Shown piece after piece: positions 1-64,000 of a stretch of DNA of 64,000 bases. Position 1 is the first letter of the stretch. Each line of letters starts with the position of its first letter. The position numbers and the translations under genes are program-made. This DNA comes from Pseudofabraea citricarpa. Lineage: Eukaryota; Ascomycota; Leotiomycetes; Helotiales; Dermateaceae. The notes beneath the pieces are model-generated. The model had not been told where the DNA came from. It did not search any database and saw only the letters and a list, made by a program, of their open reading frames with translations. Location of the stretch: contig JAPWGK010000022.1 in NCBI GenBank assembly GCA_029641185.1, forward strand, positions 496,001 to 560,000, given 5' to 3'.

Positions 1-396
1 GGAAGTTTGAAATTATTTTGCTGGAAGAAGCAGCTCGCTGGCCGACAAGGTTCCCGCAGATTTTAGGTTCTTCGGGGCGTTCTTTTGGAACTTCCTAGTC
101 AGGGGTAATGACCAATCTGCTGGGAATCCGCTAGGTCATCGCTAATACCACCACAACCACCAGTACAGTAGTGAGCGCCCCCTCAATCACCACCAGCACT
201 CACTCCTGCTCCCTGTAAATCCAAATTTAGGCTTTCAACCCTCGATCCTCAACACTACCAACAAGAATCCAGAAGGCAAAAGTCCCTGAATCGCTCGACT
301 AGTCTTGAGGGGAAGTTGGAGGCTTGGGGGTTTGAGAGGGGAGTGAACTCTGAACACGACAGCCCAGCTGCAGAGATCGATAGACGGACGGATAGA

Positions 397-436
397 CTGA
401 TTGATTGATTGATTGATTGATTGCTTGCTTGCTTGC
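397..436. repeat. TTGA/TTGC microsatellite
   Basis: About six TTGA tetranucleotide units run directly into four TTGC units. The junction suggests that one unit type arose from the other by substitution and slippage. Confidence 0.9.
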
Positions 437-746
437 TCCAACCCCAAAAACCCGTCAACGGTGATCGACCCAGCTATCTTAGTTGCGGGCAGGGGTTGCG
501 GCAGCAGGGTAGCGACCGCAAAGGAGGGGGGGCATTGGAGACGGCCGTGGGCACTGGGCACGTCAAAGAGTAATATCGTACGGGATATTACCCAGGCCGG
601 CTCCATTTATGATCATCCTGAATGCCCAAGACTGCAGCGTCGTCGTCTCTTTTGCCGGGACCGCTCATTAAACCCCCTTTTGGGCCTGTCACTTCACTGA
701 ATCTCTGTTCTCCCAGCATGCCCATCGCCCACAGCTCACTCACTCA

Positions 747-763
747 CCCCCCCCCCCCCCCCC
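747..763. repeat. 17-base poly-C run
   Basis: An uninterrupted run of 17 C follows CTCACTCA. Homopolymer C of this length is rare in fungal DNA, and its length may be uncertain if it comes from long-read assembly. Confidence 0.9.
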
Positions 764-1683
764 AGCCTGGGCCGGTGCTCAATTCTGTATGTTTTTTTCT
801 TCTTTCTTTTCTCTGGTGCTCATTTGATTTGTCTTTTCTTCCGGTTCCCCTAGTCCCGCGCAGCCGTGATGCTTGTGGTCCGTCCCAGTTACCCAGGGCC
901 AGGGCAGGGCAGGTCAGGGCAGGGCGGGCCTGGAAAGAAAAGTCAGCTCCAGGAGACCAGGAGACCAGGAGGCCAGGAGATCTCCCTTGTTCTCATTGCT
1001 CACTGGCATGCAGTCACTTCGTATAAGACAGAAGCCCTTCGCACAAATGGAGAGCGAACCCGTTTGTAATTATCCTCTTGTCTGCCCGCCTCTTGTCTAC
1101 TGAGTCCTCGTCTCTTGTCTCCTCTCCTCCAGACACAACTCACAACCTACTCTCTACTACTTACTTGCCTGAGCTACCTCCCCAACCCTCAAGCTGCTCT
1201 CTCCAAACGCAACCTACCTATACCCTCAGCCCCTGAACCCTTCCCTCCAGCTCCAGCTTCAGCGCACAAGCAGGATCCCATAGGGCGTCGGCTAGGCACT
1301 CCAGGCCACGCAGCGTAGCGTTACTGCATTAAGAAACGCCTTATTTCGCGTCCGAACGGCAGGCTTGCGCACGTCGCAGAATTGGAAGATTGTCGCAAAG
1401 TCTCAGACCTCCTGTCAAAGCAAAGCATTAAGCCGACTTCTCTCAAATAAACTTCGCTCTGCTGTTTCCGACCGTTACAATCCTTCCATACATCCACCCA
1501 ACACGTTCTTTTAGAAGTTCCTGCGACACGAGCCCAACCTAGACCGGCCTCTCTGACTCTCTGATCCTTTATCACCCAGCACCCTCCCATCTGCTCTCGA
1601 CATTGGATATTACTGCACCTATCGAATTCGGACCGCCTCACTCACACGCTCTCTCCTGCTCTGCCAACTCGCACAGCACTACA

Positions 1684-1739
1684 GTGAGTCAACCGACAAC
1701 ACATACAAGAGCACTCCCACTAATACTTCTCTCCCCCAG
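1684..1739 (+). other. Possible 5'UTR intron
   Basis: A GTGAGT donor at 1684, an ACTAATAC branch-like site and a CT-rich tract ending CCCCCAG at 1739 form a 56-nt intron with all the usual fungal signals. It sits 26 nt before the first ATG of the short ORF at 1766/1796. This is the best sign that the region is transcribed on the plus strand. No reading frame crosses it, so it would be a leader intron. Confidence 0.45.
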
Positions 1740-1795
1740 ACCTCACACACTTCCACATCCACAACATGATTACCCGGACGTCTCCTTCTACCAAC

Positions 1796-1861
1796 ATGGG
1801 TCGCGGTGCATACGATACCACCGGCGTTCAGAAGCCACCCCCAAAGCCCAAGCCAAGATAA
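1796..1861 (+). CDS. Short ORF, 21-31 aa basic proline-rich peptide
   Basis: An ATG at 1796 (or in frame at 1766) opens 21 (31) codons ending in TAA at 1859-1861. The peptide starts MGRGAYDTTG and ends in a lysine/proline tail (KPPPKPKPR). The ATG context CCAACATGG is good and a likely leader intron lies just upstream. I do not recognise the peptide. It could be a genuine microprotein, an upstream ORF of a longer transcript, or the first exon of a gene whose other exons I cannot define. No longer ORF in the next 2.9 kb looks real. Confidence 0.3.
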   Translation: MGRGAYDTTGVQKPPPKPKPR

Positions 1862-3412
1862 GACGACTCCTGCTCTGCAAGCACCGAAAGCCTCTGAGCA
1901 CCTGAAGTTCTACCAAGAACCAGCACAACACCAAAACGACCACGAGAAGGCCGCGAGCGAGCCACCTCCCGCCGCGAACCTGAACCCCTTTTCGCAACGG
2001 CGCCTCGCCTCGTCTCTTCCTCTTACCGACCAGCAACTCCTCCATACGGGCCGACGACTTCTGCTTCTACCAAAATTTCGCTACAACTACATACACTTTA
2101 TTCGCAAGAAACCTATCATATTAATTCACCACCATCGCGGCTCCCAGTTCGCCACTGTACAAGTACTACCATTACGAGCGACGATTTTCCTCTGTATTCA
2201 TTCATTCCTATCATCATTCCTGTCACATCTCAGTCCAGAAGACCCCAAATCTCGACCATCGCCCCGATCTGAGAAGTTTAATCACTCTCCCTTGCATCAC
2301 ATCAAATCCAACCGACCACCGAACAGGAAAAAACCTAAACCAACTCTCTTCGCGGTTCGTGATTTCTCGATCCACAGCACAGATTCCGCCGCGCCCTCCC
2401 AAAAAGTCTTTTTTTCTCGTTTTCATTTGGGGAACACAGGAGTTGCATCTAGACCGGAGCCTCGTCGCCATTTCACTGGGAATTCCATATTTTTTATTCG
2501 TCACCATCGCATTTCCTTTTCTGTTGGGGGTGGGCTTGGTGTTCATCACGTTTTTCACTATCTCGTTTTTCTCTCTTAGGCTACACAAAATGGGAACCTG
2601 TATCTGGCATCAATGGCAAAACAATGGCAAGGCTGGGAAAAAATGACTGCTTTTCAATTTTGTTCGCATATAGACTATTTGCTTTTTTTGGTTTTGCTTT
2701 GCTTTTGGAATGGAATCATCGATCCTCGCGGGTCTTGGCTTCTCTTTATTGGGTGTACTTGTTTTTCTGAAGCGCCTGCACTGCTGCGAGGCAAGGACCG
2801 AGGCACGTCCTTGCCTCTCACTGTATCATCTAACTATCCTGTATTTTACCCGTGCTGCACCGCGACCGCTTTTCTTTTTCTGCTTGTCATTTCTGGGTGT
2901 TTCTTCTGCGTCGCTACTTTCCTTTGCGTTTTTGTTTTTGTTTTTCGTTTGGGACCAGGGAACACGGCAGCAAAAAAGTCAACAACAGCAGAAGACAAGA
3001 AGACAAAAGGTCGCGCGAGCAAAGACCAACAACCAACTTACACTCTCTTAATTATTACGTGTCTGTTTTCGGGGCTGGGACCTGGGCAAGAAAGAAATTG
3101 GGATTCTACTACTTTACTTAATTAGGAGGGAGACGACGAGAGGGAGAGAGACTTTTTATACCCCGATAGATAGATTCTTTAGGAGAGCGGAAATGAAAAT
3201 AGGCTGTTATACACTTCACTCCAGACTTGACTCTCGAATATGATGTGATACTATGTGATGCGATGGACCGGTTTTATTTTTTAGTTTCGAAAACTTTCCT
3301 GTGCCAAATGTCTCGCTCCCTCTCCTGTCTTGCTTCATCGTGCATGTGCATATGCATATGCCGCCACCTCTCCATCTATCTCTCCGCCTGCAGGAGGAGA
3401 TGGGGTCAGATC

Positions 3413-3441
3413 CGATATGATACGATATGATATGATATGAA
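3413..3441. repeat. ATATG pentanucleotide microsatellite
   Basis: About five imperfect units of a CGATATGATATGA type (period 5) are followed by AATGATCGAT. Confidence 0.8.
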
Positions 3442-4149
3442 ATGATCGATCTCGATCCTGTCCCTGACCCAAGGACAGGAAACTCAAATCGACCTCCTTG
3501 CCTCTTTTTTTCCCTCTCTCAAAAAAGTCGGCCGAGGTATTATGTGGGTTTTTGTCACTCACTCACCCTCAATCAATTAATCAATCATGCATCCGCACAC
3601 ATACACATATATACTCCGAGCAGCTGGGAAGCTGGGAAACAACCTCTCTACTGTAGCCAAATCCTCCTCTTTCCGATTCTGGGGTCTGGCTTTTGGGTTT
3701 CGGCATGGAGTAATACACACGGCCGCGCAGCGCATCGGGGATTTGGGGGCTGGCCCCCATGAAAGAAAAACGAAAGAAAGAAAGTCGTCAACCAGCAAGC
3801 AAGCAATGGCAGGCGATTTCCGTCCGTTCTTCCTCTTTTTTTTTGCTTCATTCATTCTAAAGGGGCTGAGAGCGCTACTCAGTTACTCGGGTCTTTGCTG
3901 CTGGTGAATCAATCCCAACTAAGTTATCGGCTTCTTCCTTGATCAGCATCAATCAATCAATCAATCATGCTAGGCTCTGGTTGCTAGTTGCTGGTTGCTG
4001 GGACTGGTACGGTTGCAATGATACATGCATGTATGCATGGAAGCAACACAGGCCAGGCGCCAGCCTTCTAGAAGGTCTCTGGAGTCTGAAATAGCATACG
4101 GGGTCACCAGGGGGTACCGTAATCCAGATTCTCGGGTGTGTATCCAGGA

Positions 4150-4220
4150 TGGGAGAGTGGATGGATGAGTGGCGAGTGGATGCCGTGGATGCGTGGATGT
4201 TTTGTGGATGAGTGGGTTGT
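4150..4220. repeat. Degenerate GTGGATG minisatellite
   Basis: GTGGATG or close variants recur about six times in 70 bases with irregular spacing. It lies about 550 bases upstream of the ARPC5 start codon. No function is implied by the sequence alone. Confidence 0.7.
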
Positions 4221-4772
4221 TTCGGATCGTGGGTTGTGGTTGTTGTCGTGACTCGTGACTCGTGAGTGGTGCTGTTTGAGATTGTTGCTGTGCACCTGCC
4301 ATGCGAGCTTGTGAGTGGTGCGTTGTTTTGCGTTTTGGTCTGTTCGTGGGATAGGGGATGTTGGCATAAATCTATTTTATGAATCTTCTTGTGAAGGGTT
4401 ATGTATGCCGCGTCGGGATTGTAATTGCGTGGTTAGATTGTCTCGGCTGCCGTAGCCCAGCCAGTGGGAGAGAGTGCTGTGCTGATGATGCGGCTATAGG
4501 CGGTGATGCTCTCTCTGGTGATTGACGAACTTCAAGCTTAGCCAGCTATTCGAAAGCGTATCGCAACTCAAACACGGCCTGGCTTCTACTCTACTCTACA
4601 ACACCACACGAACAACATCTCTGCGCGCGTCTAGGAACAACCAACATAAGAAGAATCCAGACCCAGCGCGAACCACGAGTCTGGAGCTTCACCCACAACT
4701 CAACCTCGAATTTAACCCCACTACCTCTACCTACCTCCCCACCACCAGCCGCCCACGAGCACACTCGCAACC

Positions 4773-5485
4773 ATGTCTATCATTCAGCAATTGTCCAACG
4801 CGACGCTCAACGACAACTGGCGCACCATCAACATCGACCTGCTGGATCCCGACTCGTCGTCCAACTTCGACCGCTCAACACTTCACCCAGCCTTCGCGCC
4901 CGTCTCGGAAGGCGAGATCAAGAGCTTAGGAGGGCAGGTCCGACAATTGCTCCGTGGTGGCGATGCTGAGGGTGCGTTGAGGGGTGCGTTAGAAGGCGCT
5001 CCTTATGGAGGGGATGATGGTGTGAAGGTATGTCGTTTTTCTGCTTAGGAGGGTGGGCATGGGATTCTGTGGCTAATCAAGAGAAGGAATTACATCTACA
5101 AACGGTCACGGAGGTTCTCCAGTCGATTAAGGCTTCTGATATGACGCCCATGCTACAACGGATCTACCAGTCTGAAGGGGGGAGTGATGCTCTGGATGTC
5201 TTGATGAAGTACCTGTATGTATCTCCAGGGTGGGACAACGAGATGTGGAGCTGATGCGTCAACAGGTATAAGGGAATGGCAACTTCGACTCGCCTGGCTT
5301 CAGCACGCGGTTCGGCTCTGAGTCCTCAAGCTACGGGATTCTCTCAGTTCGGAGGCAGACCGGCTGCTGCGAATGAGAGTAGTGGTGCGGCTATGAGCGT
5401 GCTCCTCTCTTGGCACGAGAAGGTTGTCGAGGTTGCGGGGATGGGATGTGTGGGGAGAACCATGACGGATTGGAGAAAGGTTTGA
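4773..5485 (+). CDS. ARC15: Actin-related protein 2/3 complex subunit 5 (p16-Arc)
   Basis: ARPC5 is a helical scaffold subunit of the Arp2/3 complex, which nucleates branched actin at cortical patches and endocytic sites. Three exons (4773-5027, 5087-5214, 5266-5485) give 200 aa, the usual length. Introns of 59 and 51 nt have GTATGT donors. The N-terminus (MSIIQQLSNATLNDNWRTIN), the central LQTVTEVLQSIK and MLQRIYQS segments and the C-terminal SWHEKVVEVAGMGC..RTMTDWR block match the family in order. The start is the only ATG that gives the conserved N-terminus, in context GCAACCATGT. The gene symbol follows yeast usage (ARC15) and ARPC5 is the animal name. Functionally it pairs with the AP-2 subunit further right, both being endocytic, but nothing suggests coregulation. 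Confidence 0.95.
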
Positions 5486-6564
5486 GAGAGTGTGTGTGTT
5501 TGTTCTTTGCGGAGAAGTTCAGGCTGAAAAGAAAGAAGCACGTGTGTATGGCTAAATGCTGTCACCCCCTTATAGAAATCCAGATGCGTTCAATGATAGG
5601 CTGTGGGTTTTCTCAGTAAAGAAGAGATGGGTTGTCACTGTACTTCTCTTTACAGTTGCGCCTTATCGAATTCCAATTTCGAGCTCCGACCGCCTTTTCC
5701 TTTCTTTGAATTGCTGTCTGCATCAAGTCTGATGCAATTGGACGCATGCGGAGTGCGCTGTTATAAACCCGCTTTGGTTTCCATGCAGCATCGGAGCCAT
5801 CTTTCTTGCAGATTGCGTATGTGTAGAGAGATATTCAGAGTTGAATTACTAGCTCGCGGTGATCTCTGCAGTTAATTGTTGGAGAATGGAGAATGGATGA
5901 TGCGTAATCAGCTATCCATTGCTGCTCTCTTGACTAGACCCGGACGATGAAGTGTGTGCGTCCATCTACCTACGAGGTCTAGAAGAGATCGGCTCACGGC
6001 ACGGCACATGGATTTTGCATCCTGCAAGATTATCACAACTCCAGGCTCTTGCCTCTATCGCTCATTATTCACGCGTGGCAAGCAGGCAGGGCGCGACTCG
6101 GCTGGCGGGCATGACTTCAGCCGCGGGTAAGCAGAAGCAGAGAGCAGAAGCATCGCATCTCCCACTCCCAGAAGGATCCCCACAATTCTTCAGTGAGGTG
6201 CGGGGATCTCGGTGCCAGAGGTGGTGTAGGTGTCTAGGGCCTTTTCTTTCTTTTCCCTTTTTTTTCTTTCTGTTGCGAGATTGTTCTGGCCTGCCTCCGT
6301 TGTCGCTAAGGCGGCTTGCTTGGATGAGAGCCATTTGCTTTCAGCAGAGCGAGCTCCCTTGCGGTGATGTGATAGGGAGGGAGGAATGCGTGTGGAGTTT
6401 GGACATGCACTTGGAGAGGTAATGCATACATGTACATACTGTATAGGTACGTGTGCATGAAGGACTTTGATGTATATATTTTCCTCTGCGCTACGGTATG
6501 AGATTTCTATTCCTCTCTCTCTCGCTTCTCTTTTCCTCTCCTCTCCTCCTCATCCCTCAGCAAC
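5486..6564. other. Intergenic, ARPC5 3' flank and sugar porter promoter
   Basis: No gene seen. A CT-rich tract (6495-6560) immediately precedes the sugar porter ATG and is probably its leader. A T-rich run lies at 6245-6275. Confidence 0.6.
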
Positions 6565-8521
6565 ATGGCACTCACGCGCGCCAAAGAAGACCGGCCCACG
6601 CCGCCTGAGGTCTACAACTACCGCGTCTACCTCATTGCCTTCTCGTGCTGTCTCGGGAGCTGGATGTTCGGCTACAACAACGGCGTCATTGGTGGCACAA
6701 TCGTCCTCCCTTCCTTCGAGCGTGACTTTCACCTCCCCCCAGTCGGCTCAAAGCACTACGACAATGTCACGGCCAATATCATCTCCTTCCTCCAGATCGG
6801 TGGCTTGTTCGGTGCCATGATCACCTTTCCCGGCGTCAAGTATCTCGGTCGGAAGAGGGCGTTGAATATCTTGGCTGCTATTGGCGTTGTTGGCTCTGTT
6901 ATCCAGGTGTGCCTTTTTCTTCTTCTTTTTTTCTTCCTCTTTATTTCTTCTGTTTTTTTCTGTTTTTTTTCTCTCTTTTCGTTGCAGACGAGATTTCGAG
7001 ATTCTCGCTGCTTCAGATGCTGATTTATTGTCCCTGCTAGACTTTCTCAGATGGTCGCTTGAATATGATGTATATAGGCCGAGCCATATCAGGAATCGCC
7101 CTCGGAGGAGCGACTGTCGTGATCCCACTCGTATGATCTTCCCTCCCTTTCCTCATAAAACTTCTGACAATCTCACTCTCAACAGTACCTCGCAGAGATT
7201 AGTCCGCCAGCAATCCGTGGCTCCATTGTGGGAATCTATGAAATTAACAACCAATTATCCGGTGTGGTTGGCTATTGGTGCAATTATATCGTCAACCACT
7301 ACATCCCACCCACCACATCCAGACAATGGCAGATCCCACTCGCGATGCAAATAATCCCATGCGCTCTCCTCCTGCTCACGTCGCTCACCTTCATGCCCGA
7401 ATCGCCACGTTTTCTCGTCAACAAAAACCAGACGGCCAAGGCGAGGAAGGTGCTCGCTTATATCCGCCACCTCGACCAGGAGCACGAGTACATCTCTCTG
7501 GAGATCCAGGATTTCGAGACGGCGAAACGTGAACTAGAGAAGGGTCGGACGGGAGAGAGGTTTGCGATGCTCAAAGAGTTGACGTGGAAGGGCAACCGGA
7601 ACCGCATCGCCATTGGCATTTTCCTCATGGTCGGCCAGAATATGACTGGTATCAACGGGGTGAATTTTTATACGCCCACTATCTTTCGGGCCATTGGCTT
7701 CAGGGGGACGAACAACATCCTTCTGGCTTCCGGTGAGCGTTCCTTTTTGTCTTCGAGAAGAGGGTTTGCATGCTGATTGGATAACGATAGGCATGTATGC
7801 GGTTGCGAAGACTGTCGCGACGCTCATGTCGCTAATCTTCTTTATCGACCGTGCTGGGCGACGAAAGCTACTCATCACGTCGGCCATTGGCGTCTCTCTC
7901 TCCCTCTGGTATATAGGTGCCTATATAACAGCGTCTTCCATCTCCCTCACCTCTTCCACCTCTGCGCCGGGACAGCAAGCTGATGACACGAGTTCAATAC
8001 CGGCCGCGGGGTGGGTAGCCATAGCGGCACTGTACATCTATGCGGTACGTTTTTCTTCCTCACACCTTGCTCACTAACATCTCATAAAATAAAAACAGGC
8101 CTCGTTCTCCATCGCGTGGAACGGCGTGGTGTGGATCTACTGCTCGGAAATCTTCAGCGCGCGTATCAAAGACCTCGCCGTGTGCCTGACGACCTTCACG
8201 CAGTGGCTCTCGCAGTTCGCCGTCGCCAGAGCCTCGCCCTACATGCTCTCGTCCCTCAAGGGCGGCTTCTTCTTCTTCTTCGCCGCCTGCACCGTCGTTA
8301 TGGCTCTCGTCGTCTGGCTCTGGGTCCCTGAGACGAAGGGCCGCAGTCTCGAGAGTATGGATGCTGTTTTTGGCCGCCCGGTGCGTAGGGGTGTCGTTTT
8401 TGTTCGCGATGAGCAGGGAGATGCGGATCTAGATGTAGAGGGTGAGGGGTGTGAGAAGAGTGGTGAGCAGATGGCTGGTGTTCGGAGTGTAGGTGTGGGT
8501 GTGGGTGGCCAGATTGCTTGA
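6565..8521 (+). CDS. MFS sugar porter (hexose-transporter-like)
   Basis: This encodes a plasma-membrane sugar:proton symporter of the MFS sugar porter family, about 551 aa with the expected 12 membrane spans. Exons are 6565-6906, 7041-7130, 7186-7732, 7791-8044 and 8099-8521. I chose the 134-nt first intron (acceptor CTAG at 7040) because it restores the frame into GRLNMMYIGRAISGI; the nearer CAG acceptor does not. Family signatures are GSWMFGYNNGVIGG in TM1, GRKR after TM2, YLAEISPPAIRG, PESPRFL before the central loop, GQNMTGINGVNFYTPTIF in TM7, DRAGRRK, and PETKGRSLE after TM12. The C-terminal tail is glycine/acid-rich. Substrate cannot be read from sequence; hexoses, disaccharides or quinate are all possible. 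Confidence 0.93.
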
Positions 8522-9296
8522 TCCTTTGCCGATTGATCTCTTGCAGATTGATGATTTTATGTTGACTTGAGTCTTGCTCTTGGTTGGGATTTGGGCTGCG
8601 ATCTAGGAAGAGCTGGATGGGCGGTTGGATTGACAAAAGCGCCGTTCAAAACATGCGAGGATATATACAGGTATCGATTTGGGCCCTGGGTCTTTTTAAA
8701 TATTCTAATAGCTAGAGGGAGCTCGGTTGGAGTTTGGATCCTGGTCCCCGGCAGCGGGCGTTTGGTTTTTGGGAAGATATAAGTAATCTAATTAACATAT
8801 ACCTTTTTGATGACTCTTCTTTTGTCTTGTGCTTGTGCTTAACTTTGGAATTCGGTGGTCTTTCTTGGTCTGGGCTCTGTCTGCCCTGTTCTGCGGAGGA
8901 GAAGGAAGAAGCTCAAGTTTGTTTACTTGTAAATAATACTCGACTGGGGTGAATGATGAAGTAGGTGTGAACGATGATAGGTTGAATGTAAAGACTTAGG
9001 GTTATGTTGATTCACTCGATATTATGAATATATTAATGTAGATGATCTATCTAACTTGATTTTCCTGGATAGTATTCGAATTTGGTGATTCTTCTTGGTT
9101 TAAACTTTACTTATCTCACCTGGGTAGGGAGAAGAGAAAGAGACTCAAGTTGGTTTACTAATGAATAAGACACCCAAGTAGAGAGTGAAAGGTAGTGGAA
9201 AGCAAGAGTCAAAGATGCTGGGTCAAATGCCACTTCTCATAGTCACATGTCCAACTCGAATTTTGTACAAAGATTTTACTAGATAATACAAATTCA
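8522..9296. other. Intergenic between convergent genes
   Basis: This is the 3' flank of the sugar porter (plus) and of NDUFAF5 (minus). It is moderately AT-rich from 8750 on and no gene is seen. Two similar segments (about 8835-8960 and 9070-9200, each with TTGGTNNTTCTTGGT, AGAGAAAGAGACTCAAGTT-like and GTTTACT motifs) look like an old local duplication. Confidence 0.5.
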
Positions 9297-10399
9297 TCAC
9301 CCAACCTCGCCTCCACCGAGTATATCCTTAATATTTACTTGACCGCTTCCCCGTGGTAAGGGTTGTGCTTGATTTGGTCCTTCTTTCCAACCAATCATAT
9401 AAATCATCCGGAACGTCGCTGGTAATGATCCATCCTCATTACCATACAATTCTCTATAGATGGCCTCATTAGCCAAGAGTACCTCTCTCCTCATCCCGCC
9501 CATCTCTCTCCCCAACACAGCGTTGCTCTCGCCCATCGACTGCAAATCCTGCATCAGCGCAAACGAAGTCGGGAAATCTACAATAATATCGTCTACATCT
9601 ACTGTCAACATCTTAAATCCGGCCTTCTGTAACAATCCTCCCATATCTCGCACATCTGCCAGAGGAGACACGTGCGGTGAGACGCCACCTCTTCTTTCTT
9701 GATCTGCTAACTGTAGTGATGTTCGCAACTCGTAAAGCGTATCGCCTCCAAACATGGCTGCTATAAATGGCGCGTCGGGTTTGAGAACATGATTGACCTG
9801 CGCGAGCAATGAAGGCAGGTTATTGATCCAATGCATACTGAGAGAGCTGAGTACGGCATCAAACGAGTTCGCTTCATATGGTAACCGCTCTTCGTCCTGC
9901 ACCACGTCTCGTGTGAGGTTGACCTCTTGATTGAATGGTAGATCAGCATCTCGGTATAACATGGCTCGTGAGGAATCGGCAGCCGTCATGTGTGTGATCC
10001 GACTTGATAGCGGTAGCGAGCTGGGGTTTGTTGACTCGTTGAATTCGGGATTCGTAAGTGCTCGTGCGATATTGCATGAGTTTGCGCCTAGGTCTAATAC
10101 ATGTCCGAATTGTCGATTAATGTCCTGCGGAGGTTAGCACATCAATTATGAGATAGCTTCAAATGGCATACCAGTAACCGATCTACTAATCGCGTGGCCA
10201 CCTCATCTTTTAAATAATCCACCTGTCGACTGGTCTTGACATCTGCTGCTGCACGTTCTTTCTGGAGATACTTTGTATGGCGATTGAAGACTTGGAGGGT
10301 TGGTGATCCTGGAGATTGAATTGCATATGTTCGAGAGATGCATAGCCGCCTCCGGATAGCTGGTCGCGGCAGGAAGGGTCGAAGAGTAAAGGGCTTCAT
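9297..10399 (-). CDS. Complex I assembly factor NDUFAF5-like (SAM-dependent arginine hydroxylase)
   Basis: The NDUFAF5 family acts in the mitochondrial matrix and hydroxylates an arginine of the complex I subunit NDUFS7 early in assembly, despite its methyltransferase fold. Exon 1 is 10399-10172 and exon 2 is 10124-9297, split by a 47-nt intron (donor GTATGC). The product is 351 aa. The N-terminus (MKPFTLRPFLPRPAIRRRL) is basic, as a mitochondrial presequence should be. Then come FNRHTKYLQKERAA, DYLKDEVATRLVDRL, the SAM-binding VLDLGANSCNIARAL, the LPYEANSFDAVLSSLSMHWINNLP segment typical of this family, and APFIAAMFGGDTLYELR. It is divergent from APL3 across 485 nt. Confidence 0.92.
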
Positions 10400-10884
10400 G
10401 ATTGATCGACCAGGCCCCAGATTGAAGCTATACCAAGCATTCGAGGCTGGTGACGTGAAGGATACCGCATGGGATCTCTGGAGCCTCGCTTACTAATGCA
10501 CCACGAGCTGGCTTGGCCCGAGCGTACCTGTACCGTATTACAGGAGTCCGAGGTGCATTATCAACAACACACGATCCACAGAAACCAATACTCTCGCAGC
10601 AGTGACTCGCCTTCAACAAATTCCGAATCACCGCGACCGTCGACTCCGAGCTGTGGCCGAGAATGAGTTGTGGGATGGTCGAGAATGCGCAACATTAACA
10701 CCACGACCCATACCCCATCCGCGCAAAGCCTCGCGAGCCCCAAAACATCATAACGAGCCCTCCCCGACGCCCCTAAACATCCGACGGCAATTGGTGGAGC
10801 TGGAAACCGAGCTGCAGAGCAGTCAGTCGTAGTGGGTAGGAAAAAGGGAGCCACCGTCGCCGAAGCAGGAGCACAACCTTCACC
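10400..10884. promoter_or_regulatory. Shared divergent promoter region NDUFAF5 / APL3
   Basis: 485 nt separate the two start codons. The sequence is GC-moderate with short CT- and GA-rich tracts. No TATA element stands out, as is usual for fungal housekeeping promoters. Small open frames here have no family resemblance. Confidence 0.5.
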
Positions 10885-13800
10885 ATGGCGTCCTCGGCGG
10901 CAGCGGGTTTTCTGGGACGTGGGAGTTCGGGCAACAATTCGAACATGCGTGGTCTGGTGCAGTTCATTGCGGATCTGAGGAATGCCCGAGCGAGAGAATT
11001 GGAGGAAAAGCGCATCAACAAGGAGTTGGCAAACATACGGTTGGTCATCCGGATGCCTTTGGATGTGCAGTGGGCTGACGTTTTATAATGATAACAGGCA
11101 GAAGTTCAAAGGTGTGTATGAAGCTGCATCTGCGGAGAGAAATGCTGACTGGGTGCAGATGGGAATTTGAACGGTTACCACAAGAAGAAATACGTCTGCA
11201 AGGTAACCTTTCTTACCCCTCAATCAACCCCCACCTGCTCACCCTTTTCAGCTCCTCTATATCTATATCCTGGGATGGAACGTCGATTTCGGTCATCTCG
11301 AAGCTGTCAATCTGATTTCGGCGAACAAATACTCGGAAAAGCAGATTGGTTACCTTGCCATGACCCTCTTCCTCCACGAACAACACGAGCTCTTACATTT
11401 GGTGGTTAACAGCATAAGGAAGGATCTGACAGATCACAATGAACTGTTTAACTGCTTGGCGTTGCATGCGATTGCCAATGTTGGAGGCAGAGAAATGGGA
11501 GAGGCACTTAGTGGAGAGGTTCACAGATTACTGATATCACCGTATGTGATGAGATGACGAGCAAGCGAAAAATGCTGACGGGAATAGGACTTCGAAAGCC
11601 TTTGTCAAGAAGAAGGCTGCTTTGACTCTACTTCGGCTTTATCGCAAACATCCCGATATCGTTCAACCACAATGGGCAGAGAGAATCATTTCGTTGATGG
11701 ATGACAATGATATGGGAGTTGCTCTTTCGGTGACCTCTCTTGTCATGGCGCTTGCTCAGGATAGCCCGGACCAATACAAGGGGAGTTATGTCAAGGCAGC
11801 ATCAAGGATGAAGAGGATACTGGTGGACCAGGAATACGCGCCGGATTATCTATATTATAAGGTGCCTTGTCCATGGATTCAAGTCAAGCTTTTGAGGTTG
11901 TTGCAATACTTCCCACCATCAGGTTTGTTTCTCCGATTTTTAATTATTTCGTTTACTAATCTCCAACAGAGGATACCCATATCCGGGACTTAATACGCGA
12001 GTCGCTGCAGACCATTCTGAACCTGGCTCTAGAGATGCCTAAGAACGTGCAGCAGAACAACGCTCAAAACGCTGTTCTCTTTGAGGCTATTAATCTTATC
12101 ATTCATCTTGATACCGAACAAGCGCTCATGAAACAGATCTCTTCCAGACTTGGAAAGTTTATCCAATCACGAGAAACGAATGTGCGATACCTCGGCCTAG
12201 AAGCTATGACCCATTTAGCTGCTCGTGCGGAAACACTTGACCCTATCAAGCAACACCAAGCTATCATCATTGGTTCTTTGAAAGACAGAGATATTAGTGT
12301 TCGGAGGAAAGGTCTTGATCTGCTCTACAGCATGTGCGATCAAAGCAATGCTCAACCAATTGTTGGCGAGCTTCTCCAGTATCTCCAGAATGCTGACTTT
12401 GCTATTCGCGAGGAGATGGTTTTGAAGATTGCCATCTTGACTGAGAAATATGCTACAGACATCCAATGGTACGTAGACATATCGTTGAGGCTGATCGCGA
12501 TGGCAGGAGATCATGTCAGTGATGAAGTTTGGCACCGAGTTATTCAAATTGTCACCAACAACGAAGAACTGCAAGTCTACGCTGCTCAGAACATCCTTCA
12601 GTATGTTAAAGCTGATCACTGCCATGAAACACTGGTCAAGATTGGTGGATACATCCTTGGAGAATTTGGACATTTAATCGCTGAAGACAAAGGATGCAGT
12701 CCGATCGAACAGTTTATGGCACTCCAAGGCAAACTGCAAGGCTGTTCTTCAAGTACAAGGGCAATCATACTTTCATCATTCATCAAATTTGTCAATCTTT
12801 TCCCCGAAATCAAACCACGACTCATGTATGTCTTTCAAGCGTACAGTCATACCCTCGACTCGGAGTTACAACAACGAGCTTGTGAGTATCTTGCTCTGGC
12901 AAGTTTACCATCAGATGATCTTCTAAGGACCGTTTGCGATGAAATGCCTCCTTTTCCTGAGAGGCAATCTGCACTTCTGTCTCGTCTGCATCAAAAACAT
13001 GCTGGAAATAGCGATAAGCGAACTTGGGTTGTTGGAGGGAAAGACGCCAATGCTGATCAGAAGGAAGTTGCTCTGGCAAAGAATGGTGGACTGAAACGTG
13101 CTTTCAGTACCAACAATGGACAGATGACGAATGGAACCAATGGAACCAATGGTACGAACGGCCATGCCAAAGGAAATCACGATCTTGCTGGTCTGGATAT
13201 GATGGATGCTGGACCTTCAGAACCAAAATCATTGGCACCAAACATGGCTAGTGCAGCTCATCTTACTCCCGATTGGGAAGTGGGTTATAACAAACTCCTT
13301 CTCAAGGGAGATGGTATTCTCTATGAGGATGGTCAGATCCAGATTGGAGTTCGGTCAGAGTATAGAGGTCAGATGGCTTGTATTATTCTCTACTTCTCAA
13401 ACAAGGCTCCTACATCAGTCAGTTCGTTCACCACAACTCTCGACTTGGATGCAGCAGAGAAAGAGAACCTGGGCTGGGAAGTCAAGGGTTTACCTGAGAG
13501 TACTCTTAATGAAGGCGCACAGAGTCAACAAATGATCATGTTTGAAGCCAAGAAGGTGTTCGACAAGAGCCCGACTATCAGAATTAGTTATCTCGCAGGT
13601 GCGCTTCAAGCTCTGACGCTGAAGTTACCTGTAACGATACACAAGTTTATGGATCCCGCAGAACTAACTGCGGATGATTTCTTCAAGAGATGGAAGCAAA
13701 TTGGCTCTGCACCACGTGAAGCTCAACGAGTCTTTGGTGTGAAAGGTGGCCGAGAAGGTGATCGAGAGATCAATGACAGCTTCATTCGAAAGACGATTGA

Positions 13801-14144
13801 TGGATTCAGATGGGGTATTTTAGATGGTGTTGATCCGAACAGTAAGAATTTTGTTGGAGCAAGTGTTCTACATACAGGGGAAGGTGGCAAGTTTGGATGT
13901 CTGATGAGACTGGAGCCGAATTATACAACTCAGGTAAGTTTTGTACCCTTTTCGTTTGATATGATACTAATAGTCTCAGATGGTTCGTCTCACGATTCGT
14001 GCAACGGATGAGAGTGTACCTCCGATCATCATTAAACTTATGGAGGAGAGACTAGCAGTAGGAATTTCTACGCTACCCGAGGTCTTCGAGGCGCCGACGA
14101 GGAGGGAGATATCGGACGCTTTTAGTAATGTGCTTGTTAACTAA
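10885..14144 (+). CDS. APL3: AP-2 clathrin adaptor complex, alpha subunit
   Basis: Alpha-adaptin is a large subunit of AP-2 at the plasma membrane and binds PIP2, cargo and accessory endocytic proteins. Seven exons (10885-11039, 11098-11111, 11159-11202, 11252-11541, 11588-11922, 11970-13933, 13980-14144) give 988 aa, the usual size. Exon 2 is only 14 nt but is required to read RQKFKDGNLNGYHKKKYVCK. The trunk shows RGLVQFIADLRNAR, KLLYIYILGWNVDFGH and NKYSEKQIGYLAMTLF, followed by Armadillo-like helices to about residue 600. The hinge is low-complexity with NGT repeats (13129-13160). The appendage (about residue 700 on) has the alpha-adaptin sandwich and a DDFFKRWKQIG platform segment. Introns are 46-58 nt. 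The start has context CACCATGG. Confidence 0.97.
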
Positions 14145-14474
14145 GCGATGGAGAGAAGGAAAAGGACGGAAGGCTAAGGTGATATTCGGAGAGTAATGTT
14201 TTTTTCCTTTTTTTGTCTGCTGTTCTTTTCTTTGAACATAGCTCTCTAGCACAGCTGCATTTGAATGGAGTTTTGATGGGGTGCACTTCCATCTCCGGAT
14301 TGCCTTTGTGATTGATGGCTGTACTTGGCTGAGGTTAGTCGAATCTGGTTTGTGCTATTAAGCGGTAGGTCTAATCCGAAGGTGAACAGGGAATCTCTGA
14401 CTGATTTATAACAAAATGGTATTCAGTGGAACAGCTCGCTAAAAATAAACAAAAACTTAACCTGGCCGACCAGC
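14145..14474. other. Convergent 3' flanks of APL3 and subtilase
   Basis: 330 nt with a T-rich tract at 14198-14220 and no gene. It holds the 3' ends of two converging transcripts. Confidence 0.6.
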
Positions 14475-17339
14475 TTACTCAGTCATAGTAAAGTCTAGAG
14501 TCGCATCACTTCCTCCTGTATTCTCCGCACATATGGATATTGAACCACCTGAAAAATCAAGAAACATAGTTCCACTCCCACTACCGATTCCCGAGAAATA
14601 ATCGGGGTTTGAAGAACTATCGCCGATAGAGACAACCACTCCATCTGCTATGGTATAAGAGAATCCATAAGTCTTGCGCTGGATATCCAGGCCTGTAGTC
14701 GGGAAACACGATGTTGTGCCCGCCCTAACATTCTCGCTCAGCCCAAACACCTTCGTACCAGCTGGCGCGGCAAGCGGCGTGGTTGGAGCTGAAGTTATCG
14801 CGAACTTTAGTTGAAGAGCACCGGACCCAGAGTTCGTAGCGCAAATCTTGAGGTTTCCACTGTACGTCGCGTAGAATGTACCGGTTGCCGATCCCATTCC
14901 TTGGAAGTATCCCTCAGAAGAACCCGTCTCGATTCGCACAAGCATGGATGAGTCTACATCGAAGTTGAAACCGAATGTCCCGGGAGACATGTCGAAGTTC
15001 GTAGTGGGAAAACACGACGTTGTACCTGCAGCTACGCTTTCGTCAAGAGGAAACAGGGTCGTTACGGCTGGTGGTGCTGTTGTCGTCGCTGCAGGAGGAG
15101 CGGTGGTAGTTGGTGATGCAGGTGCAGTTGTAGGTGCGGGTATTTCTGCCGTCGAAGAGCTGATTACAGAGGACGATGATGATACTTTACAGCTGCCGCC
15201 GTTCTGCCGTCTTCGCAACTTTGCTGTACCGCTCGTTTGGCCTTCGCATACTGCCCCTTCCCCATTATAGGCCACTGGAGACCCATCGGTTATTCGGGGA
15301 TATGCCATGGATGTAATAAGGTCCCTCATATTGGCTGCGACACTCCCTGTGACACCTAGATCTGGATACTCTCCCAGGGCGAGAAGATATGCTGCGAGAC
15401 CTGCAACTGCTGGTGCCGCTAAGATCAGAAGTATTAGTTGTGGTATAGCAAACAGCGGCGATAGACACTTACCGAAAGATGTTCCATCGATATCCTGATC
15501 TGCTCCTGATGGATCTCCACTCGCACAGATGATGTTGACACCTGGAGCCATAACTGTTACTAGTGGACCTCCTTTCGAAAATGACGCATTTTTCCCGGTC
15601 TCGTCTACGGCACCCACGTTGATGATTGGATACTCGTCTGCTAGCAGTTGAGGATACTCATCGATTTCGACACCGGGCTACCATTTATCAGCTTGATTTC
15701 CATCAGATTCAGGGTTCTACAAATTACATCGTCATTACCCGCTGATAAAACTAATATAACGTCAAGCTTCACTGTTGCTGCTGTCCATTTCTCCATGAAT
15801 GCGACTATGCCAGCACTACTAGTGAAGACTATCATAATTAGTAGATATAGCACAAGGTGAGCCTATCTGACCTACCTCCTCTGGACATGTTAATCACAGC
15901 CTTTCCATTTAGTTTCTTGCCAAGGATATCGGCTAGAACCTCATTCATAGCAGAAACTGTATCTCCCAATGTCTCCTGGGCCTTGACAATAACCAGATTG
16001 GCATTCTTCACAACTCCGTAAGTAGGTCCATTCACCTTTGACCCAGCGCAGGAGCCATGGCTATTCTCATCCTCGTCACTCTCGCTCGCATCTGCTTTTT
16101 CTGAAGCAGCGAACAACCACCGAGGTGGCTCGCCTCCCATATTCTTATACTCCTGATACCCGTTAGCGAGGATATAGAGTGACAGTAATTCAGACATACA
16201 TCAGAAGCGGTGCCGAAACCCGTATCGATCACATAGACGGTGATTCCTGTTCCTGAAGACGAATCATATGAATATCCCGTCATACTATCGAATGCCGTCC
16301 CAGGCACCTGAGAGAATCGCTTCAGTTCAGGTACGGCATTAGCCTGCTCGACGACTGCGCGGCTTCGCAAGTTTCGGCGTCGGGGTAAGCCCGTCCGGTT
16401 GGGCGTTTCTGTGGGGGTATCATCTATCGGTCCATCTGGCACCACGCTACTGATCTACGTTGGGTTAGTTGCTTCGCTCTATTCAGAATTTGGAGTGGAA
16501 TATACCAGTGTGCTGGCTGAGATAGTCGTGTTTTGCGACGCTGTTATATTCGCATTGACGAATTTCAAACCATCGCCAGCCAGAAATGAGGTAACGTAGT
16601 TTCCTGTTCCTAATGTTTCGTCTAATAACTTGGTCACATCTGCATCGGCTGCCGTGTCTACGGGAAATATGATGGCGGCCGTGGGAGTCTCTGCTGGGGA
16701 CGAGGTAGAACTCGATGATTGGGAGGTCGACGAGGAGGATTCTGAAGTTGATGTAGGTTGAGAGGTAGTTCCCTCATCTACACTATTGCTTGGCTGGCTG
16801 GGCGAGTCATCGCCTGTTGATTGTCCTGCTGTAACGGTTGCGCCTGCTGCGATTGGTGTCACGACCCCTCCGACGTTGATGAATCCTCCTTGAGCACCAC
16901 CAACCACTACAGTTCCGGCTGCCACGATGATGGTTGCCCCATCGCTGACAGTAGTCGTAGCCACGGCCGTGCTGGTGCTCGAGAAACTCGATGTTGGAGC
17001 TTGTGTTGGGGCAGGTGGTGTGGTTATGGGTAGACTGGAGCTTGAAGTAGATGGGACACTCGATGAGCTCGAGTCGCTAGATGTGGGTAATGCACTAGAC
17101 GATGCAGCCGGTTCAGAAGTAGATGTGATAGTAACTGAGCTAGGTTTGGCCGATGAGCTAGAAACCATGGTGGTTGTGTTCAAGGCCGGTTCAAAACTTG
17201 ACTTGGTACTGGCCGTAGATCCTGACGCAGCTGAAAGAATCGAGGTTGAGTTGTTAGCACGGCGAAATATAGGTGCTGGTGACGCATGGCAGGCAAGGAT
17301 CAAAGAGCAACTCGCAAGAAAGTACGCATTGAATCTCAT
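14475..17339 (-). CDS. Secreted subtilisin-like serine protease (S8) with Ser/Thr-rich prodomain and twin C-terminal domains
   Basis: Six exons (17339-16506, 16454-16200, 16152-15876, 15828-15728, 15677-15473, 15418-14475) give 871 aa. The order is: signal peptide (MRFNAYFLASCSLILACHAS); a 230-residue Ser/Thr-rich region; a small pro-region; dibasic sites around 303-310; the S8 domain with Asp355 (VYVIDTGFG), His395 (NSHGSCAG), Asn487 (SAGND) and Ser556 (GTSFAAPAVAG); a second basic site LRRR (625-628); a Thr/Pro linker; and two similar domains of about 90 residues (about 679-772 and 781-871), each with GTTSCFPTT and a late ICA. Intron choices were fixed by restoring these motifs; the first acceptor is the TAG just before ATCAGT. 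The start at 17339 is the ATG that begins the signal peptide. It probably acts extracellularly or at the wall; the substrate is unknown. Confidence 0.88.
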
Positions 17340-18859
17340 ATTGAAAAGAATGACTTGGACAACCGTGTCCGAAAAGCAGAAAAACGACAAGCCAAAAGAG
17401 TGATGGTTGTACAGAGAAGCCAAAAGAAAGAAGAGCAGAATACCCGCACGACGCGTCCAACTGCTTCATTTATGAAAACTCACCCGTTTCTTAATATTCA
17501 TCTACATCGAAATATTACGAGTCCATCGCCATGTACATTTCAGGAGGATCCGTCTTGATAGGAATCGTGGCTGATGGGCAAACTTAAGTTTCCACCTCAC
17601 CTCCCACAGGCCTATGAGACTGAAGTGGCATGGCCAGTATTCATGCTACATACCCAAGCCGCGAACTTAGAGTTAATGACTTTCCTCGTTTAAACCACAA
17701 AGGATTTCTGGGCTGCGAATAGGAGGGGTCGCTTGTGGTCGCTTAATGAAGCTGAGACGTCTGAACTTCCCGCCCTTCCGGAAGAAGGTCATTGTTTGTC
17801 ATCCGAACGATCCGCCAAGTTTTTTGACACGTTATTAATAGCAGGTTATTTTGCTGATTTACCTAGTGGTCTGTTTCTAGGATTTGATGCCATACGTTCT
17901 GTACTGCTTTCGTTTCAGATCTTGATTACCCAGTTCGTGATTACAAGATCTTAGATCTGAGCCCTGCTTGAAATTTGGTGCTTATCTTATCATGAGTGAG
18001 ATGAACTGCAATCTTATAAGTGTACTTTCAATATGAAGTGTCTTTAAAATATTAACTGCTTTTTGTTTCAAGTTCAAGTACGTCGACCTACCTGAACTAA
18101 AACTGGCTACTGTACGAATATAGCTTGCTTAACATATAGCACCCATCTATCTATTATAAAACCAATATAACAATCCAGGATTCATATTATCATCAAGTAA
18201 ACTATTGGGACCAAATTGATGAAAGCCATTTGTGATTTTACTAGTAGTCATATCACGTGACCGCAATCAGAAATATGTAAAAACTACACACTTGATCTTT
18301 AAATAAAGTTGATTCTTATTAACAGAATTGGATATTCTTCCAAGCCCCCAACTTAGCAATTTGAGGCAGAGAAGAGGATGCCGTCAAGTCGCACGCACGT
18401 TTACCAACCACAAGGCCTAGAAAGGTCCACATAACAAATCTGATGATTCACCTGCAAGATACAAGGATAAATTTCGGCATTAAACAGATAAGATCGCTGA
18501 CGTCGAAATGTTAGTACAGAGATGTAAGCAAGAAGAACTGGAGGGTGAATTTTTTCCCGCATGGAGCGATTGAAGGATTTTAGCGAGAATCTGCCGAATG
18601 AATGGCGTACTGGGAATAGAAACCGACGTCATCGTGATCTTCGGAGTAAGCACTTTAATCGATTTGCAGCCCTATTAAATCCGAAAAAGAAGCATCGGGA
18701 AACTACTAAAAGAGGAGTTTAAGGTTTCAGAGACCGAAATATGGAGCTCCCAGACAAGAATAAATAGAGCTTGCGACCCCGCCAGATGTTAGCGTTTCTC
18801 ATCATCTCACGATAAATTCTACAATCAACCAGATCAGAAAAACTTTACAATCATCAATC
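17340..18859. other. Intergenic, divergent promoters of subtilase and glyoxalase
   Basis: 1.5 kb without a gene. AT-rich around 17950-18330. The last 80 nt before the glyoxalase ATG, with CATCATCTCACG and ATCAATCATCAATC, look like an ordinary leader. No recognisable binding-site cluster was found. Confidence 0.5.
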
Positions 18860-19608
18860 ATGTCTGCTCAACCTAAGGTTCTCTTCGTGCTCACTTCCCA
18901 TGCGAAGATGGGTGATACTGGAAACCCAACTGGATGGTACTTGGTATGTTGAACACTTGACACAAATTACCCCTCATTTGCTAACCCCGCCAGCCTGAAT
19001 TTGCCCACCCATACGAAGTCCTCGCTCCAGTCGCTCACATCGACATTGCATCCCCCAACGGTGGTGAAGCTCCATTAGATCCCAGCTCAGTAGAAGCCTC
19101 CAAAGACGACACCGTCTCGACAACTTTCCTCAAGACAAAAGAATCCTTATGGAAGACCACCCAGAAACTCTCTTCCTTCGTCGGAAAGGCTGCTGAATAC
19201 GAGGCCATTTTCTTCGTCGGTGGCCACGGTCCTATGTGGGATCTATCTGTCGATCCTATCAGCCACAAGATAATCAACGAGTTTTATGACAACAAGAAGA
19301 TCGTCTCCGCCGTATGCCACGGACCAGCTGCTTTGGCCAAGGTTCAATTGTCTAACGGCAAGCATCTTTTGGAAGGCGAACCCGTTACTGGATTCTCCAA
19401 TACCGAGGAGGTTGCTGTTGGATTGATGGCAGTCATGCCATTCAGTCTGGAGGACGAACTGAACAAGGGATCTGGTGGAAAGTACCAGAAGGTTGACGAT
19501 TGGGGTGTTAATGTTGTCGTTGGAAGAGGAGGACTTTTGATCACAGGTCAGAACCCAGCCTCAGCAAGTGGGGTTGGAGAAGCTCTTAAGAAGCAAATCT
19601 TCAAGTAG
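18860..19608 (+). CDS. Glutathione-independent glyoxalase / HSP31-like DJ-1/PfpI protein
   Basis: HSP31-type proteins convert methylglyoxal to lactate without glutathione and protect cells in oxidative and stationary-phase stress. Exons 18860-18943 and 18994-19608 (50-nt intron, GTATGT donor) encode 232 aa, the family size. The catalytic Cys136-His137 lies in the nucleophile elbow AVCHGPAAL, the partner Glu30 in PEFAHPYE, and FVGGHGPMWD precedes the elbow. The N-terminus (VLFVLTSHAKMG..TGWYLPEF) is diagnostic of the fungal clade. The start ATG follows an ATCAATC leader. It could act as a chaperone or deglycase as argued for other family members; the glyoxalase call is the better supported. 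Confidence 0.93.
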
Positions 19609-20034
19609 AGATACGATATACCTTAGTTTACGAATTTCATTGATTATTTAAATATTATATGCTAAGGCTATAACTGTAACGTGCTATTTTAGGTGAATGC
19701 TAATAAAATATACTGATATATTATACAGCTTCGGTTTAGAGAATTATATAAATCACATGCACTTATAATCCAATTGTAAAACATCTTTTCACTCGAGCGC
19801 ATCACTTATATAGTAAAGCAACTAAGTCAAGCATTTATAAGACGTAAGTTTCCAAAAAGCAGGAAACTTTCTTTGACCTCTATTTAAGTCTATGAGATAA
19901 CACTCTAACTACGAGAGTTACCAAAATCCAGAAATCGGTGCCAACAGCCTTCAAAAATTTGGCGATGGACATGCTATTAAGCAAGCGCGAGCTCCTGCCT
20001 TGTGCTACGAAACGATGGAAGACCACGAAGACGG
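19609..20034. other. Intergenic, AT-rich
   Basis: 3' flank of the glyoxalase gene. AT-rich to about 19900. No gene seen. Confidence 0.6.
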
Positions 20035-20221
20035 ACACTAGGCAATACTGAAGGGGGACGCTATATGGCAGAAGATTCAGTTCATGGTAGTCGATGCTGT
20101 AGAAGGCCTGGGCGGGCTCCACGTCCGTTCTGCTGGACTGAAGAAGGCCTGGAAGATATGGGACGCATACCTTTATATGTCTTGTCGTCTTGCTAATAGT
20201 ACCTCGGAACGTAAGAAAATA
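20035..20221 (+). pseudogene. Possible relic of a coding exon
   Basis: One frame stays open for about 60 codons between a TAG near 20039 and the TAA at 20219-20221, and reads like protein (AILKGDAIWQKIQFMVVD, then GLGGLHVRSAGLKKAWKIWD). There is no usable ATG at its start, and the upstream in-frame sequence is stopped. I do not recognise the family. It may be an exon of an unresolved gene, a degraded copy, or chance. Confidence 0.25.
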
Positions 20222-20394
20222 TAATCCGGCTACAACAACGGGCCGCTATTCACATTCGAGTTTACTGGATGCTCTCGTTTCGATGCAGCACGCATACCCC
20301 GAGCATCCCGTTTGTCACAATGCCATTGCTAATACCTAAATGGATATTGTAATTTGAAATAGGAGCTGCTCGGTTTGGATTCCGGGAACACTGA

Positions 20395-21471
20395 TCAGTT
20401 CGCCCGTACCTTGAACGGAAGAGAGACATGGCCTGTCACGACGCCCATGGTATTTAAACGCTTCAGATGGTGAAAGGCCGATAGTTGCTGCCAGATGGCC
20501 GGCGTCCCAATCTGCAGCTGCTCGAGGATTTCCGCCACCACTGCGTACAAGATTTCGATGTTACCGTCCTCAATCTTGACCGAAATACCAATTGCACCGT
20601 CCGCGCCGAGGCGCCTGGTCTGTTCCGATGCACGTATGCCGATGCCATAGCAACCATCCGCACCGAGCTTGCCGATGAGCACTCCGTCGAAGGCCGTCAT
20701 GAGCACAGTGCAGAACCGACCTTCTCCGCCAACCAGGTCCGGATAGCGCGCCATGGCCTGGAAGATGCGGGCCAGAGCTTGCGTTCGTGCCGCTGCAGGG
20801 ACATCCGTTCCCGTCTCCACGACGTCCGCCGCGGCTGAGAGGACAGCGTAGATGCGGCCCAAGTGATGGAGAGGAAAAGCAGGCGCCGGGAGGTTGCAGC
20901 CGTCGAGTCCCCATTTGACGCCGTCCGCTTCCAGACCGCACAGCTCCTCTACCACGCGCTGCACCCGCAGCTGGATCGGGTGGTCTAGCTGATGATAGCT
21001 GGCCATATCGGCCCCAATCGCCTGTGTGCCAGCCAACATGCCGACGTGCTTGCCCGAGCAGTTGTTGCACACGGCGGTAGGAGTGTAGTCTTTCTTGATC
21101 CACGAGTCATTGACGGCCACGGACAAGGCGGGATGGCCGCCGCAGCGGAGGTCCTTCTCATCGGCCTGGACCTTGGCCAGCATAGCGAGCGCCCGCGTGA
21201 TGTGCTTGTCTTCGCTGTTGTGCGATGCGCACATCAAGGCCAGGTCGGCGTCGTCGAATCCAAACTGCTCAAACCCGCCCGTCTTGAGCACAGCTAATGC
21301 CTGTGCAGGCTTTGCCGCTGACCGCGCCAGCGTCATTCGACATGGGTCGCCAATTGCGTACAGAAGCTTACCTCGTGCATCGACGACTGCGGCGTGGACT
21401 GCGTGCCGATTTTCAACGATACCGCCCCGGTCGGTGACGACGACGTCTTCGTATTGTATGGTTCTTGTCAT
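20395..21471 (-). CDS. L-asparaginase II, bacterial-type (Asparaginase_II family)
   Basis: This hydrolyses L-asparagine to aspartate and ammonia and belongs to the family of Rhizobium-type asparaginases (unrelated to E. coli AnsA/AnsB). It is a single uninterrupted 358-aa frame. Family features are RGGIVENRHAVHAAVVDA at the N-terminus, RSAAKPAQALAVL, CASHNSEDKH, CNNCSGKHVGMLAG, WGLDGCNLPAPAFPLHHL, and VGGEGRFCTVLM followed by LIGKLGADGCYGIG. The gene is intronless among intron-rich neighbours and by eye near 60% GC against about 40-45% in its flanks. There is no signal peptide, so it is probably cytosolic. Related genes exist in other ascomycetes, so any bacterial origin may be old. Confidence 0.92.
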   Translation of the reverse strand: MTRTIQYEDVVVTDRGGIVENRHAVHAAVVDARGKLLYAIGDPCRMTLARSAAKPAQALAVLKTGGFEQFGFDDADLALMCASHNSEDKHITRALAMLAKVQADEKDLRCGGHPALSVAVNDSWIKKDYTPTAVCNNCSGKHVGMLAGTQAIGADMASYHQLDHPIQLRVQRVVEELCGLEADGVKWGLDGCNLPAPAFPLHHLGRIYAVLSAAADVVETGTDVPAAARTQALARIFQAMARYPDLVGGEGRFCTVLMTAFDGVLIGKLGADGCYGIGIRASEQTRRLGADGAIGISVKIEDGNIEILYAVVAEILEQLQIGTPAIWQQLSAFHHLKRLNTMGVVTGHVSLPFKVRAN

Positions 21472-22256
21472 TGTGTTCGAGTCAATCGCGAACCGTCGGT
21501 GGGGGAGGAGGAGTCTAGACCTCGCTGGCGTCCGTCAACATATTTAAAGGTCAGAGCTTCGTCGCTTCGGAGATCCGTCGCTTCGACATGTCATTGCAGG
21601 TACAGAGATTTGCTGGTTTTGCGGAACTGAACGGAACGATGTTAGGCTATCAGTAAGTAGACACGTGATGTCGCGGATCACAATTTGGTTCTCTCAGCCG
21701 GCCAAGGCCTGCATAAATCAGCTCGGCGGCATTTTATTTCGACTAATTATCCCACCCTTATTACTCATCCGCCTCGCACCCTACCGGTGGGCTATAATAT
21801 ATGGGTTTTCATTGAAATAAAGCAAATGTTGATATGCATGATATCATCAGTCATATGATAGTCTATAGACCGCTGCAGGGAGACTCAAACAACAAGCTTC
21901 AGATATAGCTATGTAGTTAACAACAATAAACCGGTGAACCAACAGTAAAGTTAAGCGAGATAACATATTTAAAAGTCTGCAAGAGAATGAACAACTGCTA
22001 CTTGTGTAAAATAATTGCGTACAGGGAGAGAAAGAGATTTAAAAGAAACGGTTTAACTCAAGCTACTCACGTGGAGTGAGACTATCCACAAAGTATGAAA
22101 GTTATATGGTTGTTGCCTCATGAACTACGTCGATATGGAAGACAAAAAAGCGCTGAAGCCCAAGTACAGGCCATTTAGATATCAGGATTGGTGGTTATAT
22201 TATTCGAGGGGTTTATATCAGCCCGATTCCGGGTTTCGACACTCCCAACCACATGC
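21472..22256. other. Intergenic, asparaginase promoter and P450 3' flank
   Basis: The GC-rich character continues to about 21630, then drops to AT-rich sequence with TATATGG and TATTTAAA elements. No gene was found. Confidence 0.5.
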
Positions 22257-24090
22257 CTATGCAAATCCCAAGGTATCTAAATCAATCTCTTCCTTCCGCC
22301 GTCTGAATAACACCCTCGTCTTCGGGTCAACGTTCAGAGAAACCCCCATGATAACTGGCTTTACAGTGCTTCCAGACGCTAGCTTCCAGTCGTACTTCAA
22401 AAGAAGATAGCATAGTGCGATCTTTACCTCATTTGAGGCGAAGAAACGACCCGGGCAAGCATGGTGGCCGTGACCAAATGACAGGTGATCAGAGCTCGTG
22501 CTGACAAGCTGTGCCTTGTTCTCGTTGCCGGGCTGTTCGCGCATGCGCAAGAAGCGGTTTATATCATACTTCTCGGGATTTTCGTATAGGTCGGGGTTAA
22601 TGGTGCTATATGCATCGACACAGGACCGTTCACCCTTGCGGATAGTAAGATCCTCGGTAAGGACAACATCCTTAACCGCACATCGGCGCATTGGAACTAT
22701 GATACGACTGTCAGCACACATTTATTGCATCGTACTAGTCTGGGACATTGACTCACGCATGCCATTAGGCTTTACCCGCTGTGTCTCCTTTAGGGCGCTA
22801 TCGAGCAATTTCAAGTTGTACAGCGCACTCTTCTTCCAACCTTCGGCCCGCAGAACATCCACCATTTCTTTGCGCAAGGGCTTCAATAAGTCTGGCTCAT
22901 TAGCTAATAGTATCAAAGTCTGGGCGAGGAGGTCAGTTGTAGTGTGTATCGCAGCAAAAGACAAAACCAGCTGGAGGACGGCGCCATCGTAAGGCTGCCC
23001 ATTGCTCTCCTCCTCAGCCCATTCGATAGCGTCATTAAACACAGGCACTGGATTCCCCTCAGCTTGGGCCTGAGCTTTCAGCGCACGACGCTTGTCAGTC
23101 ACTGGTTCGATGATCTTGCGTGCCTGCTTGAGCTCTCTACGAATACTATTGCAGTCCGGGGAAAACCAATGAATAATGGCTTTCAAAGGGCCAGGGACAA
23201 TGTATAGTTTAGCGGCAGCCATAAAGCTGTGGACTGTATATTCTTTGGTAATCTTCAGCCAGTCCTTATTGCGACAGATTTCAGACCCAAGAAAGACACG
23301 AGAAGATAAGCGAGCGACCAGATCGAGGGTAGCTTCTTTAATGCCGATTTCCTGCCACTCTACCACGTAGTTAGTATATGGTTGCTCGGTTGATTACTTC
23401 CTTCGATCAGGTATTTACCAGAAGAGTGGCCAAAAATGAGGTCGGTGGCAAATGTGGCTTCAGATGAGAGCGGTTCTGTAACCGTGTCTGAAATGTCGGT
23501 CAGTCATACAGCTCAGAGCTAAGTATAGATTGGCCAGTGAAGAATGACGACTTACTAAGGTTCTTGGTCAACTGCTTCCTCACGACCACTTGTATAAGTT
23601 GCTTATCATCGCCGATCGTAGCAAAAGGCTCAAAACCGGGAATATGAGTGTGAAAATCCTATGCACAGTCAGCATATTATAGCTGGCTTCCTTATGCAAA
23701 TATAGCTTCGCCTGCCTTTGTTATAGCTGCACCGAAATTCAATGCACTCTCATTGCGGATGATTTGGGCAAATTTCGGCGGGAGGACGATGACCTCACCA
23801 AATTCAGTGAGTATTCTGAAGGGCTTACCAAGGTAAGCTTCTCTGCTTTTAGAAAGAATTTCCATGCCATTCTTTAGGAAGTCAAGTTGCTTGGCAATTC
23901 GGGGTTGAAGCCATTTTGGAGGGTTGACCAGTGGGATGTTGCTCTTCTTCTTAAAGCTTGTCAACGTGAATGATACAAGAATGACGAGGAATGTTATGAT
24001 GAGGTAGGGTACTGGCTGGAGAGTTCGGTGCGGGATAGAGCTATCATCCAGCCATGCGCCGAGTGATGCTAGTGGAGAAGAAGTAGCCAT
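22257..24090 (-). CDS. Cytochrome P450 (ent-kaurene-oxidase-like class)
   Basis: This is a membrane-anchored haem-thiolate monooxygenase of the endoplasmic reticulum. Five exons (24090-23716, 23658-23556, 23487-23419, 23359-22757, 22696-22257) give 529 aa. A hydrophobic anchor (VPYLIITFLVILVSFTLT) follows a short lumenal segment. Motifs are KDFHTHIPGFEPF, an I-helix AAIHTTTD in place of the usual AGxxT, KETQR as ExxR, PEKYDINRF, and the haem loop FGHGHHACPG with Cys464. These fit the gibberellin/diterpenoid P450 group. Intron 1 (23659-23715) has a GC donor rather than GT, the only site that preserves AITK-DFHTH. The start is the ATG in CTGCCATGG; an upstream open extension begins at TTG. No terpene cyclase is nearby, so the substrate is unknown. 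Confidence 0.9.
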
Positions 24091-25882
24091 GGCAGTGTAT
24101 GGCAGAGAAGTTGACAAGTAGTAAGACAAGACAGATTGTAAGACAAAAGCTGTCGGCTACCGAACGAGGAGAATCAGATGCGCAGTGCTCGATTTATGTT
24201 ACAGGTACGGTGGCCTGTATTGAAAGCAAATGGTAATGTCGCTTTCCGAACCCATTCCATGGCGGGCATGTATTTAAGTCTCCGGCTTTGTCTCACTTCC
24301 GAGCGGCAACTGGAATATATTGAGTGTAGGCGAATGTGAATTCATGACACCCGATAGGGATTAGGATTTTTTCTCAGGGATGCGTTAAGTACAGATCTGG
24401 GGAAATAGAGTTTATGTAATGTGGTGATAACGGGGAAGGCAGAGGGGCTAGCGCCGAGCATGCTATAGAAATCGCGCAAGATCAAACTCCAATGGAAGAG
24501 AATCTACTTTTAGATGATTCCTGATACATGAGGGCCAATCTGGCGGTTACTTTTCTTGTGACGCCATTTGAGTTTATGTTTTGATATTAACTGGCTCTTG
24601 CTTCTAACAACAGAGTGTGTAAATGTGTAATAGCCAGGATATCCCTCTGGTGTTGTTTCGATGGGTGAGAGGTAGGTGTCTCACGAAGAGGCTGAGTAGC
24701 ACCCCGTCACTAAGTAAACGAATACTGTTTTGAGTTGAGCATGAAGCTATATATCTAAGGAAAGGAATCTAGTTATATAAAAGTTCGTTCGTTCTCTTAG
24801 ATTTATTTGAATCTTTTGAAGTCCTCCAGATCTCTAGAGTAAAATATCCAATAAAATTAAAATATCTTGAAGGATTTTCTTTTTATAGTATGACTATTTT
24901 GAATATGTATAATTTTAAGCTATTATCTGAAAATGAAAAACTAGTGAATATAATAATAAATTATTATAAATTTGGTATCATTAATAGGAAGGGATTATAC
25001 TCATCACGGCGTATGAACCAGCTAGTACTGGGGGGCGCCTTGGTCGCCAACACCGCCCGTATGCAAAGAGAACACAATCGCCAGCCTTTACGGAATACCC
25101 ACCCACGATTGGCTAACAGATTTGCATAATAAATCCGTTCCGTATTCCAGGCTGCACTAATAAATGTGTAAAGTGGACCTATTAGGTAATTGTAGCTAGT
25201 GTTGACAGACTTGTATAGTGGATCCAAGAGGTAGCCCAATAATATTAAGTGTGATTGGCGGGCCGGAGACGGGTACTCGTTGCTACCGAAAGGTCTGGGA
25301 CATACGAATACGAAAAGATAAACAAAATAACAAGCCATTTAGATAACTATTTCCGTATTCGTATGCCCTAGACTTTTCAACAGCACTTGTAGCACTTGTA
25401 GCACTTGTAGAGTTTATGCACACATGCCCCGGCCCACTCGGCATCACTGTCTGGAGAGCATATTTTGCACAGCTTGTCGGAACAACAGAGAGTTCCATCG
25501 GTTAATGCTTTGAACGCGGCAGGATCCCACATTGCTAGAAATATGTCTGGGACAGCCCCAATTTCAGGGCCCCCTTAAAATTGCGAAGAACAAGCCAAAA
25601 GCAAGTGCAAAAGAAAACGCAAGACAGTGAACTTTCCTAGTCCAAAAACATCCGCAAAGTTAGAACATCCAATATCGAATGCAACAAAAGTGTTCGACTG
25701 CTTACGACTATCATCAGTAGCAGCCATCCAGCAGTCCTTTGGCTTGAAGCTATAATGGCGAAGTGCAAAGAGCATCCCTTGAACGTACCAAGTATAGTCC
25801 CCCCAACCCCGTATATCGTCCAGTTTTGCGCAAGTCTCTGACTTTTGTTCAACAAGTAAATGAGGAACATATCACTGACAAC
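24091..25882. other. Intergenic, partly AT-rich
   Basis: 1.8 kb without a supportable gene. An AT-rich island spans about 24770-24990. A 9-bp tandem repeat lies at 25382-25408. Open frames at 25283-25498 and 25575-25894 have no recognisable features. Confidence 0.5.
25382..25408. repeat. 9-bp tandem repeat (AGCACTTGT x3)
   Basis: Three perfect copies of AGCACTTGT lie head to tail, with partial flanking copies. Confidence 0.9.
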
Positions 25883-27439
25883 ATGCGTGTTCACGGTCTA
25901 TTGATCTGTATCGCCGTCCTCTCCAGCATAATGGCGTGCTCATTGTCCGGCTATTTGATATTTCGCCATGCCACCCACTACACCCAACCGAAGAGACAAA
26001 AGCAGTTATGTTCTCCCCCTAAAAGTTCTTTGTTACCTCTCATAACTTCAGTTGCTAACGAACGCATACAGAATTATGCGAATTCTTCTGATGGTCCCTA
26101 TCTATACAATCAGCTGCACATTATGCATCCCGTTCTACAAGAAGAATGTGTATATCGCCAGTATCTACGAGTTCTACGAATCTCTCGTTATCGCCTCGTT
26201 CTTCTTGCTTCTCTGCCAGTACTTGCATTTGGACCTAGAGTCACTTCGACGTGTCTTCGCCTTGGTTGAGCCAAAGCCATGGATACACCCCATTCGCTTC
26301 ATTGTGGTTCACTTGGGGCGCAACAAGAAGGGCCAAACTGAAGATGGCTTGAAGTGGTTTAATGTGAGTTCTGATCTCAATACAAGCGATGGATTCCCAT
26401 CAACCCGGGTCACGGCAGTTCTTAGACCCAGGATCCTGCTGACTTGGTTGCCACAAGATAATTTGGGTCGGTGTATTTCAATTCTGCGTCATAAAGTTTC
26501 TCGGGGCTCTGACGAAATGTATCACTGAGGCTGCGGACGTATATTGTGAAGAGTCGAGCAACGTCAGTCATGCAAAGATCTGGGTATGTCACTCGAAATT
26601 TCAATACAACAAGCATGGTAAATTAGAACATCGGCTAACCAAGGCAAACTGGAATGAAGGTTATGGTCATAGAGATCTTATCGTTGATCACAGCCATGCT
26701 CTGTCTTCTCCAATTCTACACACAAACCAAGCTCGAGCTGGCCCCGCATCGCCCACTTCTGAAGTTTGTGGCCATCAAATTAGTGGTCTTTTTGTTCTAT
26801 GTTCAAACGGTAAGGGTATCTCGGAGGCTGAGGTGCGCTTGACAAACAATCAACTGACATACTCAGTTCATTTTCAACATGCTTACAAAAAGTGGGGGTG
26901 CAATCAAGCCGTCCGCAAAGTTCTCGTATCCCTCATGGGCTGTCGGAGTACCAAATACGCTTTTGTGCGTGGAGATGGCAGCTATCTCCGTCCTGCATCT
27001 CTGGGCATATCCTTACGACGTATACAAACCCCCGATCGCTAGTGATAAGAGCACCACGAATCCAAGCTCCCAAGAAGACCATGATCGCATGAATCAGCCT
27101 TTAGAGATTAATAGCCATAGAGATTTGTCTTACGAACTCCAAACTCCCGGTCACACCTCAACTCATGGACTTATCCAACCCGCTCAGCCAAGCGCGTTGA
27201 TCAGTTACGGCGGGTTCTTGGGGTGGCATGCATTTGTAGACATGTTGAATTTCATAGACCTCTTTCAAAGTGTTGTTGGGGGCTTCCACTGGCTTTTCGT
27301 ACAGCGGCGGAGAAACAAGACAGCCCAGGAGCTTAACCAGACGCAGAATGCATACCACAATGGCACGGAGCATACGGGACGCCCGAAAACAACCAGACTG
27401 TCTGAGGCCTTGACCGCCATCCGGCAGAGTCAGGCGTGA
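25883..27439 (+). CDS. DUF300 / organic solute transporter Ost-alpha-like (TMEM184) membrane protein
   Basis: This is a seven-span membrane protein of the Ost-alpha/TMEM184 family. Fungal members sit in vacuolar or plasma membranes; transport substrates are not established. Five exons (25883-26004, 26072-26363, 26458-26583, 26660-26809, 26867-27439) give 420 aa. Family landmarks are TM1 followed by FRHATHYTQPKRQKQIMR, then LLMVPIYTISC, YEFYESLVIASFFLLLCQYL, KPWIHPIRF, GVFQFCVIKFLGALTKCIT, and PLLKFVAIKLVVFLFYVQT. A hydrophilic tail carries the PYDVYKPP motif and a late hydrophobic DMLNFIDLFQSVVGGFHWLF. Introns are 57-94 nt. The start is the first ATG before TM1; the open extension upstream begins at GTG. 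Confidence 0.9.
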
Positions 27440-27842
27440 TGGTGAAGATTCGGGTGATGATGCTGGTGGTTTATAATTTTGCATATCACGGGATGCTACA
27501 GTCGTCACTGTACTACTACATTAATCTTTTCTGTGGCTTTTTTTATTGTCCAATAACGGCTTAGTATAAATGAGATTATAATGCGTGGGATGCCATTACA
27601 AGTGGGATTCGCTGACGCCTACAAGTGATTTGTTACCGTAATTTTCAGTCTCATTTGGGGACAGACATTCAGTTCACTGGCGATCTAAACACCCTGGAAT
27701 GCTACCCAAAGCCATTGACCAGAAAATTCATGCTAGCAATTATTTACGGGGGCAGTAGACAAATAAACCAAATCGCGGCGATGTTAAAGAAATCTAAAGA
27801 TCCGCGAATATACCGGATTTAAATAGGATAGAACCGTGAGGA
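27440..27842. other. Intergenic
   Basis: 3' flank of the DUF300 gene and the sequence before the epimerase relic. A short open frame (27625-27822) shows no family resemblance and may be part of the decayed gene that follows. Confidence 0.45.
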
Positions 27843-28325
27843 TTGGATCCTTTCTACTGTCAAGTAAGGGATACGGACCAAAAGCTAGATCCGATCCGAG
27901 AATCCGGGTATCCAAGGGATCCGAATATGTTTGGGCTTTCCTCGAGCTACAATCGTCCGTGGTTTAAAGTTGCGGAGAAGGTGTTGAAGGGGGCAGGGAA
28001 ATGGAGAATAAGTGAGAAGATGGAGACGATTTTACATGCGTTGCATGTAGACGATTGTGCGAAGACTTTTGTTGCTTCGCCCCGTGAGATGTTATTAGAG
28101 GTCAAATCTACAACGCCCTAGCTAGCAAATATGAGACGTTAGCAGAAGTGAGGGGGGCTCTCGTCAAGGAATATGGGATCAAGGGAGTGAGGAGGGTGAA
28201 GGAGGATGAGGGGAGGGATGACCCGGATGTGGAGTGTGGCAGGATGTTGATGGGATGGAGTCAGTGGATTTGGAGTGAGAAGTTGAGAAGGGAACGTACC
28301 TTGGGTTCCCATCCCAGGCAGTGAT
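27843..28325 (+). pseudogene. Decayed NAD-dependent epimerase/dehydratase (C-terminal part)
   Basis: An extended-SDR C-terminus is visible in two frames. The first (27843-28121) ends HALHVDDCAKTFVA and runs into a stop. The second, starting about 28109, continues as YNALASKYETLAEVRGALVK, then KEYGIKGVRRVKEDEG, then MGWSQWIWSEKLRRE before a stop near 28322. The order matches fungal NAD-dependent epimerases, in which HVDDCA is followed by a substrate segment and a GWSQW motif. The NAD-binding N-terminal half (GxxGxxG) and the YxxxK site are not found upstream. A frameshift near 28100 and the missing N-terminus show that the gene is broken. Confidence 0.65.
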
Positions 28326-29093
28326 TTCTGGGTCGGCCTGCAAAGCCATGCTCTCCCTGTCGAGTGGCTGCAGGATCGAGTCACAGGAAAGTGGGTGAGT
28401 ATACAGGTAGCAAGACTCGTAAGTTTAGTAATAGGAGTAAGCTCTAAGTATATGGGCGGTTCCGAGATTTATTAGCTGCTCTTATAATCAAGAGTTGCTA
28501 TGCTATTTAAGCGAGACATCTATTACGCATGAACTGGCCTATTCACACACTACTACTTTAGCGCGCTACTATATTTTATATACTTTTCGCTTTTAGGATC
28601 GCACTCAAGTAGCTTTAGTCGAGGGGCACGAGGTAATGTTAAGCTGCGACTTCATATAGACAAAATTTACACTGACTCTAAAGATAATAATATTAAATGC
28701 CGCTGCTAATAGTTTTTACGAATGGGCACGCGGCGGTGATTAAGTTAATACTTGATATAAGTAAAGTATAAAGTAACTTAATAGTATAAGAGCTTAATTG
28801 GAAGTATCCTATAAATAATTACAAAAAAGAAAAAAGGCTGATCAACCGATTATATATACCGGTTGTTCTTTGCCTACCACCTGATATTATATCGTCTTAC
28901 TTAAAGATACGGCTTATATATAAAGCTATATAATTTAATTCAATAAACCCCTTACATAGTTAAAATAGAGAAACTATACTAAATTATTATTCTAGTAATA
29001 AGAAAGTCCGGCAATACAAGCACGAACAGATATTACTTTCGTTATCATCGTAAAATCAAGGGTATAATCATTTGAGCAGGCTAGGTAATCTAT
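28326..29093. other. Intergenic, AT-rich relic
   Basis: Positions 28440-29050 are AT-rich and free of ORFs, with a small palindrome CAACCG..CGGTTG at 28843-28865. CA and TG are still present, so this is not a saturated RIP block like the one at the right of the window. It may be an old mobile-element remnant next to the tRNA gene. Confidence 0.4.
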
Positions 29094-30897
29094 TTAGTGA
29101 ACCATACTCTTCCCAATTTCACTGCTCCACCCCTTTGCACGCTCAAATCCATTTGAATGAGTCTGATAATCCATCAAAGCTTGATAAACTTCCTCCTGAG
29201 AACTAAGAACAAAAAGTCCATATTGAACAACCTTCTGATCAAGTGGAAGACCAGCAACTAAAACTTTTGAAGATATTAGCATGTGATAGTATATCTTATG
29301 ATAAGAATCTCTGCTTTGGACACACCACTTTGGGCACGAGTCATAGCATTGATCCCTTGCAGTCGTTGATGAATAGAGGTATTGATAAGAAATGCAACCC
29401 CAACAAAAAGCGTTTGTGGTTTAGTGGTAAAATCCATCGTTGCCATAATCACTTGATTCTACAACATCGATGGGCCCCGGGGTAAGTTTAATCTTCCCAA
29501 CAGACTGGTACAAACACTAACTCATCTAAAGTTCGATTCCCGGCGAACGCAAGCAGAAGAAAACAATTCTTTTTTTCATCTTTTCTTGTTTTTTTTTTTT
29601 TTCTTTCTAAAAACTTCCTGGGCCGGGAATTTGGCCGATCCTAGAGAGCCGGGACGGGTTCGTTTCCCGGCGGAAGCGTAGAGCCATCCAGGAGCACTTG
29701 CTCATGAAATTATTTTGCTTTTTGGATGTTCTGTTTGTTGATTGTGTGATGCTCGTTAAATCGTACCCGAAAAATGAACATTTCGGTTTAGCCGACAAGC
29801 GACCATCTCATGCCAGAATTTTCGGGATGACTTTCAGGCCTCAACAGACCTTCAACTTCATGAAAATCGCGAAACGCATCTCTTTTTCGGATGTAGCCTC
29901 CTGGTATTTCCTGGAAAGACGATAATAAAATAAGAGACTTACTAAAATGGCCATTCTCCTTTGCATCTGCTGCCACTTCCGCCGCAACCTCATCTCCTTT
30001 CTGCTCGAAAACCACATTGTGATATTGTCCAATAGTGACTTGCTCATTCCCAACTCCAAAGGCAGTACTTCCGCTCAGAGTATAAGCAAATGCATTCCAG
30101 CCTTCTGGAAGATTTTGAACAACTTTTCCACCGGGCTTGATATCGATGTCCAAAATCCATACTGGAGTATAAGCCAATTCTTTCACACTGTCAACTCCAT
30201 GACTTTGCCCTGAGATAACCTTGATGCTGACTTTTCCATCATCGACTTCGACCTTGGGTATTTCTGACGCTCGTAGATCGCGGTATCTCGGTTCGCATTT
30301 CTTGAGCTTCTCTGGAAGATCAACCCACAACTGCATTCCCACATTTGCGCTACCATCAGGATTTTGACGTGGCATCTCGGCGTGCATTATCCCCTTTCCA
30401 GCAGTCATGAATTGTAAGTCTCCTGCCTCGATTGTTCCCGCATTCCCAGCAAAGTCTTCGTGGTCCACAGCGCCCTCTAGCAAGTAGGTAATCCTATAAT
30501 CTATTAGCACAGATCACCAGCATCGAGCTAAATTTCCCATTCGGCCCCACGTTTCTTGTCCCCTATGTGGATGATCTGGGAATCCAGCTCCTGGCTTAAT
30601 AGTAAAGTGGTCGAGCATGAGAAAGGGGGAGAAGTTTCGTAGTTGGGGTGTGCCGATACTGCGACGAACTCTTGCGCCCGCACCCTCTGCTTGTTCGACA
30701 GCTAGAAAAGCCTTCCGAATGGCTCGAGCTACAGTCATGTTCGCAGGTTTTGGTAGGTAAACTTCAGCAGGTGAAACTTTGAAGGTCGTGGTGTTGGTGT
30801 TGGTAAGGATTTGGGAGATTGTTCCGATTATCGATGTTTTGAACGCGACCGAGAGGAATGCGACGATGATTGAAAATGCGAACAAGAACAACTTCAT
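29094..30897 (-). CDS. Pirin family protein
   Basis: Pirins are bicupin, metal-binding proteins; some act as quercetinases or as nuclear cofactors. Three exons (30897-30551, 30493-29943, 29263-29094) encode 355 aa. The metal-binding HPHRG and GKGIMHAEMPR, the LWVDLP segment, and the C-terminal ILVAG..LDQKVVQYG..NGFERAK block appear in family order. Intron 1 (57 nt) uses the weak donor GTGGGG. Intron 2 is 679 nt, over ten times the local norm, and contains a tRNA-Gly gene on the other strand. Its splice (TTT A / TT TTA) gives a seamless FILVAG, so the gene need not be broken. The N-terminal 25 residues are hydrophobic, unusual for a pirin; Met53 is an alternative start giving a plain cytosolic/nuclear protein. 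Confidence 0.85.
29410..29551 (+). tRNA. tRNA-Gly(GCC), interrupted by two insertions
   Basis: The acceptor arms GCGTTTG (29410-29416) and CGAACGC (29544-29550) pair over 7 bp with one T-G wobble. A perfect A box TGGTTTAGTGG starts at 29417. The anticodon stem is CATCG (29435-29439) with CGATG (29468-29472). The loop TTGCCA+T carries anticodon GCC at 29442-29444 and is split after A37 by 21 nt (29446-29466), the canonical tRNA intron site. The variable loop is GGCC, and T-stem CCGGG (29477-29481) pairs with CCCGG (29539-29543) around TTCGATT. A 50-nt insertion (29482-29531) separates T-stem from T-loop. A near-consensus B box AGTTCGATTCC (29530-29540) survives at the insertion's 3' edge. A T7 Pol III terminator follows at 29570. 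The gene lies antisense within pirin intron 2. It may be functional only if both insertions are removed. Confidence 0.8.
29482..29531 (+). other. Spliceosomal-type intron-like insertion in tRNA-Gly
   Basis: The 50-nt insertion begins GTAAGT, has ACACTAACTC (branch site CTAAC) 17 nt before its end and finishes AAAG. These are the same signals and length as the introns of neighbouring protein genes. Exact removal rejoins CCGGG to TTCGATTCCCGG. Its flanks show no target-site duplication. Confidence 0.65.
29570..29576 (+). terminator. Pol III terminator of tRNA-Gly
   Basis: Seven T residues lie 19 nt after the discriminator base, with a longer T14 run at 29589-29602 as a backup. Confidence 0.65.
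29614..29676 (+). ncRNA. tRNA-like hairpin element, probably a tRNA relic
   Basis: CTTCC (29614-29618) can pair with GGAAG (29672-29676). A GGCC..GGCC hairpin follows (29621-29636), and CGGG-TTCGTTT-CCCG (29655-29669) resembles a T-arm with B-box-like GGTTCGTTTCC. No anticodon arm can be drawn. A competing 7-bp stem GCCGGGA/TCCCGGC (29648-29671) is stronger. It lies directly after the T14 run downstream of tRNA-Gly, still inside pirin intron 2. It may be a degenerate second tRNA or an unrelated structured segment. Confidence 0.25.
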
Positions 30898-31545
30898 GAG
30901 GAACAGCGACTGTATTTATAAGTACTGGAAGAAGAATGCGAAAGAATCTTCTTCTTGAAGGCAGAAGAGTAGTTTATCTTGCGCGATACAATAGTAATGG
31001 ATTAGCAACACCCCTCGCACCACTCTCGTTGGTCTGTAATTGCTGATTCAGGACCTTGTAAGCAGCGTCATCATAGCCTCGGCATTTGCGTCAGGTAAGG
31101 CTGAGAGATTTGTTAAAATGCCCGTCTCGCTTATTCACACGACTTAGAAATTGAGCTCTTGTTACTAATAAATAATTTTATGTTTATATTAATATGTAAT
31201 AAGTAATAAGAGAAGAGAATATAGACATGTTTAATAAGTTTTATAATTTATAAGTTATTATAAGGCAAATAATAGTAAAACTGTCGGCCGAGAGAAATAT
31301 TTATAAGTTATAAATAATTAAAACTTGACTAAAAAGTACTTGACTAAAAAGTACTTAGCAACTGAATAATATTTAAGAACTAAAAAGTATTTAAGAACTA
31401 GAAAACACTTCGTACTAAAACTCGAGAATCCGGGTATCCTCAATTGGATAAGACGATACTATAAAAAAGAACATAAAATATAACGCACAAAGTTCCAGCT
31501 GATAGGTATATTTCATTAAAGACTATATCGTAAGTACATAAAAAC
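30898..31545. other. Intergenic, AT-rich with short tandem repeats
   Basis: Pirin promoter to about 31140, then an AT-rich stretch. An AAAAAGTACTT/ACTAAAAAGTATTTAAGAACTA repeat family lies at about 31325-31400. No gene. Confidence 0.5.
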
Positions 31546-32367
31546 TCAGGTAGAAACAACACCAGTTTGTCTTGCCATAGACATTATTTGTTCAATAACC
31601 TTAGCAACATCCTTTGTTTTGATTGGTAGTCTATGTGCACCGTCCCACTCGACCACTCTTGCAGATCTCTCATCACAGAAGCAGTCCAGTAACTCTCGAT
31701 GAAGCTCAATGTTTGGATCCTGCAAACCGTGCACGTGGATTGTTGGCAGTCGAAGAATATGCTCTGCTCTTTCTGGATATTGCTCGACAGGACTTGTTGA
31801 TAATCTTGCAGCATCGACGAGGCCAGATGGCATAGGAAGTTCGGGCATTAACCACACCAACGGTCCTCGTCCTGCGAGAAGCACTGCGAAACGGAAGTTT
31901 GGCCAAACCGGTGTCCTATATTTCACATTTTCCGATAGAATTTGTTGCGAGAACATCAAACTCGCCGCAATCTTCGCACCTTGACTGAAGCCGAGTAATG
32001 CAACCCATTCACCAGTAGCTCCCATGTTATCATCTTCCGACATGGCATCGCTGAGAGACTTTCGTATATCGTCTGCGGCACTCTTTGCATCAACTTCGGC
32101 ATCACGAGGATGCCACCGTAGCCATGCACGAAAAGGACCACAGTCTTTGTATACAGAAAGTACATCGGGCCCAGCCCTTGATGGGAAAGGAGCTTGAGCG
32201 TAAACTAGTCTAAATCTCGAACGGAGCATTTGTGCTAGAACTCGGCATTGAGATCGGAAAATTGTGGCATTTGTACCACCTCCATGAAGACACAGAATTC
32301 GTGGTAAGTCTATGGTTGGATCTTCTTCCTCCACCTCCTTCACCGTTGTTACGACAAAAGATTTCAT
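31546..32367 (-). CDS. FSH1-type serine hydrolase (LovG-like esterase)
   Basis: This is a single-exon 273-aa alpha/beta hydrolase of the FSH1 family, which includes LovG-type thioesterases that release polyketides and yeast Fsh1-3. It shows LCLHGGGTNATIFRSQ at the oxyanion strand, the nucleophile Ser128 in LLGFSQGAKIAA, Asp217 in HVHGLQDPN and His245 in WDGAHRLP, so the triad is complete. There is no signal peptide. The start is an ATG following ACAAG. It is the first of a run of metabolic enzymes that continues to the GMC gene at 50 kb, but 1.7 kb of noncoding sequence separates it from the FAD monooxygenase. It could be a cluster esterase or an unrelated carboxylesterase. Confidence 0.9.
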   Translation of the reverse strand: MKSFVVTTVKEVEEEDPTIDLPRILCLHGGGTNATIFRSQCRVLAQMLRSRFRLVYAQAPFPSRAGPDVLSVYKDCGPFRAWLRWHPRDAEVDAKSAADDIRKSLSDAMSEDDNMGATGEWVALLGFSQGAKIAASLMFSQQILSENVKYRTPVWPNFRFAVLLAGRGPLVWLMPELPMPSGLVDAARLSTSPVEQYPERAEHILRLPTIHVHGLQDPNIELHRELLDCFCDERSARVVEWDGAHRLPIKTKDVAKVIEQIMSMARQTGVVST

Positions 32368-34083
32368 CTTGTAGGTGTGAGGTCTGCTGTTATTGGTGTG
32401 ATTTTTCGATGCAATAGAGAATATTAATGGAGTCGGTTAGAGAAAGAGGGTTTGAGGATGTTGCTACTGTAATGATGAATCTCAACTAGAGTCTTACTCG
32501 ACTCTGTAGACTTATGTAGGCGTTAGCAGGCACACAAGTTCATTGTGATTCTACGTGATATCTTGGATAAGAACTAAGCTAGATGAAGAGATGCTTTAGG
32601 GATTGGCTCCGGAATCACAATACAAACAAGGTTCTTGGCAAACATTGTGTCGAAGGAAGCACGAGTGAGTGAAAGCCAAGGCTTGTGTAATGTCAATTTA
32701 ATTGGTGATGAGGCTAACGGAGTTTCCATTTGCTTGCTGCTGCTTGGAACTTATCATTTACGAAGTCCCCAGAAATGGCTGATTCTAGAGCTACTCAGAA
32801 TAGGAAAGTGGCTGGCTACCTTAAATCAGCTCACGGCTTTAGAAACCCGAGATATTCATCAGTGTGCTGCTGTGCCATCCCCCCTTTTGTTCAGCATTCC
32901 CAAACAGGATATTAAGCGAAGAGGTGTAACAACAGACGGGATGCCCGATTTATGACTGAGAATTTCTAGAACAAACTAGTAGTATTGGCACTTTAGGCTT
33001 GTTGTTTATGTCTACAGATAAGAGTGACCGAACTATAACTCCCTCACTAGAGAAAAACAAGTATGGTCGTGGAAAGACCCACTACGTAAAATAATAGAAA
33101 CTCCGGACAAATGCGAGGTATCCCTGACCGTGGGATCTCAGGCAACCAACCAAAATGGATTAGTACCACGTGCTACCTAAAGTGATCTTCAGGCAGAGAA
33201 CAACTCTAGTTCGTTCTATTCCTTAAAGCTGGTATTGATAGGAGGACCGAGGACTCGCCCTGACGGCTTGGGTAATATAGGATTCCATGTAATTATTGGT
33301 TGAACTTTACGCAATGATTCGCTTATAACTGCTAGTATCTTTTTAGTAATAACCGGAAATAAAACTAAAGATCCTAGTTAGGGAAGGAAATAACAAAAAT
33401 TTACCTCCTTGATTAACCAAGGATTTTACCTATAACATTTGAATTTCACCTGTAATAATATACTTGATGAAACAGATTTGGGTGGTTACTAAAGATACTT
33501 AATACTATGACCTGATATCTCCTATCTATCACTCTATGCGTACAAATACAAATATGGCTATAAAGGGCACTGAATTGTTGAATCTGCTCGGACTTCGCCA
33601 AAATAAGCGAAAGCGGATTTAGGTGAGAAGGGATTGAGGGATACTCCATTCTCCATCCTGTTTAACATGAAACATTTGGTAATGTGACAACAGTGAATCC
33701 TTCAAAGATGCGGACGGACATTCTAGACCATAGAATGAAGGCCGGACTTTTCTTTCGGTATTTCTTTGACTGCTATTCTACTCTGGTCTAGGTAATTTGG
33801 ATACCAAGCCTAGCACAGTGATCTGTCGGAGATAGTATTGTCATTGCAATCGTCCTACGGTATGGAGATTTCGGATCTTGGGGAATTCAACTGTTCCGTT
33901 GGAAAACCCAACTCTCAAGTCACAAGCAGTATATTTATTAATGCTTCGTCGCCAACATAGATAGAAATGAATCAAGAACCCACAACATCTTGACATAAGA
34001 CATTGATTAATTATAGATTTCTTTCTGGGTTGGCTTCCAACTCTCTCAAGTCAAAGTCTTCCTGTTATCTATTACACATAAAA
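32368..34083. other. Intergenic, divergent promoters
   Basis: 1.7 kb between divergent hydrolase and monooxygenase genes. Short open frames at 32635-32955 and 33446-33649 show nothing protein-like. AT-rich around 33290-33480. Confidence 0.5.
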
Positions 34084-35481
34084 ATGCCTGGTGTTACTGT
34101 GGTAGATGAGCAGCCCGTGGAGATCGCCATTGTCGGTGGCGGTATCATCGGGCTCATTGTTGCTCTCGGCCTTATCAAGCGCGACATCAAAGTCAAAGTT
34201 TACGAACAAGCACGTAGCTTGCGAGAAATTGGAGCAGGCGTGGCATTCACGGCAAACGCCATTCGATGCATGGGTTTGATCGACCCTGGAATCGTCAAAT
34301 GCTTGAAAGCGGTTGCAACATCAAATGGTGATGCAGATAACCCCAACGATTGGTTACAGTGGGTAGATGGATACAAACAACATAACAGCAAGGATCCATA
34401 CGACGAGAAACTTCTTTTTAAGCTGTATGCTGGATACAGGGGATTCGAAGGCTGTCATCGGGCACATTTTCTTGACAAACTAAAGGAGATTATCCCAGAG
34501 AACATCGTTGAATTCAGTAAGAGACTGGACTCACTATCTGAGCCAGATGAAGGTGGAAAAGTGCAACTTGGATTTAGTGATGGCACCTCAGCTGAGGCTG
34601 ATGCAGGTATGTGTTAGAATCTTTCCCTCTCGGATAACCATAACTGACTCCATTTGTTCTTAGTAATCGGATGTGATGGCATCAAGTCACGAGTACGCAC
34701 ATTTTTACTGGGCAAAGACAATCCACAGTCATATGCTCACTACAGCAACAAGTTTGCGTATCGGGGACTCATTCCTATGGACAAGGCCATCGAAGTTCTT
34801 GGAGAAGACAAAGCTCGAAATCAAAACATGCACATTGGTCCGAAGGCACACATCATCCATTTCCCAGTTGCTGGCCAGACATTGATGAACTTTGCTGCAT
34901 TTGTTTCAGATCCCAATGATTGGCCACTTGCAGACTCGATAGTGGCTCCTGCTGTGAGGTCGGAAGTTGAAGAAGTATTTGCTGGATGGGGTCCCACAGT
35001 TCGCAACATTACTAGCTTACTACCTGATACGCTTGATAAGTGGGCTATCTTCGATATGTACGATCACCCAGCACCTTTCTATAACAGTGGCCGTATATGT
35101 ATTGCTGGTGATGCTGCTCATGCATCCTCCCCTCACCATGGTGCCGGAGCTGGTATTGGTGTTGAAGACGCATTATGTCTGTCAACACTCTTGGGATTGA
35201 CCACAAAATCATTACAGGATAAAACGAAGACTAAGAATCAAGCATTGAAGATAGCTTTTGACTCCTTTAACGCCGTACGACTTGAGCGCAGCCAATGGCT
35301 TGTTAATAGTAGTCGTGGAATTTGTGATGTTTATGAGTGGCAAGACCCCGTTTGTGGAGATGATTCAGAGAAGTGCTACGAGGAGATCAAGTGGAGATCG
35401 CATAAGATTTGGAATTTTGACATTGATGGGATGCTCAAAGAGACATCTGAAGAATTTCAGAAGCGGATGGACAGTAATTGA
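34084..35481 (+). CDS. FAD-dependent monooxygenase (salicylate-hydroxylase-like)
   Basis: This is a group A flavoprotein monooxygenase, which uses NAD(P)H and oxygen to hydroxylate aromatic or related substrates. Exons 34084-34606 and 34664-35481 (57-nt intron, GTATGT donor, TAACTGAC branch) give 446 aa. The FAD dinucleotide fold is [19 protein letters not shown], with an Arg in REIGAGV contacting the flavin. The DG motif is [12 protein letters not shown], and the GD motif is [20 protein letters not shown]. The family resemblance is to salicylate and 6-hydroxynicotinate type enzymes, and the true substrate is not evident. The start is the ATG in CAAAATGCC; an upstream open extension begins at TTG. 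Confidence 0.93.
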
Positions 35482-35924
35482 AGCGGAGGACTTGTAATTT
35501 TCAACATCAAGAACTGTTTCTGCAACTGCTATCACATCAACTATATAATTTTGGAAGGAAGTTGAAATTTTTGTTTTAACGGGCTGTGGGATTTCTTCTC
35601 ATGATTTTATTCAGTCCGTACAATAGATCAAGTTATGCCAAAAAATTATGTTTTGACAAGCAAACTTAAAGTGTTTAGAGCTCTAAGACAAATTCTTAAT
35701 TTCAAGATAACCTTTTTACTTTAATATAACTTCGAGAAAGAACGGAAGGTCAAATCTATGCAGTATAAAATATACTAATGATAGAATTTTCTATCAGATA
35801 CCACTCATGTCATAGTGCAGCCGAATAAGGTGAGAAATAAAAAGATATAAATATAGGCTCCAAGTCAAATACATTTTGAATAAATATGCTAAATAAAAAC
35901 ACGCATCTGCATTTTCTGGTAAAT
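35482..35924. other. Convergent 3' flanks, AT-rich
   Basis: 443 nt between converging monooxygenase and 2OG-oxygenase genes. AT-rich, no gene. Confidence 0.6.
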
Positions 35925-37001
35925 TTATGCGACCTTCTTCTGTGGATGAGACTCTACCAACTTCCCCTTAATATGTTCTTCTACAGTTACCTTTGGTGAT
36001 CCATCAATAGGAGCGATCTGTAATTTCATGTTCCCGTTGTAAAAGAACGGGGCACTATATCTATGCTTATCACCAGTATTGATAACTCTGTGCCAGGCAC
36101 TGCGGTAATAGCTGCCAGTCCACTTCTGAAGCAGATCACCAATGTTGACCACGAATGAATTTTCCTTTACAGGAACTTCAATCCACTCTTTGGTTGGTGG
36201 ATACAAGACTTGAAGACCACTCGTACCCGGTTGTTGTAGCAGGAACGTGATACCACCAAAGTCAGTATGTGCTCCAGCTGTATAAATTGTTAGAGATACT
36301 TCAATCGATAGAAAGTTGGTCAGTAATTACCTCCAAGTTGTCTTTCGTCAACAGAAAGTTGTGGTGGGTAATGTAGCAAGCGAAGGTTTCCAGAAGGCTG
36401 TATCATAAATTCATTGAATATGTCTGGTGAAGCGGGGCTTGGAAGTCCTAGGGCAAGAACCTTGAGTACAATCTGAGCCAACTCGACCATTTTCATGCGA
36501 TAAGCCTCTAGCGGTTCCTGAAATTTCTCTCGAGGAAGGGATTTAGGCCACAAATTTGGGCCAGTCAGAAAAGTCCCCGCACGTGGATCTGATTCAGGTA
36601 CTTCTGCTCCAATGAAAAATCCCTGTTTAGAATTAACACAACCTCAGTGGTCAAAAAGAGAAAGATATAATATGGTAACTCACCTCTTTCATATCAGGGA
36701 GCATGCCAGTTTGCAACGTCTGACCCTGGAACGCCTCGTAACCTCTATTTGAGAAACCCAAAGCCTTCTTTATTGAAACGTCCATTTTCTCTTCGAGAGG
36801 TATGCTGAAAAGATCCTCCGCGCATCTGAATACTCCTTCTTGATCAGCGAGGGGAATCCCATGGCCAACAAGTTGAAAGAAGCCATAAGTTCTAGATGCA
36901 TCACGAAGCGCAACAACTACAGCATCTCGCTCTTCATCTGAAGAGTTGAGAGATATCCATGGGCTGATATCGATGGTTGGAATAGTGTTTATGGTCGACA
37001 T
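35925..37001 (-). CDS. 2-oxoglutarate/Fe(II)-dependent oxygenase (isopenicillin-N-synthase-like)
   Basis: Members of this superfamily hydroxylate, desaturate or cyclise small molecules. Three exons (37001-36684, 36622-36331, 36277-35925; introns 61 and 53 nt) give 320 aa. The DIOX_N domain is seen in IPTIDISPWI, SRTYGFFQLVGHGIP and GFSNRGYEAF. In the jelly roll the iron ligands are His207 and Asp209 (AHTDFGG) and His266 (SAWHRV), and Arg276-x-Ser278 (RYS) binds 2-oxoglutarate. All catalytic residues are present. The start is the ATG before STINTIPT; the longer open frame begins at TTG. It converges on the FAD monooxygenase, and its substrate is unknown. Confidence 0.92.
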
Positions 37002-38513
37002 TTTGAGAATTCTATCAGCAGATTTAAGAGTCAAATTGTGCAATTAGGTGATTTGAATGTCCAAGCGTTACAGAATAGTATTATGGAAAGTTTTACTCAC
37101 GACTTTGGTTTGTTCCTAACAAGCTAACTATGTGGGCTATCAGATAGACGTAAATGCGGATGATGATATTGCACGTTAAAGTAGACTGGACAGTAAGCAG
37201 TCATATGCTCAGTGTCAGACAAATGCCTCACTCGCAACATTGTGTCGTTGAAACCAACAATGAGCCCCGATATTAGAACATGAGCTGATCAAGGAGTTTC
37301 TGTTCAAACAACGGAGTATTCAGAAGAACTCGAGTTTGCTCTACCTTGGCCTCGCCGATCTAGAAGAGCACGTCCTTGGCAAATACGAGCTGCATGTTGT
37401 GCGATGGACGGAAGTCCGATATAATAAAGTCCGGCAGCTTACACAGCCACACTCTAGGTTAATTGGCGGTTCGTTTAGGCCCCATCCGATAAAGGAGGGG
37501 GAGGGTATTAAGCGACGGGAATAAGAGTGTCAAAACGTGATATCTCACTTTAAGTTTCTACAGCTGTCATTCTCACCGCAGGTACAAGAAAGCCTTGTAT
37601 AAATGTCTAAATGACCACTAAAAAGCTAGACAGGACTAATGCTGAACGCGTTTAGCGAATCCGATCCTTCGGCATTTGTTCGATCTTGGCCGGTTATTTT
37701 CAACAGCTGAATCGCGAAAACATCGGGAAGTGGCGAAGACAACCTTTCGGGAAGTGGCAATTACGAGCTTTTGTTAGGTTGAAGGCGGTGAATCCACTTC
37801 CAGTTTGCGATTGTAGAATTGTGGTACTTTGTCAAACGTCGAAGGAAGGGCTGCAAATTAGTGTAAACAAGGAACATCATTTCTACACTTCTTAGTTGCC
37901 GGCCATTTTCTGACTCTATCCAAATCTAGTTCCCATCTATCATAATCATCCCTATGAGTTGTAAACTTCGGGAAGAAAAGAACAACAAAATTTAAATAGA
38001 TTGCTCCGTGTTCTAGAAGAAAATCTTTAACTTTCCTTTCCAGATCAGGTATCACTGACAGCTGGCAGAGTTGTGTGTAAACCAGTTTGCAAAAGTTAAG
38101 GAATCAACAGGTCATGTGGGGGTTATCGCCCTGAGAATACAGAGTTTCCTGCTCAGGATGAAACTTTACAGTGACATTGAGCCCACCAGGCTTGACCGGG
38201 ATTTTGGGTGAAATTAACTTTCTGTATTCCGGTGTGCTGCCTGATTTACCCCGCTATTTAAGAATCTCTTCATAATATTTCCAAACTAATTTACTTGTTT
38301 ACATGAATACTTGTCTAGCTTTATTTGGATAATAGAAACGCCAAGAAAGTTAGAACTCTATTAATCAATTACCTACCATCACACAATGTATGGCGAGATA
38401 GAAATGAATGCAATAGTATAATAAATATACCTTGTTTACTTTGATCTATGATATCTAGCTCTCAATGACAATAGTGTATAGAAATTCAAATATATCAACT
38501 TAGCCAAGCTAGT
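37002..38513. other. Intergenic
   Basis: 1.5 kb between two minus-strand genes. Open frames such as 37336-37524 and 37686-37895 have no family features. The 3' part (38230-38510) is AT-rich. No gene supported. Confidence 0.5.
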
Positions 38514-39636
38514 CTAATCGTCAATTGCAAACGAGTCATAACCAAAAATATACTCTAGAGCACAAAACCTGTGGTTCCTCCCCTCGGTAATCTTGTTCAC
38601 AGCCTCAAAATCAGCGTCGCTCAAATCAACCAAGTTGAAATTGGCTTTGATGCGCTCGGCGGAAGTGCTTTTTGGCAGAACTCCATAGCCCCTTTTCAAC
38701 CCCCAAGCGATCAACAATTGAGCGAAAGAAATACCTCTACTATTAGCCAGAGCATTCAGCCCCGGGTTGTTGGCCATGCGCTCCTTTGTAATAGGGATCT
38801 CGTGTTGCGACCCGAGTGGGGAGAAAGCCATCTGGATGAACCGTTAGTTTTTTCCATTTTAAAAACAAAGTTACACGTACAGGTAGAATGTCATGTGAGA
38901 GGCAGTAATCCACAATTTCTGTGTTTGGGAGGAAAGGATGAATTTCTATCTGGTTAATAACAGGTTTAATCTCGCAAGAAGTCAAAAGCTTCTCGAGTCT
39001 CTTGATCGTCCAATTCGAGACCCCGATAGACCTCGCCTTGCCGGACTTGTAGAGACTTTCAACAGATTTCCAGATAATCTCGGGATTCGCTGTGATATGC
39101 TTGTTGATGACGTACTGATGATTACACATTAAAATTTATCTGTCAAGTGATAAAGTTGCCGGTGGGGATTTACCTTTCCGTCAGGACCAATTTTCGGCAT
39201 ATTTTCCACGGTCTTTTCTACACAGATCGGCCAGTGTATCAGGAAACAGTCAACATAATCCGTGCCTAGCTTTCGCAATGAGTCGTTTAGACTCCATGCA
39301 ACATCTTCAGGTGAACCACACAGATGTAGCCAAACTTTCGTTGTGATGAAGATATCTGAGCGTGTGAAGTTTGGATTTGCCAACAGCCAATCTTTCAAGG
39401 CTGCCCCTATCTCATCTTCGTTATTGTAGCTAGTAATAATGAATACGATACCAGAGGGCTTGACAATTGTGTACTTACAACCATGCACAATCGAAGTGTC
39501 TGTAACCTGCATCCAAAGCAGCAATCACAGCATCATAAGATAATCCAGCGGTTCGTCCCTTCGCAAACGTGCCAAAGCCCAACAGCGGGATTTTAACCCC
39601 ATTGTTAAGTGTATGTAAAGGAATAGGTTTTGCCAT
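38514..39636 (-). CDS. Aldo-keto reductase
   Basis: This is an NADPH-dependent carbonyl reductase with a TIM-barrel fold. Four exons (39636-39479, 39429-39174, 39114-38881, 38831-38514; introns 49-59 nt) give 321 aa, typical length. The tetrad is complete: Asp49 and Tyr54 (HFDCAWFY), Lys84 (ITTKVW), His119 (CFLIHWP). Other landmarks are the substrate-pocket IPLLGFGTF, IGVSNWTIKRLE, QIEIHPFLP, and the cofactor-binding LPKSTSAERIKAN. The start is the first ATG, giving MAKPIPLHTLNNG. It could reduce aldehydes such as xylose or glycerol-type substrates, or work with the neighbouring oxygenases; sequence does not decide. Confidence 0.92.
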
Positions 39637-42170
39637 TGATGCTGATGAATATCAAGTCGAATTTCAGCAGTTGAAGTTAAATCCAAGTTGATTTAGATAT
39701 ACCAGATATCTAACATGAGAATTGATGAAGAAAAGGGAGTCTCAAACAATACACTCTCTTTGTATAAGCAGCAATTGAGCCATAGATCCTGGATCCAACC
39801 CCGATTTCTTGTAAAACAGATAATTATCTACCTAGAGCTCTTGTGACCTCGGAGTTAATACACCCAAGAAGCTAATCCTCCTAGCGAGTGCGCACTGAAC
39901 GAAACTCTGCAATCTTGAGGTTTCTCTCAAAATTCCAAGCAGTATGAGGGGCTATTGTATAGAGCTATTCCTGGGGCTCCGTCACGTATGCACTCCGAGT
40001 AGATACTCCGAAAGCTGCGGGGCGATCCGTAGAAAAGCGGATGCTACACGCAAGTCTAGCAATCGAACTTCAGAAAGCGGATGCTGTATGCAGGCTGAAC
40101 AATCGAAGCACAGTCATACATGTTCTGGATTGATTAGGGACGGCCGTGCGCGGAAGTATAAACCGTAAACGGAGAACGGCGCCCATAGCCTTATTTTCAT
40201 GCGTACCTTTGAGAGGGATATAGAGCATTCCAGCTTCAACAGCTATCCGGCCGAAGCTCCGACCCAGTAAAAATTTACGAAAACGGGCTCGGCGACACCG
40301 GTGACCGACTATTTGATAAAAACACGTCGGCATTCACGGTCCCAAGGCGACCAAGTAATGTAGCAGCCTGCATGTATGTGCTTAAACTTGGACAGCTAAA
40401 TTCTACTGCCATATCTCAACTACCAAAGTCTGATAGTCAATATTATGCTGTACCTGCTCAAAAACCTACCGATTTTTGTTTCTGTATATCATGTGACGTT
40501 CATCTGATGATCAGCCTTGTTTCTAATTCTCACGTCAGGTTCGTGGGTTTTATTTAAAAATACAGTCGATCTGGAGAGATTTCTGTCTACCCGAGGATCG
40601 AGAACTAGAATTCGCAATTACCGTCTTGGTTGCTCGGGAATTAGTTATTAGAGGCTCGGCAATAACCTTGTAGCCAGCAAGGATACAGATCCTGCATACA
40701 ACGTTTACCCACCCGGGCACTGCCAGGCATCCAGACTGGGGGTGATTGACATGATTAACAAAACTTGCAGCGTTTTAGCAAAGAATCCTACAAGTTGGGG
40801 CGTACCTTGCCGACATCAAACCTTAACCTGTTTACTGGAAGGGAAAGAGCAGATCTCAATTTACGTTCCACCGTTTGGAGAAAAGGGGAATGTTATAGAA
40901 AGAAAAGCATAATTTCGCCAATCAGACTGCTAGAAAAGGGAGTTGCCGTTTGATGATTGGTCTAGCCTAAACATTCTGATACAGTAAGAATATTTACCGT
41001 TTCTTCTGGACCCCACTTAATTGGTCCGAGCCGAGAGCGAGCGGCTTGCTATTCCTCGCGAGCCGCAACTGTCCGGGGGTACCGATGAAGATTATCTACA
41101 GTAAATACCGGGCGAGGAGCGGATGATTGACTGGACAGCTCCACTTTATATAAGTTGGCCTGAGTCGAGCTCCTGCCACTTGTCACAATGCCCAGGTATT
41201 TTAGTCAATCAAGAGTCTCTAGTTCATACCAAGAAGCGAGCAGAGTCAGAAATCTTCCACACGTGGAGAAAAGCCTTCCACGTGGAGGCATAGGTGGGGG
41301 TGTGGAACTGTCGTGGACCTACCGGAGACGGATTTTAAGCGACAGCAAGTCCGTACGAAATAATATGCGAGACGAACCTTGAACTGACTAGATCGGACGA
41401 GTCTGGCTCCTGATAACTACTCACTCCAAGAGTTGTTAGGTATATTTGAGCTTGGCACTAGTGCGGAGGATCAATTGAGTTTACCTCCGTAGCCTGGTTC
41501 GTGGTATCAATCTCATACTGATGATCTCTGAAACTGTACCAATGGAGGCCAAAATCAAACATGCCCAAGGGTTGATTCGTCCAAATCATTTTGTCATTGT
41601 CAACTGTGGACGTTAAAGGGGGAGTACATGTTGATATTATGCTACGCCACTAAGCAGCAGCACGTTACGTTGCTTCTGTCGCACTTTTAACAAGCGAGTA
41701 GCATGCTACGCCACTAAGCAACAGTGCGCCCCAAATTGGCCTCCATCATACTTCAACAGCAACCTCAATAAGCTTCCACTTGTAGCTAGCGTGAGCCACC
41801 TTGCACCTTTCCGTGCCAGTCTCCCATGTTCATTTGGGTTGGCGTGCAAGAATCCCAGGATTGACATGGAGCGAGGGCTGATGATGAGCAGAATACCAAG
41901 AATCCCATGCAAATCGAACCCTCCGTAAACCTGGAGCCTTGAGTTCAGAGAATATAGCGTTATGCTGAGAATAAGCTCAAGGTTTGGCAAATAATGCGAA
42001 TTGATGCCGTGAAACTTATGATAAGTAGCATTAAGCACCTCTGCGTATGGTTTTATGCCGTTACTCAACCCGGCATATTCTCATTTGGGTTCCGGAATCT
42101 CACTGTCTTATATTCCTTGCATCCCACACATCAATCGGCGATCGAACAGCTCATATATCGGTATTAAATC
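39637..42170. other. Intergenic, 2.5 kb
   Basis: No supportable gene. It contains an imperfect tandem repeat of about 44 bp at 40033-40108 (AAAGCGGATGCT start), two CACGTG motifs (about 41260 and 41280), and a 22-bp direct repeat (listed separately). Composition is mixed, with GC-richer patches at 40000-40300 and 41000-41150. Confidence 0.45.
41638..41724. repeat. 22-bp direct repeat pair
   Basis: ATGCTACGCCACTAAGCAGCAG at about 41639 returns 64 bases later as ATGCTACGCCACTAAGCAACAG at about 41703, one mismatch. It lies upstream of the Zn2Cys6 gene. It may be a footprint of an insertion or a repeated binding site. Confidence 0.75.
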
Positions 42171-44058
42171 ATGGAATCACCACCAGATTTTGGTCAGAGC
42201 CAAAGTTCAAGCTCAAGCGACAAGAGAACCACGAGACCGCGACAAAGGCCTGGCTCAGCATGTGAAGAGTGTCGGCGGAGAAAACTCCGATGCGATGGGA
42301 AGCAACCACAATGTGAAGCATGCTTTGACGCTGGCGTCGAATGTGTTCCTGTTTTATTCCATTCACAAAGAGGGCCGAAGAGGGGTCATTTGAAAGCTCT
42401 CCAGACTCGGATGGGTACAGCAGCCCAGCAGTTACCAACAATTAGAGCACCAAGCTAATTAGTATCTTGGGTTACAGCAACATTAGAACAGCATCTTATG
42501 GAAGCACAGCAGCAAAATGCCAACATGCAAAGCATGCATTGTAACGATATCCTCCTGGGTGGAGATGCGATTGACGATTTTTTCGGCAACATGGGGAAAC
42601 CAATTGGACCAGGCGCAATGTTGACACCAAATCCAGAGGAATGCTCCATGATGTCCTTACCGAAACCATTAGAACCTCATCCAACATTATTCATATCCGA
42701 CCTGATGCGCTCTGATTTGTAGGTTGCCATCTTAGCTGCCATGGTTTTCCTCAGTTGTTAGCCCGAATAACTAACAACAAATAGAGACCAACTGTATTTT
42801 GAAAGAACACATCCATTTGTACCTATCTTACACCAACGGCGTTATTTTGCACGAGTCAATCAAGGAATGGAAACAGAAGCGCAAACGTGTCTTCGCTATG
42901 CTATGTGGACATTAGCATCATCACAATCCGCCCAATTACACCAGATGAGAGATTCATTGTATATATGTACGCGGAGAATGCTAGACTCGTTAGCGGAGAA
43001 AGATAATGTGGCAGACATCGAGCATGTCCAAGCGAGACTGCTGTTATTAATATATGATTTTATGCGGACGACACACCAACGTGGTTGGATGGGCGCTGGT
43101 TACTGTTTTCGTTTGTTACAACTAATGAGGCTTTATGAGATCGACTCGCCAGAAAATGTGGCCAATAGAAACGAGAGCAATGACCCGGAAAGTTGGATTA
43201 TTACCGAGGAGAAAAGACGAACCTTTTGGATGGCCTATTCTCTCGACCGATTTATTAGTATGCGTCATGAATGGCCTCTGACATTAAACGAACAAGTTGT
43301 AAGCCACAACTCTCTCTTTATAGATATTTAATGCTAATAAATACCAGATAGCCACCCGTTTACCTGCTCCAGAGGAAGAGTTTCAGAGTTGCGAGTATGT
43401 ACAAATGGGATTTCTCTCAGAAGCTATCACATCCATCGATCAAATCGGATCGTCTTCTTTTACAGAATCAATAATTCTAGCAACAATATGTGGACGAGCT
43501 CTTGCACACAGACACCAGTCAGCGATAGAGCACGTGTACAATGAAATGCCCCCGCAGCATTTACATTTCTGGGACCGTCACGAATGGCTTGACACAATGT
43601 TAAAAACACGATCCGATATCCTGCTCTTGAACTATCCAGCTGTAGGGCGCAATGTCGATTGCTTGCTCTTATTTACGAAAATGATGGTACAAGCTACTGT
43701 CTTGTATCTTTGCAAAGTCATCGAGTCAACACAGTTCTCAACGGAAGAGCATAAAAGCACAATTGCCGAGTTCAAACAACGATCATTAGGCGCAGCACAG
43801 GAAATCGTCAATTTGACTAAATCTTTATCACATCTTAGTTTTTTTAAGGTCAGTTTCATGATCGATTCCCATATTCACCTGATGCTAAATTTGTTACAGG
43901 TTCATCCCTTTACACCACTTCCACTTGTTCTATCCGTAGAGTTCTTCAACGTCCATCGGTATCTGGACGAGTCAGTTGATATGCAGGTTCATGAAATTTG
44001 TGAGACATTAAGGGAACTTAGGGGCGTTAATAATCTTGCACAGGATTACGGTATATAG
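42171..44058 (+). CDS. Zn2Cys6 transcription factor with fungal-specific TF domain
   Basis: Five exons (42171-42414, 42478-42718, 42785-43298, 43348-43848, 43900-44058) give 552 aa. The binuclear zinc cluster spans Cys31-x2-Cys34-x6-Cys41-x6-Cys48-x2-Cys51-x6-Cys58 with the basic RRRKLRC core, followed by a short linker ([15 protein letters not shown]) and a Gln-rich helix. The middle homology region includes [54 protein letters not shown] and RLPAPEEEF. Four introns are short (49-66 nt). The last (43849-43899) is 51 nt, keeps frame and contains no stop, so retention would only add 17 residues. Its position among metabolic enzymes suggests a local pathway regulator. Confidence 0.92.
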
Positions 44059-47000
44059 AGATATCCAGAAATAATAGAAATTAGATCTTATCCTCATGTT
44101 CGACCTTCAACTCCCTAGAGCTTTCTAGATTTATTTACGATCACTTTTGATATTACCAATTTTGTTCCTGACGAGAGAAACCAAGCAATGAGTGAAAGAC
44201 GTTGTAAAATCCTCCGCTCGGTCCCGAACCTTAAAATCTGCTACTGTATATGCCGCGTCCTTATGGTTCGTGCTGTTGCCCCTGCCTTGATTTCGCAGGA
44301 TCACCCCACTGTGGGTTGTCAAGGTACTGGGTTGCAACTGATCAGACAAGCTTATTCGGTGTTGGTGTTATGAATGGAATTTTTAAATAAGGAGTTTACA
44401 TCCAAGGCTCCAGGTTTGTAGGACACATGATTATAGTGAACTGGTTCGAACCGACTGCAAATAATCCACATAAACTCCTCAAATTTTTTAATAGGCTATG
44501 ATAACAAGAAAACAAGAAGAAATCAATTGCTTATAGCCCACTTGAAGAGTCAGCACGGAGAGACCTCTGTCGTCGATATACATTTAAGCTGGAGCCCTCT
44601 AATGAATGTTAAAGGGGCTAAGCTATGAATATGGCAACCAAAAGAGTCTGGCGACTTGAGCTCGTAGATACTATCCATTCCAGTCCTTTGGATCTTTAGG
44701 GTTCAAAATTACAACCGACAAATCTCAAAAACTCATCGATGGACTTATTAGCCAAGTAGTTTTGACTCTTCATCGGGAGTCTTCCACCAAGGAAATTGTT
44801 TAAACTATAGGAGTTGGGATGAAAAACAAGAAGATTTAGTTTTCAATAGCAATCGAACTTTTTTAATGATTTGGCTTCAAGCTATATGCTTGCAGCCAAT
44901 TCCACTATCAATACATAAAGCTCCATAATAGGATTCGTATTCTTTCAGAATCGCTTTATCCTGATTCAATTCACCTCGGGACTCGGGGTAAGACCGCATG
45001 GTTTGCGGGGAGATGATACGGCCTGTTTTAGCCATGCAGTTCCAGATGCATTATTCTGCGAGGGTATTCCTAGTATGCGTGGCAACACTTACACGAACTA
45101 ATATGTTATGTCATATAGTATTAAGATCTTGGCGATCAGATACAGCAATTCTATATTACCTCTCATATCATTTCAAATTAGCAATCCTATCGACATGTTC
45201 GTAGATCATAAACACAAGATATTCCCCTCTTTCAAAACCTAAATTCACATATGATCTACATCAGGTGATGTGATTCTATTTTTCTTGTTAGAGACCCCTA
45301 GATGATTTAAGAGAGTAACTCTTAAGTATAATAAGTTCTTGATAAATAACAATATTAAGAGAAAGAGTCATTATATCATTGTGTGGTGGTTTACACGTGA
45401 CATAATATTCACAAGTATTCGACCAAGGAGATTATCAGTACTAAAACCTAAAGTCCCAAGTGGAATTGAGTGGTTTAACCAGATTTGACGCCTTGTCAAG
45501 AGCTGATATAAGAAACCAATGTTTGATATCATATTTGAAAAGTAAATATAAATGATTGATTAGAATGGGTTTAAATATATTTATTTAGAAAATATATGAA
45601 TCTGCAATTTCTATTTATACACAATCAATTAAGATAATGAAAATAATGGTTATATAATCTCAAATCGTTTAATTGTTACTTATAACCGATAAAAAACGTT
45701 GCTCGCTAAATCATATATCCTCAATCGATTCGAGTCACATTGTCATCCGTGCCTAGATATCTAACCATGTCAAGGAAGTGCCAGATTGAATGTAATAAGC
45801 AGAATCTTATTAATCACTCATAAAAGATACAGTAAAGCTTTACACATTATATCACAAGTCTCGGGTCGGGTATTATGTTTCCTGTCATCTTGCACTTCGT
45901 TTTAACTGAATTAGTGATATCAATCATTAGGAGACACGTAAAAGCTTGTAAAACAAGCCTCAGAACCAACAGATTGGTAACTCCAAGCCATCTGCGACCC
46001 ATCGGAAAAATTCATATGCACGACGATCTTCTATGTTGGAAAACGGAGTTCTGTCTCTTAGGTGCTTGACTAGTGTTCCGCCGATCTGTCATGACTTTAG
46101 CGCGCCCAGGATCAGATTCTTTCAATGCTTGTGACCGATCTGTTTACAGAATGGTCGATTCTCACGTGAATAAATTATTCCAAATATTTATGTAGACACG
46201 ATTGATTACCTAGAATACCAAATTAGGCACGAAGAGAGCGAATGAAGATAAAGGTTTTGCTTTCTAACTTTGGAATTTCCTCAAAATTTCCTTTGGCCCG
46301 TCGATAAACTTTGCACTTACCGACATATCAATACCGAAAAGAAGAATGCAACGAGGTATACAATATGGATTTTCTATATCTAGTAGATAAAATCTAAGCA
46401 CATTATACAGCTGCTCTCTAGACTTTCTCTTCGTAGCCCTGCCTGAATTCGAGGACAGCAGAAATGCCCGAACAAGGATTTGATGACATGCATGACTAGG
46501 TCAGCTCTATTTAGAATGTCTGTAGCCATGTACGATACATGTACGTAGCTTTTATTTTAGGAATTCACTCGTAGTTTTAGCCAAGTACACGTCCATGAAG
46601 ATAACGGAATTCGTTATTGGCACGACCTATATTAGGGATAGAATTTGATAGGATTATATGATAAACTGTTGTCTCCAGAGGTGGGCAGTTTACTACCAAC
46701 TATCATTGGAGGCCAAATTGTTCCCGCGTGTCACTTAGAGGAGTGAATCTGTCACATTTGGTACAGCTCTGTGTAGGAGTTTACACAAATGATTACAGAG
46801 GGCATTGCAAAGAAGTATATGAAATTTCATGACGAGGAACGTGATACTTATGTATAGATGCTTGATGATCGCGGCAGCTTCCGCGAGGAATTTGTTTTCT
46901 GTAAATTGATGCCATAATAACTGAGAGCTGCACTCAGCCAATTGAAGTTATGAAGTGATTTTAAAGTGATATTTTATAGAACGAGACACGCCTTTTTAAA

Positions 47001-47764
47001 TTGCTATGAGCAAAGAAACAGAATTCTACCTCCTAAGTGTGAAAATTAGAGAAAAGAGAGCTCTGTTTGCCGTGAAAGTGCTTTAATCGAAATACACAGA
47101 TTTCCTCGACTGATCCAATTCGTAATGGGTCTAGATGACAGCCTGAGATCCCCCGAAAGTAATGCCAACATCAAACCAAGGCTTTTAAGATCCCAAAGGC
47201 TGATTGTGTTGGTCTAGATTTCGGATGCATTCCCGGTAATCGTGTTCCTGTCTCTATCGTATTGCTTGTCAATGAACCACCGATAAACAGTAGTTATTTC
47301 AACCACTGCACCCGACAATTTAACAGCCAAGATACAAACCTTCGCATCGCTTCTCATCGAGAGCGCATGGTGTACAGGGTTTCGCAAAAATAAAAACTCC
47401 GTCGGAAAAGCTTCCATTCTTGGCATTTCTAGCATCAATTTGTAAAGGTAAACTATGACCTACCGTCGCGGGAGGTTACATTTCACAATCTGGTATTCAC
47501 CTAATCAAGGCAACATCCGTACTTTTTGGTAGCTGGACTTATGCTGACGCGGCTTGAAATTGAACGCAGTTCGCTAGAAGTGTTGATAAAGGAATGCCAA
47601 GTTTATAGTTGTTCCGAGTTTGATTGCTTCTCAAGTCTACCTAGCAGCCTATCAATTTTCGGAACATAGACTTTCCTTCATGATGTTATGTTTACAAAAG
47701 TGATTCTTTTTCCGCAGGAATTTGAGCATCAGGAATTCGGATTATTCCTCGTTCATTTTTAATC
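44059..47764. other. Long intergenic region, 3.7 kb, AT-rich
   Basis: I see no gene on either strand. AT content rises from 45280 to 45700. Open frames at 44998-45204, 45875-46069, 46735-46941 and 47214-47438 are short and lack family features. CA and TG are present at normal levels, so there is no strong RIP signature here. Confidence 0.5.
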
Positions 47765-50005
47765 ATGATGGGACATCTACAACACTCTTTACTCGTGGCT
47801 TCGTCACTCTTGACAGTAGTCCTTGCAGCACCATTTCATGGCCGAATCATCAATCGTGATGCAGAACTTTCTGCCAACTACGACTTTATTGTTGTGGGAG
47901 GTGGAACCAGCGGTTTGGCCGTCGCTAACAGGCTTTCCGAAGACAATAGTAAGTCGAATGGTTATGCCATCAAACCTTGGGCCAATACTAACAATATTAT
48001 AGCCACTACCGTACTTGTCATCGAGGCAGGTTTGATGTAAGTTATAGAAAACAAACCTTGATCTCTCTTTGTGCTAACAAGCACAGGGACGAACAAGAGA
48101 TATACATCACAAGCCCAGGCTACGGAGCAGGGTTATCTACTGCATTCATCAAAAATGCTGTCGGTACTAAATACGACTGGAATATAAGTTATGCACCACA
48201 ACCCGAGCTTAACAACAGATCAGTATCCATCCCAATTGGTAAAGTAGTTGGTGGTGGATCTGTTCTGAACAGACTCGCTTATGATCGTGGCTCCAAAGGT
48301 GATTATGATAGATGGGCTGAGTTTGGAAACGAGGGTTGGGATTTCGCTGGACTGCTTCCTTATTTCAGAAAGGTAAGTGGATGTCACCATAGAATGGATC
48401 TGTCTAACTGAATAGGCCGAAAATGCAGCGCCCCCATCTGATGAACTGAGAGAAAAATGGGGTGTAGAATATGATCCTTCAGCACACGGTGACAGTGGAT
48501 ATATTCAAACTTCTTATCCTTCCTTTGTTTGGCCATGGACGGGTGAATCTTCCAATTCTTATGCTTACAATTACTCATTGTTATGCAGATAATTATATCC
48601 GTGCAATGAAAGAACTCAACGTTCATATTCCTGCCGATGGTGCCAATGGAGAAGCTATTGGAGCATTCTGGAATATGCAATCGTTAACTCATGATACACG
48701 AGTCAGATCATCATCCAGAAATGGTCATTATGATACCGTCAAGACTCGTCCGAACCTTCACTTGCTAACAAGTACTCATGTTACCAAATTGATTACCAAA
48801 TCTGCCAATGGTACAGTTGTTGTAACTGGCGTCCAGTACTCGACTTTCGGTAACACCACAACACTCGTTAGTGCCAACAAGGAAGTTATCTTAGCTGCAG
48901 GAGCTTTTCATACTCCACAAGTTTTACAACTTTCAGGCATCGGAGATGCTTCTTTACTTGCCAAGTTTGGAATCGAGCAAGTTATCGATCTTCCGGGTGT
49001 TGGAGAACATTTGCAAGATCATCAAAGTGTCTATATCTGGACTGATTGTAAATTCGAAACCTTCAACATGTTTTGCGCAGAGCTAACACCAACTAGTAAA
49101 CACTCTCACAGTTCTTAATTACACATCGAATCCGGAACTCAACGCTGCTGCGTTTGCAGAATATGAACAGAACAGAACTGGTAAGTCGATAATAATATTC
49201 AAACAATAAACTAATAAAACTAGGACCGTATGCAACTGGAAGCGGAAATTTCAATGCCTTCCTTCCTCTTCAAAATTTCACAACTGCCAATATGACATCT
49301 CAAATCTCAGCTCTTGCAGCATCTCAACTCAATCCGAATGAATTTCTACCCAACGGCACCGCTCCTTCTGTCATCGCTGGATATACCGCACAAATGGATA
49401 TCCTCAAGAAGGGCCTTACTGCATCCAATCTTGCACCCATGGAATTTGTCTTTTCACATACACGAGTTGTACCAACATTGCAACATCCACTCAGCCGTGG
49501 CAGTGTCAAGATCAATTCTACTGATGCACTCGTTAAGCCCATTGTACGAAATGGATGGCTAACCAACCCTGTCGATGTTCTTGTATTGAAAGAAGCTGTC
49601 AAGTATGGAAGAACGATCATGCAGACAGAAGCCTTTGCAGAACTTAATCCTCGAGAAACTATCCCCGGAGATGATGTACAATCGGAGGAAGACATCGAAT
49701 TTTTCGTTAGAAATGATGTTACCACTCTTTATCATCCTTCTGGAACAGCTTCTATGATGAAGAGGGAAATTGGTGGTGTGGTTGATCCTACTCTGAAAGT
49801 TTATGGAACGAGTAACTTGAGAGTTGTTGATACTAGTATAATTCCTTTGTTGCCATCTGCTCATACTCAAGGTACTGTTTATGCTATTGCTGAGAAGTTA
49901 TGTTTCCATTGCTCTTATGAACCTATAAATGCTAACAAATTTAATAGGCTGCTGATATCATCAAAGCTGCTCACAATCTTTAATATGAGAGGATGTACAA
50001 ATTAG
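47765..50005 (+). CDS. Secreted GMC oxidoreductase (glucose-methanol-choline family)
   Basis: This is an FAD-dependent alcohol/sugar oxidase or dehydrogenase, probably extracellular (signal peptide [20 protein letters not shown]). Eight exons (47765-47948, 48003-48036, 48087-48372, 48416-48542, 48589-49047, 49112-49180, 49224-49896, 49948-50005) give about 629 aa. Motifs are [20 protein letters not shown] (FAD), [19 protein letters not shown] (GMC signature 1), [15 protein letters not shown] (signature 2), and the active-site His in [10 protein letters not shown] with [16 protein letters not shown]. Several Asn glycosylation sequons are present. Oddity: the last donor reads AAGTTATG, so GT splicing leaves a frame ending LLISSKLL..; one extra G would give the conserved [14 protein letters not shown] ending. 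A one-base loss or sequence error is likely, with little effect on the catalytic domain. Confidence 0.88.
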
Positions 50006-50159
50006 GGGGGCTAAGAAAATAGCAAGGGGAAATTAGATATTAGATGTTTTTTTATATTCATATATCTGTCTACTTTAGTTTAATTTAACCCTTTATAATC
50101 TTCCACCCTCCCGAGGCCCTACTAAGGCTCCACAAAAAAGGTAGAGCTAGAAGAATCTA
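50006..50159. other. GMC 3' flank and border of AT block
   Basis: Short transition from ordinary sequence into the AT-rich block. CA and TG become rare beyond about 50160. Confidence 0.5.
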
Positions 50160-53100
50160 TTAGCTATATACTTCGTAAAGCCTTACTTTTGCCCTACTTT
50201 TTCTGTCCCAAAGAGGGAATATTCTATTTCGGGCGATTACCAAAAGTTATAATCTTATATATTATATTATAGGGGGAGATATAAATAGAGAGAGGAGGGG
50301 TTAAATTTTATAAGGATTCGAATACCGTAGCTTTTAATTTCGTAGTATTATCCGTTCTAAAGTTATTAGTACTATAAAGAAATATCCTCTTTAAAAAAAG
50401 ACCCGAAAAAAATATTATATCGTATTTTTTAGTATATTAGAGAGTATAATCTTATTTTTAGAATTATATTTTCGCTTAGTTAAAGTATTTATTTAGCTCT
50501 TTTATAAGTATAATTACACGAGTTAATATATAACTTTCTATTTACAAATATACTTTATTTTAAGCTTTATTAGTATCTAAGCTAAAAATATACTATTATA
50601 TTTATTTTAAGCTTTCCTTAATATAAGTATTTATATCTAATTATACGTCTTTTAAGGTTTTATTTCTACTTTAGCTAAAGTACGATTTACCTTAGCGTTT
50701 ACCTTATAAGCGGGGTTAAATACTAACTAGTTTTCTTTTTCTTTTTTTTTTCTTTTTAGAAAAAAATATAAAAAATCTAATATTCGATCTTTTATTTTCG
50801 TTTTAAGATTTCTAAAAAGAAAAAGAAAGTCTAATTATTTTATTCTTTATTCTAAAAACTAAAGATATTATTTACTTATATAATATATTTTTATTATTAC
50901 TTTTTATAAGATAATTTTATATTTACGTTTTATATTACTTTTCTAATTATATTTACTTAGTTTTTTATCCTTAGTAAAATTATAAAGATATTTAATAATA
51001 ATAAGAATATTATTATAGTTATTACTTTTAATAATAGTAAAAAAATATTAGGTATTACTAGTAGTTTCCTTATATTATATTATCTAGATAATAATACTAA
51101 GTTATATTTAAATAAAGTTTATCTTTTTTAAGGTAATATAATCTTAACTTTATTTAAAACTAAGTTATTAATAGTAAATAATACTTACCTTATAATATAA
51201 TAGTTAAATTATAATCGCTAATCTCTTAAGTTTAAATTAATAAATATAATTAATACTTTTACTCTAGAAAACTAATATCTATTATAAAATAATATTTTTA
51301 TTATAATCTCGATTAATATTAAGTTAAGGTTATATCTTTTTACTTTTACTAAAGAGAAGAACCTTAATATAAAGTATTTTTTTGTTATTTTATTAAGCTA
51401 ATTTTATAAAAGATAAAAGGAGATTATTATAACCTCTAAGACAACCGATCTTTTACTTTATATTAACTAATACGCTTTTTAGATATTCTTTTGCTTTATA
51501 TATATACTAAGTTAATAATAATTTCTTAAAATATATTTATATATTTTAGAAAATCGAAACCTTTTTATTATATTTTATTATATTATTCTTATTAATAATA
51601 ATATTAGTAAATATATTATATTAGCCTTTCGTCTTCGTAGTATTAATAGTAAATAGCTTATATTATTCTTCTTAGTCTAACTTTTAACTTATTAATTAAA
51701 AGTATTAATAATATTATTAGTTACCTTAGTCTTTTAAATTCTTTTAAAACGCTTTTAAAGGCTTTAAAGTTTAGTAAAAAGCTTATCTTATTAGCTTTAT
51801 CTTTTATAATTATAATATTTATTTTACTTATCTTATCTCTTATTATTCTACTAGCTTTATCTTTTATTACTTTAAGCTCTTCTTTTCTAGAAGCTAGTTT
51901 CTCTTTTAAGCTTAAATCGACTCTTAAAAGGCCTTTTATAAAGATATCTAATAATAATATTATTTTCGTCTTAGTTAAGCTTAAATCTACTACTAAAAAA
52001 CCTCTAGTAAAAATATCTAATAATAATATTATTCTCGTTTTAGTTAAGAAAGTTATTCCTTATAAGAGAAAGAAAAAGATTATATTAGAAAAGATATTAA
52101 TAATACCTAATAAGAATTAGGTTAATTTAATTAATCTTACTACTAAGTATAATAAAAATTTTTATAATATTAATAATAATTTAAAGAATATAAGTTAATT
52201 ATAAGATAATTTAGTAAAAATTAAGTATATTAATATTATAAAGGAACTTAAGAACGATCCTTTTAGTATAAAATCTATAACTAGATATTATAATATAAGG
52301 TCTAAGTAGACTTTAGTTATTATTTATCTAATATACGTGTTATACTTTCTTTTGTTTTATATTTATAATATTAGGATTTTAATTATACTAGTATATAATT
52401 TTATTTTATATATTTAATATAAAATTAACTTTTATACTATAAATAGCTTTATATTCGTCTTTAATATAAAATTAATTTTTATAGCTTAGCTAGTTTTATA
52501 TTTTTATAAAATAATAGTTTATTTTAAATTAGTAAATAACTAATTATATTTCTTTCTAGTTAAAATATCTTCTAGTACTCGGTTTATTTCTTATAATCTT
52601 ATAGCTATTATCCCTTAAATAAAGTTATTCTATTTATAAATACCCGCTTAAGCTAATATTATACCTATTACTTAAGATTTTTATAATTTATAATTAACTT
52701 TTAATTTTATTTAATAAAATAATATTAGTATAAGACGACCTAAGCGAGAAATAATAGTTTAAAGTAATATTAAGCCCCTAGCTATTATTAAGATAAACCC
52801 TAATTTTTTTATCTTATTTAATAATTTCTAGTTTTCTCTTAATTTCTTTTTTCCTAATATCCCTTATATATATTATATTAGGCTACTTTTTAAACGTTAG
52901 GTTAAATAAGTTTATTATAACTAAGATTTCTTATATCTCTTATAATAATAACTAGGGGTATTATTAAAAACTAAAATTATCTGTTATATAACTTATATTA
53001 TTATATATAAGAGATATTCTAAGTTACTAAGGTCTTATATTTATCTTAGCTTAAGTCTAGATTATATAAAGATATTATTATAATACTTATAAATATTCTT

Positions 53101-56100
53101 TTTCTTATTAAAGTTATAGATTAATCTTAGGAAAACTTAAAGTTATAATATTATTTATAACTTTTATAATATATATAAAACTAAAACTAGGTTAATAATA
53201 ATTATAAAAAACTAATAAGTTATTATCTTTTTTTCTAGTATCTTAGGAGTATATTTAGAATTAAGTATATTTATTATAAATAATTATTATAATATTATAT
53301 TATTAAGAGAATATAATACCTAGCTAATAACTAATAATCTAATCTATTATTATCTAGATATAATTATAACTATTAGCTTAAATCTCTAATTTATTCCTTA
53401 TATTAACCTATAAAATAAAGATTTAAAGTTAAGGCTTAATAATATATTAGATATTATACTCGACTTAAGCGTTTATCTAGAAATTATAGCTAATAAAAAT
53501 TATTATTATAATCGTTTTCTTATAATATCTTTTTAGAACTTAAGAGATAAGATTATTATATTATTAAGATTTAATCCTAATATTAAGTTATTTTTTTTCT
53601 TATAATTATATTTATAAGATTATAAGAACTTTTAAAAGAATAAAGAATTTATACTAAATAGAAACTTAAAATATAAGTATATATTCTAAGATTATATTAT
53701 AGCTCGAGTTAATAAATACGATAATAGATTTTAAGATAATTATTATTATACTTAATAAGTATACTAAGAAGTTAAAGCGATTCGGATTTTTTAAAATAAT
53801 CGATAATAAATTATTACTTATAATTATTAAGCTATTAATAATATCTTACTAGAGATAATATTATTATAATAAAATATATACGAACCTAAAGTTATTCTTA
53901 ATAAAAAATTAATATAATTAATATCTTATTTTATTCGAACTAATAATATATTTTTTTAATAAGACGAATCTAAAATAAAAATAATAATAATAATATTTAA
54001 TATATTAAATTTATTTATTACTTTAACGTTTAATAAGTAATAACTAGAGTATAAAAAGATTTTAGAAATAATTTCTTCTCTTAATATACTTTTATTAGAT
54101 TAATCCTAGGAAATAATTTAATATTATTATAAGAAGATATAATAATTAGAAATAAAACTTCTTAAAAATCCTAAATATTTTAGCTTTAATAAACTTAAAG
54201 AATATATATATTAGTAAAAGTTTTAACTTTATAGGGTAATTTATTTATATAACTTATATTAGATCGAATTAAATATTTTATTACTTATAAAAAACGAATT
54301 CGTTCGAGTTAATCTCTTTAATTTAACCTTAAAACCTTTGCTTTTTATTATTATTATAAAATATAATATTTATATATATAAGTAATATTTATACGATAGA
54401 TTAAATCTTATTATTAGTTAGTATAAGAAAGGATTTCTTATTTTATTAGTATATTTAATATTTTATAATAACTAAAGCTTAAGATATACTTATAAGAGAT
54501 TAAAAGAAAAAGATTATTATATAATTTTATATAACTTAAGGATTCTTCTTTTATAAGATAAGTATATTAACGTCTAATATTATATATTAGATAAATTAAT
54601 ATCTTATATCTCTAAATATATTATAAAATTAAAGCTAAAATCCTTAGTATTAGTAAAAAGTATAAATTTTATAATTACTTACTTACTTATAAGATATATT
54701 AGGTTAATAAAAAATATAATCTTACTTCTTAATAAATATATTTTCGATTTTAGTATTATATACTTATATTTATTAATAATTATATTAAAAGAGAGAAATA
54801 AGATAATAAAACTAATATTTATATTAAAGTAATTTTTAGAGGATTCTTATTATCTAGATACTCTAGATAAATATTTCGTATATTTATATAATAATATCTT
54901 TAAAAATATAATATATTCTAAGTATTTTCGTTATTTTAATATAATAACTAAAAAACTAAGTAATAAACGCTTAAATTAAAAGAATAATAAAAGATATTAT
55001 ATAATCGAGAGGTTATTAGTTAATAATTCTTATAATATAATAAAGGTAATTATTTATAAATATTTTAAGTAAAGTTAAATTAATCTTTTTATATAATTAT
55101 TTTTAATTTAGATATTATTAAGACGTATAAGAGATAAAAAGTTTTTTTTTTTTTCTAAATTCTTTTAATTATAAGCTTAGAGATCTAATAAAAAAATTCT
55201 AGGGGATAAAAGCTATTATAAAAATCAAATATTTTATTTTTTCTCTAATATATTTAAAGAGATTCTAGTCTTTTAATAAAATACTATTAAATAAGATTAT
55301 ATTATATATTATTTAATATATCTAGAACTTATATAATCTCTTATAAATAATTATAATTAATTACTTAGATTTATCCTTAAAAATTAAATAAACTAACTTA
55401 AGGTTATTAAAAGATTTACTCTTATATTAATATTTACTTTAATACTTTAAGAAAGTTAATATTAAGTATATAATAAAGTTATAAATTCGATATCTTTATC
55501 TTAAAAAAGCTATTATTTTTTTATTATTAGATTAGCTAAAATAAAAAAATTATTTTTATTAAGAGTTTTTTAAGTATTCGAAAAAGCTATATATAAGTTA
55601 TATTTTTTACTCGTATCTATTAATAAAATAATATATAATATTAGTAGTTTTATTATTTATTTTAGTTTATTATTATTTAGTAATATCTTAGGCTTTAGTA
55701 TATCTTTTTTTAGAGGTAAAACTAATATATTATTATACTTAATAGAATTTTATTATATTAAGATACTTATTATTAATAAGATTTCTATAGTTAACTTATA
55801 TCTTTTTATATATATATTAAAGTTATTCTAGGAGATTAATTATACTTCTAAAGTTTTTAGTAATATTTATATAATTATATTTAAGAATCTAATATAATTA
55901 CCTTTAGTTATAAGAGTTTAAGTTTTTAAATTACTAGCCTAGCGTTTATTTTATCTTTTATTTCTTAGAGAATCTTAAAGGTAAAATAATAATTATATTT
56001 TCTTTTATTTTCTTAATAAGATTTAGTTTAGGAATATTAATAACTTAGTAAAATAAATATTATAAGAGAAAGTATTTAATTTTAATATATAAGAAAAAAT

Positions 56101-57404
56101 ATTTAAGATAATATTTTTAGTTATATTAAAAGATTAAGCTTATCTTATTAATAATATTATAATTTAAGTATTTCCTAATATTAATCGAAAGAATAATATC
56201 TTTTTTACTTAAGATTTTAAAGATAATAAACCTATAAATAAGATAGCCTTAAGGTATAATCCTAGGCTTTTTAAAAGAAATATAAATTTTCCTCTTATTA
56301 TTATATATATAATTAAATACTAAGTTATATATTTTATTAATCGTTTATTTGATAAAAGAATCTCTAATAATTTATATAAAGTAATTATTAGCCTTAGAAA
56401 GAAAGATCTTCCTAATATAATATTTCTTATTAATAAAGATATTCGAGTTATTAATATTAATTATAATTATAATAGATTTACGATTAATAATATTTCTTAT
56501 AAGAGGTTATAATTACTTATTATAAATACTTATATATTAATTATTTATAAAATCTAAGAACTTAGTTTTAATAATATATATCTTAGCTTAAACGAGAATA
56601 TTTTTTAATATAATTAAGTATATATTATAATTAGTCGAGTATATAATTTAAGTTAGGTTAATATCTTAAAATTAGATTAATTAATATTTTAGATTAATCC
56701 TAAAGTATTAAAAGAATATAAACGGCTCGAAGCTATAAGTAACTAGGTTTTTAATTACTCTAATTATTAATTAGTTTCTTATATATATTTTACTTAGTCT
56801 TATTATAAATATATTATTTATCTAAAAGTATTTATTAGTATTTATAACTCGAAACTCTTTCTTATAACTAGCTTTTATTACTTTAATTTTAGTATTTTTT
56901 TTTTTTCTTTTTTATATTAATTTTATAATCTTCTAAGTTTATCTTAGTTTTTTTTCCTCTTTTATTTCTTTTTTTAGAAGTTATAGCTTTACGTTCTTAT
57001 TAATATTTAGATTAATAAGTTATAATAGTTTTTATTCGTTTTATAAAAGCTAGTTATTTTATTAGATTTATTTTACGCTTTAATTAATAATAAGATATAA
57101 GTTATATATAAGCTTTTTTCTCTTTTATCGCTTAGCTTTAACTAGGATTAAGTCGTATTAGTAGAGAAAATATATTTTCGATTATAATAATATTAGATAT
57201 ATTTAACTTTAAATTTTAAGTTATAAGATTATTTAGATTTCCTTCCTTAGATATATTTATAAGAGTATTAGGCCTAAGAATAAAAAGTAAGTTAATTTTC
57301 TCTTTTTTAACTTAGACTTATAATTTTTTAGAAAGACTAAAGAAAAAGAAAATAAATCCTTAAAGTTATTTTCCTAAGAATTATAAGTTTAAGTTAAAGA
57401 AAAG

Positions 57405-57684
57405 AAAAGTTTATTACTAAAACTCTAATAATAATCTTTTCTTTTTTAACTTAGACTTATAATTCTTAGGGAAATAATATAATTCTTAGGAAAAAATAAA
57501 GAAAAAAAGAATAAATTCTTAAAGTTATTTTCCTAAGAATTATAAGTCTAAGTTAAAGAAAAAAAGTAATTCTTAGGAAAAACTAAAGAAAAAGAGAATA
57601 AATTCTTAAAGTTATTTTCCTAAGAATTATAAGTCTAAGTTAAAGAAAAAAAGATTATTATTAGAGTTATAATAATAAATTTTT
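57405..57684. repeat. Foldback inverted repeat, arms about 70 bp
   Basis: The left arm at 57405-57473 and the right arm at 57615-57684 are near-perfect reverse complements (core TTAACTTAGACTTATAATTC versus GAATTATAAGTCTAAGTTAA). The loop holds additional partial copies of the right-arm sequence, around 57515-57555. A further related copy lies at about 57285-57400. It resembles a small foldback or MITE-like element with nested arm duplications. Confidence 0.75.
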
Positions 57685-59109
57685 CCTTAAGATATATTTT
57701 ATTCCTTTAGTATAAAGCTTAAAGAAATAATAAGGAGAACTTTTATTAGTTATAATAAATAAATCGTATTATTATTATATATAAATTATTATATAATAAA
57801 AATAATATATAACTTTTATATACTTATAAGCTTATTTTAATAGCCTAAAACTCTTTTATAAATAAATAAATTCTTAGCTTTAATCGGTTTAATATAATAG
57901 TTTTTATAATACTAATAACTAAAGCTAAAAGTAAGTTTAAGATACCCTAAAAGAAGTCTTTCTTATTACTAAGGAGGAAAAGTTAAATAAAATAAGAATA
58001 ATACTTATATATCCCTAAACGCTAAAGGTTTAACTAGGTTTATTATAATTTAATATCTTACTTTTTAGTTAAAAGTTATAGCTATTATTTTATTATTAAT
58101 TTTAGGAAGATTATATAAGATTATATTCTTAGATAAATAACCTAGCTTATAAAAAAGCTTATATAAAAGTTAGGAACAAGTATATTATTATATTACGTTT
58201 TATAATATAATTACTTAAACGGAACTAAAGTAAATAACTTATTAAACCTTATAAAAGGTTTAGAAATACTTAAATATATAAGTAATTTAATAAACTACTA
58301 AAATAAAATAAGAAAATAATTCTAAAAATTATAGATTTATATAAAAACTATAGTTATATAACCCTAAGTAATTATATTTTTCTTTTACCCTAATATATCT
58401 TTTATTATATTTCCTAATATTCGAAAGTTCGAAACCTAGAATTTATAATAATAAAAAATAAAGTAATAAATATAAATAACTTCTAAAAGATTATTATAAA
58501 TCTATAGCTTTTATAAATAATAATAAAACAAAAGAAATATAAAGAATATATATTACTAAGAATTCTACTAGTTTTTCCTTTTATATTATATTATTAAAGT
58601 CGAAAAATTAAAGTTAATAATATAATCGAAAAGCTTAAGATATTAGTCGAAGTTTATAAGTCTAGAATATCCCTAAAAATATATATTAGGTCGAATCTTA
58701 TTAGTAAGAAGTTAAAATAAGATTAAAATAATAAGAAAAGAAAATTAAATAAAGATTAATATTTTATTTATCTACTTATTATTATATTTCTTAAAAGAAA
58801 GATAAGCTAATAAGATATAAAAGAATTTAGTTATTAGCTAATATTTTATACTCGATTATAATAAACCTAGCTACCTAGAGGGTTTTTAGGCTATTATAAT
58901 TTAACTCTTACTTATATTAGTATAAGGGGTTTACCTAGGTTATATATATTACTAATAATAAATTAAAATCGAAAACTATAAAATATAAAATAAAATATTC
59001 CCTAAGAAGTTATAAGATATTACTAATATATTAAAATACTAGTAAGCGAAGAAATAATAATAAAGATTATCTATAAAAATATTAGCTAGAATAAGCGATT
59101 ATAAGAGAG

Positions 59110-59390
59110 AAATACTTCCTAAAGTAAATATTTATTATAAAATAATATTAAAAAGTAAGAGAAAAATACTAAAAAGTATTTATAAAAGTATTAGTAAGAA
59201 TTAATAATAATAATAAAAAAATACTTCCTAAAGTAAATATTTATTATAAAATAATATTAAGAGATAAAAGAAAAATACTAAAAAGTATTTATAAAAGTAT
59301 TAATAGAAACTAGTAATAATAAAAGAAAAATATTTCCTAAGATAAAAATATATTATAATATAATAAGAATAAATAGAAATATATAGCTAG
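59110..59390. repeat. 109-bp tandem repeat, about 2.6 copies
   Basis: Copies begin with AATACTTCCTAAAGTAAATA at 59111 and 59220 and a diverged AATATTTCCTAAGAT at 59329, each 109 bases apart. The first two copies are nearly identical over most of their length, so the duplication is younger than, or was spared by, part of the mutation process. Confidence 0.85.
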
Positions 59391-59819
59391 ATTATTCTAA
59401 GAATATAAGAAGCGATTAACTATAAAAAAGGGAAAAGAAAAGTATTATAAATTTATTAGTTATATAAAAGTTTTTTATTAGAAGATTAACTTAATCTTAA
59501 ACTCTAGGAAAAAAGATAAGAAATAAAAAGGAAGTTAATATTATTTACTTACTTAAATCTATTATTTAAAGATTAACTAATAATTATAAGATTATATAAT
59601 TATTACTTTATTAATATTACTTATATTATATATTACGTACTATAAAATAAAGCTAATAAGAAAGATATAAACTAATTTTACGTGTAATATTAGTTAGCTT
59701 AAAATATAAAATAAGTTAAAATAAAAATATTCCTAATTATAAAAATAACTAATATTATAGTTAAGATATTATACGATTATATAAAAAAAGAATAAAAGAA
59801 TATTATAATAAATCGAAGG

Positions 59820-60130
59820 ATAAGATTATTATAAAAAGAGTTATAAGAGAAAGAAAGAAAAAAAAGAGTTAAGAAGTTAAAATAATACGTATAATATTAG
59901 CGTAAATAAAAAGTAGATAAAAGAGAAAGTTATAAGAGAGAGAAAAAAAGAGAAAAATAAAAGAGAAGTAAATAAAGAAAAAGTTATAAGAGAAAAAAAG
60001 AAAAAAAAAAAAGGGAAAAATAAAAGAGTTTAAATAATATATATAATACTAGTACGATTAAGAGATAAAAGTTATTAAAAAAGTTATAAGAAAAAAGAAA
60101 AAAAGAAAGAAAACGAAAAATTAAAATAAT
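59820..60130. repeat. Purine-rich strand tract
   Basis: The plus strand is dominated by A and G (AAGAGAAAGAAAG types), broken by short TTATAAGAG units that recur about six times. It is probably a degraded simple repeat. Confidence 0.6.
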
Positions 60131-60857
60131 AGAAAGTAAAATTAGCGTATTTAATTAGAAGTATATATAATACTATTAATAATATACCTATTAATAACTT
60201 TAGGAGAGTAATATAAATATAATTTAACTTCGATTAAAATAAATTTTTTTTTCTCTTAAAAGATAATATTAGAATTATAAATTATAATAAAAAATAAATT
60301 AAAAAGATTTAATATTATTATAAATAAAAAGATATCTTATATAATTAAGGTTTAAGAAAAAAGAAAAATTTAATTACTAAAAGATAAATAATAAATTATA
60401 TATATAATATTAATATTAAAACCCTTATATTTTATAAGATTATAAAACGTTAATATATACTTATAAGTATTATAAAAAGCTATTAGTTTTATTATTATAA
60501 CTTATAAGATATATATAATATATATAAAAGATATATATATATTAATAAACTATAATAATAAGGATAATAATAAAGTAATAATAGAAAAGTTAATAATAAA
60601 AAAGATAATAATAGAAAAAGAAATATAATTATAATATATTATATAAATATCTTTTACTTATATTTAATTTTAATTTTCTTTTTTTTTTTCCTAAAAATCC
60701 CTTAGACCTAGAATATAAGTAATACTCTAAAAGCTATAGTTTTTTATAATATTATAACCTAATAATAAGAGGCCGTAAGCTATAAATAAGTTATAACTAA
60801 TTATATATAAGTCTAAGAAAATTACTAATAATAAGGATATTTATAATATCTTAATAT

Positions 60858-60916
60858 TAATATTATTATTATTATTATTATTATTATTACTACTATTATT
60901 ATTATTATTATTATTA
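60858..60916. repeat. (ATT)n microsatellite
   Basis: About 19 ATT units, interrupted by a short ACTACT segment. Confidence 0.9.
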
Positions 60917-62310
60917 GGTAATATAATTATATTACTATTATTATTATTATAAATATTTAAGGCTACGATTACCTAAAATACTCGTATTATAATAATAATA
61001 TTTTAACTTCCGGTCTTATAAACCTTAGTTCTTTATATTAATTATACTTTTATAATCGGTTATATTTCTAAAAAGAAGACTTTTTTAGGTTAAGAAAAAA
61101 AAGTAAAATAACTTAGGAGAGCCGCTTATAATTAATATTAGGGTAATTCTAGGTTATTTATAATTTATATTATAATTATTAGTTAGTTTATAGGCGCTTA
61201 CGCTAACTATTACTTTAACTTAAAAAATAATACTTATATTATTCGCGCTAGTATATTTTTATTAATATTATATTATAATAATATTAATAAATAATAGCTA
61301 TTATTATTACTAGAGCTTTTATTATTCCTAGGGTTAATAACCGCTTATTACGCTACTTTTACTAAGTCTAAAAATAAGTTAAGAGTAATTATAATAATAA
61401 AACTAATAAATATAACTAAAATAACTTTATAAGTATAAGTAATTAACTTATAATAACTTCTAATATAAGTAGTTTATATTACTTTTAGTCTCTTACTAGT
61501 AAGTTCTAGGCCTTAGTAAAAGAGTTTTAGGCTTTTACTTTTATTAAGAGAATAAGAGAGCGTACTCGGCTTTAATAAGAGTTTATTACTTTAGATATAA
61601 TAGAAGTAAAAGTTATAAAAGAGAAAGAAAAAAAAGAAGAAAAAAAAGAAAAATAATTTTATAGCTAGTTATAAAGATATTATAAGATATTATAAGGAGT
61701 TATAAGAGGGTAATAAAAAGAGTTTACGCTTTATATTATATTATAAAGTCTTATAAAAAGCGTACTTATATAAAGATATTATATTATTAGGATAATTTAA
61801 ATTCTAATATTACTTGCGAGCTATTATAAATACTTAGATTAAGATCGTAAAATATTATAATATATAATTTTTAAATTCCTTAACTTATAGTTATATATAA
61901 AATATTAGAAACGAAATATTTTCTTTATATATATTATAAGATATAATATAATTATATATTTATATTAGATTCGGTTATAATAAGTTATATATTATAGCTA
62001 AAAAGTTTAATTATTTTTTATTAGAAATCGTAATATAAGCTATAATTATATATATAAGCTAATATAAGCTATAATAAATTATAATAAATCTAAAATAATA
62101 GCTTAAAAGTAAAATTATTTATATATATATATATTATAGCTTAGATATTAAATCTTCTTTTTTTATAAATAATAAGATAAATTATAATTATATATATTAG
62201 TCGCTTAGAAATAAAATTATTCTTTTATATTATTATTAATACGAATTATAATAATATTACTCTAATTATTATAACTAGTAATATTATATATATAACTTAT
62301 AAGAGCTATA

Positions 62311-62430
62311 TTTATATATATACGAGTTATAATAGTTATATTTATATATTTATAAGCTATAATAATTATATCTATATATTTATAAGTCGTAATAATTATA
62401 TTTATATATTTATAAGCTATAATAATAATA
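62311..62430. repeat. 30-bp tandem repeat, four copies
   Basis: Units starting TTTATATATT (or one-base variants) begin at 62311, 62341, 62371 and 62401 and share TATAAGCTATAATAATTATA. A few differences between copies are C/T or G/A changes. Confidence 0.85.
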
Positions 62431-62630
62431 ACTACTAGAAAGAATTAATTATTACTAATAGAATATTCCTTAGGGTAATTAAAAGCTTTTATATTAAGTT
62501 AATAAAAGTAGGTTAATAAATTTTATATATCTAAGAATTAAAAGCTAAACGATATTATTAAAAAAGTATAATTATTATAAGCTTCTTTAATAACTACTAT
62601 TAAGATTAAAAATAAACTCGCTAAGATATT

Positions 62631-62693
62631 TATAGAGATTCTCTTAATATCTATAGAGATTCTCTTAATACCTATAGAAATTCTCTTAATATC
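62631..62693. repeat. 21-bp tandem repeat, three copies
   Basis: TATAGAGATTCTCTTAATAT begins at 62631 and 62652, and a variant TATAGAAATT begins at 62673. Each unit also contains the small palindrome AGAGATTCTCT. Confidence 0.85.
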
Positions 62694-62770
62694 TAAACCT
62701 AAACTAGCTACTTATAAAATTATTATATATAAAGATATTCTCTTATTTACTTCTTTTTTATATTCTAAAT

Positions 62771-62930
62771 AACTCTTATATTTATATATTAAGAATAAGA
62801 TAGCTAATACGAATATCTTTTTATCTAGTTAACTTAAACGTTAAAATAATAACTCTTATATTTATATATTAAGAATAAGATAGCTAATACGAATACTCTT
62901 TTATCTAGTTAACTTAAATATTAGAACGAA
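62771..62930. repeat. 80-bp direct duplication
   Basis: AACTCTTATATTTATATATT begins both copies at 62771 and 62851, and the following 60 bases are nearly identical, including ATAGCTAATACGAATA and ATCTAGTTAACTTAAA. Confidence 0.85.
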
Positions 62931-63300
62931 GGTACGAATAAGATAATATTAACTAAAAAGATTAAATCCGAGCCTAGAGTATAAGCTATAAAGCTAGATA
63001 AAAAATTCGAGCTTAGATAACTCGAGAGAGAAACTATAGAAGAGGAGGAAAAGCTTAAAAACGCTTAGAGAATTATAGAGATACTAAGAAAGAGACGAGA
63101 GAGGAATAAGAGAATTTAGGTTATATAATCTAATATCAAGTAATATTATAGGATTATAGCTTAGTAGGGAAAAGTATAACGTAGTAATAATTAGGCTAAT
63201 AAATAAAGAGTTATATAGTATACTTATAACTTAGGAGGTTCTTTCTTTAAGGAGTAAGTAATAGAATTATATAAATATAAGCTATATATTATTTTTATCA

Positions 63301-63502
63301 CGTGGCAGAAGTAGGTCCTTTCTCTAGCTTTTTTTGGCCTAGCGCTTGAAAAGGCTTCCGGTATATATATGCTTAAAACCTAGTTTATATTAAATCTAAG
63401 GAGTACCAAGAACCTGCATTTGATATTCTGTATTAATTAAGTTACTTTATAGGGACTTCGAATTATAATTATGTCTCGAAGAACGTGTATTTCACATAGT
63501 TG
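63301..63502. other. Right border of AT block
   Basis: Composition changes sharply near 63300 (CACGTGGCAGAAGTAGG), and CA and TG become normal. No gene in this short stretch. Confidence 0.6.
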
Positions 63503-63673
63503 CTAATCTATAATCATGTTTTCATTTGTAACTTCTTGCTTGTTGTAAGAGTGGTAGAGTGAAGGATTTACGCGAGAGGTGGAAGCGAACGATGAAATGC
63601 GAGCGCGCAAGAAGATATACTCGATACAGAACATGAAGCCAAATGCGTAGAATATGTTAGCCACCCATTCCAT
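63503..63673 (-). CDS. Small single-span membrane ORF, 56 aa
   Basis: ATG at 63673, TAG at 63503. The N-terminus MEWVANIFYAFGFMFCIEYI is a plausible membrane segment, followed by a basic FLRARISSF and a hydrophilic tail. It could be a small protein, or the last exon of the minus-strand ORF that starts at 63972. I do not recognise it. Confidence 0.25.
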   Translation of the reverse strand: MEWVANIFYAFGFMFCIEYIFLRARISSFASTSRVNPSLYHSYNKQEVTNENMIID

Positions 63674-63723
63674 AATCGCATCTCATAGTATCCTTCTACT
63701 AAAATATCTATCTGAGGTGATTA

Positions 63724-63972
63724 TCAGTGGCGTAGATGAAGGAATCGCGTCCAATTCCGAAAAGCTGTATCCAACCAATCTCCAAAGTCCAGTGGATTGG
63801 TTAATCTTCGAAGGTCTGCAGTAAATTTAATGCAACTCTTCCATGACTTAAGAAAGCATACACCGCAGTGGTCTTTGTAAGGATATGCAGACGGTAACCT
63901 GGGCTGCCTAGCGCGCATCAGAATTCGCTCCTTCTCTACTTCTTCCTCCCACAAACCCATTTTCGTGTCCAT
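63724..63972 (-). CDS. Unresolved ORF, possibly first exon of a gene
   Basis: An ATG at 63972 opens 82 codons. The first 38 or so (charged helix with EEEVEKERILMRARQ, then LPSAYPYKDHCG) read like protein; the remainder is less convincing. A GTGTAT donor directly follows the DHCG codons, so a spliced product is possible. The family is not recognised with any certainty. Confidence 0.3.
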   Translation of the reverse strand: MDTKMGLWEEEVEKERILMRARQPRLPSAYPYKDHCGVCFLKSWKSCIKFTADLRRLTNPLDFGDWLDTAFRNWTRFLHLRH

Positions 63973-64000
63973 GCTCTCCCTCTATTCTCAACATTTACTC

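Follow-up and report, generated by a model that had tools for sequence, protein, structure and literature searches.

Candidate spliceosomal introns inside nuclear tRNA genes of the fungus Pseudofabraea citricarpa

We are confident that a 50-nucleotide segment within a nuclear tRNA-Gly(GCC) gene of Pseudofabraea citricarpa, a gene that RNA polymerase III (Pol III) would transcribe, works as a U2-type spliceosomal intron; with it, the genome has at least 16 introns of this kind, spread over 14 tRNA genes. In textbooks, the introns of nuclear tRNAs form a separate class, which a protein endonuclease excises before a ligase seals the exons. Here, the sequence points to introns of the mRNA type inside at least 14 nuclear tRNA genes of this fungus. 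The gene that gave rise to the analysis lies in a stretch of 64,000 nucleotides, hereafter the window, at C15:496001-560000 (contig JAPWGK010000022.1), and the genome searched comprised 44 Mb in 43 contigs. The positions given below without a contig are those of the window, and all features listed are on the forward (+) strand.

The tRNA-Gly(GCC) gene, with both of its introns, spans 29410..29551, as delimited by the Rfam tRNA model and by ARAGORN after excision of 29482-29531. ARAGORN assigns three exons: exon 1 (29410..29445; nucleotides 1 to 37), with the 5' strand of the acceptor stem, the D arm, and the anticodon GCC; exon 2 (29467..29481; nucleotides 38 to 53), with the 3' strand of the anticodon stem, the variable loop, and the 5' strand of the T stem; and exon 3 (29532..29551; nucleotides 54 to 73), with the T loop, the 3' strands of the T stem and acceptor stem, and the discriminator A. 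Between exons 1 and 2, at position 37/38, ARAGORN reports an ordinary (Sen-type) tRNA intron of 21 nt, TAATCACTTGATTCTACAACA (29446..29466), which shows pairing like that of a bulge-helix-bulge (BHB) motif, with 3/3 outer and 3/4 central pairs. The spliceosomal-type intron of 50 nt (29482..29531) falls at 53/54, exactly between the last T-stem and the first T-loop nucleotide. It follows the pattern GTAAGT...CTAAC...AAAG, with a 5' splice site GTAAGT (29482..29487), a branch-site motif CTAAC (29517..29521), and a 3' splice site AG in the context AAAG (29530..29531). An earlier note on this DNA had claimed that removal of two segments, the 21-nt one at 37/38 and the 50-nt one with its GTAAGT start, AG end, and place at the T-stem/T-loop border, yields a tRNA-Gly(GCC); all of this, coordinates included, was borne out. 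Its distance of 17 nt between CTAAC and the intron end was in error, as the motif starts 15 nt from the end.

The sequence features expected of a Pol III gene are also in place. The A box of a tRNA gene lies at about nucleotides 8 to 19 and the B box at nucleotides 52 to 62. Judged by the box consensus, the window gene has an uninterrupted internal A box, TGGTTTAGTGGT (29417..29428), and a B box, AGTTCGATTCC (29530..29540), that is completed by the last G of the intron, both as the earlier note had described them. The terminator that it had placed after the gene corresponds to a run of seven T's (29570..29576), 18 nt beyond the gene, presumably a Pol III terminator. Both boxes, the T run, and, in ARAGORN, the cloverleaf are thus present in the window gene. 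The Rfam tRNA model aligns to it over its full length (1-71) with 26.8 bits against a cut-off of 29, a low score probably due to the two inserts. ARAGORN missed the unspliced gene, and when 29482-29531 alone was cut out it reported a tRNA-Gly(gcc) with a 21-nt intron.

The intron signals are far too specific to be a chance match, which was ruled out by a background of spans and by a splice-aware scan. On both strands of the window there are 2,786 GT...AG spans of 50 to 56 nt, of which 70 start with GTAHGY; two combine GTAHGY with YTAAY 14 to 16 nt from the end, and one of these is the insert itself, leaving 1 among the 2,785 others. The splice-aware tRNA scan of the window found only this gene, from 1 of 24 candidate introns, and 0 of 15 gave a match in the reversed window. 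Across the genome, all 16 inserts that were found measure 50 to 56 nt, start with GTAHGY, and end with AG, and 15 of them have YTAAY 14 to 16 nt from the end, the exception being the insert at 15/18 of a tRNA-Ala. For comparison with mRNA introns we mapped the AP-2 alpha gene in the window, whose six introns (46 to 58 nt, a range that includes the lengths of the inserts) were verified by translation into 988 residues, 931 positions being the same as in Coleophoma. The AP-2 alpha protein matches its counterpart in Phlyctema vagabunda at 96% identity and that in Coleophoma cylindrospora at 93%; both species are Helotiales of the family Dermateaceae. GTAHGY starts two of the six AP-2 alpha introns, and one of the six has YTAAY at 14 to 16 nt, so that the signals of the Pol III introns are stronger and more uniform than those of the mRNA introns of this one mapped gene.

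The earlier note had proposed counting the paralogues of the window gene. A genome search with the gene found seven tRNA-Gly(GCC) genes, four with an insert at 53/54 (one each on C15 and C23 and two on C39) and three without (C7, C43, and C1), in which CCGGG is followed directly by TTCGATTCCCGG. With inserts and 37/38 introns removed, the mature sequence is one and the same in all seven, and the stretch corresponding to exon 1 (29410..29445) is likewise identical in 7/7. Nucleotide 38 is T in every copy, and the wobble T-G pair to which the earlier note had drawn attention is found in all seven copies and is therefore no sign of decay. The four inserts, of 50, 53, 53, and 51 nt, all keep GTAHGT, CTAAY 14 to 15 nt before the end, and the terminal AG; their pairwise identity of 0.64 to 0.72 is no higher than that of shuffles retaining the splice signals (mean, 0.66; standard deviation, 0.03). 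Decay would have struck exons and signals as it struck the middle of the inserts, and gene conversion, had it homogenized the genes, would have preserved the likeness of the inserts too. Selection on the mature tRNA-Gly and on removable introns would fit this pattern. In the pair on C39, only 18 nt, which contain no T run, separate the first gene from the second downstream, and the two may therefore form one transcript with four introns.

In total, the 16 inserts lie at nine positions, numbered by eye. Of tRNA-Glu(TTC), two genes were found; each combines a 49/50 insert with a 37/38 intron, and one of them has another insert at 20a/21. All four tRNA-Thr(AGT) genes found are interrupted, one at 19/20 and three at 23/24, and share an identical mature sequence. 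The single tRNA-Thr(CGT) gene found has an insert in the anticodon loop, at 33/34, beside an 11-nt intron at 37/38, and two of four tRNA-Pro(TGG) genes have one in the acceptor stem, at 4/5. The single tRNA-Ala(CGC) gene found carries two inserts, one at 15/18 and one at 67/68. Once these are cut out, ARAGORN names it Ala(cgc), and the G3-U70 pair typical of tRNA-Ala appears. It is a weaker case, in that the 15/18 insert lacks YTAAY and sits within the A box, and a T-T mismatch remains in the spliced acceptor stem. The exact mature sequence flanking the inserts is kept in 7/7 Gly, 4/4 Thr(AGT), 4/4 Pro, and 2/2 Glu genes. Inserts at different positions resemble each other (0.653) at the level of signal-keeping shuffles (0.638; standard deviation, 0.038), and hence nothing points to a recent introner burst, and a mobile intron family was rejected. 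Group I and group II self-splicing introns were also rejected, since their catalytic cores take hundreds of bases and the inserts have 50 to 56.

The census behind these counts was assembled from several searches. With the Rfam tRNA model, 62 genes scored above the cut-off, including 15 on the apparently mitochondrial contig C36, and many nuclear types were missing; the further interrupted genes came from T-arm patterns and extracted stretches, and by an incomplete hand tally about 90 nuclear tRNA genes were seen. The pattern AGTTCGANYCC occurs at 134 places, fewer than the 194 in the reversed control. Of these, 80 were tested, 2 are known Gly genes, and 2 lie in the extracted locus L122, where the splice-aware scan found no match; the other places number 16 and 34, with the two C39 Gly genes among the 34. 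No other 53/54 insert was present at the 80 tested sites, so that, within the sites tested, an insert at this position is peculiar to tRNA-Gly. The pattern TGGTTCGANNCCA was not enriched (26 versus 34). All 56 places of GGGTTCGANNCCC were inspected (21 in already known genes, 35 extracted), together with 11 of 20 places of CGGTTCGANNCCG and 28 of 33 of AGGTTCGANNCCT. Yeast tRNA queries matched five places in the genome, all through the Phe part of the query, and a Glu gene query in the plasmid search gave three short matches only.

Excision of the inserts restores recognizable tRNAs. Unspliced, the 14 interrupted genes gave ARAGORN the right type once (Gly3, with a wrong 60-nt intron), a wrong type five times (the five Thr genes), and nothing eight times (Gly1, Gly2, Gly4, Glu1, Glu2, Pro1, Pro2, and Ala). 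After excision, all 14 were called with the expected anticodon, a gain that is partly by construction because the boundaries were chosen by us; five uninterrupted controls were called before and after. The splice-aware scan of the extracted loci, in which candidate introns were picked by signal alone, gave 22 matches from 125 candidates and recovered the Gly, Glu1, Thr, and Pro genes, some matches repeating one gene. Two of the 22 were artefacts from mitochondrial tRNA-Leu, and one Glu gene was named Arg.

Several tRNA types have no uninterrupted copy among the genes found. Spliced Glu, Thr(AGT), Thr(CGT), Ala, and Pro sequences gave 17 matches in the genome, all of them to known genes, and this search found no uninterrupted copy of Glu(TTC), Thr(AGT), Thr(CGT), or Ala(CGC). 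It also missed the second, interrupted Glu gene, which is broken into short exons, and in this incomplete census an uninterrupted gene for Glu or Thr could likewise escape it if its sequence had diverged. Exact T-arm patterns likewise yielded no uninterrupted Glu or Thr copy: two of the 15 places with GGGTTCGATTCCC are Glu(TTC), both interrupted, and the 6 places with CGGTTCGATTCCG comprise five interrupted Thr genes, four of them Thr(AGT) and the fifth Thr(CGT), plus a place that is not a tRNA. GAA codons, of which an open reading frame in the window (12035-14011, extending slightly into an intron) contains 23, are read by tRNA-Glu(UUC). In the absence of an uninterrupted tRNA-Glu(TTC) among the genes found, decoding of GAA probably depends on intron removal, and if the census holds, these introns must come out for the cell to survive. 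Since some tRNA types are interrupted in every copy found, the spliceosome very probably has to help make tRNAs in this fungus.

The internal promoters appear to have been largely spared. By eye, no insert cuts the A box in 13 of the 14 genes, the exception being tRNA-Ala(CGC); the B boxes are spared, and in each interrupted Gly gene the last G of the intron completes the box. Within 23 nt after 13 of the 14 genes there are five or more consecutive T's, the exception being the first gene of the C39 pair. The gene for U6, itself a Pol III RNA, offers a parallel. The best U6 match in the genome (C2:955536-955687) scores 33.2 bits, below the cut-off of 44. Three introns interrupt it, measuring 55, 50, and 52 nt and having the branch motif 15, 15, and 16 nt from the end; the joined exons align to yeast U6 through the ACAGAGA region. 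By its anatomy, then, the U6 gene of this genome offers a precedent for a Pol III RNA being spliced by the spliceosome. For U6 of fission yeast, the precedent is reportedly a published experiment (work cited in PMC5832005).

Could the tRNA-splicing endonuclease remove the inserts instead? Archaeal tRNA introns do occur at noncanonical sites, including 53/54 and places close to the acceptor end, and red-algal and nucleomorph tRNAs also have noncanonical introns (PMC4090602). We scored BHB-like pairing as three outer and at least two of four central pairs, allowing offsets that leave the product unchanged. Such pairing was present in 1 of 16 inserts versus 6 of 7 tRNA-Gly 37/38 introns; the window insert has 0 to 1 of the 4 central pairs, and the one exception, Ala 15/18 at offset -1, equals the weaker controls. 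All four central pairs occur in no insert and in no control, so the test separates the groups and is not absolute. On this pairing, a BHB/Sen origin was rejected for 15 of the 16 inserts, Ala 15/18 showing pairing at the level of controls. Nor would an endonuclease intron be expected to have GTAHGY, a branch motif, and a terminal AG at fixed spacing, and none of the 53 introns that ARAGORN called in extracted nuclear loci runs GT...AG, a set that includes some miscalls on interrupted or doubtful genes. Canonical Sen-type introns were rejected, as the inserts occupy nine positions other than 37/38 and true 37/38 introns coexist with them in some genes. We therefore hold it very improbable that, in the manner known from Cyanidioschyzon and archaea, the Sen endonuclease cuts the window segment at a BHB motif as an ectopic tRNA intron.

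The earlier note had wavered between a spliced mRNA-type intron and a dead gene copy. In a dead copy, the insertion would resemble an intron by chance or would be a spliceosomal intron that stays in place. The three uninterrupted tRNA-Gly(GCC) genes speak for a dead copy to the extent that they make the window gene dispensable for this tRNA type. Its exons, however, have not decayed relative to its paralogues, all seven Gly genes having one mature sequence, which led us to reject a tRNA pseudogene; the inserts have diverged to saturation and yet keep their signals, and T runs are retained. Five other tRNA types carry inserts, and neither Glu(TTC), with two genes, nor Thr(AGT), with four, has an uninterrupted copy among the genes found. 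Together with the split U6 gene, these observations favor the spliced intron and leave a dead copy with little more than a token chance. Slightly less probable still is that the introns are spliceosomal and the genes serve some purpose other than tRNA, being kept as sites for Pol III or TFIIIC or as sources of small RNAs. Intact internal promoters in the window gene would suit that purpose, but not the selection of the exact mature sequence on both sides of the inserts, nor the need of GAA codons for a tRNA-Glu(UUC) for which only interrupted genes were found.

With the segment taken as a spliceosomal intron, we infer that it is removed from the RNA, and the sequence suggests the following course. 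Starting from the A and B boxes, Pol III would transcribe the tRNA gene as far as the T run. At the 5' site, U1 would recognize GTAHGY, and U2 would recognize the CTAAY-like branch site 14 to 16 nt before the 3' AG. The spliceosome would then take out the segment as a lariat, restoring the T arm or, in other genes, the acceptor, D, or anticodon arm. Where there is a separate 37/38 intron, the Sen endonuclease and tRNA ligase would remove it, and RNase P and tRNase Z would trim the ends of the pre-tRNA.

Known systems share parts of this arrangement. The introns of fungal U6 snRNA are likewise of the GT-AG type and lie in a short, structured Pol III transcript, and those of U6 in this genome have the same geometry; the host there is not a tRNA, and no second splicing system is known to act on the transcript. 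Canonical 37/38 introns occur in some of the same genes, such as the 21-nt one in the window, and differ in place, length, signals, and, as generally understood, enzyme. Fungal U3 snoRNA introns (PMC5832005) resemble the inserts in donor (GTRWGT in 88/136), branch motif (RCTRAC in 129/138), and spacing (an average of 15 nt from branch to acceptor); unlike the inserts, they average 92 nt, are mostly one per gene, and have a snoRNA host. In Cyanidioschyzon, cryptophyte nucleomorphs, and crenarchaea, tRNA introns lie in the D, anticodon, and T arms, with several per gene, as they do here (PMC4090602). That paper attributes the archaeal and red-algal noncanonical introns, which are of the BHB type, to the tRNA-splicing endonuclease and gives those of nucleomorphs as very short and of unknown mechanism; its passages on them describe no GT-branch-AG signals. 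Nuclear tRNA genes with spliceosomal introns were not reported in the literature searched, which covered neither preprints nor most subscription papers.

At least 14 tRNA genes of this fungus thus carry introns of the mRNA type, in some of them beside an ordinary tRNA intron, and tRNA finders miss or misname such genes, as when an unspliced tRNA-Thr is called Ile, Val, or Tyr. If the introns are confirmed, two splicing systems would be united on one RNA, and spliceosomal introns could be gained in 72-nt Pol III genes, with the internal promoter mostly spared or rebuilt; six tRNA families and nine positions would imply eight or nine separate gains. Such genes would also be a compact system for studying how the spliceosome acts on transcripts that lack a cap, a poly(A) tail, and the Pol II tail domain. 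We think it likely, with somewhat less assurance than for the window intron itself, that the spliceosome is an obligatory tRNA-processing machine here, with decoding of GAA wholly and of ACU and ACC probably dependent on it, two machineries acting on several pre-tRNAs, and U6 itself spliced three times. If this is true, the supply of tRNA in P. citricarpa would be coupled to the activity of the spliceosome.

Three predicted spliceosomal introns, 55, 50, and 52 nt long, split the U6 snRNA gene of this genome (contig C2, positions 955536 to 955687; stretch L041). Among the tRNA-Thr(AGT) genes, a C50-T64 mismatch in the T stem, seen by eye, is common to all four genes found (stretches L070, L131, L132, and L135). 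Shortly 3′ of the tRNA-Gly gene of the window, positions 29620 to 29690 are rich in G+C and contain a B-box-like GGTTCGTTTCCCGG; none of the tRNA matches listed falls there.

There are tRNA-like genes on two contigs, on C7 in three copies (positions 82100 to 83050; L091) and on C11 (positions 111312 to 111724; L095). By eye, these genes have an A-box-like motif, a B-box motif, a stem resembling GTCTTCGGAC, and a T run, their ends pair in an acceptor-like manner over 7 bp, and a variable hairpin takes the place of the anticodon arm. The Rfam matches listed for both stretches are confined to weak ones to tmRNA and mascRNA, and the anticodons assigned by ARAGORN disagree (Asp and Gly). Another putative tRNA-like gene, on C16 (positions 221568 to 221980; L099), was called Ala-TGC by ARAGORN, with a 121-nt insert in the anticodon loop; no Rfam match was listed at this locus.

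Contig C36 (55,870 bases), which is probably mitochondrial, carries 15 tRNA genes as well as reading frames that, by eye, resemble cox3 and nad6.

On contig C39, two tRNA-Gly(GCC) genes lie 18 nt apart (positions 547844 to 548186; L012/L010), each with one Sen-type and one spliceosomal intron. A T run was sought in the 18-nt gap, and none was found. Possibly, the pair constitutes a single dicistronic precursor with four introns.
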